From Pseudidiomarina gelatinasegens (GTDB lineage: Bacteria; Pseudomonadota; Gammaproteobacteria; Enterobacterales; Alteromonadaceae): 64,000 nt of DNA. The notes under the pieces are model-generated. The model did no database searches, was not told the origin of the DNA, and worked only from the letters and a program-made list of their open reading frames with translations. Location of the stretch: positions 1 to 64,000 of the forward strand of contig NZ_RSFE01000001.1 in NCBI RefSeq assembly GCF_004025325.1. Direction: 5' to 3'. How positions within the stretch are numbered: position 1 is the first letter of the stretch; each line of letters begins with the position of its first letter. Made by a program: the position numbers and the translations under genes. This document shows, piece by piece, positions 1 to 64,000 of the stretch.

Positions 1-27
1 CGATAGCCAGTGCTGTTGTGAGTTGCA

Positions 28-65
28 TAAAAAAATCCGTAGCTAGAATTAACTAACTACGGATT
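28..65 (-). terminator. Rho-independent terminator downstream of the peroxiredoxin gene
   Basis: A 9-bp perfect stem (AATCCGTAG at 34-42 against CTACGGATT at 57-65) with a 14-nt loop is followed on the minus strand by a run of Ts (complement of the A run at 28-33). It lies about 130 bp beyond the peroxiredoxin stop codon and is orientated to end that transcript. Confidence 0.7.
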
Positions 66-150
66 CTGATCCATTGGGAGGATCGGTCAACCGATCGCTA
101 AAACATTTCTTAACTGATCGGCATTAGCCCAAAGGCGACCTTTATTTTTT

Positions 151-184
151 TCGCTTTTTCGAATAACGAATAACGACTAACGCT
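151..184. repeat. Short copy of the CGAATAA-type intergenic repeat
   Basis: The stretch reads TCGCTTTTTC followed by CGAATAACGAATAACG and a degenerate third unit. The same words recur at 14.25 kb, 14.44 kb, 41.4 kb, 43.8 kb and 59.8 kb. This copy is short and lacks the obvious inverted half seen in the larger ones. Nothing else is visible in 66-192. Confidence 0.6.
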
Positions 185-192
185 TTCTGCCT

Positions 193-798
193 TTAAAGCT
201 TGCTAGCGTTCTTAGACAAGTAGTCAGCTACACCTTTCGTGTCAGCCTTCATGCCTTCGTCGCCTTCTTTCCAACCAGCTGGGCATACTTCGCCGTGTTT
301 CTGGTGGAAGTTCAACGCGTCAACTAAACGAATCATTTCGTCGATGTTACGGCCTAATGGTAGGTCGTTTACGATTTGATGACGAACTACGCCGTCTTCG
401 TCAATCAAGAATGACGCACGGAATGCAACGCCAGCTTCTGGGTGCTCAACGTCGTATGCACGGCAGATTGAGTGCTTAACGTCAGCTACCAATGGATACT
501 TAACTTCGCCGATGCCGCCGTCTGCTTCCGCAGTGTTACGCCATGCGTTGTGCGTGAACTGAGAGTCGATACTTACGCCGATTACTTCAACGCCACGCTT
601 CTTGAATTCTGCTAAACGGTGATCAAATGCGATCAGCTCAGATGGGCAAACAAAGGTAAAATCTAATGGATAGAAGAATACTACCGCTTTTTTGCCTTTA
701 ATTTGCTCGTGCAAGTTAAAGTTTTCTACGATTTCGCCTGTTCCCAAAACTGCTGCTGCAGTGAAGTTAGGAGCCTTACGGCCTACTAATACACCCAT
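193..798 (-). CDS. Typical 2-Cys peroxiredoxin (AhpC/Prx1 family)
   Basis: A 201-residue cytosolic thiol peroxidase that reduces H2O2 and organic peroxides. The peroxidatic cysteine is C51 in the FTFVCPSE motif, and the resolving cysteine is C172 in VCPAGW, near the C-terminus as in typical 2-Cys enzymes. The ATG start follows a purine-rich stretch. Length is normal for the Prx1/AhpC family. The partner reductase is not in the window (no ahpF), so reduction probably comes from thioredoxin. The monothiol glutaredoxin gene begins 27 bp upstream on the same strand, so the two are probably cotranscribed. The exact subfamily name (AhpC versus TsaA/PrxC) cannot be settled by eye. Confidence 0.95.
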   Translation of the reverse strand: MGVLVGRKAPNFTAAAVLGTGEIVENFNLHEQIKGKKAVVFFYPLDFTFVCPSELIAFDHRLAEFKKRGVEVIGVSIDSQFTHNAWRNTAEADGGIGEVKYPLVADVKHSICRAYDVEHPEAGVAFRASFLIDEDGVVRHQIVNDLPLGRNIDEMIRLVDALNFHQKHGEVCPAGWKEGDEGMKADTKGVADYLSKNASKL

Positions 799-825
799 GG
801 TTTATCTCCATCTAGTTGTTAAAAT

Positions 826-1164
826 TTAGTCAGCTTCTGGCGCCGGATGACGCGCAGCCACTTCGTTAATTAATTCTTGTAATTCGCCTTTTTGGAACAT
901 TTCCAAAATGATATCACAACCGCCTACCAACTCGCCTTCAACCCACAACTGCGGGAACGTTGGCCAATCGGCATATTTCGGTAATTCAGCGCGAATTTCT
1001 GGATTTTGCAGAATATCCACGAACGCAAACGCTTGGCCACAGCTCATTAAGGCTTGTGACGCTTGCGAAGAGAAGCCGCAACTTGGCAACTTCGGTGAAC
1101 CTTTCATGTACAACAAAATTGGGTTTTCTTCGATTTGTTGCTTAATCTTTTCAACAGTTTCCAT
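826..1164 (-). CDS. grxD: Monothiol glutaredoxin Grx4 (GrxD)
   Basis: A 112-residue single-domain glutaredoxin with the CGFS active site (SCGFSSQ, about residues 28-34) that defines the Grx4/Grx5 class. These proteins bind a [2Fe-2S] cluster with glutathione and act in iron-sulfur cluster delivery. WPTFPQLWVEGELVGGCDI matches the family's GSH-binding cis-Pro loop and glycine pair. Length is typical of E. coli GrxD (115 residues). It sits immediately upstream of the peroxiredoxin gene on the same strand and is divergent from sodB, making a small redox cluster. Confidence 0.96.
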   Translation of the reverse strand: METVEKIKQQIEENPILLYMKGSPKLPSCGFSSQASQALMSCGQAFAFVDILQNPEIRAELPKYADWPTFPQLWVEGELVGGCDIILEMFQKGELQELINEVAARHPAPEAD

Positions 1165-1309
1165 GACTACCTCAGGTATTGAGCGTTCGAAACGGCACGT
1201 ATTTTACCATAATCGTCTATACTTAACAGTCGGCAAAAAGGGTGAAATTCACCCTTGAAATAAACTTTTGTGCCTCAATTTAACTATATAGTGACGGCAT
1301 GTTTCTAAT

Positions 1310-1345
1310 TCAATGGTAAAATGCCATTGATTTCGAAACGTTTCG
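1310..1345. promoter_or_regulatory. Two adjacent palindromes upstream of sodB
   Basis: TCAATGG (1310-1316) and CCATTGA (1324-1330) form a 7-bp inverted repeat with a 7-nt spacer. It is followed by a perfect 12-bp palindrome, CGAAACGTTTCG (1334-1345). The second resembles the GAAACGTTTC core of LacI/PurR-family operators. It ends 54 bp before the sodB start. The identity of any regulator is unknown. The 235-bp grxD/sodB intergenic region must also hold both divergent promoters. Confidence 0.4.
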
Positions 1346-1399
1346 TCTATTTAGAACAGTTTCTAAAAATACCATTCTCAACAACAACGGAGAGTCGAC

Positions 1400-1981
1400 A
1401 TGGCATTTGAATTACCAGCATTGCCTTATGAGAAAAACGCACTTGAACCACATATCTCAGCTGAAACCATCGAGTATCACTATGGTAAGCATCATCAAAC
1501 CTACGTGACCAAGCTGAACGATGCGGTGAAAGGCACCGACATGGAAGGCAAGTCGCTCGAAGACATCATCAAAACAACCAAAGGCGGCGTATTCAACAAC
1601 GCAGCTCAGGTTTGGAACCACACCTTCTATTGGAACTGCTTAAGCCCAAATGGCGGCAGCGAGCCAACAGGTGCGGTTGCTGATGCAATCAACGCTGCTT
1701 TCGGTTCATTTGATAAGTTCAAAGAAGAGTTCAGTGCACAAGCTGCTGGCAACTTCGGTTCAGGCTGGACTTGGTTAGTGAAAAAAGCTGACGGCTCAGT
1801 AGCTATCGTAAACACGAGCAACGCTGAAACCCCACTTACTGATTCATCAGTAACACCAATTTTAACCGTTGATGTGTGGGAACACGCCTACTACATCGAT
1901 TACCGTAACGCGCGTCCTAATTACTTGAACGCGTTCTGGAACTTGGTGAACTGGGACTTTGTTGCGAAAAACTTCGCTTAA
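1400..1981 (+). CDS. sodB: Iron superoxide dismutase
   Basis: A 193-residue Fe/Mn-family superoxide dismutase that converts superoxide to H2O2 and O2 in the cytosol. The metal-ligand motifs are present: the early HxxxYV (GKHHQTYV), [13 protein letters not shown], and [13 protein letters not shown]. The Ala-Gln-Val-Trp pattern in the second motif fits the Fe-type enzyme, and length equals that of E. coli SodB (193). A GGAGAG Shine-Dalgarno sits just before the ATG. A strong terminator follows directly, so the gene is monocistronic. The palindromes upstream suggest specific control. Confidence 0.97.
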
Positions 1982-1994
1982 GTCTTAATCCTCT

Positions 1995-2031
1995 AAAACG
2001 GCCAATACCGATTAGGTATTGGCCGTTTTTT
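1995..2031 (+). terminator. Rho-independent terminator after sodB
   Basis: A 15-bp perfect stem with a 5-nt loop: the left arm 1995-2009 ends in GGCCAATACC and the right arm 2015-2029 begins GGTATTGGCC, followed by a T run. The A-rich left flank makes it possibly bidirectional. Confidence 0.9.
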
Positions 2032-2114
2032 ATTCTCCCTTTCTGATCAATATCCTTGTAAACGCCGTAATCATCCCCACTTATGTTGTACAACTTAATA
2101 CCAAGTGAGGGCTT

Positions 2115-3191
2115 ATGTTTATTGATGTACCCAATCGTTTTACCGTAGCGCCAATGACGCGCACCAGCGCTGATGAGCATGGCGTGCCAACCGAGCTGAT
2201 GGGCGACTACTACGAGCGTTTCGCCAAAGGTGGCTTCGGTTTGGTGATTACTGAGGGTGTTTACACCGATGACCGCGCCTCGCAAGGCTATGCGAATCAA
2301 CCCGGTATCATGAACGCCGTTCAAGCCGACGCGTGGCGCGGCATTGTCGAACGCATTCATGCGGCCGGCAGTAAGGCAATTATGCAGTTAATGCACGCTG
2401 GTGCACAAATGCAGCACAACAACTATGTTGACCAACCCATTGCACCCAGCGCCGTGCAACCCAAAGGTGAGCCATTAAGCCTATACGGCGACGTACCCGG
2501 GTGGTTAGAGCCCACAGAGGCCACACAAAGCGATCTTGAACATGCACTGAACGGGTTTGTTGCCTCAGCTAAAAAAGCGCAAGAAATAGGTTTTGACGGC
2601 GTTGAGTTACATGCCGCCAATGGTTACTTGCTGAATGAATTTCTTAGCACCCACTTTAACCAGCGCAACGATGAGTTTGGTGGCTCGCTAGACAAACGCA
2701 TTGATTACGTTGAGCAAGTAGTTCGCGCAGTTCGTGCAGCCGTAAGCGATGATTTTGTGGTTGGCATACGTATTGGTCAAATCACCGTAACCGACAACGA
2801 CTATCAATGGCCTGAAGGCGAAACTGCCGCAGTGAAACTGGTGCGCGTTCTCGCAGAAGCCGGTGTGGACTTTATTCATACCACAGACACCACAGTTGAC
2901 CGCAAACCATTTGCGAACGGCAGTGAGAAAACGCTGGCTGAAGTAGTTGCCACCGAAACGAACGTCGGCCTCATCATTAATGGTGGCATTGATGAGGCCA
3001 ATTACGCGGACTATGCCGCGCAATTTCCGAATGCGTTACTGGCGTTAGGTAAGAAAGCATTGGCGAACCCTGATTTTCCAGAGCGCTTTAAAGCAGGCGA
3101 CACCTTGGCCGATTTAGACTTTCAAATGTTGCTGCCAAAAGCCACGTTAGAGAACGAGTGGAAATGGCGGGCTGAACAAGGCGTCGAATAA
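2115..3191 (+). CDS. Old-yellow-enzyme family NADH:flavin oxidoreductase / alkene reductase
   Basis: A 358-residue FMN-dependent TIM-barrel oxidoreductase. The N-terminus VPNRFTVAPMTR is the family's first strand and loop. HAANGYLLNEFLS holds the substrate-binding His/Asn pair, and NQRNDEFGGSLDKR follows it. LIINGGI near residue 296 is the FMN phosphate-binding strand. The N-terminus is short (only six residues before NRF), but no better upstream start exists in frame, and GTGAGGG provides a ribosome site. The physiological substrate is unknown; relatives reduce activated alkenes, quinones or nitro compounds. It is a single gene between sodB and fadR, convergent with fadR. Confidence 0.9.
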   Translation: MFIDVPNRFTVAPMTRTSADEHGVPTELMGDYYERFAKGGFGLVITEGVYTDDRASQGYANQPGIMNAVQADAWRGIVERIHAAGSKAIMQLMHAGAQMQHNNYVDQPIAPSAVQPKGEPLSLYGDVPGWLEPTEATQSDLEHALNGFVASAKKAQEIGFDGVELHAANGYLLNEFLSTHFNQRNDEFGGSLDKRIDYVEQVVRAVRAAVSDDFVVGIRIGQITVTDNDYQWPEGETAAVKLVRVLAEAGVDFIHTTDTTVDRKPFANGSEKTLAEVVATETNVGLIINGGIDEANYADYAAQFPNALLALGKKALANPDFPERFKAGDTLADLDFQMLLPKATLENEWKWRAEQGVE

Positions 3192-3241
3192 TACTGTAGG
3201 CCGGATAGCTTGGCGCGGATAACTTTGGTTACTCGACCAGG

Positions 3242-3952
3242 TTATTCGACCAGGTTATCCGGAATGTCTCCACGCATACTGTGCCAGATGCGGCCAGACT
3301 GGTAACCGTATTCTCGTACTAACATAACTGCATCATCACGGCGCGAATCTGCCGCCATTTCACCTAAGTCAGCGTAGTATTTACGTGCCAATTTACGCGC
3401 ATCAGCATTCGAAAAGTAGAAGTTACCAATCCGCGAATACAGCCCTTTGAAGCCATTCAGAACCAATACGTATATCGGGTTACCCGAAGCAAAAGCTAAA
3501 TCGTGATTCAGACGGTAGTCATACTGACTAAATGCTTCTGCCGTATCGTCAAGTGTTTCGGCTTCTTTGAGCAGCTCAACCACTTTTTCAGAAGCATTAC
3601 GAACGGCCTGACGAATGTAGATGGCGCTGATATTGGTGCGCGCCGATAACAGCTGATCGACCAATTCTGGCATGCCGTCTTCATCGAGGCGCGCAAGGGT
3701 TTCAAGAATATTAAGCCCTGAAGTTTCCCAGAAGTTATTCACTCGCGTTGGTTTGCCGTGTTGAATGGTCAACCAGCCATCACGCGCTAAACGCTGCAAT
3801 ACTTCGCGCAGTGTTGTACGTGTTACCCCAATAAGCTCAGACAGTTCGCGTTCCGCCGGCAAGATGGTGCCAGGAGCAAAGTGTCCATTCCAGATTGATT
3901 TTACAATGTATTCTTCGGCAAAACCTGCTGGACTTTGTGCCTTGATTATCAT
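3242..3952 (-). CDS. fadR: Fatty-acid metabolism regulator FadR (GntR family)
   Basis: A 236-residue GntR/FadR-family regulator. Residues about 1-75 form the winged helix-turn-helix ([32 protein letters not shown], then the wing IQHGKPTRV). The rest is the all-helical acyl-CoA-binding domain with the FadR-type linker [15 protein letters not shown]. By family knowledge it represses beta-oxidation genes, activates unsaturated fatty-acid synthesis genes, and is released by long-chain acyl-CoA. A candidate FadR operator lies 107 bp upstream, so autoregulation is possible. At the stop codon a 13-bp segment is tandemly duplicated (about 3228-3253). It is convergent with the reductase gene and divergent from dsbB. 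Confidence 0.95.
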
Positions 3953-4058
3953 GAAGTGGCCTGTGTTTTGAATAACGTTACCTACTTAGAAAGCCCTATA
4001 TTGAAGCAGATAGGGTTGCTATTTGTCATATACCGAAAACCGATTCTAGCAGGCTTTT

Positions 4059-4075
4059 CAATGGTCGGACAAGTT
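4059..4075 (+). promoter_or_regulatory. Candidate FadR operator between fadR and dsbB
   Basis: The 17-mer CAATGGTCGGACAAGTT closely resembles known E. coli FadR sites; the fabA site contains GATCGGACTTGTT and the consensus core is TGGTCnGAC. It shares TGGTCGGA with two further sites in this window, before fadD and before the fabH-like gene. It lies between the divergent fadR and dsbB genes, so it may serve fadR itself. Confidence 0.55.
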
Positions 4076-4161
4076 TTGTAAAGCTTCTTAACCTAATCTT
4101 ATCGACAATTAAATACTGCTCAGGTAAGGTTCTGAACAATTTACTCTAACTTGGTGATTCT

Positions 4162-4683
4162 ATGTTCACTTTTCTTGCCAAACTCCCTTCTCAGCGCGGT
4201 GCTTGGGCATTGCTTGCAGCCTCTTGCTTTGCATTGTTAGGTGGCGCGTTATTTTTTCAGTACCAATTAGGTCTGGAGCCGTGCGTAAAATGCATCTATC
4301 AACGCACTGCGGTGCTCGCCATTGGCTTACTTGCGTTAGTGCCTACGGTCGCACCACAGGCGCTCATTGCGCGCTTAGTGGGCTATTTAGGCTGGTTCAC
4401 AGCGTCAGTGTGGGGCTGGCTGATTGCCACCGAGCATCTTGAAGTACAGAATTCAGAAAACTCATGGTTTATTGTATGTGATACGTTCCCAAACTTTCCA
4501 AGCTGGATGCCCTTGCACGAGTGGTTCCCAAGCTTTTTTGCAGCACCAGGACAGTGCGGCGAAATTGACTGGCAATTCGCAGGGCTGAGCATGCCGGGTT
4601 GGATGCAAATCATCTTCGCAAGTTACGCGGTAGTCGCAGTTGTCGTTATCGCGGCCCGCGTGATTAAACTGCGAAAGCTGTAA
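4162..4683 (+). CDS. dsbB: Disulfide bond formation protein DsbB
   Basis: A 173-residue inner-membrane quinone reductase that reoxidises periplasmic DsbA. Four hydrophobic segments are visible. The first periplasmic cysteine pair is C41/C44 (CVKC) followed by the YQR of the quinone site. The second pair lies in the second periplasmic loop (WFIVCDTFP and PGQCGEIDW). Length agrees with E. coli DsbB (176). It is divergent from fadR and convergent with ycgN, whose stop codon lies directly after the dsbB stop. No DsbA gene is in the window. Confidence 0.95.
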   Translation: MFTFLAKLPSQRGAWALLAASCFALLGGALFFQYQLGLEPCVKCIYQRTAVLAIGLLALVPTVAPQALIARLVGYLGWFTASVWGWLIATEHLEVQNSENSWFIVCDTFPNFPSWMPLHEWFPSFFAAPGQCGEIDWQFAGLSMPGWMQIIFASYAVVAVVVIAARVIKLRKL

Positions 4684-5142
4684 TTAGTCGATATCGTTGA
4701 GTGGCCAGGTGACAATTCGTAACTCAAGCTCTTCTTCAACATAGTCTTCAGATTCGACCAGGCCAGCAGCACTCATACCCGCTGCTAACATGGGCCCGCG
4801 TGAGCCATTGTGGTTCAGCGGGTGCCAACTGGGAATGCCGCGCCCTTCAGCCAAGCGCCGATACGCACAACTGGTGGGCATGTAATCCAATTCGTTTACG
4901 TTATCTGGGGTTATCACCACGCAGTCGGGCACATGCTCTTTGCGGTTGGCATAATCGGAACATAAACCGGTTTTTGTATCCAGCAAGCGGCAGCTCACAT
5001 CAGTATATTGAATAACTTCCTGCGCGTCGTCTTCGTCGATCAACTTGTGCAAGCAGCATTTTCCGCACCCATCACAGAGAGATTCCCACTCGGCGTGAGT
5101 CATTTCTTGCAGTGATTTTTGTTCCCAGAATTTGGTGGTCAT
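4684..5142 (-). CDS. ycgN: UPF0260 cysteine-cluster protein YcgN
   Basis: A 152-residue protein of the YcgN/YkgJ CxxCxxCC cluster group. The signature is CDGCGKCCLHKL at about residues 23-34, followed by further conserved cysteines (SCRLLD, GLCSDY, DCVVITPD, SCAYRRLAEGR). The cysteines suggest an iron-sulfur or zinc site, but the function is unestablished. It overlaps the ycgM stop/start by 4 bp (ATGA) and is the last gene of the fadD-rnd-ycgL-transglycosylase-ycgM-ycgN array, the same neighbourhood (ycgL, ycgM, ycgN) seen in enterobacteria. Confidence 0.93.
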   Translation of the reverse strand: MTTKFWEQKSLQEMTHAEWESLCDGCGKCCLHKLIDEDDAQEVIQYTDVSCRLLDTKTGLCSDYANRKEHVPDCVVITPDNVNELDYMPTSCAYRRLAEGRGIPSWHPLNHNGSRGPMLAAGMSAAGLVESEDYVEEELELRIVTWPLNDID

Positions 5143-5786
5143 TGGCTGCTAACAACGCCCGACCATTGCCAGTGCCGTTCACCTTGGCGCAATTGCAATT
5201 GCAATTGATCACCTAATGCGAGAGCTGCGACACCTGCTGGCGTACCCGTTAGCACAATGTCACCGGGTTCTAGCGTAAATTGCTGACTGATATCGGCCAA
5301 TAAATCCGCCATAGCGAAGATCATTTGGCTGCTATTGCCCTGCTGACGTAGCTCGCCATTCACTGACAAGCTGATTTCAAACGGCGATTCATTTTCTGCG
5401 TCAAATTCTGACGCAGGAATCATCTCGCTCAACACACAGGAGCCATCAAAAGCTTTTGCCCGCTCCCACGGTTGGCCTTGTGCCTTAAGTTCACTTTGCA
5501 CTTGGCGCAGGGTTAAATCCAACGCCACGCCATACCCAACCACCGCCTGCATCGCATCTGCTGAATCTGCTTTGCGTAAGGTTTTACCAATATAAAGCGC
5601 CAACTCAATTTCGTGCTGGCATTCCCCCTGCCCCATGGGAATGGTTACTTCCGGAAGGTAGGTTATTGCGGATGGCGGTTTAATAAATAGCAGCGGCCGT
5701 GTCGGCAACGGATTATTGAGTTCGGCGGCGTGGGCAACATAATTGCGGCCCACGCACACGATTTTAGAAGGGCGTTGCGGCGTCAT
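5139..5786 (-). CDS. ycgM: Fumarylacetoacetate hydrolase-family protein YcgM
   Basis: A 215-residue FAH-fold hydrolase or decarboxylase. The metal-binding acids are visible in CQHEIELALYIGK (two Glu) and VALDLTLRQVQ (Asp), and GDIVLTGTPAGV is the family's C-terminal signature. Bacterial relatives include acylpyruvases and oxaloacetate decarboxylases; the substrate here cannot be read from sequence. It ends overlapping ycgN by 4 bp and starts 3 bp after the lytic transglycosylase stop, so it is cotranscribed. Confidence 0.92.
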   Translation of the reverse strand: MTPQRPSKIVCVGRNYVAHAAELNNPLPTRPLLFIKPPSAITYLPEVTIPMGQGECQHEIELALYIGKTLRKADSADAMQAVVGYGVALDLTLRQVQSELKAQGQPWERAKAFDGSCVLSEMIPASEFDAENESPFEISLSVNGELRQQGNSSQMIFAMADLLADISQQFTLEPGDIVLTGTPAGVAALALGDQLQLQLRQGERHWQWSGVVSSQ

Positions 5787-5789
5787 AAG

Positions 5790-6791
5790 TTACGAACGCG
5801 GAAAGCGAATACGATCAGACAAATAACCAACGGCCGCTACAAAGTAATGTGAGCGGTTCCAACGCATTAAGGCATCGTAGTTATTGTAAGCCAAAAATAC
5901 CCGGCCTTGCTTATCGTCTGGGATAACAACAGACGCTTCAATGTCGTCACGCACTGGCAAATCAGAACCGTCATAGCGGCGCACACCAAGTTCTTGCCAT
6001 TCAGCCAGCGACTTCTTCACCTTCAGCGAAGCTAAGTCACCATCAAAATTTTCCGGAATCAGAACCTGACGGCCCCAGGTTACGTCATCACGCCAGCCCA
6101 CTGACTTCAAATAGTTTGCGGCTGAGGCAAATACATCGCCCATTGAGCCCCAAATGTCTTTGCGACCATCGCCGTCATAATCCACGGCATAAGCCATGAA
6201 CGAGCTTGGCATAAACTGCGCTTGCCCCATGGCACCGGCCCACGACCCTTTCATTTGATCAATCTCAATGTGACCTTCTTCCACAATGGTCAGCGCATGC
6301 CAGAGTTCTTTCTTGAAAAACTCTTCACGGCGGCCTTCGTAGGCCATAGTGGTTAGTGCTGAAATTACATCCATACCACCGGTGAATGAACCAAAATTGG
6401 TTTCAATGCCCCACAACGCCACAATGAAGCGTGGCTGCACACCGTATTCGGCGCCAATTTCTTCAAGCAAATCTTGATGCTTTTCAAACATCTCAACGGC
6501 TTTCTTGGCTTTCCATTCCGGCACCGCACGCGGCAGATAGGTGTCTAAAGTGAGTTTAAATTCAGGTTGGTTGCGGTCAGCTTTTACTGAGCGCTGATAG
6601 AACTCGGCGTTGGCAAAGGCTGTTTCCAAGGTGCTTTCGCTGTAACCGTCGGCTAAGGCTTCTTTCTTAATGGCCTCAACGTAGGCCGCAAATCCTTCTG
6701 GACCTCTTTCCTCAGTGGTTTCCTGAGCGAGCAAGATTGGCGACGCCAACAACACAACCGCAGATAATAACGTACGGACTACTTGATTCAT
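5790..6791 (-). CDS. Periplasmic lytic murein transglycosylase, MltB/SltB family
   Basis: A 333-residue family-3 (MltB-type) lytic transglycosylase that cleaves the MurNAc-GlcNAc bond to form anhydromuropeptides. The catalytic Glu is in ALWGIETNFGSF. AMGQAQFMPSSFMAYAVDYDGDGRKDIW is the family's substrate and EF-hand-like segment. A signal peptide is evident (about residues 1-22, ending LAQ), but there is no lipobox cysteine. The enzyme is therefore probably soluble periplasmic rather than an outer-membrane lipoprotein like E. coli MltB. It overlaps ycgL by 4 bp. AmpG, which imports its products, is encoded at 45.6 kb. Confidence 0.92.
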   Translation of the reverse strand: MNQVVRTLLSAVVLLASPILLAQETTEERGPEGFAAYVEAIKKEALADGYSESTLETAFANAEFYQRSVKADRNQPEFKLTLDTYLPRAVPEWKAKKAVEMFEKHQDLLEEIGAEYGVQPRFIVALWGIETNFGSFTGGMDVISALTTMAYEGRREEFFKKELWHALTIVEEGHIEIDQMKGSWAGAMGQAQFMPSSFMAYAVDYDGDGRKDIWGSMGDVFASAANYLKSVGWRDDVTWGRQVLIPENFDGDLASLKVKKSLAEWQELGVRRYDGSDLPVRDDIEASVVIPDDKQGRVFLAYNNYDALMRWNRSHYFVAAVGYLSDRIRFPRS

Positions 6792-7069
6792 GACGCAGAC
6801 TCCTGTTGTTGTTTCTTATGCGCATCCAATAAATTAGCTTCTTTCGGAGGCATTTGTAGGTAAAATCCCGATTCGTTCAGGTGCTTGGTAAGTTCTTCCA
6901 TGCTTAAACGAGCAAACTTGCGCTCAGGTTTCAGCGCAACCGTCATTACATGTATAGGTTGACCAAAACTTTGCTGTAAAGGTTCAGGGATTTTTGTAAA
7001 GTCCGCCGGGTGCGGCATATACAAATACGTGTCAGCCCTTCGCGGACTGCGATAAATCGCACACAACAT
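6788..7069 (-). CDS. ycgL: YcgL-domain protein
   Basis: A 93-residue small cytosolic protein with the YcgL signature: CAIYRSPRRADTYLY at the N-terminus and LNESGFYLQMPP near the C-terminus. Function is unknown in the family. It overlaps the downstream transglycosylase start by 4 bp (ATGA) and follows rnd by 2 bp, so translation is likely coupled. The rnd-ycgL neighbourhood is conserved in many gammaproteobacteria. Confidence 0.93.
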   Translation of the reverse strand: MLCAIYRSPRRADTYLYMPHPADFTKIPEPLQQSFGQPIHVMTVALKPERKFARLSMEELTKHLNESGFYLQMPPKEANLLDAHKKQQQESAS

Positions 7070-7071
7070 GC

Positions 7072-8205
7072 TTAACGATCTCGCTTAAAAATAGCTTCCA
7101 AAGATGTCTTCAGCTTAGCCCCACGCCAGTCAGTGTACAAGTCAGGTGGTGACAGGTCAGACTTGGCCTGTTCAGGAATTTGCCATTCCCAATGAATAAC
7201 ATCATTAATTTGGCGACGCGAAGCAATCATGCCAGGTTCCACTTGCAAGGTTTTCGCCAACGCAGCAACCTGTTGTTTAATCGCGTTAAATACCGGCTTA
7301 TAGCCACGCATATCGGTTAAGCGTTCCATTTGCTTGGGTAGGTCGGTGCTCGCTTGGCCAGTTCGCACCGCCGCCAGCAATGAATCTCCCGCATAACGAA
7401 TGGTTACCGGCGATAAATCAGTAATGCCACGTAAGTGACCCATATTCTGTGGCATGCGGCGCGCTAGCTCTAATAACGTATGGTCTTTCGCAACAAAGCC
7501 TAGCGGAATGTCTGATTTTTGCGCCCGGTCTAAACGCCACACCATCAACTCACGTAATACTGCCAGTTGTTGTGGATCACATTGCCATGCGTTTCCGAAA
7601 AACAAATACAGCCACATAGGTGGTGTTGTCTGCGCACGTTTTGCGACCTGCAGTGCACTTTCAGCTTCCACCAGAGCGAGCTTTTCAGCGTTCAACTCGG
7701 CCCGCAAACGCGGATAGATGTCGTGTAAATAGAACACATCCGCTGCCGCGTAATCCAGCTGCTCTGCCGCGAGCGGTCGTTGCAGCCAATCGGTACGCGA
7801 CTGGGATTTATCCAATTCAACATCGTAATAATGTTTAACCATGGCCGCATAACCCATTGCGTCACCGATACCGGCAAACGCAGCCGCAATTTGCGTGTCA
7901 AAAATGTGTGTTGGAATTTGGCCCATGTTTTGCGCCAGAATTTCATAGTCCTCGCCGCCTGCGTGAATCACCACGTGCACGTTCGGATCTTTCAATAGCT
8001 GCCAAAATGGTTCGAGATCAATGCCCGCAACGGGGTCGATTAGCACCATCTGTTCACCTGCACGAACCTGCACCAGGCCCAACCGGGCATAATAGGTTCG
8101 GGTACGAACAAATTCAGTATCTAGAGCAAGGTATGGCGCTTGCCGAGCTTGCTCACAAAATGCGAGCAAGTCGGCGTTAGAGGTAATAACCTGAAATGGA
8201 AGCAT
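7072..8205 (-). CDS. rnd: Ribonuclease D
   Basis: A 377-residue 3'-5' exoribonuclease that trims tRNA and other small RNA 3' ends. The DEDDy active site is visible: ALDTEFVRTRTYY (Asp, Glu), VIHAGGEDYEIL (Asp), and LDYAAADVFYLHDIYPRL (Tyr, Asp). HRDC-type helical repeats follow, with PLGFVAKDHTLLELARRMP typical of the first one. Length matches E. coli RNase D (375). The start lies 3 bp from the fadD stop, so it is probably cotranscribed with fadD, as in E. coli. Confidence 0.96.
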   Translation of the reverse strand: MLPFQVITSNADLLAFCEQARQAPYLALDTEFVRTRTYYARLGLVQVRAGEQMVLIDPVAGIDLEPFWQLLKDPNVHVVIHAGGEDYEILAQNMGQIPTHIFDTQIAAAFAGIGDAMGYAAMVKHYYDVELDKSQSRTDWLQRPLAAEQLDYAAADVFYLHDIYPRLRAELNAEKLALVEAESALQVAKRAQTTPPMWLYLFFGNAWQCDPQQLAVLRELMVWRLDRAQKSDIPLGFVAKDHTLLELARRMPQNMGHLRGITDLSPVTIRYAGDSLLAAVRTGQASTDLPKQMERLTDMRGYKPVFNAIKQQVAALAKTLQVEPGMIASRRQINDVIHWEWQIPEQAKSDLSPPDLYTDWRGAKLKTSLEAIFKRDR

Positions 8206-8208
8206 GCG

Positions 8209-9885
8209 TTATTTCGACTTAGCCTCTTCTTCATCGCGTAGTTCACGACGCAGTATTTTACCGACATTGGTTTTTGGCAGTTCTTCACGGAACTCAACCA
8301 GTTTTGGTATTTTATAGCCGGTCATGTTTTCACGGGCGTAGCTAATCAGCTCTTTTTCGGTGAGTGATTTATCTTTACGCACCACAAATATTTTTACCTG
8401 TTCGCCCGATGAATCATGCGGAACACCTACAGCGGCAACTTCCAAAACTTTTGGATGATCAGCAATTACATCTTCAATTTCATTTGGATACACATTGAAT
8501 CCAGAAACCAAGATCATGTCTTTTTTGCGGTCCACAATTTTGAAGAAGCCCTGCTCGTCCATCACACCGATATCACCGGTGGCAAACCAGTCGCCGTCTT
8601 TCATTACTTTTGCGGTTTCTTCTGGACGGTTTAAATAACCAACCATAACTTGTGGCCCACGAACTTGTATTTCGCCTGGCTCGCCCTGCGCGACTTCTTT
8701 GCCATCCTCATCAACCACACGCACGTCGGTTGACGGCAATGGAATTCCGATGGTGCCATTGTAGTGCTCAATGTCGGTCGGGTTCACGGTCACAACAGGC
8801 GAACATTCGGTCAGGCCATAACCTTCCAGCAAACGCGATTTGGTTACGCGTTCCCAGTGTTCTGCAACTGAGCGCTGCACGGCCATACCACCGCCCAATG
8901 CGATTTTAAGATGCGAGAAGTTTAAGTCTTTAAACCCTTCAGCGTGCAGCAAGCCGTTAAATAACGTGTTCACGCCAGAGATCATCGAGAACGGATATTT
9001 TTCCAACTCTTTGACAAAGGCTTTCATGTCGCGCGGGTTGGTAATTAGGATATTGCGACCACCGTGCTTCATGAAGGTCAGGCAGTTCGCGGTTAGCGCG
9101 AAGATATGGTAAAGCGGCAATGCAGTAACAATTGTTTCTTCACCATCGTTCACTAGCGGCGCAACAATCGCTGATACCATTTCGAGGTTCGCGACCATAT
9201 TACGATGCGATAACATTGCACCTTTCGCTAGCCCTGTGGTTCCGCCAGTGTATTGCAAGAAGGCTAAATCGTCGCCGGTCATTTCTGGGCGTTCATAATT
9301 TGCTTTGGCGCCTTGCTTCAGAGCACTGCGAAAATCGACGGTGTTTTTAAGCTTGTAGCTTGGCACCATTTTCTTCACGTACTTCACTACCGCGTTAACT
9401 ATCCAGCGCTTCGGTGCTGGTAGCATGTCGCCAATACTGGTAAGAAAAACTTTTTCTACCGGTACGTCGGCTTCAACTTTTTCCAGGGTATGGGCGAAAT
9501 TATCTAAAATGACAATGGCTTTGGCGTTAGCGTCAGACAACTGATGCTTTAACTCACGTGGCGTATACAGTGGGTTGACATTCACCACCACTAAACCGGC
9601 GCGCAAAGCACCAAACAAGGCAATTGGGTACTGCAATAAGTTGGGCATCATAATCGCCAACGCATCGCCTTTCTTCATGCCTTGTTGTTGTAAATATGCA
9701 GCGAACTCGCGCGATAACGCGTCAAGTTCATTGAAAGTCATCTCTTGATCCATGTTGACGTAGGCAACTTTGTCGCCATAACTCTGGATACTCTGCTCGA
9801 AAATGTCGACCAGCGAATTAAAGTGGTCCGGATCGATGGTTTCCGGTACGCCAGCTGGATAACGTTTCAGCCAAATTTTATCCAC
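8209..9885 (-). CDS. fadD: Long-chain-fatty-acid-CoA ligase
   Basis: An acyl-CoA synthetase that activates long-chain fatty acids with ATP and CoA at the inner membrane, the first step of beta-oxidation. The AMP-binding P-loop is [16 protein letters not shown], followed by [10 protein letters not shown] and [14 protein letters not shown]. The catalytic Lys motif is near the C-terminus ([14 protein letters not shown]). I place the start at GTG 9885 because AGGAG lies 10 nt upstream and the protein then begins [15 protein letters not shown], aligning with E. coli FadD. A TTG at 9906 would overlap that ribosome site. The resulting 558 residues compare with 561 in E. coli. A candidate FadR site lies 61 bp upstream. 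Confidence 0.96.
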
Positions 9886-9945
9886 GCGCTTCGTGCTCCT
9901 GAACAAATAAATTAAATATTGGAATTGTTATAACGCGCAATCATC

Positions 9946-9962
9946 GCATATCCGACCAGTGT
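9946..9962 (-). promoter_or_regulatory. Candidate FadR operator upstream of fadD
   Basis: Read on the minus strand the 17-mer is ACACTGGTCGGATATGC. It shares CTGGTCGGA with the FadR consensus and TGGTCGGA with the sites at 4059 and 43737. It sits in the 80-bp gap between the hydrolase stop and the fadD start, where a fadD promoter is expected. The right half is degenerate. Confidence 0.5.
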
Positions 9963-9965
9963 TTC

Positions 9966-10877
9966 CTAGCCATTGTGCGCGCCAATCATCTGTGATAATA
10001 GCCCAATAATCGCAGTTGGTTGTTCCATATGCACATGATGCCCGCCTGCCACTTCATGCACCTTTAACTGAGGTACGTACGCTCCCCAATGTTCAATCGC
10101 TTGCTTCAAGCGCGCATGGCCGGTACTGCCAAGCACCACGCTGAATGGACACTCAATATGCTTTAACACGTCAGCAATTTGCGCAGCGGTAAGGCGCACC
10201 GGCGATTTCAAACGCAATTGCCCGTCGGCACGAAACCTGTAGTCTTTTTCGCCAAGTTGCTCAATGCCGCGTTCAACCAACAATGCCGCTAACTCACGGC
10301 TAAAATCCCCCGCTTGCACGCGGGCTGAAATAGCTGTTTCTAAGTCCCGATAATGCGGTCGGTGTTTAAACTGCTGCTGCCAACGACTCCGAAAGCCTTT
10401 GCGCAAGTCTTCGGTGGTTTCATCGGCGGAAGACGCCAGCAGGCCAAACGCCTCAACCGCAAGTAATTGTTCCACCCGTTGGGGTTCGATTCCGGCAAAC
10501 ATATTGGCAATATAGGCGCCCATAGAATGCGCTAGAAACGTTACTTGTGGCCATTGCTGTTGTTCGCAGATGAACCACAAGTCGTAGACATAATCCATAA
10601 ACGGGTAGTAATTGCCCGGCGGCCGATGATCACTATGACCATGGCCTGCCCAGTCGAGCGCGATCAGTCGATAGCTGTCGGCCAAGTCACTGCGCATGAA
10701 CGCATCTGCAATTGGAATAAAGCTATAAGCGTTGTCGAGCCAACCATGCAACGCCAGTAATGGCTTGCCTTCTTGGGCGCCCCAAGCAAGGCCACGAACG
10801 GTACCCCAGGGTAGCGCAAACGAAACAGGCTCAGCAGCGTGCTGAGCCTGTGCATAAAACGAGTTATTTTGAGTCAT
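9966..10877 (-). CDS. Alpha/beta hydrolase
   Basis: A 303-residue alpha/beta-hydrolase-fold protein. LLALHGWLDNAYSF is the oxyanion loop (HGW), FLAHSMGAYIANMFAG the nucleophile elbow (Ser in AHSMGA), and AGGHHVHMEQP carries the catalytic His near the C-terminus. There is no signal peptide, so it is cytosolic. The substrate is not determinable; esterase or C-C hydrolase activities are common in this group. It lies upstream of fadD on the same strand but is separated from it by a probable FadR-controlled promoter. The Slp-family lipoprotein gene ends 19 bp upstream. Confidence 0.88.
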   Translation of the reverse strand: MTQNNSFYAQAQHAAEPVSFALPWGTVRGLAWGAQEGKPLLALHGWLDNAYSFIPIADAFMRSDLADSYRLIALDWAGHGHSDHRPPGNYYPFMDYVYDLWFICEQQQWPQVTFLAHSMGAYIANMFAGIEPQRVEQLLAVEAFGLLASSADETTEDLRKGFRSRWQQQFKHRPHYRDLETAISARVQAGDFSRELAALLVERGIEQLGEKDYRFRADGQLRLKSPVRLTAAQIADVLKHIECPFSVVLGSTGHARLKQAIEHWGAYVPQLKVHEVAGGHHVHMEQPTAIIGLLSQMIGAHNG

Positions 10878-10896
10878 GAATAATGCTGCTTACTGA

Positions 10897-11469
10897 CTAG
10901 TTGTTATCGGTTTTCGGTGAACCTTTTTCCATTACTGGGCTTGGTATGTACACCGGACGCGGATACGCAGGCCGTGTGTAGTAATAATGACGATACCACA
11001 GCGAATCATAATTCACTTCTATGCGTGTGTTTTCTTTACGCGCCGGCCATAAGTACTTGCCTGTTGCTTCTAACACTGGGAATAAATAGGTGTATTCACC
11101 AATGGTACCGGTTTCAGGCTCGGCAATGGTTCCAGCGAAGGTAACATGGCTGCCTTGCTTGTACACCATAGGGTCTACAAAACCATCTATTTTTGCACGG
11201 AAGCGGCCGTTACTTTGATCGCTCACCTGTGGCCGTCCCCAGCGCTGCAGCTCGAAATTCACCACTTCAATGACGGTGCCATTATCGGAGTTCTGCACAT
11301 CCGCAATAACTCCACCCCACCGCGCTGGTTTACCCACCACGCTTTCAGGTTGTTCTAGCGCTGCACTGTAACTGACAAGTTCATCTTCGTTAGACACTTG
11401 CAATGCATCAGGAACCGCAGAACATGCTGTCAATACAAGTGACGCTATTAGTGCTATCCACAATTTCAT
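10897..11469 (-). CDS. Slp-family outer-membrane lipoprotein
   Basis: A 190-residue lipoprotein of the Slp/YeaY family. The start at ATG 11469 gives a clean lipoprotein signal, MKLWIALIASLVLTAC, with the lipobox LTAC and a GAGGT ribosome site just upstream. An in-frame start nine codons earlier would spoil this. The family signature of an N-terminal VGKPARWGGVIADVQN block and a C-terminal RIEVNYDSLWYRHYYY block is present. Slp proteins are outer-membrane lipoproteins of unclear role, induced by starvation or stationary phase in E. coli. It lies next to tsaB and yoaA, an arrangement also seen for E. coli yeaY. Confidence 0.9.
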   Translation of the reverse strand: MKLWIALIASLVLTACSAVPDALQVSNEDELVSYSAALEQPESVVGKPARWGGVIADVQNSDNGTVIEVVNFELQRWGRPQVSDQSNGRFRAKIDGFVDPMVYKQGSHVTFAGTIAEPETGTIGEYTYLFPVLEATGKYLWPARKENTRIEVNYDSLWYRHYYYTRPAYPRPVYIPSPVMEKGSPKTDNN

Positions 11470-11575
11470 ACTGAGTACCTCACTGCTAAACCACAACCGA
11501 CCGTTATGTTCGTCTTATATAGTAGTACTTGGAGCTGAGGTTTGCGTATTAAGTTCAAGAAAATTAACCAACAAT

Positions 11576-12277
11576 TTATCGGCCCGGTAACTTTTTCCAG
11601 GCCACTTCATTACGTACATATAGTGGCTCAAGATCTGCTGCTTGCACCGTTGTACCGTGCTGTAACGCCCACTGCAACATATCTTCGGCTAGTGGCAAGG
11701 TTACATCGTCTAACACAGTTACAGCAGCACTGGGATTTAGCTCTGCTGCATAAGTTGTCCACCCCGTTCCGGCACCGTGAATGGTACTTTCGGCGTTGAG
11801 CTCGGCCCACCACGGTTGCACTGTAACGTCATCAAGCGGTGCCATCTGTTCGGTGGCTAGCTGTTGTGCATAGCCATTTTTATTAATAAACGGCGCAACA
11901 TAAATTTCCTGCATACGTGCATCAATTGCACTGATAATCTGTTCAGAGCCATGCAAACGAATCGCTTGCTGCGCCAGTGCTATCAGCGTGCTCACTGGAA
12001 TAACCGGCAAGTTTTGGCTAAATGCCAGCCCTTGTGCCACTGACACACCAATGCGCACCCCAGTAAAACTGCCCGGCCCATGGCCGACTACAAGGGCATC
12101 AACCGCGCTTAATTCAATCTGTTGCTCGGCAAGAACCTCTTGCACAAAAGCTAAAATGCGTTGCGAATGTTCCCGTGGCGTAATGGCGGCTCGCGTAACA
12201 ACGCGCTCCCCTACTTTTAACGCGACTGAACACTGTTCGGTTGACGTATCTAACGCTAATACCGCATTCAAACTCAC
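11576..12277 (-). CDS. tsaB: tRNA threonylcarbamoyladenosine biosynthesis protein TsaB
   Basis: A 233-residue ASKHA-fold protein of the TsaB/YeaZ family, the scaffold partner of TsaD in making t6A37 of ANN-decoding tRNAs. The N-terminal AVLALDTSTEQCSVAL and the central GHGPGSFTGVRIGVSVAQGLAF are diagnostic. Length agrees with E. coli TsaB (231). Its start overlaps the yoaA stop by 4 bp (12274-12277), so the two are translationally coupled. TsaD, TsaC and TsaE are not in the window. Confidence 0.96.
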   Translation of the reverse strand: MSLNAVLALDTSTEQCSVALKVGERVVTRAAITPREHSQRILAFVQEVLAEQQIELSAVDALVVGHGPGSFTGVRIGVSVAQGLAFSQNLPVIPVSTLIALAQQAIRLHGSEQIISAIDARMQEIYVAPFINKNGYAQQLATEQMAPLDDVTVQPWWAELNAESTIHGAGTGWTTYAAELNPSAAVTVLDDVTLPLAEDMLQWALQHGTTVQAADLEPLYVRNEVAWKKLPGR

Positions 12278-14199
12278 TCTGATTTCTCCAAGGTATCTAA
12301 AAACTCAAGCGCAACGGCTAAATCGCGTGTACGGCGCATGGCGGGTAAGCTTTGCAGAAACACACCACCGTAAGGCTTGGTCACTAAGCGTTGATCGCAA
12401 ACAATCAACACCCCACGGTCATCGGCATCACGTATTAATCGCCCAGCGCCTTGCTTGAGTGCAATAATGGCTTGCGGCAATTGTACCTGAGCAAAAGGGT
12501 CAACTCCACGTAATCGGCAATCTTCAACGCGCGCTTGCAACAGTGGATCATCTGGACTCGCGAACGGTAACTTGTCGATAATCACGCAACGTAACGCGTC
12601 ACCACGTACATCAACGCCTTCCCAAAACGATGATGTGCCTAGCAAAATACCGTTGCCCGCTGCGATAAACTGCTGCAGCAGCTCGCGTTTGCTGGTGCTG
12701 CCTTGCACCAGCAATGGCCGGTCGGTGCGCTCTTCGAGCTGTTTGGCGATAATTTGCAGCATGCGGTGGCTGGTAAACAGCACAAAAGTACCGCCGGTAT
12801 GATTGTGATCAAGCACCTGCTCAACCACCTCAAGCAGCGCCTTGGGCATTTCTCGCTCATGGGGCTGTGGTAAATAGCGCGGCAAGCACAATAACGCTTG
12901 CTCAGCGAAATTGAATGGGCTCGATAAACACAGTGTTTCTGCCTGGTCGATACCGAGTTGATTGGTGAAATGGCTAAAATCTTCGCCCACTGCCAAGGTT
13001 GCAGAAGTGAATATCCAAGCCATCTCGCTCCGTTCAAGGTAGCCGCCAAACTTGTCCGCCACACTTAACGGCGTTTGATGCAGCGTCACTTGCCGTACTG
13101 TAGTTTCAAACCAGAAACTGAAGCCGGTGCGATCAACCTCTTGCAATTGATCCCATTTATGCAGGAATTGTACGCAGCGCTCGTAGGCATTATCCAAATC
13201 CTGGCTGCGCCCTAGCGCGTTTTTGCACACGTCGCGCAAAAAGCCTAAATGCTCGGCAACCATGTGCGCAGCCATACGCACTGACTCTTGCTGTGAAAAC
13301 TGCCGCCAATTGCCGCGCATGGCATCATGCGGAAACACCAAGCGCCAATCTTTCAGGCTACCCAGTAGTTTGTCGGCGGCCTTATCCAACTGTTTCAGGT
13401 CTTTTAGTTCAGTTAAATACAAAACTTTGAGTTCGTGCGCCAGCTCTTGCAGCTGACGGCTTGATACGGCTTCGCCAAAATATTGACTGGCAATGTCCGG
13501 TAGCTGATGCGCTTCGTCAAACACCACCGCATCAGACTGCGGTACCAACTCACCGAAACCGACATCTTTAAGGGCCATATCGGCAAAAAATAGGTGATGA
13601 TTTACCACCACCAAGTCAGCATCCATTGCGCGCTTACGCGCTTTAACCAAGTAGCAGTCGTCGTAATCCGGGCAGTCGCGTCCCAGGCAATTGTCCACAG
13701 TACTGGTTACCGAGGGCAGAATGGCCGCGTCTTCTTGTAAAATATTGATTGCGCCGACATCACCGTCTTCCGTTCGCTGCGCCCATTTTCTTACTTCGAC
13801 CAACTGGCTTTGCTGTTCTTTGTTGAGTTCACCGCTGTGCGCTACCGCTTGATTCATTCGGTGCAGGCACAAATAATTGGCGCGGCCTTTGAGTAAAGCC
13901 ACCATTTTGCGCGGCGCCAGGGCATCGCGCAGGGCTGGCAAGTCACGATGATACAACTGTTCTTGCAGTGCTTTGGTACCGGTTGAAATAATGGCTTTAC
14001 CATCACTCAACAGCACCGGAACCAGGTAGGCAAAGGTTTTGCCGGTACCCGTTTCCGCTTCAACCACAAGTTGCGATTTCTTCGTGAGCGTGCGCTCTAC
14101 CGCAGCCGCCATTTCGCTTTGAGATGCGCGCGGTCGAAACCCGTGCAAAGTACGCGCCAGCACGCCATCCGCTTGAAATTGTGAGGTAACTTTGGACAT
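12274..14199 (-). CDS. yoaA: DinG-family ATP-dependent DNA helicase YoaA
   Basis: A 641-residue superfamily-2 XPD/DinG-like helicase. Walker A is EAETGTGKTFAYL and the Walker B/DEAH box is VFDEAHQLPDI. A four-cysteine iron-sulfur cluster site is suggested by NYLCLHRM and VDNCLGRDCPDYDDC. Helicase motif VI is QGAGRLIRDADDRG. Length compares with 636 in E. coli YoaA, which is a damage-tolerance helicase associated with the chi subunit of DNA polymerase III. It is cotranscribed with tsaB as in E. coli. The 451-bp region upstream carries the intergenic repeat and the his leader. Confidence 0.94.
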   Translation of the reverse strand: MSKVTSQFQADGVLARTLHGFRPRASQSEMAAAVERTLTKKSQLVVEAETGTGKTFAYLVPVLLSDGKAIISTGTKALQEQLYHRDLPALRDALAPRKMVALLKGRANYLCLHRMNQAVAHSGELNKEQQSQLVEVRKWAQRTEDGDVGAINILQEDAAILPSVTSTVDNCLGRDCPDYDDCYLVKARKRAMDADLVVVNHHLFFADMALKDVGFGELVPQSDAVVFDEAHQLPDIASQYFGEAVSSRQLQELAHELKVLYLTELKDLKQLDKAADKLLGSLKDWRLVFPHDAMRGNWRQFSQQESVRMAAHMVAEHLGFLRDVCKNALGRSQDLDNAYERCVQFLHKWDQLQEVDRTGFSFWFETTVRQVTLHQTPLSVADKFGGYLERSEMAWIFTSATLAVGEDFSHFTNQLGIDQAETLCLSSPFNFAEQALLCLPRYLPQPHEREMPKALLEVVEQVLDHNHTGGTFVLFTSHRMLQIIAKQLEERTDRPLLVQGSTSKRELLQQFIAAGNGILLGTSSFWEGVDVRGDALRCVIIDKLPFASPDDPLLQARVEDCRLRGVDPFAQVQLPQAIIALKQGAGRLIRDADDRGVLIVCDQRLVTKPYGGVFLQSLPAMRRTRDLAVALEFLDTLEKSE

Positions 14200-14249
14200 G
14201 AATTGTTTTTAGAATAAGTGATGCAGTAACTTTATCATAGAAACCCGTG

Positions 14250-14343
14250 ATTCGTACGCTTCGCTATTCGTGTTTCGTCCGTGCTTCGCACTATTCGAAT
14301 AGCGAAGTGCACCAACAGCGCAGCGCACGAATAACGAATAACG
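14250..14343. repeat. Palindromic intergenic repeat, copy 2
   Basis: This is an imperfect inverted repeat about 94 bp long, centred near ATTCGAAT (14293-14300). The left half holds TTCGTACGCTTCGCTATTCG and the right half GCGCAGCGCACGAATAACG, ending with two CGAATAA units. The same words build the copies at 41.4 kb and 59.8 kb. It lies in the gap between the divergent yoaA and his operon. Confidence 0.7.
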
Positions 14344-14435
14344 CCCTACCTATACAACTTGATACAACAAATCAGCGCAAACCTTAAAAACAGGCTTTAT
14401 TCACAGATTTAAATTCTATACAATTGCATCATTAA

Positions 14436-14487
14436 TCGAACAGCGAAGCGTGCGAAACACGAACAGCTCAGCGCACGAACAACGAGT
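14436..14487. repeat. Partial intergenic repeat just upstream of hisL
   Basis: TCGAACAGCGAAGCGTGCG and CGAACAGCTCAGCGCACGAAC are direct half-copies of the same repeat family, ending about 9 bp before the hisL start codon. Only one orientation is present, so this copy does not fold on itself, though it could pair with the right half of the copy at 14250. Confidence 0.6.
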
Positions 14488-14495
14488 ACAGATTC

Positions 14496-14540
14496 ATGCT
14501 AAACAACTGGCACCACCATCATCATATGAACTCTCGTTAG
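14496..14540 (+). CDS. hisL: Histidine operon leader peptide
   Basis: A 14-codon frame encoding MLNNWHHHHHMNSR with five consecutive His codons (14511-14525), followed by TAG. It is placed 110 bp before hisG and ahead of a strong terminator. This is the classical layout of his attenuation: ribosome stalling at the His codons when charged tRNA-His is scarce prevents terminator formation. E. coli HisL has seven His codons. The frame is too short for standard gene finders. Confidence 0.9.
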   Translation: MLNNWHHHHHMNSR

Positions 14541-14543
14541 CCC

Positions 14544-14562
14544 AGCCTTAGAGCTGAAGGCT
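14544..14562 (+). promoter_or_regulatory. Attenuator region hairpin following hisL
   Basis: AGCCTT (14544-14549) pairs with AAGGCT (14557-14562) around a 7-nt loop, directly after the hisL stop. It is likely one of the alternative RNA hairpins of the his attenuator. Which segments form the antiterminator was not worked out by folding. Confidence 0.5.
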
Positions 14563-14600
14563 AACTCATTATTTTGGGGCTGCCTTCACCGAATCAATTA

Positions 14601-14636
14601 AAAAACCCCGCAAGGCACTCCTTCGCGGGGTTTTTT
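14601..14636 (+). terminator. his operon attenuator terminator
   Basis: AAAAACCCCGC-AAGG pairs with CCTTCGCGGGGTTTTT around a CACT loop with a single bulged G, followed by a T run. It lies between the His-rich leader peptide and hisG, in the position of the transcription attenuator. Confidence 0.88.
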
Positions 14637-14650
14637 ATTAGGAGCAAATT

Positions 14651-15559
14651 ATGGTTGTAGATAAAAGTTCACAGCGATTAACCATCGCCATTCAAAAATC
14701 TGGTCGTTTAAGTAAAGAGTCGATTGCCCTGCTGCAAGCCTGTGGCTTTAAATTTAGCCTGCACGAAGCGCGTTTGTTAGCACACAGCAGCAACCAACCG
14801 GTTGACTTGCTGCGGGTACGTGACGATGACATTCCAGGCTTAGTTATGGACGGCGTGGTTGATCTTGGTTTGGTGGGTGAGAACGTTTTAGAAGAAGTTC
14901 GCCTTGAACGTCAGGCAACTAAGTTGGCCAGTACTGTACAACGTTTGCGCGCGCTCGATTTTGGCCAGTGCCGCTTATCGCTTGCCATACCAAAAGAAGA
15001 AAACTACACCGGCGTAAAAGATTTAGAAGGCAAACGCATTGCCACCACCTATCCGTACTTATTGCAAAACTACCTGCAACAGCAAGGCGTATCGGCTAGC
15101 AACGCTATTTTAACCGGCAGTGTCGAAGTTGCGCCGCGTGCCGGCTTGGCCGATGCAGTCTGCGACTTGGTCTCGACGGGTGCCACGCTAGAAGCCAATG
15201 GTTTGGTTGAAAAAGAAGTGATATTCCGCTCACAAGCGCAGTTGATTCAACGCCCTGAGCCATTGTCTGCAGCAAAGCAAGCGATCGTTGATCAGCTACT
15301 GCCACGTATTGATGGTGTGCAAATGGCGCGTGAGAGCAAATACATTATGCTGCATGCCCCTGTTGCTGCTCTTGAGCAAGTGGTTGAGTTGCTGCCGGGC
15401 GCCGAGCGCCCGACCATACTTCCGCTTAGCCACACCGACGAACTGGTCGCCGTGCACGTGGTAAGTACCGAAAAGTTATTTTGGGAAACCATGGAACAAC
15501 TCAAAGAAATCGGTTGCAGCTCAATTCTGGTGCTACCAATTGAAAAAATGATGGGGTAA
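14651..15559 (+). CDS. hisG: ATP phosphoribosyltransferase (long form)
   Basis: A 302-residue enzyme that joins ATP and PRPP in the first committed step of histidine synthesis and is feedback-inhibited by histidine. [15 protein letters not shown] is the N-terminal motif and [14 protein letters not shown] the PRPP-binding loop. The extra C-terminal 80 residues ([18 protein letters not shown] onward) form the ACT-like regulatory domain, so this is the long, HisZ-independent form. TAGGAG precedes the ATG. It is the first structural gene of an uninterrupted his operon. Confidence 0.97.
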
Positions 15560-15562
15560 GTC

Positions 15563-16861
15563 ATGCAGATCTTACAATGGTCACAATTATCGGCCGCCGA
15601 ACAAGCGCAGGTTTTAGCGCGGCCAACGCAGTCACAATCGCGCGAACTGCAGCAACAAGTGGCAGATATTATTGATGCTGTCGCCACCGATGGCGATGCG
15701 GCGGTGTTGCGTTATACCCGTCAATTTGACTGCGACACGCTCACGCAGCTTCGTTACAGCGAGGCCGACATTATGCGTCGTGCTGAACTGCTTGAGCCTG
15801 CAGTAAAACAAGCCATTGATACTGCATACCAAACCATCAACACCTTTCACCAACAACAGAAGCCCAGTGATATCAGCGTAGAAACCTATCCGGGTGTGGT
15901 CTGCAGCCAGCGCTTTCAGGCCTTGCAGTCAGTTGGCTTGTACATTCCGGGTGGCAGCGCAGTATTGCCTTCCACCGCATTGATGCTTGGCGTACCGGCG
16001 CAAATCGCGAATAACCCACGCCGGGTGTTGGTTAGCCCTCCGGATAAAGACGGTGAACTTAGCCCTGCACTGATGTACGTTGCACAAAAATGTGGCATCA
16101 CTGAAGTGTATCGCTGCGGTGGCGCGCAAGCTATTGCAGCGCTGGCGGTAGGTACAGAATCCATCGCACCCGTTGCCAAGATTTTTGGTCCGGGCAACAG
16201 CTACGTTACTGCAGCAAAACAACAAGTGGCACAGCGCAACGGCGGCCCAGCAATTGATATGCCGGCTGGCCCTTCTGAACTCTTGGTGATTGCCGATGAT
16301 TCGGCCAACCCTGAGTTTGTTGCTGCAGACTTGCTCTCACAAGCTGAACACGGTGCCGATTCGCAAGTGCTCTTGCTCAGCCCAAGTGCGGCGCTAATTG
16401 ACGCCACTCAGGCTGCTATTGCCCGTCAGTTAGAGGTACTGCCTCGCGCTGCTACAGCACGCAAGGCGCTCACTGAAAGCGCACTGATTCAAACCGATTC
16501 GTTAGAGCAAGCCTGCACTATTAGCGAACTCTACGCGCCAGAGCATTTGTCGTTGCAACTTGATAACGCTGACGACTATTTGGCGCAAGTGACGCAAGCG
16601 GGTTCTATCTTTATAGGGCACTACACGCCAGAATCTGGCGGTGACTATGCAACTGGCACCAATCACGTGTTGCCAACGTACGGCTTCGCGCGCAATTACA
16701 GCAGTTTGGGCTTGCTCGACTTCTATCGGCGTTATACCACGCAGAACGTGTCAAAAGAGGGCTTAAGCGGCTTGAGCTCGGCGATTATTACCCTTGCCGA
16801 AACCGAAGGTTTACGGGCTCACGCGCGCGCCGTTAGCATCCGCTTGGAGGACAAGCCATGA
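15563..16861 (+). CDS. hisD: Histidinol dehydrogenase
   Basis: A 432-residue Zn-dependent enzyme that oxidises L-histidinol to histidine in two NAD-linked steps. The conserved VGLYIPGGSAVLPSTALMLGVPA, GPGNSYVTAAKQQV, DMPAGPSELLVIAD and SQAEHGADSQVLLL blocks are intact, and the catalytic Glu/His region EHLSLQ is present. It starts 3 bp after hisG and overlaps hisC by 4 bp (ATGA). Confidence 0.97.
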   Translation: MQILQWSQLSAAEQAQVLARPTQSQSRELQQQVADIIDAVATDGDAAVLRYTRQFDCDTLTQLRYSEADIMRRAELLEPAVKQAIDTAYQTINTFHQQQKPSDISVETYPGVVCSQRFQALQSVGLYIPGGSAVLPSTALMLGVPAQIANNPRRVLVSPPDKDGELSPALMYVAQKCGITEVYRCGGAQAIAALAVGTESIAPVAKIFGPGNSYVTAAKQQVAQRNGGPAIDMPAGPSELLVIADDSANPEFVAADLLSQAEHGADSQVLLLSPSAALIDATQAAIARQLEVLPRAATARKALTESALIQTDSLEQACTISELYAPEHLSLQLDNADDYLAQVTQAGSIFIGHYTPESGGDYATGTNHVLPTYGFARNYSSLGLLDFYRRYTTQNVSKEGLSGLSSAIITLAETEGLRAHARAVSIRLEDKP

Positions 16862-17952
16862 GCTTAGCAACCCAGTTGCAGCGCGCGCGCTTGGCGCAAT
16901 TAACCCCTTACGCCTCAGCGCGACGCAGCATGAGTGGCGGTGCGGTATGGCTTAACGCCAACGAAGCTCCAACAACACCCAGCTTGACTGCCGACCAGCA
17001 ACAATTGAACCGTTACCCAAGCTTTCAAAGCGAACGGCTCAACGGCGCCTATGCTGATTACGCTGGCGTGCAAACCCAGCAAGTGCTCAGTTGCCGCGGC
17101 AGTGATGAAGCCATTGACCTGTTGATTCGCAGCTTTTGTGAGCCTGGGCAAGATAGCATTATGATAACCACGCCTACTTACGGCATGTACGCGATTAGCG
17201 CACAAACACACGGTGCTGGCGTGATTGATGTGCCATTGCGTAAAGCGCAAGACGCGTCACTGCAATTTGATCTTGAAGGTATGGCTAAACAGCTGACGGC
17301 CGCCGGTAAGCGTGTCAAACTGGTGTTCGTGTGCAATCCTTCGAACCCAGTGGGTAATAGCCTTAATTTAGCCGACGTTGAACAACTGCTGGAGCTAGTA
17401 GGTGAGCAAGCGTTAGTCGTATTGGACGAAGCTTACATTGAGTTTGCCGCGGCCAGTGGCGTGCAGCAACTGAACACCATTGCCAGTTGGTTGAGCAAAT
17501 ACCCACAACTGGTGGTATTGCGAACGTTATCCAAGGCATTCGGTCTGGCAGCTATTCGCTGTGGCTTCGCGTTAGCTAATACCGATGTGATTGACGTGTT
17601 ACGCAAAGTTATTGCGCCCTATCCCATGCCACAGCCTTGTTTAGACATTGCTGAGCGTGCGCTAAGTGGCGCTGGCATTTCCGCGATGCAACAGTTGGTG
17701 GCTGACACCGTGGCGCTGCGCGATGCCTTTATCAAACAGATTATGGCTAAGCCGTGGGCATTAAAGGTTTGGCCTACTTGCACCAACTTTGTGCTGGTGA
17801 GCGTGCCTGATGCAAGCGAGCTGGTGAGCCAATGCAGTGCCGCCGGTGTACTGATCCGAAATCAATCCGCCCAACGCGGCCTGGACAATACAGTACGCAT
17901 GAGTATCGGCAGTGCCGACGAGATGAACCAGTTATTGGAGGTATTACCATGA
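16858..17952 (+). CDS. hisC: Histidinol-phosphate aminotransferase
   Basis: A 364-residue PLP-dependent class I/II aminotransferase that converts imidazole-acetol phosphate to histidinol phosphate. WLNANEAP is the N-terminal substrate motif. [12 protein letters not shown] and [11 protein letters not shown] mark the PLP pocket, and the Schiff-base Lys is in [17 protein letters not shown]. It overlaps hisD and hisB by 4 bp each, consistent with translational coupling. Confidence 0.96.
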
Positions 17953-19034
17953 GCTCAGCAAATGCTCAGAAAATTTTGTTTATCGACCGTGACGGTACCC
18001 TAGTAGAAGAACCGGCGATTGATAAGCAACTCGACAGTGTCGACAAGCTGGTATTTGAGCCAGACGTTATTCCTACCCTGTTGGCGTTGCAAAGCAAAGG
18101 CTACCGCTTGGTGATGGTGTCCAACCAAGATGGTTTGGGCACGGACAGCTTTCCGCAAGCAGATTTTGAAGCGCCCCATAACTTAATGATGGCGATATTC
18201 AGCTCGCAAGGCATCCGCTTTGACGACGTGCTCATTTGCCCACACTTCGACCAAGACAACTGCAGCTGCCGTAAGCCAAAACTGGGCCTGGTGCGCGACT
18301 ACCTGGTGCAAGGCAAAGTCGACTTTACCGATTCATACGTTATTGGCGACCGCGATACTGATCTACAACTCGCCGAAAACATGGGCATTCAGGGCATCCG
18401 CTATGACCGCACCAGCAATGGCTGGCAAGCGATTGGTCACCAACTGTTAAAACAGCCAAGACAAGCGACTGTGCAGCGCACCACCCGTGAAACCGATATT
18501 CGCGTTGCGGTTGATTTAGATGCAGCCCAACCGATAGAAATTAGCACCGGCATTGGCTTTTTTGACCACATGCTCGAACAGATAGCCACTCACGGCGGCT
18601 TTTCATTGCAGCTTAATGTGCAAGGCGATTTGCACATAGATGAACACCACACGGTTGAAGACACCGCCTTAGCCTTTGGACAGGCGCTGCGCCAAGCATT
18701 GGGTGACAAACGTGGCATTGGCCGTTTTGGCTTTGCCCTGCCGATGGATGAATGCCGTGCCGAATGCCTGATTGATTTATCGGGTCGCCCGTACCTGCAA
18801 TTTGCAGCGGACTTTAGCCGCGATACCGTCGGTGAACTTTCCACCGAAATGGTTGGCCACTTTTTCCGCTCTATCAGTGATGCCATGGCTATTTCGTTGC
18901 ACGTAAGTACCACTGAAGGCAATGCCCATCACCAAGTAGAAAGCTTGTTTAAAGTGTTTGGCCGCGCATTACGCCAAGCCATTGCCCGCAGCGGTAGTGA
19001 CGAATTACCGTCAAGCAAAGGTATGTTGGCATGA
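17949..19034 (+). CDS. hisB: Bifunctional histidinol-phosphatase / imidazoleglycerol-phosphate dehydratase
   Basis: A 361-residue fusion. The N-terminal HAD phosphatase domain has the DxD nucleophile motif ([12 protein letters not shown]), a zinc-binding cysteine/histidine cluster ([15 protein letters not shown]) and [10 protein letters not shown]. The C-terminal dehydratase domain carries [33 protein letters not shown] and [13 protein letters not shown] chose ATG 17949 because it overlaps the hisC stop and gives the usual N-terminus; a longer in-frame extension lies inside hisC. The fused form is typical of gammaproteobacteria. Confidence 0.96.
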
Positions 19035-19648
19035 GTAGCAAGCAGTTGGTTATTGTTGACACAGCCTGCGCCAATTTAAGTTCAGTGCGCTTTGCCTGCG
19101 AGCGCTTGGGTATAAAACCTGAAGTAACGGCTGATATCGCGCGCATTCAAGCCGCCGACCGGGTTATTTTACCCGGTGTGGGTACCGCGCAAGCAGCCAT
19201 GCGCAATTTGCAGCGCTTAGAGCTTGTAGACACCTTGCAGCAGCTGCAACAGCCGGTGCTGGGTATCTGCTTAGGTATGCAACTGCTCACCACCTGGTCC
19301 GCTGAAGGTAACGTGGATTGTTTAGGCGTAATTCCTGCCCAGACGCTGCGTATGCAAGCCCAGCAGCAACCGCTGCCGCACATGGGCTGGAACACTGTCA
19401 CTGCAGTTGGCGATAACCCGTTATTGCATGGCCTTGCGCAACCTGAGTGGTTTTATTTTGTCCATAGTTATGCAGTAGCACCCGATGCGGCAACTATCGC
19501 CACCTGTGATTATGGTCAACCTTTTGCTGCGATGATCCGCCACCGTAATTATTTTGGGGCACAATTTCATCCGGAGCGCTCAGGTAGCGCTGGCAGCAAA
19601 TTATTAAAGAATTTCCTGGAGTTAACTGATGCTAATACCCGCGCTTGA
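19031..19648 (+). CDS. hisH: Imidazole glycerol phosphate synthase, glutamine amidotransferase subunit
   Basis: A 205-residue class I amidotransferase that feeds ammonia from glutamine to HisF. The triad is visible: Cys in GICLGMQLL, and His and Glu in [23 protein letters not shown] is the oxyanion-strand motif. It overlaps hisB by 4 bp and hisA by 20 bp. Length agrees with the family (about 200). Confidence 0.97.
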
Positions 19649-20366
19649 TTTAATTAATGGTGAGGTAGTTCGCTTACAACAAGGCGATTTCGCGCGCCAA
19701 ACGACCTTTGCTCGCAACCCATTGGCATTGGTCGCAGCCTATCAGCAAGCAGGTGCACAATGGCTGCACTTGGTTGATCTTGACGGCGCACGAGATCCAG
19801 CTAAACGGCAGCTTGGTCTCATTGAAGAAATCACCGCCGCAACCACCATGAACGTACAGATTGGTGGCGGAATTCGAACCCGCGACGATCTTGACCGGTT
19901 ATTTGCAGCGGGCGTACAACGCGCAGTGATTGGCTCCATCGCTGTACGCAGCCCACATTTGGTACAACAGTGGCTGCAAGAGTTCGGCTCCGATGCCATC
20001 GTATTAGCACTTGATGTGAATATTGATGCGGGCGGCACTGCCTATGTGGCAACCCACGGCTGGCAACAAACCTCTGATTTGACTCTGAATCAAATGATTG
20101 AAGATTTTCTGCCTTATGGGTTACGGCATGTGTTGTGTACCGATATTAGCCGCGACGGTATGCTCAGCGGCACCAATGTGGATTTATACCGCCACCTTAA
20201 GCAGCAATACCCGCAGCTGGTTATTCAGGCATCGGGCGGTGTTGCTGGCCTGGCTGACTTAACCGCATTACAGGCCATTCATTGCGACGCCGCTATTTTA
20301 GGCAAGGCCTTGCTGACCGGACAGTTTACCCTTGAGGAGGCGCTTGCATGTTGGCCAAACGCATAA
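19629..20366 (+). CDS. hisA: ProFAR isomerase (HisA)
   Basis: A 245-residue TIM barrel that performs the Amadori rearrangement of ProFAR to PRFAR. The N-terminal catalytic Asp is in [21 protein letters not shown]. The phosphate sites are [18 protein letters not shown] and [11 protein letters not shown], and [14 protein letters not shown] holds the second catalytic Asp. It overlaps hisH by 20 bp and hisF by 19 bp. Confidence 0.97.
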
Positions 20367-21124
20367 TCCCCTGCTTGGATGTTCGTAACGGTGAGGTAGT
20401 AAAAGGCGTTCAATTTCGCAACCATGAAGTGATTGGTGCCATTGAGCCCTTAGCCGAGCAATATGCCCAAGCGGGTGCCGACGAATTAGTGTTCTATGAT
20501 ATCACCGCCTCGTCGGATGCACGGGTGGTTGATAAGTCTTGGGTTGAGCGTATTGCGCGCGTGATTGATATTCCATTCACCGTTGCTGGTGGTATTAGCT
20601 CCATTGCACATGCCCAGGAAATACTGGCCATGGGTGCCGATAAAATTTCCATCAATTCACCGGCGCTGCGTGATCCTGAATTGATCAACACCTTGGTCGA
20701 CGAATTCGGTCAGCAGTGTATTGTGATTGGTATCGATAGCTTCTACAACGAGCAAACCGATACCTATGACGTGTACCAATTTACAGGCGACGAAACCCGC
20801 ACACAAAAAACCAACTGGCAAACCCGTGCATGGTTGCGTGAAGTTGTAGCGCGGGGCGCTGGCGAGATTGTACTGAACTGCATGAACCAAGACGGCGTGC
20901 GCAAAGGTTATGATATTCCGCAACTGTTCAGCTTGCGCGCTGATTGTCCGGTGCCGTTAATCGCTTCCGGCGGCGCGGGTAGCATCGAGCACTTTCACGA
21001 TGTGTTTAATCAAGCCAACGTAGACGGTGCGTTAGCCGCTTCCGTATTTCATAAAGGGTTGATTCAAATCAGCACCCTCAAACAGTCATTAATCGACGCG
21101 GGCATCGCAGTGCGACCGGCGTAA
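20348..21124 (+). CDS. hisF: Imidazole glycerol phosphate synthase, cyclase subunit
   Basis: A 258-residue TIM barrel that condenses PRFAR with HisH-derived ammonia to give IGP and AICAR. Catalytic Asp residues lie in [20 protein letters not shown] and in [25 protein letters not shown] and [12 protein letters not shown] are the phosphate-binding loops. GAGG lies just before the ATG inside hisA. The gene is intact and of standard length. Confidence 0.97.
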
Positions 21125-21139
21125 GCAAGGGATAGAGTT

Positions 21140-21754
21140 ATGCTAATTACTCAAGCCAATACCAATCAAGTCGACTTTGCCAAAGGCGAAGGGTTGCTGC
21201 CTGCTATTGTGCAGCACGGCTTAAGTGGCGAAGTACTCATGCAAGGCTACATGGATGCCGCCGCATTAACGAAAACACTGGAAACCCAGAACGTGACGTT
21301 TTTCAGCCGCAGTAAACAACGCTTGTGGACCAAAGGGGAAAGCTCCGGCCACACCTTGCAGCTTCTAAGTGCACATACCGACTGTGACCAAGACAGCTTA
21401 TTGCTACTGGCATTGCCGCAAGGCCCTACCTGTCATTTAGGTACACGCAGCTGTTTTAGCGACGCGGCCGCATTGCCAATGTTGCAAAAGCTTATGGATA
21501 CCATTGAGTCACGCAAAGGTGCGACGCCCGATAGCAGTTATACCGCATCGCTATTTGCTCAAGGCATAAAACGCGCCGCGCAAAAAGTTGGGGAAGAAGG
21601 TGTTGAAGTAGCACTCGCCGCAACCGCGGGCGACAACGACGAGTTACTCAATGAAAGTGCCGACCTGCTCTACCATTTACTGGTGGTGCTCGCCGCGCGA
21701 GATTTGTCTGTTAACGATGTGCTTGCGGTACTGCAACAGCGGCATCAGTCCTGA
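21140..21754 (+). CDS. hisI: Bifunctional phosphoribosyl-AMP cyclohydrolase / phosphoribosyl-ATP pyrophosphatase
   Basis: A 204-residue HisIE fusion catalysing the second and third steps of the pathway. The HisI half has VLMQGYMDAAALTKTL, FFSRSKQRLWTKGESSG and the metal-binding cysteines in HTDCDQDS and GPTCHLGTRSCF. The HisE half begins near residue 115 with YTASLFAQGIKRAAQKVGEEGVE and has the acidic metal motif NESADLLYHLLV. It is the last gene of the his operon, and its 3' end overlaps the convergent MATE gene by 10 bp. No separate terminator is visible. Confidence 0.96.
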   Translation: MLITQANTNQVDFAKGEGLLPAIVQHGLSGEVLMQGYMDAAALTKTLETQNVTFFSRSKQRLWTKGESSGHTLQLLSAHTDCDQDSLLLLALPQGPTCHLGTRSCFSDAAALPMLQKLMDTIESRKGATPDSSYTASLFAQGIKRAAQKVGEEGVEVALAATAGDNDELLNESADLLYHLLVVLAARDLSVNDVLAVLQQRHQS

Positions 21755-23139
21755 GCCGCTGCCTGCTCAAAGCGTGCACTGTGATCGCGCTTGTAACGGC
21801 GGCTGACAATCAGCAGTCGCCAACTTAACAACACCGCGGCCACGCTTAAGCCAACAATAAAGCCAATCCACATACCGGCAGCGCCCATAGCCGGTACTAT
21901 CCAATCGGTTAACGACAAGATAATCCCCAAACTTAACCCAAATGGCCAATACGACACAAAGGTAATAAACATGACAACCTTGGTGTCTTTGTAGCCACGC
22001 AATGTACCGATAGCAATGGCCTGGAAGGTATCTGATAGCGTGAATATTGCCGCCAGCCCCATTAGCGTGGCAGATAGCTGAATGACCGCCTGATCGTCCG
22101 TATAAAGCCCCGCCAGCCATGCGCCAGCAAGGTACATGATCAGCCCGTTCACCGCCGCAAAGCTCATACCGTACAGTGTTGCTAATTTATGACTCAACAT
22201 GGCGTTCGCCGGGTTCCCTGCCCCCAGCGCAAAGCCCACGCGCAGGGTAACCGCCATGGATAAACTCAGTGGTACCATGTAGACCAATGAGGAGATATTG
22301 AGGGCAATTTGATGGCTGGCCACCACCGTAGCGCCAAGCGGTGCAATCACCAAGGCAGCAGCCGCAAACAGGCTCACCTCGAAGAACATCGACGTGGCAA
22401 TCGGGAAACCCAACCGCAAAATGTACCAAATATCGTCCCAGTTCGGTGCATGAAACTGCTTGAACACCTGCAGTTTTTTAAACCGTTCCACCACCGACAC
22501 GTACACCAACATGCCCAGAGCCATCACCCACAGCACAATGGCTGTCGCCAATCCACACCCAGCACCGCCGAGCGCAGGCATGCCAAACTCACCATAAATA
22601 AAGATGTAGTTAACCGGAATATTCACGATTAAACCCAGCACGCCAATAACCAGCGACGGTACGGTGTGCGATAAACCCTCGCAGAAATTACGCAGCACCA
22701 TGTACATCACTAGTGCCGGTATCCCGAAACTGACGAAGTACAAGTAGTCTAATGTAACCCGACGGAATTCTTCTTCGACGGTCATGGCATTGAGTATGAG
22801 TGGCGCACACATGATCACGGCTAAGCACAGCACTCCGCCGGCCAACGCCGCGTAGATGCCCTGCTGCACCATATTGCCCACTTTGTGTTGCTTACCGGCG
22901 CCGTCAAAATGCGAAATAATGGGTGCCAGTGCGAGCGCCAGGCCTAAAATTAAGAGTGTTGAAGGTACCCAAATGCTGCCCCCAACCGACACTGCGGCAA
23001 GATCAGTGGCACTGACACGCCCGGCCATGAGCGTATCGACCACGCTCATCAGCATTTGCGTTAATTGCGCAATCAAAATAGGCCCGGTAAGGCGGCCTAA
23101 CTTAATCGACTCAACCCACCAATGATTTGGTTGTTGCAC
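21745..23139 (-). CDS. MATE-family multidrug efflux transporter
   Basis: A 464-residue inner-membrane protein with about 12 hydrophobic segments. LTGPILIAQLTQMLMSVVDTLMAGRVSATDLAAVSVG is the NorM-type MATE N-terminus. Such pumps export cationic drugs in exchange for Na+ or H+. I place the start at GTG 23139, 8 nt after TAGGAG; a TTG further upstream would extend the protein by 12 unlikely residues and overlap the neighbouring csdA-like stop region. Substrate is unknown. It lies 11 bp after the CsdA-like gene on the same strand. Confidence 0.93.
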   Translation of the reverse strand: MQQPNHWWVESIKLGRLTGPILIAQLTQMLMSVVDTLMAGRVSATDLAAVSVGGSIWVPSTLLILGLALALAPIISHFDGAGKQHKVGNMVQQGIYAALAGGVLCLAVIMCAPLILNAMTVEEEFRRVTLDYLYFVSFGIPALVMYMVLRNFCEGLSHTVPSLVIGVLGLIVNIPVNYIFIYGEFGMPALGGAGCGLATAIVLWVMALGMLVYVSVVERFKKLQVFKQFHAPNWDDIWYILRLGFPIATSMFFEVSLFAAAALVIAPLGATVVASHQIALNISSLVYMVPLSLSMAVTLRVGFALGAGNPANAMLSHKLATLYGMSFAAVNGLIMYLAGAWLAGLYTDDQAVIQLSATLMGLAAIFTLSDTFQAIAIGTLRGYKDTKVVMFITFVSYWPFGLSLGIILSLTDWIVPAMGAAGMWIGFIVGLSVAAVLLSWRLLIVSRRYKRDHSARFEQAAAQD

Positions 23140-23150
23140 GTTTGCTACTC

Positions 23151-24326
23151 CTAGTCTGAGCCGAATAAGGCCCAACCAGCATCCAGGGTTTCTATGAAAC
23201 GGTTAATTTGGTCGGCGGTATTATACGCCCCTAATGACACTCTGACGACCGCTGGCAGCTGCCAATGTTGCAATAAAACTTGCGCACAATGATGACCGGC
23301 CCGCACCGCAATATTATGTTGATCAAGCCATGCTGCAATGTCGTAGGCTTGAAAGTTATCGCTATAAAACGCCACGGTTGGCGTGTGGGCAGTACCGCTT
23401 GGCAATACGCTTAGCCACTCACGCGCGTGCAAGTGTTGCACCAACAGGGCCCGCAATTGTGTGAGACGCGCATGCGGTTGCTGTTGTTGCAGCCAATTCA
23501 CCCCTGCTGCTGCGGCCACCGCTGCGCCAGTGTTGGGGCTGCCTGCCTCAAATTTATGAATGCTGTCAATCCAGGTTGCAGTGGTTTCGGTAACCTGCTG
23601 CACAATACCGCCGCCTACCTGAAACGGCGCCATGACCGACCATAGCTGAGGCGCTAGATAAGTAACCGCGCAGCCGTTCAGCCCATACACTTTATGCGCA
23701 CTAAAAATTAGTGCATCGCAATGCCAGCTAGCTATGTTTATATCACTGTGCGCAGCGATTTGGGCTGCGTCAACAATGGTTATAGCACCCTGTTCACGGG
23801 CTGCTTGCAACAGCGGTTGAATATCAAATATTGCGCCCGTCACATTGCTGGCTGCCGTAACACTAACAACCCGCGTGCGGGCATTTAACAGATGTTGCCA
23901 TGCCCCAAGTTCACCGGTTTGCCGATCAATTGGAATGTATCTCAGTTTTAAATCATGAAGTTGCGCGAGGCGTTGCCACGGCAAAATGTTCGCATGATGT
24001 TCAGCGGCACTTAATAGGATTTCATCGCCGGCTTGCCAATCAATCGGAAGTTGCTGCGCAAGACCATTTAAGGCAGCAGTGGTTGATGCCTGCAAGGTAA
24101 CATTTTCGGCATTAGCACCAATAAAATCCGCAAGTGCGGTGCGTGCTTGCTCAAGTGCTGTCGTCGCTGCCCGCCCAAGCTGATGACTGGCACGATGCAC
24201 ATTGGCATGATGCTGTTGGTAATAAGCTGTGTAGGCTTGCAACACCGCATCCGGTACCTGACAGGTCGCCGCGCTATCGAAATAGATAAAATCAGGATTC
24301 TGGCGAAGCAACGCGAACTCTTTCAT
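23151..24326 (-). CDS. csdA: Group II cysteine desulfurase, CsdA/SufS-like
   Basis: A 391-residue PLP enzyme that takes sulfur from cysteine to form a persulfide. The Schiff-base Lys is in FSAHKVYGLNG, the persulfide-forming Cys in VRAGHHCAQVLL, and AEHHANILPWQ and VDAAQIAAHS belong to the PLP site. I chose ATG 24326, which begins MKEFALLRQNPDFIYFDSAAT as in relatives; an upstream in-frame extension looks non-family. No csdE, sufE or other suf gene is nearby, so its sulfur acceptor is unknown. CsdA versus SufS identity is by resemblance only. Confidence 0.85.
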   Translation of the reverse strand: MKEFALLRQNPDFIYFDSAATCQVPDAVLQAYTAYYQQHHANVHRASHQLGRAATTALEQARTALADFIGANAENVTLQASTTAALNGLAQQLPIDWQAGDEILLSAAEHHANILPWQRLAQLHDLKLRYIPIDRQTGELGAWQHLLNARTRVVSVTAASNVTGAIFDIQPLLQAAREQGAITIVDAAQIAAHSDINIASWHCDALIFSAHKVYGLNGCAVTYLAPQLWSVMAPFQVGGGIVQQVTETTATWIDSIHKFEAGSPNTGAAVAAAAGVNWLQQQQPHARLTQLRALLVQHLHAREWLSVLPSGTAHTPTVAFYSDNFQAYDIAAWLDQHNIAVRAGHHCAQVLLQHWQLPAVVRVSLGAYNTADQINRFIETLDAGWALFGSD

Positions 24327-24351
24327 GCTCGTATAACCTACACGTTTGGAG

Positions 24352-25164
24352 TTAAACCAGACACTCAGCGTCACGATGACGGGTGACAAAATCAACAATC
24401 GCAGGGTTCACCAACTGCGGATGTGTGACCGGCCCCATATGTCCGCAGTCCAGCGTTTCTGACTGCGCATCCGGCAGCACCTGCAGGAGGTGGTGCGCAA
24501 CACAGCGGGCACTTTCTTGCGTATACTTGCCTTGCAGTAATAATACTGGGACAGTCACGTTGCGATAATCGGATAGCTTGTGCGGCTCGCCCATAAGTGC
24601 GGCGAAATCACGCGTGACTTTAGCTGCCTGAGCCGTCATACCGGCGCGAATCCGCTCCGGTAATGCATCGAAAAAGCCCGGTTGATTCCAATAATCAACA
24701 AACCCACGTGTCGCGGCTTCCGCATCTTCTTGATACATCTGTGCGGCGATTCGTTCAATTTCAGCGCGGGCGGGTTCATTGGCTTCCAGTACATGAAATG
24801 CCACTGGCTCAAACACCACCAGTTCGCGTACTGGCACCGGCTGCTCAAGCGCGAGCTTTAACGCCAAAGCACCACCATACGAATGGCCAACTAAGGTAAT
24901 AGGTTGTTGTTGCCACTGCATTGCCGCAATCGCTTCCAGTACACGGGGTAATTCATCGTCAAAGCGAAACGCTTCTGCTTCAATGTCATCAGTCGCCGGT
25001 GCTTTACCATAGCCCAATAAATCAATCGCCAAGATGTCGAAATGCGCACCAAGCTCTTGAATGAGCCCGCGCCATTGGCCGCTGTTACTTTGCGAACTAT
25101 GCAATAACAGTAATGGTGGTTTACCTACGGCGCCAAAGCGATGTACGCCGGCTGGCAAAGTCAT
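24352..25164 (-). CDS. Alpha/beta hydrolase
   Basis: A 270-residue alpha/beta-hydrolase-fold protein. LLLLHSSQSNSGQW is the oxyanion loop, LVGHSYGGALALKLAL the nucleophile elbow (Ser in GHSYGG), and the C-terminal LDCGHMGPVTHP supplies the His. No signal peptide is seen, so it is cytosolic. The substrate is unknown. It overlaps the MAPEG gene by 4 bp at its start and lies 25 bp before the csdA-like gene, so the three, perhaps with the MATE gene, are likely one transcript. Confidence 0.88.
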   Translation of the reverse strand: MTLPAGVHRFGAVGKPPLLLLHSSQSNSGQWRGLIQELGAHFDILAIDLLGYGKAPATDDIEAEAFRFDDELPRVLEAIAAMQWQQQPITLVGHSYGGALALKLALEQPVPVRELVVFEPVAFHVLEANEPARAEIERIAAQMYQEDAEAATRGFVDYWNQPGFFDALPERIRAGMTAQAAKVTRDFAALMGEPHKLSDYRNVTVPVLLLQGKYTQESARCVAHHLLQVLPDAQSETLDCGHMGPVTHPQLVNPAIVDFVTRHRDAECLV

Positions 25165-25565
25165 AAAGCACCACCAATGAAGGCACCGATCAGATATCCG
25201 GCTTGCAATAACAGCACACTAAAGGTACCCAGTACGCCAACGGTGCGTGCCCACGATGGCCCAACCGACATGGTTAAACCCAAAGCATGACAAATACGCG
25301 CTACAAATAGTGCTGCACCCAAGCCATACAATAAATCTACCGCAGCACCTTGCAGTTCCATTACTACCAACAACAATAGCGATAACGGCACGTATTCTGC
25401 AAAATTACCGTGAATGCGCACTGCAACTTTTAAGTCTTGTGAGTCGCCGGTTCCCAGACCAACACGGTCACGCCAGCGTAAGCGAATAATATTCACTGAT
25501 AAGGCAAAATATAACAGGGTAAGTAATCCTGCATACAACATGCTAATTGGCAGATTGATATCCAT
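25161..25565 (-). CDS. MAPEG-family membrane protein (YecN-like)
   Basis: A 134-residue inner-membrane protein with four hydrophobic segments. The MAPEG signature is visible in RVGLGTGDSQDLKVAVRIHGNFAEYVPLSLLLL (Arg-x-His-x-Asn-x-x-Glu) and ALFVARICHALGL. Eukaryotic relatives use glutathione and eicosanoids; the bacterial role is unknown. It is the first gene of the hydrolase-csdA-MATE string, and about 95 bp separate it from adk. Confidence 0.88.
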   Translation of the reverse strand: MDINLPISMLYAGLLTLLYFALSVNIIRLRWRDRVGLGTGDSQDLKVAVRIHGNFAEYVPLSLLLLVVMELQGAAVDLLYGLGAALFVARICHALGLTMSVGPSWARTVGVLGTFSVLLLQAGYLIGAFIGGAL

Positions 25566-25604
25566 GGCTGATTTCCTTGTTCTTATATGATGACATGAAG
25601 TTAG

Positions 25605-25634
25605 CTACAAAAAAGCCCACACAAGGTGGGCTTT
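25605..25634 (-). terminator. Rho-independent terminator after adk
   Basis: AAAGCCCAC (25612-25620) pairs with GTGGGCTTT (25626-25634) around a 5-nt loop. On the minus strand it is followed by a T run. It lies 27 bp beyond the adk stop. Confidence 0.85.
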
Positions 25635-25660
25635 CGAATTCTACGTTCGTGCGCTGAAGG

Positions 25661-26461
<801 letters not shown>

Positions 26462-26471
26462 TCAGCAGCAT

Positions 26472-28358
26472 TTAGCTCTGGGTAAGCTCCAACATCAGCT
26501 TGTTCAACCGCGCCACAAACTGCGCTGGGTCTTTCAAACTGCCACGCTCAGCTAAGGTAGCCTGATCAAATAGCACGTGCGCCCATTCGCCGAAACGTGC
26601 GTCGTCATCAAGCCCTGCTATGCGCTGCACCAAAGTATGTTCTGGATTAATCTCAAAAATATACTTGGTTTCCGGCACTTTTTGGCCGGCCGCTTCCATT
26701 AGCTTGGCCATTTGGGTGCTCATGTCGTTGTCATCAGTGACAATACACGCTGGTGAATCGGTTAAACGATGCGTTACGCGCACTGATTTAACTTTATCGC
26801 CAAGTGCTTTTTCAAAGCGTTCCAATTGCGTTTCAAAAGCTTTTTCAGCCTCTTCATGCTGCTTCTTGGTGTCTTCGTCTTCAAGGTCACCAAGATCAAG
26901 ATCGCCGCGTGTCACAGACTGGAATGGTTTCTCTTTATAGTCGGTCAAGTGACTCATGAGCCATTCGTCAATACGCTCTGACAACAGCAGAACTTCAATG
27001 CCTTTCTTACGGAATATCTCTAATGCTGGGTTGTCACGTGCAGCTTCATAGCTGTCAGCAACAATGTAGTAGATTTTGTCCTGCTTATCCGACATCCGTT
27101 CAAGGTACGCATCAAGGCTCACTTTCGCCTCGCTGGTATCTTCATGTGTTGACGCAAATCGTAATAAACCAGCGATAAGTTCTTGGTTCGCATGGTCTTC
27201 GGCCGGGCCTTCTTTCAATACCGCACCAAAGGTATTCCAAAACTCTTGGTATTTTTCGGCATCGTCTTTCGCCAGCTTGCTCAACATGCTCAAGATTTTC
27301 TTCGTGCTACTGTTGCGCATTGAACGGGTAATCTTGTTGTCTTGCAAAATTTCGCGCGACACGTTCAGTGGCAAGTCTGCAGAGTCCATCAAACCACGCA
27401 CAAAACGCAGGTAGGTTGGCATCAGCTGCTTGGCGTCATCCATAATGAACACGCGTTTCACATAAAGCTTAATACCGTGCTGTGTGTCGCGGTTCCAAAG
27501 ATCCCACGGTGCACGCTTTGGAATATACAACAAGCTGGTGTATTCCGAGGTGCCTTCCACCTTGTTATGGCTCCACAGCAGTGGGTCATCAAAGTCATGG
27601 GCGATGGTTTTGTAGAATTCTTTGTAGTCTTCGTCTGAAATATCCGCTTTCTCACGCGTCCACAAAGCCTGGCCTGAGTTAACTGCTTCCCAGCCATCTT
27701 GCTTGCCGTCATCATCGCGTTTCGGCATTTGTACCGGAATACTCAAATGATCAGAGTATTTGGTAATAATGCTCTTCAAACGAAATTCGTCGAGGTACTC
27801 GTTGGCGTCTTCGCGCACATGTAAAATAATATCGGTACCGCGTTTGGCCTTATCGATTTCGCGCAAGTCGTACTCACCCTCACCGCGTGAAGACCATTCT
27901 ACGCCTTTGTCAGCGCCTGCCGCGCGGGTACGCACAGTGACGCTGTCCGCAACAATAAATGACGAATAAAAACCAACACCAAACTGACCGATTAAACGGC
28001 TGTCTTTTGCTTGGTCGCCAGAAAGCTGGCTAAAGAAGTCGGCGGTGCCTGACTTTGCGATGGTACCAAGATTGGTCATTACTTCTTCGCGGGTCATACC
28101 AATACCGTTATCACTGATGGTAATGGTGTTAGCGTCTTTATCAACACTCACGCGAACCGCCAGTTCCGCATCATCAGCTAACAAGCTGCTATCGCTTAAC
28201 GCTTTAAAACGTAACTTGTCAGCGGCATCCGATGCGTTTGATACAAGCTCGCGCAGAAAGATTTCTTTATTTGAATAAAGTGAATGAATCATTAGATGAA
28301 GCAATTGCTTCACTTCGGTTTGAAAACCATGGGTTTCTGCTTGACGGGTCTCCGCCAT
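26472..28358 (-). CDS. htpG: Molecular chaperone HtpG (Hsp90)
   Basis: A 628-residue bacterial Hsp90, cytosolic homodimeric ATPase chaperone. The GHKL ATP-binding domain has [17 protein letters not shown] (Asn/Asp), [13 protein letters not shown] and [14 protein letters not shown]. The middle domain carries the catalytic Arg region around [10 protein letters not shown], and the C-terminal dimerisation domain ends near residue 628. Length matches E. coli HtpG (624). A near-perfect sigma-32 promoter precedes it, so heat-shock control is strongly supported by sequence. Confidence 0.97.
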
Positions 28359-28419
28359 AGTGATCTCTCCTACACTATTTCTGGGTTAATCGAATGTGAT
28401 TAAATGAGGTATAGAAGAA

Positions 28420-28447
28420 AGATGGGGGTGGCACCGATGTTTTCAAG
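28420..28447 (-). promoter_or_regulatory. Sigma-32 (RpoH) heat-shock promoter of htpG
   Basis: On the minus strand, CTTGAAA (28447-28441) is separated by exactly 13 nt from CCCCATCT (28427-28420). This matches the RpoH consensus CTTGAAA-N13-CCCCATnT at every specified base. The -10 element ends about 62 bp before the htpG start codon, and GGAGAG precedes the ATG. Confidence 0.9.
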
Positions 28448-28481
28448 CGCCATTGGTGTAATTTAACCAATTAATGCCTAA

Positions 28482-29090
28482 TTAATTGTTCTCCATGGTT
28501 TTACGGCCGCTGAATGCATGCCCCAACGTTGCTTGGTCGACATACTCCAGTTCGCCACCAACTGGCACCCCATGGGCAATACGCGAGGTGCGTATTTGAC
28601 GGGCCCGCGCTAGGTCGGCAATAAAGTGTGCGGTGGCTTCGCCTTCAACCGTCGGGTTGGTTGCTAAAATAATCTCTTCAATCGGTTCTTGCTGTAAGCG
28701 CTTCGCCAGTATGTCTAAGCCAATATCTTCAGGGCCAATGCCATCGAGTGGCGAAAGGTGGCCCATAAGCACAAAGTAGCTGCCTTGATACTGGCCTGTT
28801 TGTTCAATCGCTAGCACATCCGCCGGTGTTTCAACAATGCACAGCAAACCGCTGGTGCGGCGCTTCTCATCGCTACAAATGGCACATACATCTTCTTCTG
28901 TTAGGGTGCGGCATTGACTGCAATGCCCCACCCGCTCCACCGCTTCGGTAAGCGCCTGCGCCAAGCGCAAAGCACCTTCACGTTGACGTTCCAACAGTTG
29001 AAACGTCATACGCTGAGCGCTCTTTGGTCCTACACCAGGCAATAAGCGCAGTGCGTTCACCAATTCTTGTATCGCAGGACTAAGACGCAT
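28482..29090 (-). CDS. recR: Recombination mediator RecR
   Basis: A 202-residue recombination protein that works with RecF and RecO to load RecA onto SSB-coated DNA. The N-terminal HhH is [20 protein letters not shown], the zinc finger has four Cys ([16 protein letters not shown]), and the Toprim domain contains [19 protein letters not shown] and [12 protein letters not shown]. Length is standard. It follows ybaB by 14 bp in the conserved dnaX-ybaB-recR operon. Confidence 0.97.
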
Positions 29091-29104
29091 GCTGGAGCCT
29101 TTTG

Positions 29105-29434
29105 TTAAAACGGCATCTTGAAACCTGGTGGCAAGTTCATGCCGCCAGTTACTTCAGCCATTTTTTCTTTGCTGGTTTGTTCAACGCGGCGAACTGCGTC
29201 ATTGATTGCCGCAGCAACCAAGTCTTCAATCATTTCGTTGTCGTCGTCTTCGAATAGGCTCGGATCAATGCTGACACGACGTACGTTATGATTACCTAGC
29301 ATGGTTACTTTCACCATGCCGGCACCGGCTTCGCCAGTCACTTCTAAATTTGCGATTTCGGCCTGCGCTTTTTGCATGCGATCTTGCATCTGCTGCGCTT
29401 GCTTCATCATGTTACCCATTCCGCCTTTAAACAT
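29105..29434 (-). CDS. ybaB: YbaB/EbfC nucleoid-associated protein
   Basis: A 109-residue small DNA-binding protein. The N-terminal Met-rich amphipathic helix ([21 protein letters not shown]), [23 protein letters not shown], and a C-terminal [13 protein letters not shown] are all family hallmarks. It forms tweezer-like dimers that bind DNA. It sits between dnaX (21 bp) and recR (14 bp), as in E. coli. Confidence 0.96.
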
Positions 29435-29455
29435 AACTACCTCTATTCGCTTTAA

Positions 29456-31390
29456 TTATTCAGGTTTTACAGAGTCAGCGTTAAGCTGTGCTCCAAATGT
29501 ACGTTCAAGTTGCTGAGCAATTTCATCATCTGCTAATGATTGCTTGGCAATGTCCAATCGATGCGCATTGATGCGCTGTTGAATCTCAACCGGCGTTGCG
29601 GCAGCGGCGTCGCCCACCAAAATATCCTGCAAAGTCATATCAAACTGGGCCGCCATCACTTCTTTAATGGTGCCTACAGCGCCATCATTCAACAGGTAAG
29701 CCCAATTTTTTCGCACCATCAAAACATACGCGTCGTTATTTTTCTGCAGTACGCTGTTGCGGGCAAGTTGACGTGTAAGTCCATGCAAGTCGAGCTCATC
29801 GATCATCGCAGCCCATCGGTCGATTTCTGCGGCACGTTTGGTGGTGGCAGTGATTTCGCTTTCCAGCTCAGGAAGTTGTTGCGTAGGTGGCTGCGTATGC
29901 TCCTGATGCTGAGCAGCAGGTTCTTCAACTTGCCCCGGTGTCGGTTCATGCCCGGTATCTTCAACCGGCTCATGCGCTGGCACTTCAGGTTCGGAAGGTT
30001 CCTCTGGCGCAGTTTGAATTCGGGCAGCTTGTTCGGCTACTTCAGGATTTTTTTTTTGCGACAGCGCATCGCGCGTTGCTAGCAATGCTTGCAAGTCGTT
30101 CGGTCGCGTGCTCTCAGGTTGCGTGTCAGGTTCAGGCTGTTGCTGTTGTTCAGGTTTAGGTTTAGGCTCAGGTTCTGGTTCAGGTTCAGTCTCTGCTTCA
30201 GGTTCAGGCTCTGGCTGTGGCGCTGTCAGGTTCGAAGGTGGTGGCGCGGTGGCAGTAACCGTCTTCGTTTTGGTGACCATTTCTGCCGGTGCTTCTACCA
30301 CTTCAAGATACTCTGGTCGAAATGCCATTAGGCGTAACAGTGTCATTTCCACACCGCTGCGTACATCACTGGCGTAATTAAGATCACGGCGCCCCTGCAC
30401 CAAAATATCGTAGAAAACTTGTAGCAGCTCGGCCGGCAATTGCTGTGCTAAGTGCTGCGCTGCAGGCTCAAGGCCCGTTGCTTGTGCTGTCGCTGGTACT
30501 GCTTTAAATAACGCCAACTCATGCACTAAATTTTGCATTTCAGGTAACAGACCACTTAAGTCAGGTACCTGACCCGCAACAGCATCCAAAGTTTGCAGCA
30601 TCACTTCAGCATCACCGGCCAACAATTGCTGCATCAACTGAACCAATTGATAACTTGGCACACTGCCAAGCATTTGCTGAACACCGGCCATGGTTACAGC
30701 ATGATCGCCCTGCGCTATCGCTTGATCCGTTAAACTTAATGCATCGCGCAAGCTGCCCTGCGCTGCTCGTGAAAGGGCTTGAACTGCCGCTTCATCGAAC
30801 TCTATTGATTCGGCCGCTAAAACTTTCTGCAGATGCCCAGCAATTTCATCCCGTGACAATGCCTTCAGATTAAACTGCAAGCATCGCGATAAAACAGTAA
30901 TGGGTAATTTTTGAGGATCGGTTGTCGCAAGCAAAAACTTCACATGCTCTGGCGGTTCTTCCAGCGTTTTAAGTAACGCATTAAAGCTGTGCCGAGATAA
31001 CATATGAACTTCATCGATAAGATAGACTTTATAGCGGCCTTGTGTTGGCGCATATTGCACGTTATCAAGCAACTCACGTGTGTCTTCAACTTTGGTACGT
31101 GACGCCGCATCAATTTCTAGCAAGTCGACAAATCGGCCCTGATCAATGGCTGTACACGCTGAACATTGACCACACGGTTCAGCAGTTACGCCTTTCTCGC
31201 AGTTAAGGCTTTTGGCAAGAATACGCGCAATTGTCGTTTTACCAACACCACGGGTACCGGTGAGTAGCCACGCATGATGCAAACGGCCTGTTTGCAGCGC
31301 GTTAAAGAGGGGTTTTAGCACATGCTGCTGCCCCACTACCTCACTAAAATTTCGTGGTCGCCACTTGCGTGCGAGAACTTGATAGCTCAT
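29456..31390 (-). CDS. dnaX: DNA polymerase III subunits tau (and probably gamma)
   Basis: A 644-residue clamp-loader ATPase subunit, almost the same length as E. coli tau (643). MSYQVLARKWRPRNFSEVVGQ is the N-terminus, LLTGTRGVGKTTIARIL is Walker A, CGQCSAC belongs to the zinc module, and LIDEVHMLSRHSFNALLKTLEEPP is Walker B. The centre (about 375-500) is a low-complexity Pro/Glu/Gln linker with PEPE repeats. The C-terminus is the tau domain for polymerase and helicase contact. ATG 31390 is preferred to a TTG two codons earlier. A ten-A run at codons 445-448 suggests a truncated gamma form (see separate feature). Confidence 0.97.
   Translation of the reverse strand: MSYQVLARKWRPRNFSEVVGQQHVLKPLFNALQTGRLHHAWLLTGTRGVGKTTIARILAKSLNCEKGVTAEPCGQCSACTAIDQGRFVDLLEIDAASRTKVEDTRELLDNVQYAPTQGRYKVYLIDEVHMLSRHSFNALLKTLEEPPEHVKFLLATTDPQKLPITVLSRCLQFNLKALSRDEIAGHLQKVLAAESIEFDEAAVQALSRAAQGSLRDALSLTDQAIAQGDHAVTMAGVQQMLGSVPSYQLVQLMQQLLAGDAEVMLQTLDAVAGQVPDLSGLLPEMQNLVHELALFKAVPATAQATGLEPAAQHLAQQLPAELLQVFYDILVQGRRDLNYASDVRSGVEMTLLRLMAFRPEYLEVVEAPAEMVTKTKTVTATAPPPSNLTAPQPEPEPEAETEPEPEPEPKPKPEQQQQPEPDTQPESTRPNDLQALLATRDALSQKKNPEVAEQAARIQTAPEEPSEPEVPAHEPVEDTGHEPTPGQVEEPAAQHQEHTQPPTQQLPELESEITATTKRAAEIDRWAAMIDELDLHGLTRQLARNSVLQKNNDAYVLMVRKNWAYLLNDGAVGTIKEVMAAQFDMTLQDILVGDAAAATPVEIQQRINAHRLDIAKQSLADDEIAQQLERTFGAQLNADSVKPE
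30048..30057 (-). promoter_or_regulatory. Ten-A slippery run in dnaX (candidate gamma-producing slippage site)
   Basis: On the coding strand, codons 445-448 read CAA AAA AAA AAT, giving ten consecutive As. A -1 shift, or one extra A in the mRNA, reads AAA TCC TGA and stops, for a product of 449 residues. Loss of one A reads ATC CTG AAG TAG and also stops. The E. coli gamma protein (431 residues) ends after a frameshift in a comparable region, and Thermus dnaX uses an A-run for transcriptional slippage. No Shine-Dalgarno-like stimulator is obvious upstream. Confidence 0.65.
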
Positions 31391-31438
31391 TGCCAATATC
31401 TTCTTAATCGGTCGCTTCAGATAAGCAATTAACTTACC

Positions 31439-31957
31439 TTAAAAAGAGCACAGGGTATAGTATGGAATCGCTGCTTGTTCTAATCGCTGAGCACCTGGTA
31501 AGTCGGATAAGGTAATCACAAAAGCGCATTCGATAATGGTTGCTTGCTGCTTGGTTAGCATCTCGACAGCGGCCAAAATTGTACCCCCAGTTGCTAACAA
31601 ATCATCGATAACAACAATACGATCGTCTGCGGTAATATCTTCTGCGTGCAACTCAAGGGTGTCTTCGCCGTATTCTAACGCATAGGCTTGCGACACTATC
31701 TTGCGTGGCAACTTACCCGGTTTGCGTAACGGAACAAAGCCTACACCCATTGCGTACGCCAGTGCAGTTGCAAATATAAAGCCGCGCGCTTCAATTCCGA
31801 CAATTTTAGTAACGCCTTGGTCGCGATACCGCTCCGCAAGCGTATTAATGGTTTGGCGAAACGCCGCACCATCAGCCAATAATGGCGTAATATCGCGAAA
31901 AATAATACCCGGCTTCGGGTAGTCTGGAATGGCTCGAATATAGTCAGCTATCTGCAT
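31439..31957 (-). CDS. apt: Adenine phosphoribosyltransferase
   Basis: A 172-residue purine-salvage enzyme that makes AMP from adenine and PRPP. The PRPP-binding loop is RIVVIDDLLATGGTILA. The N-terminal IRAIPDYPKPGIIFRDITPLL and the central GIEARGFIFATALAYAMGVGFVPLRKPGKLP are APT-specific. Its stop lies 49 bp before dnaX, the same order as in E. coli. A CheY-like gene ends 8 bp upstream, so apt may also be read from further upstream. Confidence 0.97.
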   Translation of the reverse strand: MQIADYIRAIPDYPKPGIIFRDITPLLADGAAFRQTINTLAERYRDQGVTKIVGIEARGFIFATALAYAMGVGFVPLRKPGKLPRKIVSQAYALEYGEDTLELHAEDITADDRIVVIDDLLATGGTILAAVEMLTKQQATIIECAFVITLSDLPGAQRLEQAAIPYYTLCSF

Positions 31958-31965
31958 TAAATGTC

Positions 31966-32361
31966 TCAGGCAGTTGTCTGTTGTGGTTCACCTGTAGCTG
32001 CCGCTAAGTCAGTTAACAAACCAAGCAAGCGTTTTGCATCAACAGGTTTTGGAAGGCACAAGTTCGCGCCCGCTTTGTCAGCTAGCGGCTGCACTTGCGA
32101 TGCATCTTGTGTGGTCATCAATATAATAGGGGTTTGTTGATATTGCTCTATTTGGCGCAGGCTCTTTATTAAAGACAAGCCATCCATTAAGGGCATTTTA
32201 TGATCAACCAATACCACATCAAAATGATGATTTTTACTACGATTTAAGCCGTCAAGGCCATCATTGGCGCAACTTATCGTAAACGGGCTTTGTTCGATAA
32301 TTTGAACAAGTTGATCCCGCGTCGCTGGCTTATCCTCAACCAGCAATAATTGAAGTGACAT
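31966..32361 (-). CDS. Single-domain response regulator (CheY-like)
   Basis: A 131-residue stand-alone receiver domain. The acidic pocket has E9/D10, the phosphoacceptor is D53 in VVLVDHKMPLMDG, ILMTTQ carries the switch Thr, and LPKPVD the conserved Lys. There is no output domain, so it must act by protein contact, as CheY or Spo0F do. No histidine kinase or chemotaxis gene is visible in the window, so its partner is unknown. It lies 8 bp before apt and 24 bp after the 41-residue membrane peptide. Confidence 0.88.
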   Translation of the reverse strand: MSLQLLLVEDKPATRDQLVQIIEQSPFTISCANDGLDGLNRSKNHHFDVVLVDHKMPLMDGLSLIKSLRQIEQYQQTPIILMTTQDASQVQPLADKAGANLCLPKPVDAKRLLGLLTDLAAATGEPQQTTA

Positions 32362-32385
32362 AACGTGCCTTTTTAACGTAACAGC

Positions 32386-32511
32386 TTACGCTGAAAAGAA
32401 TTTGTACCATGCGAGTACCGCAGGTAACACTGGAACTGCAACGAATACAACTACTGCAAGCCAGCCCATTTTTACGCCCGATTCATCACGGAAGTTTTGA
32501 TCATGTGCCAT
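32386..32511 (-). CDS. Small single-pass membrane protein of unknown function (41 residues)
   Basis: A 42-codon frame starts at ATG 32511, with GAGG 9 nt upstream. The first 14 residues are polar (MAHDQNFRDESGVK), followed by one hydrophobic helix (residues about 15-36, MGWLAVVVFVAVPVLPAVLAWY), and it ends KFFSA. An N-in, single-span topology is likely. I do not recognise the family. It lies 45 bp downstream of hvfC and upstream of the CheY-like gene on the same strand. It could be a membrane accessory of the hvf locus or an unrelated small protein. Confidence 0.7.
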   Translation of the reverse strand: MAHDQNFRDESGVKMGWLAVVVFVAVPVLPAVLAWYKFFSA

Positions 32512-32556
32512 AAAATACATCCTCACTGACTAATATTTTGCGGTGCGGATCATACT

Positions 32557-33318
32557 TTAATTGGCCGATGGGAACAACATGGCTCTTTGGTATAAATCCG
32601 GAACCGTATTTACCAGACCTTGATATAGCTGCGACTGGTCAAATTGTGGTAATTGCTGTGCCAATGCTTCAGCTATTTCTGCCAAGCTCTGGCTGGGGTG
32701 CTGCTGTAAATAGTCCACTAGCAACATTGTAACTGGATTAAGTTGCATGAATTTGACACGTGAAGTGAAGTACAGTTCCGCGCCTTCATCAACCCGATAA
32801 ACGGCTAAAAAAATAGGCGTTGCAAGAGGTTCGTCCGGAATAGCGTCAGCCGCGATAGTGTGCACCGGATAATCAAATGCGTGCCACGTTAACGATGGGT
32901 TCACGCGCCAAGTAAGTTCCTCAATAGCGCGCGAGGTGGGCGCTGCACGACACGTTTCCGAAAAATGGTAAGCATCAAGCTCCATTCTCTCGTAAACCGC
33001 CAATTGATAGCAGAATGGCGGTAGCCACGAGGCTTCGTAGTTGGAAATAAAGGTCACAAACTCGGTACCAATTTCAGCAAACAGCGGCGATGTCGCTTGG
33101 TGTTTTGCAATAAAATCGTCGACCAAAAGCTGCCAGTGTTGCGCGCTTAATACTGATTTTAACACCGGAAAGCCCCGCGCAATAAATCCATCTATATTAT
33201 TGCGAACCAAGCGCTGATAAACAGCTAGGCGCCTTTGCTCGGCCGCAGGCGGCGCAGCTGAATTGGGCTCTCGAAGCCACGCAGCCCACTGAAGTTGAAT
33301 ACGTTTAAAGTCAGACAT
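32557..33318 (-). CDS. hvfC: HvfC-like DUF2063 partner of the MNIO enzyme
   Basis: A 253-residue protein of the DUF2063 (HvfC/BufC-type) family. The N-terminal motif LRRLAVYQRLVRNNIDGFIARGFPVLKSVLSAQHW (here RRLAVYQRLV onward) is diagnostic; the C-terminal half is a small winged-helix-like domain. By family knowledge these proteins bind the precursor leader and present it to the DUF692 enzyme. It starts 8 bp after hvfB and is the third gene of the hvfA-hvfB-hvfC operon. Confidence 0.88.
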   Translation of the reverse strand: MSDFKRIQLQWAAWLREPNSAAPPAAEQRRLAVYQRLVRNNIDGFIARGFPVLKSVLSAQHWQLLVDDFIAKHQATSPLFAEIGTEFVTFISNYEASWLPPFCYQLAVYERMELDAYHFSETCRAAPTSRAIEELTWRVNPSLTWHAFDYPVHTIAADAIPDEPLATPIFLAVYRVDEGAELYFTSRVKFMQLNPVTMLLVDYLQQHPSQSLAEIAEALAQQLPQFDQSQLYQGLVNTVPDLYQRAMLFPSAN

Positions 33319-33326
33319 AACTGGGT

Positions 33327-34130
33327 TTAAGCCTTCGCAGCTACCGCCTTTACAGCGTTCACTTCTTGCAACAAGGTAGCGAGCGGCGGCACATTAAAAT
33401 CACGCTCAAGCAACATCGGAAATTCACCGTGCTGTTGATATGCATAGTTCATTAAGTCGAACACTTCCTGTCGGATATCGGCGCCATGGGTATCAATTAA
33501 TAAGTCCGGCGCCTCTTCAAAGTGGCCGGCTATATGCCCATAGGTGATTCTTTCGGTTGGTAAACCGCGGATGAATTCGTGCGGGTCATAATTATGGTTT
33601 ACGCTATTCACGAACACGTTGTTCACGTCCAGTAATAGCTCGCAATCCGACTTATCCAACACGCGGTTAATAAACTCCAACTCGGAGATATCTGTCGCTG
33701 CTGGCGTGTAGTAGGAAACGTTTTCAAGCACTAAAGGCCGCTCAATAAGCTCTTGTACACGACGAACGCGTCCCGCCACATAATCAGCCGCGTCTTCACT
33801 GAATGGAATGGGTAGCAGGTCATACAGATGCCCCTGTGCCGAACAGTAGCTCAGGTGCTCGCTATAACGCTCAATTTTGAAGCGATCAAGAAACTCCTTA
33901 ACCCGAAGAACAAATTTTTCGTCCAGCGGATCAGGGCTGCCAATTGAGAGTGACAAGCCGTGACAACTAATTGGGTACTGTTCACGTATACGATCGAGCT
34001 GATACGTGGCTTCATAACCGCGATCGAGCCAGTTCTCTGGAGCAAGTTCCCAAAAATCAACGGCGGGCGTTTGTTGCAATACGTCCTGCAAAAACTCCCG
34101 CCGTAAGCCAAGACCTACTATGCGCCGCAC
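33327..34130 (-). CDS. hvfB: HvfB-like DUF692 multinuclear non-heme iron oxidase (MNIO)
   Basis: A 267-residue DUF692/MNIO TIM-barrel enzyme. VGLGLRREFLQDVL is the typical N-terminus. Likely iron ligands lie in ISCHGLSLSIGS (His), YSEHLSYCSA (Glu, His), LENVSYY (Glu), LLLDVNNVFVNSVNH (Asp, Asn, His), ITYGHIAGHFEE (His) and IDTHGADI (Asp, His). MNIO enzymes modify precursor cysteines; HvfB of Haemophilus influenzae installs oxazolone/thioamide groups at EGKCG motifs. Translation most likely starts at GTG 34130, overlapping the hvfA stop by 13 bp, so the two are coupled. Confidence 0.93.
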   Translation of the reverse strand: MRRIVGLGLRREFLQDVLQQTPAVDFWELAPENWLDRGYEATYQLDRIREQYPISCHGLSLSIGSPDPLDEKFVLRVKEFLDRFKIERYSEHLSYCSAQGHLYDLLPIPFSEDAADYVAGRVRRVQELIERPLVLENVSYYTPAATDISELEFINRVLDKSDCELLLDVNNVFVNSVNHNYDPHEFIRGLPTERITYGHIAGHFEEAPDLLIDTHGADIRQEVFDLMNYAYQQHGEFPMLLERDFNVPPLATLLQEVNAVKAVAAKA

Positions 34131-34498
34131 TTCCCTTCACCGCATTTGCCTTCGCCACACTTACCTTCTTCTTTCATTTTGGCTTTTTCAGCAGCCTTTT
34201 CTTTGGCTTTGTCGCCGCCGCATTTGCCTTCACCGCATTTGCCTTCGCCGCACTTACCTTCTTCTTTCATTTTGGCTTTTTCTTTGGCTTTTTCGCCACA
34301 CTTGCCTTCTTCTTGCATTTTGGCTTTATCTTTATCGGCGCCACAACGCATTTCTTGTTGTTGCTGCTGTTCTTGTTGATAGCCACCAGCGAGTTCAGCA
34401 TAACCAAATGGATTCGCTGACGCAGACGCTGTTGCGCCCGCTGCGCTTACCAATAATGCACCTACTGCAACTGATACTGATTTTTTCATGGCTTTCAT
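34118..34498 (-). CDS. hvfA: HvfA-like RiPP precursor with seven EGKCG motifs
   Basis: A 126-residue secreted peptide precursor. Residues 1-28 form a Sec signal peptide (MKAMKKSVSVAVGALL onward, ASASA before the likely cut). A Gln-rich stretch follows (about 41-48), then a Lys/Glu/Cys-rich tail. EGKCG occurs at 64-68, 80-84, 85-89, 90-94, 111-115, 116-120 and 121-125, plus an RCG at 51-53, giving eight cysteines in these motifs. Residues 73-94 are repeated exactly at 104-125. The EGKCG motif is the modification site of the oxazolin HvfA. AGAGG precedes the ATG. The antisense frame is open only because of codon bias. Confidence 0.92.
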   Translation of the reverse strand: MKAMKKSVSVAVGALLVSAAGATASASANPFGYAELAGGYQQEQQQQQEMRCGADKDKAKMQEEGKCGEKAKEKAKMKEEGKCGEGKCGEGKCGGDKAKEKAAEKAKMKEEGKCGEGKCGEGKCGA

Positions 34499-34540
34499 GA
34501 TTTTTTCCTCTTGGTTTGTTATGTCTAACTAGACTAACAC

Positions 34541-34552
34541 TTTCTATAGAAA
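34541..34552. promoter_or_regulatory. Perfect palindrome in the hvfA upstream region
   Basis: TTTCTATAGAAA is a perfect 12-bp palindrome 43 bp before the hvfA start codon. With one extra base on one side it extends to ACAC...GTGT flanks. It overlaps where the hvfA promoter is expected, so it may be an operator. The regulator is unknown. Confidence 0.4.
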
Positions 34553-34580
34553 CGTGTCTTCAATAAGAATAGTTCACCAA

Positions 34581-34614
34581 AAACAAAAAACCCCGCAAAA
34601 AAGCGGGGTTTTAC
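34581..34614 (-). terminator. Rho-independent terminator after the TonB-operon TPR gene
   Basis: AAACCCCGC pairs with GCGGGGTTT (centre 34597-34602) and on the minus strand runs into a long T tract. It separates the six-gene TonB operon from the hvf operon. Confidence 0.88.
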
Positions 34615-34646
34615 AATTTCTTTATTTGTGGTGTGTTCGACGCTAA

Positions 34647-35954
34647 TTAAAGCGATACGCCACGATTAGACGCTTTTTGGCGAATATACTGTTCCCAGCT
34701 AACTGCGTTGCGACGCTGGCCACTCGATTTCTTAGCTTCTTGAACCGACTTCAGCGCTTCGCGGAAGTTGTTGTCATAGAAGTAAGCTTCGGTCAGTGAC
34801 ATATAGACACGACCTTCTTCCTCGATGCCTAAATCTAGCGCTCTCAAGAACGAATCAGCTGCTTTCGAGTACTCTTCGGCACGCAGGTACGCAGTACCTT
34901 GGCGACGATAGAACTCAGCTTTGTCTTCTTGAGTTTCCTGCAATTCAGCAGAGAGACCGTACATTGCGGCTGCTTGCGAATACTCACGAGCTTGCTCAAA
35001 ACTACTGGCGGCACTTTGATAATTACGTGCGGTTTTTTCAATATCGCCCGCATTTAAGTGTTTCACCATAAGCGTCGCTGCTTTGTAAGGAATCCGTGAG
35101 TTGGCATAAAGTTGGATAAGCGCCTTTATCTGGCTTTCTTTGTCCATGTAACCTGCCAAGTACGAGATTTCTAACGTTTGCAAGGCCTTGTCAATTTGCT
35201 CAGTCAGCATGTACAACATACCTAGCTGACTCCACCAAACTTTTTCAGTTGGTAGTTTGTTCAAACCGACTTCAAGTACCTTAATCGCTTCGCGGTAGTT
35301 TTCAGTTTCGTAATACGCGGCAACTTTCAATACGTATGGGTTTTTGTTGAATTCGCCTTCGGCTTCATAAGCTGCAATAGCTAAATCAGCAGGGCGAACA
35401 ATCTTTTCAAATTGCTTCAGCTCATAATAAGCATTAGCAATACGCAAAAACACATCCGGATCAGCTTCACCAGTAAACTGCAACCAACGCCCGTAGTAGG
35501 TTAACGCTGTACGATACTCTTCAGACTGAAGCGCAAGGTCGGCGGTTAACTTTAGTACCAGAGATTGGTCACCAAAGCCGAGAACGTCTGCATCAGCAGC
35601 TTTTTTGACCAGGTCAAAAGCTTTCTCAACTTGGTTGTCTGCGGCATACAAGTTACCAAGAAAACGATTCAAATAGGCGGTATCAAATTCACTACTTGGG
35701 TTAATTTCTTCCAAGATAGCAATAGCGCCTTTTGTATCTTCTTCCTCGGTATACAGATCAAGTGCAGTCATCAGGCGACGACCAACTCGTTCGCTTACCG
35801 TTTGATTACGTCGGCTCTGCTTGGCTGCTTCCACAGCTTCCGCAGAAGGCAAGTTGTAATTGATTTCTTGTGAAGCAGCAGGCGCAGATGCGACTGCCAT
35901 CACAGTACACAATACACTCGCACTAAGTAATGTTGTGAGTTTTTTGTGCATCAT
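34647..35954 (-). CDS. Periplasmic TPR protein of the TonB2-type cluster
   Basis: A 435-residue protein with a signal peptide (about residues 1-28, ending PAASQ) and multiple tetratricopeptide repeats. Recognisable units include YLNRFLGNLYAADNQVEKAFDLVKKA, RTALTYYGRWLQFTG and YRRQGTAYLRAEEYSKAADSFLRALDLG. It is the last gene of the exb/tonB operon, 3 bp after tonB. In Shewanella and Alteromonas relatives such TPR proteins accompany TtpC-dependent TonB systems, but their exact role is not firmly known. Probably a periplasmic scaffold. Confidence 0.87.
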   Translation of the reverse strand: MMHKKLTTLLSASVLCTVMAVASAPAASQEINYNLPSAEAVEAAKQSRRNQTVSERVGRRLMTALDLYTEEEDTKGAIAILEEINPSSEFDTAYLNRFLGNLYAADNQVEKAFDLVKKAADADVLGFGDQSLVLKLTADLALQSEEYRTALTYYGRWLQFTGEADPDVFLRIANAYYELKQFEKIVRPADLAIAAYEAEGEFNKNPYVLKVAAYYETENYREAIKVLEVGLNKLPTEKVWWSQLGMLYMLTEQIDKALQTLEISYLAGYMDKESQIKALIQLYANSRIPYKAATLMVKHLNAGDIEKTARNYQSAASSFEQAREYSQAAAMYGLSAELQETQEDKAEFYRRQGTAYLRAEEYSKAADSFLRALDLGIEEEGRVYMSLTEAYFYDNNFREALKSVQEAKKSSGQRRNAVSWEQYIRQKASNRGVSL

Positions 35955-35957
35955 CGA

Positions 35958-36569
35958 TTACTCCTGATCCAACGTGAAATCAAGCTGAACAGTCTGGCCA
36001 GTCTGACGTACAGGCTTGCCATCAACTACTTTCGGCTTATATTTCCAACGCAACAGCGCGCGACGAGCTTCCTGGTCGAATACACGACGTGGTTCTGAGT
36101 CAATAACTTCGACATCAGTTACACCGCCGGCTTCGTCAATCGTGAAGCGCAATTGCACCCAACCCTGAATACCATCACGTGCAGCTGCAGGTGGATAGCG
36201 CGGGTTGATACGAACTATTGGTGTTGCTTCGCCATCTCGAACCGCTAAACCACCAGCGTTAAGGCCGGTATCAGTACCACCGACATCGACATCAAAACCG
36301 AGGTCAAGATTCATACCATCAGAGTCTGACGTATCAGGCTCGTTTGGCGGAGTCTCAGGCGGTTGCTGAGGCGGAGGCGGAGGTGGTGGTGGCGTACGAC
36401 GACGCTGATCCACATCCGAATCCGGTGGCGTTGTTACGAGTTCAATCGGTGCAGTCGGTGGTGGACCTTCGTTACGTCCCTCACCGCCGCTAATCAAAAA
36501 AGCCATGAAAGCGAACAGAAGGAACGTAGCTGCAGCACCTAATAGTATTGATACTATAAAGCGCACCAT
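35958..36569 (-). CDS. tonB: TonB energy transducer (TonB2 type)
   Basis: A 203-residue inner-membrane-anchored protein. It has a short cytoplasmic N-terminus, one transmembrane helix (about 5-27), a proline-rich periplasmic span (RRTPPPPPPPPQQPPETPP), and the C-terminal TonB domain (INPRYPPAAARDGIQGWVQLRFTIDEAGGV, then VIDSEPRRVFDQEARRALLRWKYKP). It transmits proton-motive energy to outer-membrane receptors. It is shorter than E. coli TonB, as in TonB2 systems. It lies 1 bp after exbD. Confidence 0.95.
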   Translation of the reverse strand: MVRFIVSILLGAAATFLLFAFMAFLISGGEGRNEGPPPTAPIELVTTPPDSDVDQRRRTPPPPPPPPQQPPETPPNEPDTSDSDGMNLDLGFDVDVGGTDTGLNAGGLAVRDGEATPIVRINPRYPPAAARDGIQGWVQLRFTIDEAGGVTDVEVIDSEPRRVFDQEARRALLRWKYKPKVVDGKPVRQTGQTVQLDFTLDQE

Positions 36570-36570
36570 A

Positions 36571-36972
36571 TTAATCGTCCTCTGCGGCTATGGATATCTT
36601 GTCAATACCCGCTTCCTTAATTTGATCCATGACTTTAACGACAACACCATGCTTGGCTTCTTTGTCCGCCTGAATCACTACGATATCAGTTGGCTGTTCT
36701 GCCAATAGACGTTCAATGTTGGCGCCTACGCGTTCAACATCAACCATACGCTTGTCCATCCACACTTCGCCATTCGCACGAATCGCGATGAAGATGTTTG
36801 CAGAAGGTTTCTTTTCTGCCTGACTTGCTTCTGGCTTGTTCACGTCAATACCAGCTTCTTTTACGAAAGAGGTGGTTACGATGAAGAAGATCAACATGAT
36901 GAATACGATGTCGAGCATCGGCGTCATATCGATCGCTGCATCTTCCTCTTCACGAAAACGTTTACGTGCCAT
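36571..36972 (-). CDS. exbD: Biopolymer transport protein ExbD (ExbD2 type)
   Basis: A 133-residue inner-membrane protein with one transmembrane helix near the N-terminus (IDMTPMLDIVFIMLIFFIVTTSF). The Asp in PMLDIVFI is the conserved proton-relay residue of ExbD/TolR. The rest is the periplasmic domain. It follows exbB by 12 bp and precedes tonB, forming the motor of the TonB2 complex. Confidence 0.95.
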   Translation of the reverse strand: MARKRFREEEDAAIDMTPMLDIVFIMLIFFIVTTSFVKEAGIDVNKPEASQAEKKPSANIFIAIRANGEVWMDKRMVDVERVGANIERLLAEQPTDIVVIQADKEAKHGVVVKVMDQIKEAGIDKISIAAEDD

Positions 36973-36984
36973 AATTCTTCTCTC

Positions 36985-37509
36985 TTAATGATGTGGCAAA
37001 CTGTCGACCAATTTTTCTTTAGCTCGACGCACCCGTGTTTCAAGGCGAGAAGCAAAGAACATTCCTGACAATGCTGCAACCATACCCGCCATTGTCGGGA
37101 TAGTCGCCATCGAAATACCCGACGCCATTAAGCGTGGGTTACCAGTACCTTGTACCGCCATGATTTCAAATACAGCAATCATACCGGTTACAGTACCGAG
37201 TAGTCCGATTAACGGACAAATCGCAACGCAGGTTTTGATCAACAATATACGCGCATTTAGCTTTTCGTTGGCTTCAGAAATCCATGCATCACGGATTTTA
37301 TGAGCGTACCAAGAGGTGGTATCTTCCCGGGCGTTCCAACGATCGATGATATCTTGCTTCATCTTCGGGAACACCCCGGTAAGGAACCAAAAGCGCTCGA
37401 TCATGAGAACCCACATGAGGAAGAGCGCCCCCATGACGACGAATAATACGTCGCCACCGGTACCCAGAAAATCCCTGATAGATTCCCAAAGCTCCATCAG
37501 GTATACCAT
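36985..37509 (-). CDS. exbB: ExbB-type proton channel (ExbB2)
   Basis: A 174-residue MotA/TolQ/ExbB protein with three transmembrane segments. CVAICPLIGLLGTVTGMIAVFEIMA and GISMATIPTMAGMVAALSGMFFASRLE are the family's pore helices. I choose ATG 37509 because AAGGAG lies 7 nt upstream; an earlier in-frame ATG at 37533 would lie within the ttpC 3' end and add eight arginine-rich residues. It stands between ttpC and exbD, and lacks the extra periplasmic domain that ttpC has. Confidence 0.93.
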   Translation of the reverse strand: MVYLMELWESIRDFLGTGGDVLFVVMGALFLMWVLMIERFWFLTGVFPKMKQDIIDRWNAREDTTSWYAHKIRDAWISEANEKLNARILLIKTCVAICPLIGLLGTVTGMIAVFEIMAVQGTGNPRLMASGISMATIPTMAGMVAALSGMFFASRLETRVRRAKEKLVDSLPHH

Positions 37510-37513
37510 AGGA

Positions 37514-38875
37514 TTACTCCTTCTTCTCCGCATGCGCGGCGACGATACCTGCAGCCTGCTCGTCTAGTACGTGTACGATAGACTTAGCACGTCCTGCCAC
37601 AATCGCGTGGACAAGAATCAATGGCAGTGCAGCAATCAGACCCAATGCAGTTGTAACCAACGCCATTGAGATGTCACCCGCCATGATTTTCGGATCACCA
37701 GTACCAAACAATGTGATGGACTGGAAGGTACCGATCATACCAACAACTGTACCCAAGAGACCTAATAGCGGAGCGATAGCTGCCAAAATCTTGATGATGT
37801 TAACGCCGGCATCGATACGTGGTGTTTCACGCAAGATAGCTTCGTCAAGCTTCAGTTCAAGGTTTTCAGTATCCGCATTTTTGTTCTCTTGATACACCTT
37901 CAGGATACGGCCAAGTGCGTTTTTGTCAGATGGATTCTCAGTATTACGCAACTGTGAACGCATCTTCGCACCTTCCAAACCTAAGGTGATGAACTTGTAG
38001 ATTGCAATCAAGAAACCAACGATAAGCGCAACAGTGATTACGTAACCAACTGTACCACCTTGGTGATAACGCTCTTCGAGAGTTGCTTTCTGAGTTGCCA
38101 GGTTCAGGATTTGACCACGTGCTGGGTCAATATATAAACCTTCGTAACCAGATTCAGTGCTTTCAAACGCTTCAACAGTTGATAACACGTAGCCTTCAGG
38201 CTGACGACCTAACGGCTGAATTTCTTCAGCTTGGTCGTTGTAGTTGAAGTATTCGCCCTGTGAAATCAGGTTAAATACACCAATACGCGTTACGTCACGG
38301 TTTTCGCTTGAACCGTCTAGCAGAGTTACGTCACTGTTGAAAGTAACAACTCGGCCTGACTCTTTCATTTCTGTTAACCAAGCTAACCACAGTTCTTCAA
38401 GTTCTGCGATAGTTGGTACTTCTTTCGCTTCAGCAATCGTTTCCAACACGTCTTCACGACCTGGATACTGAGAGCTTACGATTGAAGTCGCGATACGGCC
38501 GATTGTGTCACTGGCTGCACCACGTGCAACACCCACGATTTCACCCAAAGTACCAAGTGCATTTTGCAGCTCTTGTTCTTTGTTCGCGAGTGAGATTTCA
38601 TTTTCAGCAAACTCAGCTTGCAGGCGTTCACCGCGCGCTTGCTCGTTTGCTAATTGACGTTGAGCTTGGTTCAACAAAGCTTGCTTGTCAGCACGCTCTG
38701 AAGTGAACTCGGCTTCACGCTCAGCATTAATGCGCTGAGATGCCGCACGATTTTGCTTCACTAGGTCAAGTAATTGGTCTAGTGATTTCGCGTTATCCTG
38801 CGCGTAAGCAGAGCTCGCGCCAGCTGATAATGAGAATGCTGCTGCGACCAGCAAAGATTTCACTAGTTTGTTCAT
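37514..38875 (-). CDS. ttpC: TtpC-type ExbB-like protein with periplasmic coiled-coil domain
   Basis: A 453-residue protein. Residues 1-25 are a signal-like segment ending AYAQ. Residues about 30-110 are a predicted coiled coil rich in Arg/Glu/Gln. A globular periplasmic part follows, then transmembrane helices from about residue 275 and the ExbB-like channel domain (IKILAAIAPLLGLLGTVVGMIGTFQSIT, and GDISMALVTTALGLIAALPLILVHAIVA). In Vibrio, TtpC is required for TonB2 function. It overlaps the upstream DUF3450 gene by 4 bp and ends 4 bp before exbB. Confidence 0.9.
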   Translation of the reverse strand: MNKLVKSLLVAAAFSLSAGASSAYAQDNAKSLDQLLDLVKQNRAASQRINAEREAEFTSERADKQALLNQAQRQLANEQARGERLQAEFAENEISLANKEQELQNALGTLGEIVGVARGAASDTIGRIATSIVSSQYPGREDVLETIAEAKEVPTIAELEELWLAWLTEMKESGRVVTFNSDVTLLDGSSENRDVTRIGVFNLISQGEYFNYNDQAEEIQPLGRQPEGYVLSTVEAFESTESGYEGLYIDPARGQILNLATQKATLEERYHQGGTVGYVITVALIVGFLIAIYKFITLGLEGAKMRSQLRNTENPSDKNALGRILKVYQENKNADTENLELKLDEAILRETPRIDAGVNIIKILAAIAPLLGLLGTVVGMIGTFQSITLFGTGDPKIMAGDISMALVTTALGLIAALPLILVHAIVAGRAKSIVHVLDEQAAGIVAAHAEKKE

Positions 38876-39654
38876 TCTGCACGCTCCGCTGCATAGATAG
38901 GCAGTTTAATCAGATCTGGTGCGGTTTGTTTCCGCGCCATACGAATCGCTTTGGTCAAAGCACCAAGGTAAGCATCATCTAAAGCTTCCCAAGTGTTGTT
39001 TTCTTTGTTGTAAATCCAACCGTTTTTCAGGTCCAAAGATTGAGCCATAAGCGCTGCACGACCTAAGTGGAAGAAGTCTACAGAGATTTCTTCACCTTCG
39101 AATTGCAGCTTGCCTTCATATGCGATAAGACCTGCGCCGTAGTCCATTTCAGCTTGATAAGCTTCAGTGATCTGACGGAACTGCTCAGAAGTCGTTACGT
39201 TTGAGTCACTCATGATGTCGCGTAAACGCTCAACACGAGCCAAACGGCGCTCTTTGTGAATTGGAAGATCCAGCTCCACAAACTGCTCCAAAGCGTCGAT
39301 CATGTTGTACATTAAAGGAACCACGCCTTGCTTGGTTGCTTCGATGCCGTCGATCTGGCGCTGTAGAGAAGCCAGTGATGCATTTTGATCATCAACTAAA
39401 CGCTGAACGTGATCATTGTAAACTTTTAAGTTTTCGTATTCGTCTACAACTGCACGGTACTCATATAACAACTCTTGGCTCTGTTCGAACAAAGAATCGA
39501 TTTTTTGCTGAGACCGCTTATCAGCGGTGTGAATTTTAGCTTCTTCGTTTTGTAGCGAAGAAACGTCTTGGGCAGCTACTGTCGTGCTACCTGCAATTAC
39601 GTACATCCCGACTAGGGCTGCAGCAATTTTGCTTTTATTGATTACTTTGGCCAT
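38872..39654 (-). CDS. DUF3450 periplasmic coiled-coil protein, first gene of the TonB2 operon
   Basis: A 260-residue protein. It has a signal peptide (KSKIAAALVGMYVIAGSTTVAAQ), a long helical coiled coil (about 35-110), then the conserved DUF3450 region (VVPLMYNMIDALEQFVELDLPIHKERRLARVERL). The family occurs beside ttpC/exbBD/tonB in Vibrio, Shewanella and Alteromonas; its mechanism is unknown. I use ATG 39654; a TTG three codons upstream is possible. The 352-bp region upstream has a 9-bp inverted repeat and no recognisable Fur box. Confidence 0.9.
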   Translation of the reverse strand: MAKVINKSKIAAALVGMYVIAGSTTVAAQDVSSLQNEEAKIHTADKRSQQKIDSLFEQSQELLYEYRAVVDEYENLKVYNDHVQRLVDDQNASLASLQRQIDGIEATKQGVVPLMYNMIDALEQFVELDLPIHKERRLARVERLRDIMSDSNVTTSEQFRQITEAYQAEMDYGAGLIAYEGKLQFEGEEISVDFFHLGRAALMAQSLDLKNGWIYNKENNTWEALDDAYLGALTKAIRMARKQTAPDLIKLPIYAAERAE

Positions 39655-39754
39655 AGTTCCCAACCAATTTGACTTAACTTTAAGCTCAACGACACTAAGT
39701 CGCCAGCCTCCCAGTTATTTGAGTGACGAAAAGAGTTTAATCAACACTTGCAGC

Positions 39755-39782
39755 TATTACCGCGTGTAATTCTGCGGTAATA
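39755..39782. promoter_or_regulatory. Inverted repeat upstream of the TonB2 operon
   Basis: TATTACCGC (39755-39763) and GCGGTAATA (39774-39782) form a 9-bp perfect inverted repeat with a 10-nt spacer, 101 bp upstream of the DUF3450 start. There is no T tract, so an operator or a 5'-leader hairpin is likelier than a terminator. Otherwise the gap 39655-40015 is AT-rich and shows nothing else I can name. Confidence 0.4.
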
Positions 39783-40015
39783 ATGAATTAATACTCCCAC
39801 GATCGGCGCGACAATGTCAACTACCGAAAGCGGTATAAAATTACACTAAATGCAGTTAAAATCTCGTTTACAGTATATTAACAGTAGTGCATAAAAGCAC
39901 TTTATTTATGCATAACTATTAGAGCTAACTTATTCCCGAAAAGTTCAGTTGGGCGTGCCCAGAAGAATGCGGTAGACTCAACGCAATTATACGCCAAAAC
40001 CGAAGCCGCGCACCA

Positions 40016-40306
40016 ATGACATTAAACCCTACATTAAAAGAGCGCATCGAAGCCGAAATAAATGCGCTTGAACAGCGCATAAAACGTTTGAATATCAATG
40101 AGGAACAGTTTTCGGATTGGTTTGACTCACAGTTATTCAGCCAAGATGCAACCACGCCAGCTGACTATATTAGCGAATTGCGTCAACACCTTCGTAGTTT
40201 AACCAACCCAACAACCACGGCGCGTAGCCAGTGGTTGTCGGAACGGGTAGCGCACCAGCTCAGCGCCTTACATCAGGCAGTACGCTGGCATGAACAACGC
40301 TTATAA
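40016..40306 (+). CDS. priC: Short PriC-like primosomal replication protein
   Basis: A 96-residue helical protein. LKERIEAEINALEQRIKRLN and AHQLSALHQAVRWHEQRL resemble the N- and C-terminal parts of PriC proteins, which reload DnaB at stalled forks. It is much shorter than E. coli PriC (175 residues), as are some marine homologues. The assignment rests on weak resemblance. It is a single gene convergent with the tryptophan dioxygenase; the stop codons abut. Confidence 0.5.
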   Translation: MTLNPTLKERIEAEINALEQRIKRLNINEEQFSDWFDSQLFSQDATTPADYISELRQHLRSLTNPTTTARSQWLSERVAHQLSALHQAVRWHEQRL

Positions 40307-41401
40307 TCATGATTCATGTCGAAAATAAAAACCTAATGCTTTGCGCACAGATTCAGGCAGTTGCGGTAACGCGCTTTTCGGTAACAAGTAAGTAGCCATG
40401 GCGAAGAAGTCTTTAAACACCCTATTTTGTTCTGTTGTGCGGCGCAGATAATCATGCCCTGACGACCCACCCGTACCTATTTTTGTACCTAGCATACGCT
40501 GCACCATCATTGCATGTTTATAACGCCAAATTGTGAGCTTCTCATCCATCTCGGCCAGCGACGTAATAACTTGATGGGCAAGATGAAACGCTGGTTCTTC
40601 GCGATATTGCGTAATAAATAGCGCACTTAACATGGCTTTTTGCGAAAGACGTACCCGGTTATCTTCTTGTAGCGCTTTATAACTTTCGTTATCAAACAGT
40701 GCTGAAAAATTCTCCCGATTCGCTTGCAGACCAGCTAATTCGGTCTCCAACTGCTTTTCATCCGCAGCATTTTGTCGAATGATTTCTTCATCGTGATCCA
40801 GCGAACGCTTCACTGCTGCCTGATAAACTTCCCAAAAGCTGAAGTCTTCAAACTGCAAAAACGGCATGCGAGAGAGCCATTCATCCACGCGATCAAACAA
40901 ATTCGGATGCTGCTCTAATTCTTCCAAATAGGCGCGATGCTCGTCATTAAGGCGGTTATAGAAGGACTGCTGGTCGAATGCGATGCGCGTATTGCGGGTG
41001 AGCCCGAGGATAATCTCAAGCTCCTTAAATTGAATGCTTTGAAAGCCTGATGCTGGCACCAAATAATCGCGGAATTCAAGGAACTCCTGCGGGGTCATGG
41101 TTTCAATCACGCCCACCTGATCATTCATTAAATCTTGAATCGTTAAAATGCGACGAAGTCGATGCGCAACAAGTTGTAATGCACGGTCATCGAGTTGTTC
41201 TTGGCTAAATTCTTTATGAATTGCGCGTAATTCGTGCAACACCTGCTTGAACCAGAGTTCATACACTTGATGCACAATGATGAAGAGCATTTCGTCATGG
41301 GCTTCTGGCCCATACATTTTGCTATGTGGCTGTTGCGCGTCTAATAACTTATCGAGCTTTAGGTAGTCACCGTAATATACCGGCTTCACATTCTTAGGCA
41401 T
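40307..41401 (-). CDS. kynA: Tryptophan 2,3-dioxygenase
   Basis: A 364-residue heme enzyme that opens the indole ring of L-tryptophan to N-formylkynurenine. YYGDYLKLDKLLDAQ is the N-terminal motif, HDEMLFIIVHQVYELWFKQVLHEL lines the active site, and WRYKHAMMVQRMLGTKIGTGGSSGHDYLR holds the proximal heme His and substrate-binding loop. Other kynurenine-pathway genes (kynB, kynU) are not visible here, so it stands alone. Downstream it is convergent with priC; upstream lies a large intergenic repeat. Confidence 0.95.
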   Translation of the reverse strand: MPKNVKPVYYGDYLKLDKLLDAQQPHSKMYGPEAHDEMLFIIVHQVYELWFKQVLHELRAIHKEFSQEQLDDRALQLVAHRLRRILTIQDLMNDQVGVIETMTPQEFLEFRDYLVPASGFQSIQFKELEIILGLTRNTRIAFDQQSFYNRLNDEHRAYLEELEQHPNLFDRVDEWLSRMPFLQFEDFSFWEVYQAAVKRSLDHDEEIIRQNAADEKQLETELAGLQANRENFSALFDNESYKALQEDNRVRLSQKAMLSALFITQYREEPAFHLAHQVITSLAEMDEKLTIWRYKHAMMVQRMLGTKIGTGGSSGHDYLRRTTEQNRVFKDFFAMATYLLPKSALPQLPESVRKALGFYFRHES

Positions 41402-41412
41402 GGGGAGATTCT

Positions 41413-41640
41413 CGTTGTTCGTACGCTTCGCTGTTCGTGCGCTGCGCTGTTGGTTATTCGTTAATCGTTAATCGTTATTGGTTATTCGAATAACGCCTTT
41501 GCTTTAGTGTGTCGGTTTTTTCGAATAACGACAAGCGAAGCGATCGAATAACGAATAACGAATAACGCTTTTAACGAAAAGCGAAGCAGACGAACAGAGA
41601 ACGAAGTGAACGGACGAAAAGCGAAGCGCACGAATAACGC
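41413..41640. repeat. Palindromic intergenic repeat, copy 3 (largest)
   Basis: About 228 bp built of repeat words in both orientations. The left part has TTCGTACGCTTCGCTGTTCG and GTTATTCGTTAATCG; the centre has TTATTCGAATAACG; the right part has three tandem CGAATAA units (around 41550-41570) and CGAAAAGCGAAGCGCACG. It fills the space between the dioxygenase start and the ffs gene. No open frame here looks real. Confidence 0.7.
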
Positions 41641-41651
41641 TCTTAAAAGAT

Positions 41652-41766
41652 GGGTGGCGACCTCACCAGCCAGCACCCCGGCACCCACATCCCTGACTAC
41701 GGCTGCTCCCTTCCGGGCCTGACCGAGTTCACCAGTTAGTGTTGCGGGGGGACCAATGAGGTCACC
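41652..41766 (-). ncRNA. ffs: Signal recognition particle RNA, bacterial small type (4.5S)
   Basis: The minus strand carries GGTCAGGCCCGGAAGGGAGCAGCC, the SRP apical loop (here quoted in part: GGTCAGGCCCGGAAGGGAGC), with the GGAA tetraloop and the asymmetric loop that Ffh binds. The flanking arms pair along the molecule: 5' GGTGACCTCA with 3' TGAGGTCGCC. The CCCGCAAC and GTGCCGGG blocks match E. coli 4.5S. Length is about 115 nt. A short T run follows the 3' end. End positions are approximate by a few bases. Confidence 0.95.
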
Positions 41767-41846
41767 ATAACGGCGGCATTATCCCTTAAAGGCAGCGCAC
41801 TCGCAAGGTAAGTGCAACTGACTGCTGAGAATTTAAGCGGATATGG

Positions 41847-42593
41847 TTATTTTTTGCGATTTAAGCGCTCAGATATTGCTTTGCGAGCCGCATCTGAACT
41901 CAGTGCGCGAGCAAAAATCTTCGCTTCGCGCTCTATTCTGTCGGCAACCGGCTCTGCCGGCTGCTTAATTAATTTTTTGGCTGCACGTAATCCGCCATGC
42001 GGTTTGCTAGCCAAAGCTTGCGCTACTTGTTCAAGGGTATTGTTTAGCTCTTCTGGCGCAACAACTTTATTGACCAAACCATAAGCTAGTGCCGCACTGG
42101 CATCAAAATTCTCACCAAGTAGCAGCAACTCCGAAGCCCGCAGATGACCACATTGTTGCGGTAACAGCAAACTCGAAGCGGCTTCAGGAACTAAGCCAAG
42201 ATTTATAAAAGGCAAGGCGAATACCGCATCTGTGCTGGCATAAACCAAATCACAATGCAGTAAAATGGTCGTGCCAATGCCTATGGCTAACCCATTCACA
42301 CCAGCTACCAAAGGTACACTTAGGCGGCTTAAGGTATAAAGAAACTCAAACGGCGGTGCACTATCATCAAGGTCTTCAATCGCTAGAAAGTCATGAAGAT
42401 CGTTACCAGCGGTAAAACTGTCTCCTTCCCCCGTCAATACCACTGCCGCAATTTTGCCGTCACGATCAGCGGCCTGCAATGCTGCATTCAACGCGGTGTA
42501 CATGTCTGAGGTTAACGCGTTCTTCTTTTCCGGGCGCGCTAAAGTCAGCCAAAGCACATTATTACGAACTTCTTCTTTGACCAAGTTACTCAT
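41847..42593 (-). CDS. Enoyl-CoA hydratase/isomerase family protein
   Basis: A 248-residue crotonase-fold protein. LTLARPEKKNALTSDMY, VVLTGEGDSFTAGNDLHDF (oxyanion hole) and PLVAGVNGLAIGIGTTILLHCDLVYAS are family motifs. GLVPEAASSLLLP has Glu at one catalytic position, while the other position in the second loop is less typical, so isomerase or hydratase cannot be told apart. I choose ATG 42593, overlapping the fabH-like stop by 8 bp (ATGAGTAA); a longer frame lies within that gene. It probably acts with the upstream condensing enzyme under FadR-like control. Confidence 0.88.
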   Translation of the reverse strand: MSNLVKEEVRNNVLWLTLARPEKKNALTSDMYTALNAALQAADRDGKIAAVVLTGEGDSFTAGNDLHDFLAIEDLDDSAPPFEFLYTLSRLSVPLVAGVNGLAIGIGTTILLHCDLVYASTDAVFALPFINLGLVPEAASSLLLPQQCGHLRASELLLLGENFDASAALAYGLVNKVVAPEELNNTLEQVAQALASKPHGGLRAAKKLIKQPAEPVADRIEREAKIFARALSSDAARKAISERLNRKK

Positions 42594-43677
42594 CGCCACG
42601 TTTTTCCCATGCTGCTTTGGTGCCTTCATATAAAGGTACAATCAAATCCAATGCAGATTTACCATTACTCGGCAAGGTTTCGGTATTGTCACGCAATGGT
42701 GTTACCCGTTGGCCCCATTTGATAATACCAGCACCACAGGTTAAGCCGCCGCCAAATACCGCAGATACAATGGTGTCACCCGGCTTAACAATGCCTTGTT
42801 CAACCGCTTCACAAAACGCTATTGGTAAGGTTGCAGACGAGGTGTTTCCGTATTTTTGAATATTAATAACGGTTTTTTCTTCAGGTACGTTACACATCTT
42901 CGCAAGATAATCGATTAGCCGTTTATTTGCTTGATGTGGAATCAGTGAATCAATGTCGTCTGTGGTTAAGCCCGTTTCTTCAAAAACCTTTTCAACGGCT
43001 GTGTTCATACCTTTTACAGCACGCTTGAAGATTTCCTGACCAATAAAGTTAAACGGCATAATTCCATCAAAGCCAAAACGGTCGAAACTCATGCCAAATT
43101 CGAGTGCTAAAACGTCGCGCGCATCGGCGTCACAAGTAACGTGTGATGCCAGCAAGCCAGATTCTTGATCACTGGCTTCAAGCACCATAGCACCAGCGCC
43201 ATCGCCAAACAGCACTGCACTTTCGCGCTTGGTCCAGTCTAAAATTCGAGTCAGACGTTCGGCACCAATAATCAGTACTTTTTTGTGCGCGCCTGTACGA
43301 ATAGCTTGTGTAGCAAAATGCATTCCGTATAAAAAGCTGCTACATGCAGCATTCAAGTCAAACGCGGCAGCATGTTTGTTGCCTAAATCGCGTTGTACCG
43401 CTGACGCAACATTTGGAATAATTTCATCCGGTGTGCAGGTGCCAACAATAATAAGATCGATGTCGTTTGCATCAAGGCCAGCAGCGGCCAGCGCATTGCG
43501 TGCTGCAACTGTGGCTAATTTGGAGGTGCCGACTTCACTGACACGGCGTTCTTCGATGCCGGTACGGCTACGAATCCACTCATCAGAAGTTTCTAAAAAG
43601 GTTGCTAAATCATCGTTGGTCATCACAGCAGGCGGTAAACACTTACCCCAGCCGGTTATTTCTGCATATTTTTTCAC
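42586..43677 (-). CDS. fabH: Beta-ketoacyl-ACP synthase III (FabH-like)
   Basis: A 363-residue thiolase-fold condensing enzyme. The catalytic Cys is in DLNAACSSFLYGMHFA, the His in DSLIPHQANKRLIDYL and the Asn in INIQKYGNTSSATLPIA, the complete KAS III triad. It is longer than E. coli FabH (317) by a C-terminal tail after GAGIIKWGQR and an insert around 190-215, as in FabH-like proteins of Pseudomonas. The start is GTG 43677. It is not in a fab cluster, and translational coupling to an enoyl-CoA hydratase suggests an alternative primer or shunt from beta-oxidation. True FabH identity is uncertain. Confidence 0.85.
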   Translation of the reverse strand: MKKYAEITGWGKCLPPAVMTNDDLATFLETSDEWIRSRTGIEERRVSEVGTSKLATVAARNALAAAGLDANDIDLIIVGTCTPDEIIPNVASAVQRDLGNKHAAAFDLNAACSSFLYGMHFATQAIRTGAHKKVLIIGAERLTRILDWTKRESAVLFGDGAGAMVLEASDQESGLLASHVTCDADARDVLALEFGMSFDRFGFDGIMPFNFIGQEIFKRAVKGMNTAVEKVFEETGLTTDDIDSLIPHQANKRLIDYLAKMCNVPEEKTVINIQKYGNTSSATLPIAFCEAVEQGIVKPGDTIVSAVFGGGLTCGAGIIKWGQRVTPLRDNTETLPSNGKSALDLIVPLYEGTKAAWEKRGDE

Positions 43678-43736
43678 GTGTTAAAACCTATAGTCACGGG
43701 TCGTTTTTCGCTATCATAGCACGAATGTTTCCGTCT

Positions 43737-43753
43737 GAAATGTCCGACCAATT
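43737..43753 (-). promoter_or_regulatory. Candidate FadR operator upstream of the fabH-like gene
   Basis: Read on the minus strand the site is AATTGGTCGGACATTTC, sharing TTGGTCGGACA with the fadR/dsbB site and TGGTCGGA with the fadD site. It ends 60 bp before the GTG start of the fabH-like gene, where a promoter element is expected. Confidence 0.5.
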
Positions 43754-43767
43754 CAAAAGAGTAAAAC

Positions 43768-43873
43768 CGTTGTTCGTTATTCGATCGCTGCGCTTGTCGT
43801 TGTTCGCAAAAACATAGACACTAATAACCAATAACCAATAACCAATAACCAATAACGATTAACGACCAACGAG
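43768..43873. repeat. Intergenic repeat, copy 4, with tandem AATAACC units
   Basis: The left half (TTCGTTATTCGATCGCTGCG) belongs to the CGAATAA repeat family. The right half contains a clean tandem array of five 7-bp units, AATAACC, at 43824-43858, the last ending in G. It then degenerates to CGATTAACGACCAACGAGC, which abuts the rlmG start codon. Confidence 0.7.
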
Positions 43874-43876
43874 CAA

Positions 43877-44992
43877 ATGACAACACTACATAGCCCTGCC
43901 GGCACTTGGCAACTAAATCGTTTTCCCCCACGCACTGCAGATACCCTGCAAGCCTGGGATGCAGCTGATGAATTGTTACATCAGATTATTGCGCAGCGCG
44001 ATGACCAACGCCCACTGCTCATTAACGATCAATGGGGCGCGCTTCTAGTGCCTTTTGCGGGGCTCGATGTTACCAGCCTGAGCGACTCATACGTGAGCCA
44101 TTGCGCATGGCACCACAACCTGCGACATAATAATTTACCTGAAACGCTCACGGCAATCTCACCACTGGATACCCTGCCCGATACTACTGATGTGGTGTAC
44201 CTTAAGATTCCAAAAAGCTTAAGCTTGCTTGAGTTTCAGCTGGCAAAGCTAGCCGCAGAACTGCCTGAAAGTACTCAGCTATTTGCAGCAGCCAAAAGCA
44301 AATTACTGACACCAGCGGTGCGCAGCTTGTTTGAGCAATATTGTAGTGATGTTGACGTATCGTTAATCCAAAAAAAATGCCGCACTGTCAGTGCTAAAAT
44401 GCGCTCCGTAGCGCTTGACCCAGAGCGCTTTATGAGTAGTTGGGAGTTACCTGAGTTTCAGTTAACCCTACACCACCATGCCGGTGTATTTGCCCGCAAT
44501 CAATTGGATATTGGCGCACGCTTTTTACTTGAGCACATGCCCGCAGCGGGTGTAGAACACGCAATTGATCTTGGCTGTGGCAATGGTGTGCTTGGCTTAC
44601 ATTACGCGCGCCTTTCACCAAGCAGTAAGGTGACATGGGTTGATGAATCTTTCCTGGCCATTGCTTCCACGTTACGCAACATTAAAACAAATCTGCCCAG
44701 CGCGGCTGCCAATCAATATCAAGCGGAGGTTGACGATTGCTTGGCGCACAGCGCCGATCAAAGTGCTGACCTGATAGTATGTAACCCGCCCTTCCACCAA
44801 GAACACGCTGTGACTGAACACATTGCACGCCAAATGTTTCGCGACAGTAAGCGAGTTTTGCGTAAAGGTGGGGAACTTTGGGTAGTGGCAAACCGTCATC
44901 TACCGTATTATCAACCGCTAAAGCGCTTGTTTAAGTCTGTGCACCAAGTGGCACAAAACAGTAAATTCGTGATTTTTAAGGCTCGGGGTTAA
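43877..44992 (+). CDS. rlmG: 23S rRNA (guanine-N2) methyltransferase RlmG
   Basis: A 371-residue two-domain methyltransferase that methylates G1835 of 23S rRNA. The N-terminal non-catalytic domain has the RlmG-like LQAWDAADELLHQ. The C-terminal SAM domain has AIDLGCGNGVLGL, VTWVDESFLAIAS and the catalytic DLIVCNPPFHQEHAVTEHIA (NPPF motif). RsmC is the closest alternative, but the N-terminal LQAWDAADE fits RlmG. The start follows the repeat directly, so its ribosome site (ACGAGC) may come from repeat sequence. The cyclophilin gene starts 2 bp downstream. Confidence 0.92.
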   Translation: MTTLHSPAGTWQLNRFPPRTADTLQAWDAADELLHQIIAQRDDQRPLLINDQWGALLVPFAGLDVTSLSDSYVSHCAWHHNLRHNNLPETLTAISPLDTLPDTTDVVYLKIPKSLSLLEFQLAKLAAELPESTQLFAAAKSKLLTPAVRSLFEQYCSDVDVSLIQKKCRTVSAKMRSVALDPERFMSSWELPEFQLTLHHHAGVFARNQLDIGARFLLEHMPAAGVEHAIDLGCGNGVLGLHYARLSPSSKVTWVDESFLAIASTLRNIKTNLPSAAANQYQAEVDDCLAHSADQSADLIVCNPPFHQEHAVTEHIARQMFRDSKRVLRKGGELWVVANRHLPYYQPLKRLFKSVHQVAQNSKFVIFKARG

Positions 44993-44994
44993 TT

Positions 44995-45579
44995 ATGCGT
45001 TATTTAGTTTTTGCTCTTGCTTTACTACTAAGCGGCGTCAGCGCTGCGCAACAAATTCAACCGGACAATCTATTCCCTAAAGTGAAGTTTATAACTACCG
45101 AGGGCGATATTGTGGTTGAGTTAAACCGTGCGAAGGCGCCAATAACCGTCGAAAACTTTCTCACTTACGTGCAAGCGGGTAGCTACAACAACACGATATT
45201 TCATCGCATTATTCCGGGCTTTGTGGTGCAAGGTGGCGGCTACACCGAAGAGTTTGAAGCTAAAACCATGTTTGACCCTATTTTTAATGAGTCGGGTAAC
45301 GGCATGTTGAACAATTACGGCACCATCGCCATGGCCCGCGTTTCTGACCCACATTCGGCAACACGGCAATTCTATTTTAATCTCAATGACAATGAATCAC
45401 TGAATCCATCCAGCAAGGGTTGGGGCTACGCGGTGTTTGGTTGGGTTGTTTCCGGTGAGGATGTGATGGAAAAACTGGCAAGTGTGGAAACTGAGTTTTA
45501 TCACGAGCAAACCGGTTGGCCAAACGTGCCGAAACAACCGCCGGTACTTAAAAAAATTGAAGTTGTGCCACAACAGTGA
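44995..45579 (+). CDS. Periplasmic peptidyl-prolyl cis-trans isomerase (cyclophilin, PpiA-like)
   Basis: A 194-residue cyclophilin with a signal peptide (MRYLVFALALLLSGVSAAQ). The catalytic Arg/Phe region is NTIFHRIIPGFVVQGGG, and TIAMARVSDPHSATRQFYFNLNDN follows. It speeds proline isomerisation during folding of exported proteins. It ends overlapping the ampG start by 4 bp (GTGA), so expression is coupled to the transporter. Length is normal. Confidence 0.94.
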   Translation: MRYLVFALALLLSGVSAAQQIQPDNLFPKVKFITTEGDIVVELNRAKAPITVENFLTYVQAGSYNNTIFHRIIPGFVVQGGGYTEEFEAKTMFDPIFNESGNGMLNNYGTIAMARVSDPHSATRQFYFNLNDNESLNPSSKGWGYAVFGWVVSGEDVMEKLASVETEFYHEQTGWPNVPKQPPVLKKIEVVPQQ

Positions 45580-46913
45580 GTCATTCGGCAGCGCGCGAAC
45601 CTTGGTATAAAGACTTTGCGATTTACCGCGAACCGCGTATCTGGGTGATATTTGGTTTTGGAATAATCAGTGGATTCCCGTGGGTGCTGATTGGTTCCAT
45701 GCTGTCAGCCTGGCTGCAAGAAATGGGCGTGGACCGCTCTGCGATTGGGCTATTCGGCGTGGTTTTTGTCACCTACTCCATCAATGCCTTGTGGTCACCG
45801 CTCATTGATCGTGTGCAACTTCCGCTGCTTAACCGCTGGCTTGGTCAGCGCCGCGCATGGATGATGTTTTGCCTCGCTGGCATTCTAATTGCCACCGCAG
45901 CATTAGCCCAACTCGATATTATCGAAAATCTCTGGTGGGTAGCCTGTGCCGCATTGGTGATTGCAATCTTTTCTGCAACACAAGACATCGCCATTGATGC
46001 TTATCGTATTGAAACCTTCGGTCCCCATGAAGCACGGCTGCAATCAGCGGGAGCAGCCATGGCTACCGCGGGTTGGTGGACAGGGTATAGCGGCTTCGGC
46101 GCCATCCCGTTCTTTTTAGTCGACGGCACCACCTTAATGTGGCAAGACGCCTACTTTGTCTTGTGTTTTATTATCGCTGCACAAATGCTGTTTGTGCTTG
46201 CCGCCAGCAAATCAATACGTTACCGGCCAGAGATGCCGAAGTTCGACCATTGGTTAGACTGGTTACGCAGCACTTTAGTAGAGCCAATAGCCGAATTCTT
46301 CCGCCGCAGTGGCTGGAAACTTGCACTCGGTATGCTGGCTTTTATTTTCCTGTTTAAGCTTGGTGAAGCCTTTCTAGGCCGCATGTCAATTGTGTTCTAT
46401 AAAGAGGTGGGCTTCACCAACGATGACATTGCCGTTTATTCGAAAATGGTCACCTGGTGGATTACGATTATCTTTGCCATTATCGGTAGCTTTGTGAACC
46501 TGCGTTTGGGCATCGTGCGTGGTCTGTTGATTGGCGGTATTGCCATGGCCTCATCCAATCTTATGTTCGCCTGGATAGCCGGTGTTGGCCCTGACACTGA
46601 CTTATTGCTTGCAGCAGTGATTATCGATGGCTTCACCGCAGCTTGGTCAACGGTCGCTTTTGTCGCATTTATTAGCTTACTGTGCAATCGCGCTTTTACT
46701 GCAACACAATATGCCCTGTTCGCCTCGCTCGGTAACCTTGGCCGTACGCTGGTTGGGTCATACAGTGGTTATGTCGTGAACTGGTTGGATGGTGATTGGC
46801 AGTTGTTCTTTATTTTAACTGCATTGATGGTTACACCGAGTTTAATCATTCTTATTCTAATGCGTAAACCTCTACTGCGGCTTGAACAAAATTACCACCG
46901 GGAGATAGATTAG
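45576..46913 (+). CDS. ampG: AmpG-like muropeptide permease (MFS)
   Basis: A 445-residue inner-membrane major-facilitator protein with about 12-14 hydrophobic segments. GFASGFPWVLIGSMLSAWLQEMGVDRSAIGLFG-like text (here ISGFPWVLIGSMLSAWLQEM) and FSATQDIAIDAYRIE are AmpG hallmarks. AmpG imports anhydromuropeptides for cell-wall recycling and links to beta-lactamase induction. It starts at GTG 45576 inside the cyclophilin stop. It is somewhat shorter than E. coli AmpG (491). The MltB-type transglycosylase at 5.8 kb would make its substrates. Confidence 0.92.
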   Translation: MSHSAAREPWYKDFAIYREPRIWVIFGFGIISGFPWVLIGSMLSAWLQEMGVDRSAIGLFGVVFVTYSINALWSPLIDRVQLPLLNRWLGQRRAWMMFCLAGILIATAALAQLDIIENLWWVACAALVIAIFSATQDIAIDAYRIETFGPHEARLQSAGAAMATAGWWTGYSGFGAIPFFLVDGTTLMWQDAYFVLCFIIAAQMLFVLAASKSIRYRPEMPKFDHWLDWLRSTLVEPIAEFFRRSGWKLALGMLAFIFLFKLGEAFLGRMSIVFYKEVGFTNDDIAVYSKMVTWWITIIFAIIGSFVNLRLGIVRGLLIGGIAMASSNLMFAWIAGVGPDTDLLLAAVIIDGFTAAWSTVAFVAFISLLCNRAFTATQYALFASLGNLGRTLVGSYSGYVVNWLDGDWQLFFILTALMVTPSLIILILMRKPLLRLEQNYHREID

Positions 46914-46914
46914 C

Positions 46915-47790
46915 ATGCATTGGGCTGTTATCGGTACAGGTGCTATTGGCAGTTTAATGGCCGTGAATTTACGCCGTATCGGCGAACATGTTTCAATTAA
47001 ACCGCGCCATGCGAACCATTCATCAATTTCAATTATTCATAACGCACACAGTTATGAATTTAGCACCACAACCTTACCATTAACGCAGCCCACACAAATT
47101 TTTGCCGCGGTGAAGGCTTACCAGGTTGAAGCGTTGCTGCAGGAACTCAGCCAAGCGCCTCTCCCTGAGGGGTCATCCTTGATTATTAGCTACAACGGCA
47201 TGCTCGACAATGAATCCATGATCATGCCGGAAAGGGCATTACACTGGGTGACTACCCACGGAGCTTATCGCCATGAAAACGAAGTGGTGCATGCAGGTAT
47301 GGGTGAGAGTTGGTTAGGCTGGGCGCAGGTAGAGCGCGCATCAAGTAGTCGCCCTGCAGAAGTTTTTAGTGCGCTGAATAATGCATTACCGTTATTAAAC
47401 TGGAGTCCTGCGATTAACCAACGCCGTTGGCAAAAGCTGGCGGTTAATTGCCTGATAAATGCATTTACTGTCATCCACAATTGCCGTAACGGTGAGCTGC
47501 TGCAGCACCACCTGCATCACGACCAATTGGTTGTTGCAGAAGAAATTTGTTGGTTAGCACAGCACCGGGGTGTTCAACTTGTACCCGAGAAACTGGTGCA
47601 GCAAGCTCATCAGGTGGTCAAAAACACCGCGAATAACTTTTCGTCCATGCTGATGGATGTACGCCAACGACGCCAAACTGAGATTGATTACCTCAATGGG
47701 TTTGTTGCGCGTCAAAGCGCTGTGGCAGGTCGTGCGGCGCCAGCCAACGAAAAGCTCTGGCGCCAGGTTCAAGCGATCAGCGCGTTTTAA
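46915..47790 (+). CDS. panE: 2-dehydropantoate 2-reductase
   Basis: A 291-residue NADPH-dependent reductase of pantothenate synthesis that converts ketopantoate to pantoate. The Rossmann motif is [17 protein letters not shown], the catalytic Lys is in [18 protein letters not shown], and [27 protein letters not shown] is the C-terminal signature. It starts just after the ampG stop and ends overlapping the convergent ribBA-like gene by 4 bp. No other pan gene is visible. Confidence 0.93.
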
Positions 47791-48914
47791 TCGCTGGCCT
47801 GCTCGTCTTCAATAAAATCGACCACTTCAAGGCCGAAGCCAGATAACGCTGAATAACGCTTCGGTGAGCTCATCAAATGCATGTGATGCACACCCAAATC
47901 AGCGAGAATTTGCGAGCCAATACCCACGTTACGTGACGCATTAGATGCTGCAGCCGTAGGCTTACGTTCGCCTCTATCTTCAGCCGCAAAACTCATCACC
48001 TGTTCAAGTATGTCATCAGAATTTTGTTGACGACCAATAACCACCAGCACCCCGTCGTTTTCACCAATATATTGCATGGCATGGCCAAGCGGCCAACTGC
48101 GTTTTGCTGCGCGCTCGGTTGCAAATAAATCATTGAATGTATCTTGCAGATGTACGCGCACGTTAACCGGCTTGGCTGGGTCAACTTCACCACGCACCAA
48201 CGCGTAATGCACTTGGGCATCAATGGTGTCTTGATAGGTAATCAGTTCAAATTCACCATAAGCTGTCGGCAATTTGCAGTGCGCCTTACGCTCAACAGTT
48301 TTTTCTTTCATCGAGCGATATTCAATTAAGTCGGCGATGGTACCAATTTTAAGATGATGCTCGGCCGCAAACACTTCTAAATCAGGGCGACGTGCCATGG
48401 TGCCGTCTTCATTAAGAATCTCGACAATTACGGCGGCCGGCTCAAAACCTGCTAAACGCGCAAGGTCGCAACCAGCTTCAGTGTGCCCAGCACGGTTCAG
48501 CACCCCACCCGGCTTCGCTTTTAGCGGGAAAATATGGCCTGGCATCACCAAGTCTGCAGGCTTGGCATCACGGGCTACCGCGGCTTGCACAGTACGCGCA
48601 CGGTCAGCCGCCGAAATCCCAGTTGTAACGCCCTCTGCGGCCTCAATTGAAACGGTAAAATTAGTCGCGTACGGGGCGTTATTCTGATCAACCATCAGCG
48701 GCAGTCGCAGTTGTTTACAACGGTCTTCGGTTAGCGTCAAACAAATCAAACCACGCCCATAACGTGCCATAAAATTGATCGCGGCGGGCGTAACACACTC
48801 TGCAGCCAAAATGAGATCGCCTTCATTTTCGCGGTCTTCATCATCCATCAATATAACCATTTTGCCTTGACGAATGTCTTCGATAATTTCTGCAGCACTG
48901 TTTAATGGGGTCAC
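47787..48914 (-). CDS. ribB: 3,4-dihydroxy-2-butanone 4-phosphate synthase with degenerate GTP cyclohydrolase II-like domain
   Basis: A 375-residue RibBA-like fusion. The N-terminal DHBP synthase domain is intact: [20 protein letters not shown] with the metal-binding acids, [12 protein letters not shown], and [22 protein letters not shown]. The C-terminal half aligns with GTP cyclohydrolase II but has lost the zinc cysteines: the region where active enzymes read CxxGDxFxSxxCDC here reads [19 protein letters not shown]. The second activity is therefore unlikely. This RibBX form is known in gammaproteobacteria. It overlaps ribD by 4 bp. Confidence 0.92.
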
Positions 48915-50026
48915 GACGTTAAGTCTCCTCTCACCCGGCGCGGAACCGCAATAATGCGTAGATCATCCGCTACCTGACGTACATCTGAAAAATTTAATTC
49001 GGGTACTTGGCTCATGTGCGTAAACGCGGGTAACTGCAGCAACCCATGACCAGTATGTCCCAAAAGTTTAGGTGCTAAATACACCACAAGTTCATCAACG
49101 AGCTCTGCTTCGAGTAACCCACCGGCAAGACCCGAACCGCACTCTGTCCACACTGAGTTGATGTCGCGCGCTGCAAGTTCGTGCAGCAGCTGAACAAGGT
49201 CTAAAAATCCATTGGCTGCACGCGGTACTTCAAGCACACTCACATGATCAGGCCATGTTTGTGGTGATACCGTATCAGGCCCATGCACCAAAACAATTGG
49301 CGATAATTCTTTAAATAATGGCTCATTGCCAGTTAACAACCCCTGCGAGTCGATAATCACGCGTACAGGTTGTAGCTGTGCGTCGGGGTGCCGAGCGGTT
49401 AGTGTTGCCTGATCAGCCAATACGGTTTGTGCGCTGCTCAACACAGCACCACTTTGCGCGCGCCAACGGTGAACATCCCGGCGCGCTTCTGGGCTGGTTA
49501 TCCACTGGCTTTCACCATTGGCTAATGCCGTGCGGCCGTCTAACGACGCTGCCATTTTCACCCGTAACCACGGGCGTTTACGCTGCATACGTGCCACGAA
49601 CCCGCAATTTAGCGCACGTGCTTGTTGCTCTAAAACCCCAACAATCACCTCAATACCATGCGTTTTGAGCCGTTCAATACCATCACCACTTACCAGCGGG
49701 TTTGGATCTTTCAGCGCAATCACCACACGTGCGATACCCGCTTCAATCAAGGCATCAGCACAAGGCGGCGTACGACCAAAATGACTACAGGGTTCTAGGG
49801 TTACATACGCCGTGGCACCTTTAGCTTTGGTGCCAGCCTGACGCAGCGCGTGAACCTCAGCGTGCGCTTCACCAGCGCGTTGATGCCAACCTTCACCGAT
49901 AATTGTATCGTTATTCACCAGCACACACCCAACCATTGGGTTTGGTGCGGTTGAAAAACGCCCCTGAGCAGCAAGCTCAAGGGCGCGTGACATATAGCGT
50001 TGGTGGCATTCTGTGGTACTAGTCAT
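48911..50026 (-). CDS. ribD: Bifunctional riboflavin deaminase/reductase RibD
   Basis: A 372-residue enzyme that deaminates and then reduces the pyrimidine intermediate of riboflavin synthesis. The deaminase zinc site is HAEVHAL and [13 protein letters not shown]. The reductase domain begins near residue 148 ([18 protein letters not shown]) and carries [13 protein letters not shown] choose ATG 50026, which overlaps the nrdR stop by 8 bp; an upstream in-frame extension lies within nrdR. Order nrdR-ribD-ribBA matches many gammaproteobacteria, but ribE, ribH and nusB do not follow here. Confidence 0.95.
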
Positions 50027-50468
50027 TGAGCCGCGCAATCTCCTCGCCAAACTCACGAATATCATCAAACGCACGGTACACAGAAGCAAACCGAATATAG
50101 GCAACCTTGTCGATTGCTTTCAAGTTTTCCATAACCAGACCACCGATAACCTGGCTGGTTATTTCACGCTCACCGGTTGCTCGAAGCGCCGATTTTACGT
50201 TTTGAATGGCCTGCTCCATCGCCTCTAAACTGACCGGGCGTTTTTCTAAAGCGCGCAACAAACCATTGCGCAGCTTGTCTTCATTAAATGGCTCACGGGT
50301 ACCGTCAGACTTGATCACCCGCGGCATCACCAACTCAGCTGTTTCGAACGTGGTAAAACGTTCTTTGCACTCAGCGCACTCGCGTCGACGACGCACTGAG
50401 GCGCCGTCAGCAACAAGCCTCGAATCGATGACTTTGGTATCTTGTGTGCCACAAAATGGACAATGCAT
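50019..50468 (-). CDS. nrdR: Transcriptional repressor NrdR
   Basis: A 149-residue repressor of ribonucleotide reductase genes. The N-terminal zinc ribbon is [15 protein letters not shown] and [12 protein letters not shown], followed by the ATP-cone domain beginning [18 protein letters not shown]. It senses ATP/dATP and binds NrdR boxes. Length is identical to E. coli NrdR (149). It lies 20 bp after glyA and overlaps ribD. Confidence 0.97.
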
Positions 50469-50488
50469 ACGCTGCTTCCTTGATTGAA

Positions 50489-51745
50489 TTACTTGTAAAC
50501 AGGGAACTGCTTACAAAGCGCTTTAACTTGCTCGCGAACACGTGCAATAACGCTTTCGTCAGTGATGTTATCCAATACATCACAAATCCAATTCGCAACT
50601 TGCTCTGCTTCTGCTTGCTTAAAGCCACGACGGGTAATCGCCGGTGTACCTAAGCGCAAGCCAGAGGTTACGAATGGTGAACGTGGATCATTGGGTACTG
50701 AGTTTTTGTTCACCGTAATGTACGCCTGCCCCAACGCTGCATCCGCATCTTTACCGGTGATATCTTTGTCGATTAAATCAACCAGGAACAAATGGTTTTT
50801 GGTGCCGCCGGAAACGATCTTGTAACCACGTTCCTGCATCACTTTTACCATGGTATTGGCATTGTCCAACACTTGTTGTTGGTACGCCTTAAATTCTGGC
50901 TCCATGGCTTCTTTGAAGGCAACCGCTTTGGCCGCAATCACATGACATAACGGACCACCCTGGCTACCTGGGAATACACCGCCATTTAATTTTTTATGTA
51001 AATCTGGATCGTCTTTGCCTGACAAAATCAGACCACTGCGTGGGCCGGCCAAAGTTTTATGCGTTGTGGTGGTTACTACATCCGCAAATGGAACTGGATT
51101 TGGGTACAAACCTGCAGCAACTAAACCAGCAACGTGGGCCATATCCACTAATAAATAGGCACCCACTTCGTCAGCAATTTCGCGGAACTTCGACCAGTCA
51201 ATCACACCTGAATACGCAGAAAAACCAGCAACGATCAGTTTTGGTTTATGCTCCAGCGCCAATTTGCGAACTTCAGCATAATCAATCTCACCCGTTGATT
51301 CGTCCAGACCATATTGCACAGCATTGTACAATTTGCCCGAGAAATTCACGTGCGAACCGTGTGTTAAGTGGCCACCATGCGCCAGACTCATACCCAATAC
51401 CGTATCGCCCGCGTTTAATAACGCCAAAAATACTGCTGAGTTGGCCTGTGAACCGGCATGCGGCTGTACGTTGGCATATTTAGCGCCAAACAATTGCTTG
51501 GCACGCTCAATGGCTAAGTCTTCAACCACATCAACGTACTCACAACCGCCGTAATAGCGTTTATGTGGATACCCTTCGGCATATTTATTGGTAAGCTGAG
51601 ACCCTTGTGCTTCAAGCACGCGTGGGCTGGTGTAGTTCTCTGAAGCGATCAATTCAATGTGCTCTTCTTGGCGCTGAACTTCGCCAGTCATTGCCTGCCA
51701 TAACTCTGCGTCGTATTCGGCAATATTCATCTCATGTTTCAACAT
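50489..51745 (-). CDS. glyA: Serine hydroxymethyltransferase
   Basis: A 418-residue PLP enzyme interconverting serine and glycine with tetrahydrofolate, the main one-carbon source. [35 protein letters not shown] and the Lys motif [16 protein letters not shown] are intact. I choose ATG 51745 ([19 protein letters not shown]), since AGGAG lies 5 nt upstream and this matches E. coli GlyA; a start six codons earlier would cover that ribosome site. It heads the glyA-nrdR-ribD-ribBA string and diverges from ettA. Confidence 0.97.
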
Positions 51746-51908
51746 CGGGGCTCCTAACTTCACGGGCTGTCTGAGCGACAGTATAAGAACGAGAAATTTA
51801 TGGCGCCTAGTTTACCAATATACTTGGGTTAGCGCCAACTTAAGGGTTAAAATAGCCGCTGAAGATTATCGCTAAGAAATATCGCCTCAAAAAGGAACGC
51901 ATGCTGCT

Positions 51909-53576
51909 ATGGCACAATATATTTATTCTATGTCGCGGGTCAGCAAAGTTGTCCCGCCCAAGAAGACTATTTTAAAAGACATCTCGTTGTCGTTTTTCCC
52001 CGGCGCCAAAATTGGTGTGTTGGGTTTAAACGGTGCAGGTAAATCAACGCTATTGCGCATCATGGCTGGTGTGGATAAAGAATACGAAGGTGAAGCTCGC
52101 CCACTAGCGGGTATTGAGATTGGCTATCTGCCACAAGAGCCGCAGTTGGACGAAGACAAAACTGTACGGGAAACCGTTGAAGAAGCAGTTGCTGACGTGA
52201 AAGACGCGTTGGCCCAACTTGATCAAGTTTATGCTGCCTATGCCGAAGAAGATGCCGACTTTGATGCTTTAGCCAAAAAACAAGGCCAGCTTGAAGCTAT
52301 TATCCAAGCAAAAGACGGTCATAACATCGAGAATATGCTCGAACGTGCCGCCGACTCACTGCGTTTGCCACCTTGGGACGCCAAAATTAAGGTTCTTTCC
52401 GGTGGTGAGCGGCGCCGTGTGGCCATCTGTCGTTTGCTGTTGAGCAAGCCCGACATGTTGTTACTCGATGAGCCAACCAACCATTTGGATGCCGAATCGG
52501 TTGCATGGTTAGAGCGCTTCTTGCACGACTACGAAGGCACTGTTGTGGCCATTACCCACGATCGTTACTTCCTCGATAATGTCGCCGGCTGGATTCTTGA
52601 GCTTGACCGCGGATATGGTATTCCATGGGAAGGCAACTACTCGTCTTGGCTGGAACAAAAAGAGAAGCGTCTCGAGCAAGAAGAGAAGCAAGAAAATGCG
52701 CGTCAGCGCAGTATCAAGCAAGAGCTTGAGTGGGTGCGTCAAAACCCTAAAGGCCGCCAAGCGAAAAGCAAAGCGCGTATGGCTCGGTTTGAAGAATTAC
52801 AAAGTGGTGATTACCAAAAACGTAATGAAACCAACGAGCTATTTATTCCACCAGGCCCACGCCTCGGCGACAAGGTGCTGGAAGTAAACCACTTGAAGAA
52901 GGCATACGATGGCCGTGTGTTAATTGATGACTTAACCTTCAGTGTGCCCAAGGGTGCGATTGTCGGTATTATCGGCCCGAACGGCGCCGGTAAATCAACA
53001 CTGTTCCGCATGATTACCGGTAAAGAACAACCGGATTCAGGCACTGTTGAGCTCGGTGACACTGTGCAGCTTGCCAGCGTTGATCAGTTCCGCGATGACA
53101 TGGACGACAAAAAAACCGTGTGGCAAGAAATATCCGACGGTCAAGATATCTTGCGCATTGGTAACTTTGAAATTAACAGCCGAGCTTATGTAGGCCGTTT
53201 TAATTTCCGCGGCAACGATCAACAAAAGTACATTGGCGAACTTTCAGGTGGTGAGCGTAACCGCGTGCACCTCGCCAAGCTGGTGAAAGCCGGCGGTAAC
53301 TTATTGCTGCTCGATGAACCAACCAACGACTTGGACGTTGAAACCCTGCGCGCGCTTGAAGAAGCCCTACTGGAATTCCCTGGCTCTGCCATGGTTATCT
53401 CGCACGACCGTTGGTTCCTCGACCGTGTAGCAACACACATTCTCGATTACCGCGATGAAGGCCAAATAAACTTCTACGAAGGTAACTACACCGACTACGA
53501 AGAGTACATGAAGAAAACTCATGGCGAACAAGCCATGGAGCCGCATCGCACACGTTACAAGCCGATTGGTGTTTAA
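51909..53576 (+). CDS. ettA: Energy-dependent translational throttle protein EttA (ABC-F)
   Basis: A 555-residue ABC-F ATPase that binds the ribosomal E site and gates translation by ADP/ATP ratio. It has two ABC domains with Walker A LGLNGAGKSTLLRIM and IIGPNGAGKSTLFRM. Signature motifs are LSGGERRRVAICRLL and LSGGERNRVHLAKLV, and Walker B sequences are LLLDEPTNHLD and LLLDEPTNDLD. The charged inter-domain PtIM linker contains WLEQKEKRLEQEEKQE. Length equals E. coli EttA (555). It diverges from glyA and is convergent with fadE. Confidence 0.97.
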   Translation: MAQYIYSMSRVSKVVPPKKTILKDISLSFFPGAKIGVLGLNGAGKSTLLRIMAGVDKEYEGEARPLAGIEIGYLPQEPQLDEDKTVRETVEEAVADVKDALAQLDQVYAAYAEEDADFDALAKKQGQLEAIIQAKDGHNIENMLERAADSLRLPPWDAKIKVLSGGERRRVAICRLLLSKPDMLLLDEPTNHLDAESVAWLERFLHDYEGTVVAITHDRYFLDNVAGWILELDRGYGIPWEGNYSSWLEQKEKRLEQEEKQENARQRSIKQELEWVRQNPKGRQAKSKARMARFEELQSGDYQKRNETNELFIPPGPRLGDKVLEVNHLKKAYDGRVLIDDLTFSVPKGAIVGIIGPNGAGKSTLFRMITGKEQPDSGTVELGDTVQLASVDQFRDDMDDKKTVWQEISDGQDILRIGNFEINSRAYVGRFNFRGNDQQKYIGELSGGERNRVHLAKLVKAGGNLLLLDEPTNDLDVETLRALEEALLEFPGSAMVISHDRWFLDRVATHILDYRDEGQINFYEGNYTDYEEYMKKTHGEQAMEPHRTRYKPIGV

Positions 53577-53596
53577 TTGGTTGTATCTGTTCACAT

Positions 53597-53628
53597 AAAA
53601 AAAAGGGGCTGAATCAGCCCCTTTTTTA
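53597..53628. terminator. Bidirectional terminator between ettA and fadE
   Basis: GGGGCTGA (53605-53612) pairs with TCAGCCCC (53614-53621), flanked by an A run on one side and a T run on the other. It can therefore stop transcription of both convergent genes, ettA (plus) and fadE (minus). Confidence 0.9.
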
Positions 53629-53645
53629 TGTGTTTCAAATGCTGC

Positions 53646-55952
53646 CTATGCTTTGAAAAACTTCCGCTTTTCAATTACGCCAGGAGCAAACTGGTCAACC
53701 CCGATTGCAGCAATGCGCAGCTGTTCGGTTTTCTTAAAGGCTTTGGCTTCTTCAGCGTTAATCACTTCAGCTTTACGGGCTGCTTTGACTAACTCATCGC
53801 CGCTTAAGTCTTCGGCAATATCACCGCGTTTCACAGCTTTGCGAATACGCTTGTAGATATCCGCGTGTTCCTTCATTGCCAAAAACGCCAGCTCCATGTG
53901 CCCAGTCATATCTTTTGGATCATCTTTCCAGAAGCACAAGAACGTATGGCGATCGCGCGTTAAACCTGGCTCCATCATGCTTTCCGCAATCGCTTGCAGG
54001 TTCTCGTCACTTGGTTTGTGGAAATGAATGCCTAATGGGAAAATCGCAAGGCGCAATGTCCACGCAACAAAGCGATTGGAGAAGTTCGCAAAGAATCCTT
54101 TGAACGCTTCGCCAATTTCGTACAAATGATGTTCCAACGCGTACTGAACAAATGGCAAGTCACCGGTTTGACGGCCGTCATCTTCATAACGCTTCAATAC
54201 CGCAGACGCCATATATAAATGACTCAGCACATCACCCAAACGCGCTGACAGCATTTCGCGGCGCTTCAAGTCACCGCCCATCACCAACATCGCCATATCG
54301 GCGGTCATGGCTAACGCACGGCTCATGCGGGTTAGTTGTTGATAATAACGGGCAGTTGGCCCGCTCATTGGGCTAGAGTTAAAGCGCGCGCCGGTAAGCC
54401 CCATAAATAAGCTGCCAAAGAAGTTACTGGTCGCGAAGCCAATGTGCTTCAACAGCAGTCCGTCAAAGTCATGTAAGCCACGCTCTTCGTCCGGGTTCGA
54501 TGCTGCTTCCATTTCCGCCAAAACATAAGGGTGACAGCGCGTTGCGCCTTGTCCGAAAATCATTAGATTACGGGTTAATATATTGGCGCCTTCCACCGTA
54601 ATCGATACTGGGGTGGCCATGTAGCCATGCCCAAGGTAATTGCGTGGCCCCAATTGAATGCCTTTACCTGCATGAACGTCCATGGCGGCTTCCATAACCT
54701 GGCGCCCCATTTCTGTCATGTGATACTTGGTCATGGCGGTGATTACCGATGGGCTTTTGCCTTCGCACAAAGCAGTTACCGTAAGACGACGCATGGATTC
54801 TAAAATATAGTTCGTACCACCAATCTTACCCATTGCCGCTTGCACGCCTTCGAACTTACCGATTGGCAAACCAAACTGTTGGCGTACATACGCATAAGCA
54901 CCTGTCATACGCTCGGTAACGTGGCCGGTCGCAGTGGCTAACGCAGGTAAGCTAATACCACGACCTGCTGATAGACATTCCATCAACATCCGCCAGCCTT
55001 TACCGGCGTAGTCTTGTCCACCAATAATCCAGTCAAGCGGAATAAATACGTCTTTACCGTAAGTTGTACCGTTCATGAACGCTTGCCCTAACGGTAAATG
55101 GCGTTCACCGGTTTCAACACCTTCGTGGCTGGTCGGAATCAATGCACAGGTAATGCCGATATCTTTCTGATCACCCAATAACCCGTCTGGGTCGTACATT
55201 TTAAACGCCAAACCTAATACGGTCGCTACCGGAGCTAAAGTGATATAACGCTTGCTCCAGTTTAATCGAAGGCCTAATACCTCTTTGCCTTCAAACTCGC
55301 CTTTACACACCACGCCCGTGTCAGGGATTGCGCCTGCATCTGAACCTGCTTCAGGCCCGGTTAATGCGAAACATGGAATGTCTGTACCATCAGCCAAGCG
55401 CGGCAACCAATAGTCTTTTTGTTCTTTGGTGCCGTAGTGCGTGAGTAACTCGCCCGGACCCAACGAGTTGGGAACCATGACGGACACCGCTACGCTAATT
55501 GAGCGTGTTGCGATGCGTGAAACAATATGGGAATTTGCCGCTGGTGAAAAATCTAATCCGCCAAATTCTTTGCCAATAATCATCGCAAAAAACTTCTCTT
55601 TGCGAATGTAGTCCCAGACCTTTTTCGGTAAGTCGGTATCTTGTTGAACAATTTTGAAGTCATCCAACATACCCAGCAAGGTTTCTAGCTGGTTATCAAT
55701 AAACTTTTGCTCATCGTCCGTGAACTGCGGTGCTTTGGTTTGATGAAACTCGTGCCAATTGGGGCGACCACTAAATAAGTCAGCATCCCACCAGGTATCG
55801 CCGGCTTGCATGGCTTCACGCTCGGTTGGTGATAACGGCGGTAACACGCGTTTAAAAAACGCAAACGCAGGACGTGTAATCAAGCTGCGGCGAATATCCG
55901 GCACTGCAAACAACAGCACGACCACAACCACTAAAAGAATAATAATTTCCAT
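53646..55952 (-). CDS. fadE: Acyl-CoA dehydrogenase FadE
   Basis: A 768-residue FAD-dependent dehydrogenase catalysing the first oxidation of beta-oxidation. It starts with a hydrophobic N-terminal segment (about 1-20) that may anchor it to the membrane, as in E. coli FadE (814 residues). The acyl-CoA dehydrogenase core has CFALTGPEAGSDAGAIPDTG, KRYITLAPVATVLGLAFK and AMDVHAGKGIQLGPRNYLGHGYMATPVSITVEGANILTRNLM. The ~250-residue C-terminal DUF1974 region is FadE-specific. It lies 63 bp downstream of the psrA-like gene. No convincing FadR site was found upstream. Confidence 0.95.
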   Translation of the reverse strand: MEIIILLVVVVVLLFAVPDIRRSLITRPAFAFFKRVLPPLSPTEREAMQAGDTWWDADLFSGRPNWHEFHQTKAPQFTDDEQKFIDNQLETLLGMLDDFKIVQQDTDLPKKVWDYIRKEKFFAMIIGKEFGGLDFSPAANSHIVSRIATRSISVAVSVMVPNSLGPGELLTHYGTKEQKDYWLPRLADGTDIPCFALTGPEAGSDAGAIPDTGVVCKGEFEGKEVLGLRLNWSKRYITLAPVATVLGLAFKMYDPDGLLGDQKDIGITCALIPTSHEGVETGERHLPLGQAFMNGTTYGKDVFIPLDWIIGGQDYAGKGWRMLMECLSAGRGISLPALATATGHVTERMTGAYAYVRQQFGLPIGKFEGVQAAMGKIGGTNYILESMRRLTVTALCEGKSPSVITAMTKYHMTEMGRQVMEAAMDVHAGKGIQLGPRNYLGHGYMATPVSITVEGANILTRNLMIFGQGATRCHPYVLAEMEAASNPDEERGLHDFDGLLLKHIGFATSNFFGSLFMGLTGARFNSSPMSGPTARYYQQLTRMSRALAMTADMAMLVMGGDLKRREMLSARLGDVLSHLYMASAVLKRYEDDGRQTGDLPFVQYALEHHLYEIGEAFKGFFANFSNRFVAWTLRLAIFPLGIHFHKPSDENLQAIAESMMEPGLTRDRHTFLCFWKDDPKDMTGHMELAFLAMKEHADIYKRIRKAVKRGDIAEDLSGDELVKAARKAEVINAEEAKAFKKTEQLRIAAIGVDQFAPGVIEKRKFFKA

Positions 55953-56015
55953 TTCACAACACCTTTGTTACTGGGTACAACGTGCAAAAAATGACACTGC
56001 TACAAGCATAGTCGA

Positions 56016-56648
56016 TTATCGCGATGGCGCATCCACGCCACCCGCTAAGAATGGGATTAATCTATCAATCATCTGGTCCGCGGCAATGGCTTCACCGAAG
56101 TCTGCTGCGGCTATTTCACGTAAAGCGGGCCCTGAAACCTGGGCAAAAACGGTCGCTCCCAACACAAAGTGCAACCGCCAGAACATATCCACTGGGCTAA
56201 GGTTAGGATTCGCAACGTGCAAGGCTGCCAGTAAGTTCTGCATCACATCACCAAAATGATCCATGGTGTAGCGACGCAAGTGCCCTTGAATGTCAGCGTA
56301 AGCATAACCCAACAAGCTTAAAAATATCGTTGGCCCGTGTTTACGTACTTGCCGCAGCTCATTTAACGGCGAACGAAAACAATCGAACACCGCTCGTGTG
56401 GTTACTTGTGGCTGCTCCGAGAGCTTCGCAAGCTCTCGGTCAAGGGCTGGCATCAAAACTTCAAGGTAACGCGCCATAACGGCTTGAATCAGCGCTTTTT
56501 TTGAGCCAAAGTGATAGTTGACCGAAGCGAGGTTCACCTCTGCATCTGCGGTAATTTGGCGCAATGATGTTTGCTCAAATCCATGTTCAGCAAACAACGC
56601 CTCCGCCGCATTCAGTATTTTATCTTTCGTTGATACTCGCTTTGACAT
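56016..56648 (-). CDS. psrA: TetR-family regulator, PsrA-like
   Basis: A 210-residue TetR regulator. The HTH is KILNAAEALFAEHGFEQTSLRQITADAEVNLASVNYHFGSKKALIQAVMARY, very like Pseudomonas PsrA, and MFWRLHFVLGATVFAQ matches its ligand domain. PsrA senses long-chain fatty acids and in Shewanella co-regulates fad genes with FadR. It is directly upstream of fadE on the same strand, which supports a role in beta-oxidation control. I choose ATG 56648; a GTG five codons earlier is possible. A candidate PsrA-type site lies 49 bp upstream. Confidence 0.85.
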   Translation of the reverse strand: MSKRVSTKDKILNAAEALFAEHGFEQTSLRQITADAEVNLASVNYHFGSKKALIQAVMARYLEVLMPALDRELAKLSEQPQVTTRAVFDCFRSPLNELRQVRKHGPTIFLSLLGYAYADIQGHLRRYTMDHFGDVMQNLLAALHVANPNLSPVDMFWRLHFVLGATVFAQVSGPALREIAAADFGEAIAADQMIDRLIPFLAGGVDAPSR

Positions 56649-56650
56649 AA

Positions 56651-56710
56651 AAACGTGTCTCACTTTTTAATTTTGCACGTTTAGAACGCACATTTTAAAC
56701 ATGCGTTTTA
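56651..56710. promoter_or_regulatory. Candidate operator region of the psrA-like gene
   Basis: Two signals are present. TAAACATGCGTTTTA (56696-56710) fits the PsrA-type pattern of AAAC and GTTT half-sites with a 4-nt spacer. Closer to the gene, AAACGTG (56651-56657) and CACGTTT (56676-56682) form a 7-bp inverted repeat with an 18-nt spacer. Either could serve autoregulation. Confidence 0.4.
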
Positions 56711-56803
56711 ATTTAAATCAGTTTGTTTATGAGCGCAAGCCAAAGGATGGGAATATAACAATGACAAAAGCTATGCACGCGGTTTATATCGTGCGACTTA
56801 AAT

Positions 56804-56829
56804 AGAAAAGGCGCTCATTGAGCGCCCTT
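56804..56829 (-). terminator. Rho-independent terminator after kdsA
   Basis: GGCGCTC (56810-56816) pairs with GAGCGCC (56820-56826) around ATT, and on the minus strand continues into TTTTC. The T run is short, so the terminator may be weak. It ends the long hemA-to-kdsA gene string. Confidence 0.75.
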
Positions 56830-56852
56830 GCTTGTTACAAATAAAATTTTAC

Positions 56853-57713
<861 letters not shown>

Positions 57714-57717
57714 TCAA

Positions 57718-58968
57718 TTATCCTGCGGCGATCACGCGCAAGATTTGACCACAAATATAGGCCATATAAGTACCGAGTGCATAACCAAATACCGCCAACA
57801 ATACGCCGACTGGCGCCAGCGACGGGTGAAATGCCGAAGCAACCACAGGGGCTGAAGCTGCACCACCAACATTGGCTTGGCTACCAATAGCCATGTAGAA
57901 CACAGGAGCCTTCAGTAAACGGGCCACAATCAACATTAAACTGGCGTGAATAATCATCCAAATCGCACCAATTAAAAAGTATTTAGGCACATCCACAATA
58001 GCGGTAACGTCCATATGCAAACCAATTGTTGCAACCAGAATATAGACAAACATTGAGCCATATTTTGACGCGCCGACGCCCTCTAATTGACGTACACGCG
58101 TGAATGACAACGCCACGCCAACGGTTGTTGCAATAACTATTAGCCAGAAGAACTTCTTGTCCAAACTAAAATCTTTTAGTGCCGGTACATTATCGCCAAT
58201 AAATGGTGCGATAACATCAGCACCCCAATGCGCTAAACCGGTGACACCAAAGGCTACCGCCACAATAAACATCAGGTCAGGCAGTTTTGATTCACGGCGA
58301 TGCTCGGCTTCATAATGTTCCATGCGCTCTTTGATCGCTTCAATTGCGCTGGTGTCGGCACCAATACGCTTATCAATCGCTTTATGGTTTGCCGCCATGT
58401 ACAACAACACCGCCATCCATAAGTTCGCAACAATAATGTCTACGGTAACCATGGCCGAGAAAATTTCACCGCCAACTTCGTACACTTCTTTCATTGCTGC
58501 TTGGTTTGCGCCACCGCCTATCCAACTGCCAGCAATGGTTGTCATACCGCGCCACACTGCATCTGGGCCAGCACCACCTAACATTTCCGGGAAGATTACA
58601 CTCACCAATAGCAGCGCAATAGGCCCGCCAATAACGATACCGACAGTACCCGTTAAAAATAAAATCAGGAGTTTTGGACCAAGACGAAAAATAGCTTTTA
58701 GATCTAAGCTTAACGTGAGCAAGACCAGACAAGCTGGCAGCAAGTAATCCATAACCAGCGGATAAATTGCGGTATTGGCGCCATCGACGATACCGAAGGT
58801 ATTCAATAACGACGGAATGAAGTAACACAGCAGCAGAGCTGGCACCCATTTATAAAATTTTTGCCAAAACGAGTTAGAACTGGATTGGGTATAGAAGATC
58901 AAACCAAGAATGGCGGCAAGCAAGCCAAAAATAATACCGTCATTGGTGATCAATGCAGTGTTTTCCAC
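57718..58968 (-). CDS. DUF819-family membrane protein (YjcL-like)
   Basis: A 416-residue inner-membrane protein with about ten hydrophobic segments. GSWIGGGANQAAMKEVYEV and GSQANVGGAASAPVVASAFHPSLAPVGVLLAVFGYALGTY are conserved in the DUF819/YjcL family. These are secondary-transporter-like proteins of unknown substrate. It starts at GTG 58968 with AAGGGG upstream. It is inserted between sirB1 and kdsA, which are adjacent in E. coli-type layouts, so it may be a lineage-specific addition. Confidence 0.9.
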   Translation of the reverse strand: MENTALITNDGIIFGLLAAILGLIFYTQSSSNSFWQKFYKWVPALLLCYFIPSLLNTFGIVDGANTAIYPLVMDYLLPACLVLLTLSLDLKAIFRLGPKLLILFLTGTVGIVIGGPIALLLVSVIFPEMLGGAGPDAVWRGMTTIAGSWIGGGANQAAMKEVYEVGGEIFSAMVTVDIIVANLWMAVLLYMAANHKAIDKRIGADTSAIEAIKERMEHYEAEHRRESKLPDLMFIVAVAFGVTGLAHWGADVIAPFIGDNVPALKDFSLDKKFFWLIVIATTVGVALSFTRVRQLEGVGASKYGSMFVYILVATIGLHMDVTAIVDVPKYFLIGAIWMIIHASLMLIVARLLKAPVFYMAIGSQANVGGAASAPVVASAFHPSLAPVGVLLAVFGYALGTYMAYICGQILRVIAAG

Positions 58969-58992
58969 AGGAACCCCTTATTATTAATTTTT

Positions 58993-59796
58993 TTAGTGAA
59001 GGACGTGCTGGGGGGCCGCCCACGTTTCTAATTGCAAGCGCAACATCTGTGCACTTGGATCATCTGGGCATTGTTCGACAAAATACTGGTAGTCGTCAAC
59101 TGCTGCTTGTTTGCAGTCAAGTTCTTCAAGCACGTAACCACGGTCACGAATTTCATACGGGTCGTCGGGCATGATAGCCAACAGCATATGCACCACGGTC
59201 AATGCATTCGCAAATTCCTGATCATGAATCATGGCGTGCTTTAGTTCGGTTAAGTAGCGTACCAGAACAGTTTTTTGATCGGCCGCTTCAAACATATCCC
59301 ATGAAAACTCGAGGGCATCATCGGTTACATCTTCAAAACGTTCTTGTACTTGCTGGTCTTCAAGCAATTCACCGTGCAGCGGATCAACAAAGTAGCTTTC
59401 TTGTTCATGATCAAAGCGCAACAATGGATAACCTGGGAAATCAACCAACTCCAACTGAATACCGGCATAAGCGGCGGTTTCTTGCAGTAATAGGGCCAAA
59501 CTAATGGGCAACCCAGTGCGATAACTAATCACACGGTCAAGCAGAATGCGCTGCGCCCCAACCACAGGCTCGGGCGCATCACTAAAACCTAATTCAAAAT
59601 AGAAATCTTGAATCACGGCTTGCAGTTTATCCATACCGTCAAGACTCTCATGACGCTCAGCCATTTCACGAATAAGCTGATAATAATCACTAACGTACTG
59701 GTCACTGTCCGAATGAAAGGTGCGACTAATTTCCCACACAATTTCAATGGTAGGTAACATTTCGTGAGCGATATGTTCTAAGTATGAAAAACGCAT
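58993..59796 (-). CDS. sirB1: SirB1-family transglutaminase-like/TPR protein
   Basis: A 267-residue protein. A transglutaminase-like N-terminal region contains RISYRTGLPISLALLLQETAAYAG-like text (VISYRTGLPISLALL) and VDFPGYPLLRF. Two TPR-like helices lie near the C-terminus (ALTVVHMLLAIMPDDPYEIRDRGYVLEELDCKQAAVDDYQYF). It lacks an obvious catalytic Cys in the usual position, so enzymatic activity is doubtful. SirB1 is of unknown function but conserved beside prmC, sirB2 and kdsA. Confidence 0.92.
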   Translation of the reverse strand: MRFSYLEHIAHEMLPTIEIVWEISRTFHSDSDQYVSDYYQLIREMAERHESLDGMDKLQAVIQDFYFELGFSDAPEPVVGAQRILLDRVISYRTGLPISLALLLQETAAYAGIQLELVDFPGYPLLRFDHEQESYFVDPLHGELLEDQQVQERFEDVTDDALEFSWDMFEAADQKTVLVRYLTELKHAMIHDQEFANALTVVHMLLAIMPDDPYEIRDRGYVLEELDCKQAAVDDYQYFVEQCPDDPSAQMLRLQLETWAAPQHVLH

Positions 59797-59808
59797 AAAC
59801 CCCTAAAT

Positions 59809-59902
59809 TCGTTATTCGTTATTCGTTATTCGTGCGTTCGCTGCGCTCACTGTTCGAACAGCGAAGCGGACGAACAGCGCAGCGGACGATTAACGAATAA
59901 CG
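59809..59902. repeat. Palindromic intergenic repeat, copy 5
   Basis: An inverted repeat about 94 bp long, centred on TGTTCGAACA (59851-59860). The left half carries GTTATTCG units, and the right half carries CGAACAGCGAAGCGGA then CGAACAGCGCAGCGGA (16-bp near-tandem units), ending TAACGAATAACG. Immediately downstream TAACGCTTTTGCT occurs twice (around 59895 and 59913). It separates sirB1 from sirB2. Confidence 0.72.
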
Positions 59903-59927
59903 CTTTTGCTCTAATAACGCTTTTGCT

Positions 59928-60299
59928 TTAAATAAGTGCTTGCTTACTGAACGCGATGTGCAGCAGGAACATAATCCAGCTTAACGCGCCAATAAAGCCG
60001 ACATAACGTAACCAACTCACACTGGCTTTCATTGCCACAAGACCAAACAAAATATAGCCGACTAAGCCGATAACTTTATTGATCAACCATGGAGTTTCCC
60101 AAGGCCACATTTGCCAATGAATGAGCATACCCACAATAGTCAGCAACAAGCCGGTATCAATGATGTGTGGGACTATTTTCACCCACTTTTGGCGACTAAT
60201 GTTGGCACCAATGCTCACCCAAAAAAATCGAAGCATGAATAATACCACACTTATGGCTACAAAAGTGACATGGAGGTGTTTTAAGGCTACAAATGACAT
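59928..60299 (-). CDS. sirB2: SirB2-family membrane protein
   Basis: A 123-residue inner-membrane protein with four hydrophobic segments. LKHLHVTFVAISVVLFMLRFFW and KIVPHIIDTGLLLTIVGMLI are the family's first two helices with conserved His. Function is unknown; it is conserved between prmC and sirB1. I use ATG 60299 (MSFVALKHLH); a TTG directly before it is less likely. It lies 12 bp downstream of the orphan receiver gene. Confidence 0.93.
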   Translation of the reverse strand: MSFVALKHLHVTFVAISVVLFMLRFFWVSIGANISRQKWVKIVPHIIDTGLLLTIVGMLIHWQMWPWETPWLINKVIGLVGYILFGLVAMKASVSWLRYVGFIGALSWIMFLLHIAFSKQALI

Positions 60300-60313
60300 C
60301 AAAAACGTCCTTT

Positions 60314-60922
60314 TTAATCGTTATTATCGGTTAAACGTTGATACGCGGCAGCAATTTGCTGACGCAACTGAGGTTGGTGTTCTAACAACCAATTCTGGTA
60401 AAAGCTTAATTCATGTTCCAGCGCATCACGCTGATCAGCAACCCGGATAATATCGCGATATGACCGCAACGACGACATCACACAAGTAAATAATTTCTGC
60501 GCGGTAAGCTCAGTCTTCGCTTTGTAATCATTAATATCATAATTGATGACCACTGAGCGCTCCGGTGCTTGACCGGGTTGGCCAGTACGCAACACAATAC
60601 GGCTGGTGCGGTTGCCAGCGGTTTCGCGAATATAGCGCGCCACCTGTAAGCCGGCATCATCGGTGTCCATCACCACGTCGAGCAAAACTATGGCGATGTC
60701 TGGATTTTCATCAACCATTTGCTGTGCTTCTTGACGCGAATAGGCGCTGAGAAAATTCAACCCACGGCCTTCAAACACCAAATCCATTAACGCCAATCGA
60801 GTAACCGCGTGCACTTCGCGTTCATCATCAACGATTAAGATCTTCCAACCTGCTTCGGTAGTTTGATCCCGCGTTTCATCATCGCTGTCATGTTCGTCGG
60901 CAAAGATAAAATTGTTATCCAT
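60314..60922 (-). CDS. Receiver-domain response regulator without recognised output domain
   Basis: A 202-residue protein. Residues about 1-25 are an acidic tail (DEHDSDDETRDQ), residues 26-150 a receiver domain (KILIVDDEREVH with D32/D33, phosphoacceptor D82 in VLLDVVMD, RTGQPG switch region, DYKAK Lys), and about 150-195 a helical, possibly coiled-coil tail. The receiver resembles the N-terminus of DUF3369/HD-GYP response regulators, but the HD-GYP output is absent. It overlaps prmC by 8 bp and lies before sirB2, so it is embedded in a housekeeping operon. Partner kinase unknown. Confidence 0.85.
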   Translation of the reverse strand: MDNNFIFADEHDSDDETRDQTTEAGWKILIVDDEREVHAVTRLALMDLVFEGRGLNFLSAYSRQEAQQMVDENPDIAIVLLDVVMDTDDAGLQVARYIRETAGNRTSRIVLRTGQPGQAPERSVVINYDINDYKAKTELTAQKLFTCVMSSLRSYRDIIRVADQRDALEHELSFYQNWLLEHQPQLRQQIAAAYQRLTDNND

Positions 60923-61778
60923 CAGTTGCTCTCCATTGCCCCACCGTTATGCGTTCAAGATTAGCATAATCGCGCATACTGTTAACGGCTTCGAACTTGT
61001 ACGATGCCATTAAGCCGCGAACTGCTGCCGCTTGATTCCATCCATGTTCTACCAACAACCAGCCATCGGCACGTAAAAATCTTCCCGCCTGACTAATAAT
61101 GTGTTCAATGTCTGCGAGGCCTTGGTTGTCAGCCACCAGTGCACTGCGTGGCTCAAAACGCACGTCGCCTTGTTGTAAATGCGGGTCGCCAGCATCGATA
61201 TAGGGCGGATTAGAAACAATCGCATCAAATTTATCATTTGCCGGCAAGCCACTGAACCAATCGCTTATTTGGCAGTTTATTGACAACTGCAAGGCACTCG
61301 CATTGCTTCGCGCAAGTTCAACCGCGGCAGGTGATTTGTCCACCGCTGTGATGCGCCACTGTGGCTTGCTCGATTTCAAGGCCAGCGCTATTGCGCCCGT
61401 ACCGGTTCCGAGATCGAGTACTTGTGCGTCATCCGCAAGGCCCAGTGCTAAGGTCTGTTCCACTAAAATTTCAGTGTCTGGTCTAGGAATTAAGGTGCTA
61501 TCGTTCACGCGCAATGGCAGCGACCAGAACTCGCGCTCGCCCACCAAATGGGCCACCGGCGTTCCCTGTTGGCGCTTAGCCAACAGCTGTTCAAACTGCT
61601 GTGTTTGTTCAGCATTTAACTGACGTTCCGGCCATGTATATAAATAAATACGTTCACGCTGCAGGCAAAACGCAAGCAACACTTCGGCATCTAGCTTAGC
61701 AGACTCGCTGTGGCTGAGTGCTCGGGTAGCGGTCGCGAGTGCATCAGCTATGCTAACCGGCTGTTGCAAGGTGATCAT
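60915..61778 (-). CDS. prmC: Peptide chain release factor N5-glutamine methyltransferase PrmC
   Basis: A 287-residue SAM-dependent enzyme that methylates the Gln of the GGQ motif of RF1 and RF2. The SAM motif is [15 protein letters not shown], and [17 protein letters not shown] is the catalytic NPPY motif. The helical N-terminal domain (about 1-85) binds the factor. It overlaps prfA by 4 bp, so enzyme and substrate are translated together, as in E. coli. Confidence 0.97.
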
Positions 61779-62866
61779 TGATTCTCTGACAGCGCTGCCA
61801 ATAAGTCGGCCTGATGCTCTTGCACAATCGCATCCAGAATTAAATCAAGCGAACCGGCAAGCACTTCGTCCAAGCGATATAACGTTAAATTGATGCGATG
61901 ATCGCTGACGCGGCCCTGTGGGTAATTATACGTGCGAATTCGCTCCGAACGATCACCACTACCGACTAAACTGCGGCGCGTTGTTTGTTCTTCTAACCGA
62001 CGCTTTTCGTCTTCCGCTTGTTGAATACGGGCCTGCAATACAGACATCGCCTTGGCGCGGTTCTTATGCTGAGAGCGTTCGTCTTGGCACTCCACCACAA
62101 AACCGGTCGGAATGTGAGTAATTCGAATTGCGGAATCAGTTCGGTTAACGTGCTGACCACCGGCTCCGGATGCGCGATAGGTATCAACTCGCAAATCAGC
62201 CGGGTTTATTTCAATTGCTTCTGCTTCGGGTATCTCAGGCAATACGGCCACGGTGCAGGCTGATGTATGCACACGCCCTTGCGACTCGGTTTCTGGTACC
62301 CGTTGTACACGGTGGCCACCCGATTCAAATTTTAATCGTCCGTAAGCGCCATCACCAGACACGTGGGCAATGACTTCTTTGTAGCCACCATGCTCACCTT
62401 CACTTGCGCTGACAATGCTAACCTTCCAGCCATGTTGTTCGCCGTAGCGGCTATACATGCGGAATAAATCGCCAGCAAAAATGGCGGCTTCATCGCCACC
62501 CGCACCGGCGCGTATTTCCAGATAACACGGGCGGTCATCGTTTGGATCTTTCGGCAGCAATAGAATCTGCAGTTCTTGCTCAAGTTGTTCTTGCTTCGCT
62601 TGCGCTTCGTCTAATTCTGCTTTAGCCATTTCGCGCATTTCAGCGTCGTCTTCTTGCATCATTTCGTTAGCAGCCGCTTCGTCAGCCTGCGCCTGCTGAT
62701 AGCTGGTAAAACACTTCACCAGTTCTTCGAGTTGCGAATACTCGCGCGACAACCCACGAAACTTATCTTGATCGCCAATTACACCAGGGTCACTCAATAA
62801 GTGCTGAACTTCTTCATAACGTTCTAATAAAGCTTCTAATTTTCGAATAATCGAAGGATTCATCAT
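61775..62866 (-). CDS. prfA: Peptide chain release factor 1
   Basis: A 363-residue class I release factor reading UAA and UAG. The codon-recognition region precedes the catalytic [23 protein letters not shown] (GGQ). [22 protein letters not shown] is the family's central motif. Two consecutive ATGs (62866 and 62863) could both start it; E. coli RF1 is 360 residues. It lies 12 bp after hemA. Confidence 0.97.
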
Positions 62867-62878
62867 GCGGTGAGGACC

Positions 62879-64000
62879 TTACTCGTCATCTGCTATTAAT
62901 CGTTGGAATACCGCCAAGGTTTCGTAATCACCGGCAGCCCCAGCTTCACGCATCATTTGCGTTGGCTGATGTAAAAATTGTTTGGTCAGTCGTTGCGCCA
63001 ATTCATTAATGACGTCTTCCGGAGCTTTCCCCGCAGCAAGTTGATTGCGAGCACGTTGTACCTGCTCATTACTCATGTGCTGAGTGCGTTGGCGAAAGTC
63101 ACGAATTACATCAACATGGTCTAACTGTCGCAGCCACGCGGTAAACGCTTGGCTGTGCTCACTGATGATAACTTTGGCTTCTGCTGCGGCTTCTTCGCGG
63201 TTGCGAAGGTTCTCAGTGATAATGCCTTGCAAGTCATCAACCGTGTACAAGTACGCATCATTGAGTTCGTTAACTTGTTCTTCGATATCACGCGGCACCG
63301 CTAAATCAATTAACAACATAGGCTGTCGCCGACGTGCTTTTAACGCGGATTCAATCAAACCCTTACCGATAATTGGCAATGGGCTGGCGGTAGAACTAAT
63401 CACAATATCAGCTTGCGGTAACAGTTCAGGCAATTCCCCCAAGGTGTGGGCTTGCCCGTCAAATTTATCTGCCACAGCACTCGCTCGCGCCAGTGTTCTG
63501 TTGGCAACCATCAGTTGCTTCACGCCATGTTCAGTTAAATGCTGCGCCACCAATTCGGCAGTGTCGCCCGCACCAACTAATAGCACACTGGATTGCGGTA
63601 GTTCCGAAAAGATTTGACGCGCAAGATTCACTGCCGCGTAAGCCACAGAAACCGCATTTTCACCCACTTTGGTTTCATTGCGCACGGTTTTTGCCACGCG
63701 AAAGGTGCTTTGAAACAAACGTTCGAGCACGGTGCCGACACTGGCTTGATTGCGTGCGAATTGATACGCCTGCTTCACTTGCCCTAAAATTTGCGGCTCA
63801 CCCAACACCAACGAATCCAAGCCGCTGGCCACGGCCATTAAATGCTCAATGGCTGCATTGTCTTCGTAGATGTAGCAGTGCTCGCGTAATTGCTCCAGCG
63901 GTAAGCGATGGTAGCCCGCCAGCCAACCAACCAACATGTCGATTGAGGTTGCGCCTTGGCAATACAGCTCAGTGCGGTTACAGGTTGACAGAATGACTGC
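62879..64000 (-). CDS. hemA: Glutamyl-tRNA reductase (5' end cut by window)
   Basis: The frame is open to the window end, and 373 residues are visible. It starts within the active-site segment VILSTCNRTELYC, so the catalytic Cys is present but about 45 N-terminal residues are missing. HLMAVASGLDSLVLGEPQILGQVKQAY and VLLVGAGDTAELVAQHL (NADPH site) follow, and the C-terminal dimerisation helices end at about 62880. It makes glutamate-1-semialdehyde, the first step of tetrapyrrole synthesis. In E. coli hemA-prfA-prmC is the same order. An internal ATG at 63937 is not the start. Confidence 0.96.
   Translation of the reverse strand, partial: AVILSTCNRTELYCQGATSIDMLVGWLAGYHRLPLEQLREHCYIYEDNAAIEHLMAVASGLDSLVLGEPQILGQVKQAYQFARNQASVGTVLERLFQSTFRVAKTVRNETKVGENAVSVAYAAVNLARQIFSELPQSSVLLVGAGDTAELVAQHLTEHGVKQLMVANRTLARASAVADKFDGQAHTLGELPELLPQADIVISSTASPLPIIGKGLIESALKARRRQPMLLIDLAVPRDIEEQVNELNDAYLYTVDDLQGIITENLRNREEAAAEAKVIISEHSQAFTAWLRQLDHVDVIRDFRQRTQHMSNEQVQRARNQLAAGKAPEDVINELAQRLTKQFLHQPTQMMREAGAAGDYETLAVFQRLIADDE

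Follow-up and report, generated by a model that had tools for sequence, protein, structure and literature searches.

Three genes, hvfA, hvfB and hvfC, lie in that order on the minus strand between positions 32557 and 34498 (reading from 34498 to 32557) of the window, the whole stretch of 64,000 nucleotides from Pseudidiomarina gelatinasegens that was analysed. The genome comprises 2.47 Mb in 28 contigs and encodes one MNIO. The features of the locus are as follows.

34118..34498, minus strand: hvfA, precursor peptide of 126 aa with seven EGKCG, eight Cys and a signal-peptide-like N-terminus (NF050137, 34.7 bits).
34379..34393, minus strand: LAGGY, HvfA residues 36-40, an LxxGY motif and candidate HvfC recognition sequence, proposed from position and conservation.
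34295..34309, minus strand: EGKCG repeat 1, predicted modification site.
34217..34261, minus strand: EGKCG repeats 2-4, predicted modification sites.
34124..34168, minus strand: EGKCG repeats 5-7, predicted modification sites.
33327..34130, minus strand: hvfB, MNIO (DUF692) maturase of 267 aa with a GTG start (family models, active-site residues).
32557..33318, minus strand: hvfC, DUF2063 and PqqD-like RRE partner protein of 253 aa (family models, structure model, fold match 3DEE).
34587..34612, minus strand: intrinsic terminator upstream of hvfA, separating it from the TPR gene of the TonB operon (20 aligned loci of the genus and 3 hvf-less loci).
32386..32511, minus strand: 41-aa predicted membrane ORF, a neighbour outside the cassette (kept in hvf-less genomes of the genus).

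A first-pass annotation of this DNA had described a secreted 126-residue precursor with seven EGKCG motifs, a 13-bp overlap with hvfB and an 8-bp gap to hvfC. Both counts are confirmed, as are the overlap (34118-34130) and the start of hvfC 8 bp past the hvfB end; the N-terminus is signal-peptide-like by eye and similar across 20 loci of the genus. The same annotation began the cassette at 32386, which takes in the separate 41-aa ORF (32386-32511), not an hvf gene. The EGKCG motifs start at HvfA residues 64, 80, 85, 90, 111, 116 and 121, a number beyond chance (maximum 1 and mean 0.0056 in 20,000 residue shuffles). Each hvfA that adjoins hvfB in 20 loci of the genus encodes 4 to 9 EGKCG, and all 20 have an LxxGY-type motif after an NPF or like start.

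The assignment of the locus as HvfABC-type, for which DUF692, DUF2063 and HvfA profiles had been named as a check, holds for all three proteins, each of which exceeds an NCBIfam cut-off. HvfB matches PF05114 (E 2.4e-102) and reaches 404 bits against the HvfB model NF003818 (cut-off 360). HvfC matches DUF2063 (E 4.1e-24) and NGO1945_C (2.5e-18) and reaches 228 bits against NF050145 (cut-off 142), while HvfA lies above the cut-off of 19.5 bits for NF050137, the HvfA-family domain of repeated KCGExKCG. The narrow HvfA equivalog NF050188 is the part of the profile check that did not hold (21.6 bits, cut-off 95). HvfB stays below the bufferin maturase model NF050167 (278.7 bits, cut-off 310) and the methanobactin MbnB model TIGR04159 (45 bits, cut-off 325), and the family scan gave no match of HvfA to DUF2282, the bufferin precursor. 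HvfA thus belongs to the family without being a near copy of its H. influenzae member. The lack of a DoxX gene, pointed out earlier for the neighbourhood, extends to the whole window genome, in which PF07681 gave no match at E 0.001 while control genomes did match; a DoxX partner elsewhere in this genome was therefore rejected. Within the genus DoxX is present in 11 of 26 genomes, either separated from hvfB by at least 390 kb or carried on a different contig. Also as annotated before, a scan of the neighbouring proteins (TPR, TonB, ExbD, two ExbB-like, receiver, Apt, DnaX and the 41-aa ORF) found no sigma or anti-sigma factor. The hint that these missing genes set the locus apart does not stand, since the fon cluster is described with only three genes (PMC13097082).

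The iron-site residues of HvfB (H57, H92, E136, N170, N171, H199, D213, H215 and E242, with D244 as presumed base) were inspected for loss of ligands, which had been named as grounds for refuting the assignment. The ligands are intact: iron-site residues align with 3BWW, and H57, H92, E136, D168, N170, N171, H199, H203, D213, H215, E242, D244 and F245 are identical in 80/80 named relatives. The counterparts of D213 and H215 in the HvfB studied in PMC13419390, D242 and H244, are reported there as essential. R10 is kept in 79/80 and R11 in 74/80 relatives. By motif, R10/R11 and D244/F245 match Arg15/Arg16 and Asp249/Phe250 of FonB, pairs reportedly tied to EGKCG substrates, the Arg pair being described as the gate for the EGKCG Glu (PMC13097082). 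The structure model of HvfC (pLDDT 93.1) has 3DEE (NGO1945) as its best fold match (E 5e-10), followed by MbnC (E 4e-3), with PqqD as a weak match (E 0.18).

Across the genus hvfB is found in 23/26 genomes at one chromosomal site, the EGKCG pair pattern is found in 23 genomes, and every hvfB-bearing genome also has hvfA (23/23). The TPR gene of the ExbB-ExbD-TonB operon lies upstream in 21/23, the other two loci running off their contigs; downstream are the 41-aa ORF, a receiver gene and dnaX, with apt lacking a match in 4/23. In the three genomes without hvf genes the distance from TPR gene to 41-aa ORF is ~130-160 bp, and the terminator hairpin that precedes hvfA in 20 aligned loci stands in the same place. 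The stretch upstream of the 41-aa ORF is similar in 5 hvf-bearing and 3 hvf-less loci, with TATGAT (once TATCAT). The absence of the cassette alone, the terminator before it and the ORF's own upstream stretch together mark hvfABC as a separate unit. The 41-aa ORF, found in 26/26 genomes, was rejected as an hvf gene because 3/3 hvf-less genomes keep it, and the TonB/ExbBD/TPR operon was rejected as part of the system because the three hvf-less genomes keep it and a terminator stands at its end. Trees of hvfBC and of the chromosome agree broadly and require two presence/absence changes; the groups without hvf genes fall within hvf-bearing ones, which makes two losses likely. End branches of HvfB/HvfC are longer than those of flanking proteins of the same genomes (0.28 vs 0.082 for the window). 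The 41-aa ORF has no Pfam/NCBIfam match and lies just before a stand-alone receiver-domain protein (31966-32361, minus strand). The search upstream of hvfA gave neither a regulator box nor a copper-responsive promoter: apart from the terminator, little is conserved across the 20 loci, and sigma-70-like sites there are at chance level (2 found vs 3.0 expected).

The window cluster is an ordinary, well-preserved member of a known family whose chemistry has been revised and whose clusters are counted in tens of thousands (PMC13097082). It is very probably a minimal captophorin/oxazolin (HvfABC-type) cluster, in which HvfC-guided HvfB would make 5-thiooxazole and exported HvfA would bind Cu(I). 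HvfA would carry a Sec signal peptide when synthesised. Before export, HvfC would bind its N-terminal part in the cytoplasm and present the EGKCG repeats to HvfB, whose iron cluster, with O2, would convert the Cys of EGKCG to 5-thiooxazole, with a change of -4 Da at each of up to seven sites in a peptide. After export, modified HvfA would bind Cu(I) in the periplasm, where its most likely role is copper buffering. The first-pass annotation had proposed oxazolone/thioamide pairs, but oxazolin has been reassigned to 5-thiooxazole (PMC13097082; PMC13419390); the -4 Da per Cys remains a valid mark. It had also placed the chemistry in the periplasm, which may stand for the product but probably not for the modification: by eye, neither HvfB nor HvfC has a signal peptide, and modification is therefore expected before export. 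That the enzymes install a different group, e.g. oxazolone/thioamide, is quite improbable. The NCBIfam name still reads oxazolone/thioamide-modified and the window product is a prediction; yet the relatives HvfB, FonB and NgoB are all reported to yield 5-thiooxazole, as carried by oxazolin, fontiphorin and gonophorin (PMC13097082), and the window HvfB has the same active-site pairs.

A copper-binding product, as annotated earlier, is the likeliest reading from homologues. Bulbicupramide, from the EGKCG peptide MmrA, is reported to bind Cu(I), with no appreciable binding of Fe(III), Ni, Zn or Mn (PMC12538549), and copper binding is reported for fontiphorin and gonophorin (PMC13097082). The physiological role of the product is the least certain part. 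Co-expression in E. coli gave slight growth help at 2 mM copper, and the Microbulbifer authors are, in the accessible text, hesitant about a protective role (PMC12538549). The same cluster and chemistry could instead serve another stress (other soft metals, redox), with copper incidental. This seems unlikely, the metal preferences just cited speaking against it, but not negligible: the accessible text describes the Microbulbifer relatives as undetected under copper stress (PMC12538549), and gold and oxidative stress are reported also to induce such pathways (PMC13097082). Further, P. planktonica (G014, L064) keeps hvfBC without hvfA, and a detached HvfA with nine KCG is encoded elsewhere on that contig, with a CDF cation-efflux gene 5 bp downstream (L177:5709-7063). 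The adjacency hints at a shared metal response of the detached hvfA and the CDF gene; the CDF family is not generally known for copper export.

Separation of precursor and enzymes is seen elsewhere too. In two Idiomarina (L178, L179) hvfBC lies at the TPR/apt/dnaX site and hvfA elsewhere, between aspartokinase-like and uppP-like genes (names by eye). Stand-alone precursors have been noted before (PMC12452194). HvfB-type genes L067, L069, L076, L094 (Methylophaga), L081 and L130 showed no EGKCG precursor nearby, nor did the EGKCG pair pattern match anywhere in their genomes; other substrates are possible for these enzymes.

Some HvfA-like peptides occur without an HvfB-type enzyme. Among 118 genomes of the bacterial family the HvfA domain is found in 89 and an MNIO in 85. 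Twenty of the 89 are without any MNIO (17 of them at least 90% complete), a combination called rare in the accessible text of PMC12452194, and a further 14 have BufB-like MNIOs only (24/24 proteins at most 288 bits for HvfB or unlisted; cut-off 360), for a total of 34 genomes with an HvfA-like peptide and no HvfB-type enzyme. Peptide sequences come from 76 of these 89 genomes; the other 13, all MNIO-bearing, are unread. Scored as [LMI]xxG[YF] before the first KCG, in a comparison whose rows are kin, the motif is present in 34/35 peptides adjoining hvfB, the 35th (L221) being masked in the leader (34/34 readable; the L274 peptide is broken by masked bases but readable in its leader). It is also present in 6/6 non-adjacent or contig-end peptides from genomes with an HvfB-type enzyme, three of the six lying outside the 118 genomes, and in 0/20 and 0/14 peptides of the MNIO-less and BufB-only genomes. 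The four genomes of the genus in this sample all carry it, and shuffled N-termini give it by chance in 4.7%. The first residue of the leading x-x-K-C-G is Glu in 228/228 repeats adjoining hvfB, mostly Lys in the MNIO-less set (Lys 100/137, Glu 14/137) and likewise in the BufB-only set (Lys 59/92, Glu 3/92).

The MNIO-less peptides retain NPF (20/20) and 8 to 17 KCG. These secreted HvfA-like KCG-repeat peptides (L193, L208, L212, L235-L251) possibly form an enzyme-free metal-binding family. Within 1.5 kb of the 34 enzyme-less peptides lie a dusC-like gene (name given by eye) in 28 and TPR in 3, at least one of 41-aa ORF, receiver, apt and dnaX in 17/34, and at least one of all six in 34/34; the 35 enzyme-adjacent loci have TPR in 12 and the dusC-like gene in 4. 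This fits a single orthologous slot for both kinds of peptide, the dusC-like gene alone being weak proof. Weak matches to the 41-aa ORF (34-43 bits) stand beside 13/34 enzyme-less peptides. A quick dusC-like tree, with long branches, splits 28/34 enzyme-less rows from the 4 available enzyme-adjacent rows (SH-aLRT 99), so loss of hvfBC may be a single event and the 34 genomes may form one clade. Gain of the enzymes elsewhere is a formal alternative, against which counts the presence of hvfB with LxxGY precursors in Pseudomonas and Oleispira. These 34 relatives, and the three genomes of the genus that lost all three hvf genes, could also suggest that HvfA of the window is an unmodified, secreted metallothionein-like peptide, with hvfBC decaying or dispensable. 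This is very improbable: HvfB and HvfC of the window are intact, hvfB and hvfA co-occur in 23/23 genomes of the genus, and unlike the enzyme-less peptides HvfA retains LxxGY and the Glu.

Loss of both LxxGY and the EGKCG Glu from enzyme-less peptides singles these out as features that the enzymes would read. The pattern suggests an N-terminal motif for HvfC and a Glu that faces the HvfB Arg pair; LxxGY is thus a candidate recognition sequence for HvfC in the EGKCG branch, proposed from sequence comparison. Among 80 named loci, of which 15 showed no nearby precursor, the motif is found in 50/65 precursors adjoining hvfB; against its role, 15/65 are without it (10 Stenotrophomonas-type, one Moraxellaceae and four Bacteroidota). 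LxxGY was not found in the text of the literature searched, figure logos and supplements lying outside that scope. In Junger et al. 2026 the signal peptide is reportedly the leader. FonA with Arg in place of Glu is reported as unprocessed (PMC13097082). Also against the role of LxxGY, FonA tolerated single Ala changes before the core (PMC13097082). DUF2063-type RREs are reported with variable leaders and, in the accessible text, no specific motif (PMC12710340). A further point against LxxGY is that removal of the signal sequence reportedly left HvfA with hardly any modification (PMC13419390), which gives the signal a part as well. The joint reading, tentative and held at somewhat less than even confidence, is that F-x4-L-x-x-G-Y directly after the signal peptide would be read by the HvfC RRE and each EGKCG Glu by HvfB; a neighbouring clade would have lost hvfBC from the slot, and its peptide would have lived on unmodified, shedding both features and keeping the Cys repeats as a natural enzyme-free descendant of oxazolin, presumably still metal-binding. 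The cluster itself is of known type; the new part, worth follow-up, is the comparison with enzyme-less relatives. Relatives that have both peptide and enzymes, enzymes but no peptide beside them, the peptide but no enzymes, or none of these form a natural comparison set that makes testable what DUF2063-type RREs recognise and whether the unmodified peptide is useful.

Among the nearest known systems, oxazolin of nontypeable Haemophilus influenzae (hvf operon) shares the secreted EGKCG-repeat precursor, the HvfB-family MNIO and the HvfC-family partner. It differs in having six modifiable Cys vs seven EGKCG in HvfA of the window and in its DoxX-like HvfX, which the window cluster is without, and the window HvfA is below the equivalog cut-off. 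Bufferins (BufABC) are alike in MNIO with DUF2063 partner, secreted precursor and 5-thiooxazole (predicted for the window), and differ in that the window HvfB is under the BufB cut-off and the precursor is not DUF2282. Methanobactin (MbnABC) also combines MNIO and partner, MbnC being the second structural match of the window HvfC, but its product is oxazolone/thioamide and HvfB fails the MbnB model (45 of 325 bits). Bulbicupramide (mmrABC, Microbulbifer) likewise comes from a marine gammaproteobacterium with an EGKCG precursor, MNIO and DUF2063 protein; MmrA differs in its five to eight Cys, and mmr expression was tested and, according to the accessible text, not found (PMC12538549). Fontiphorin (fonABC, Fontimonas thermophila) is alike in having only precursor, MNIO and PME1 partner, in its seven modified sites (predicted for the window) and in its Arg-Arg and Asp-Phe pairs, a likeness drawn from the published description of fonABC (PMC13097082).
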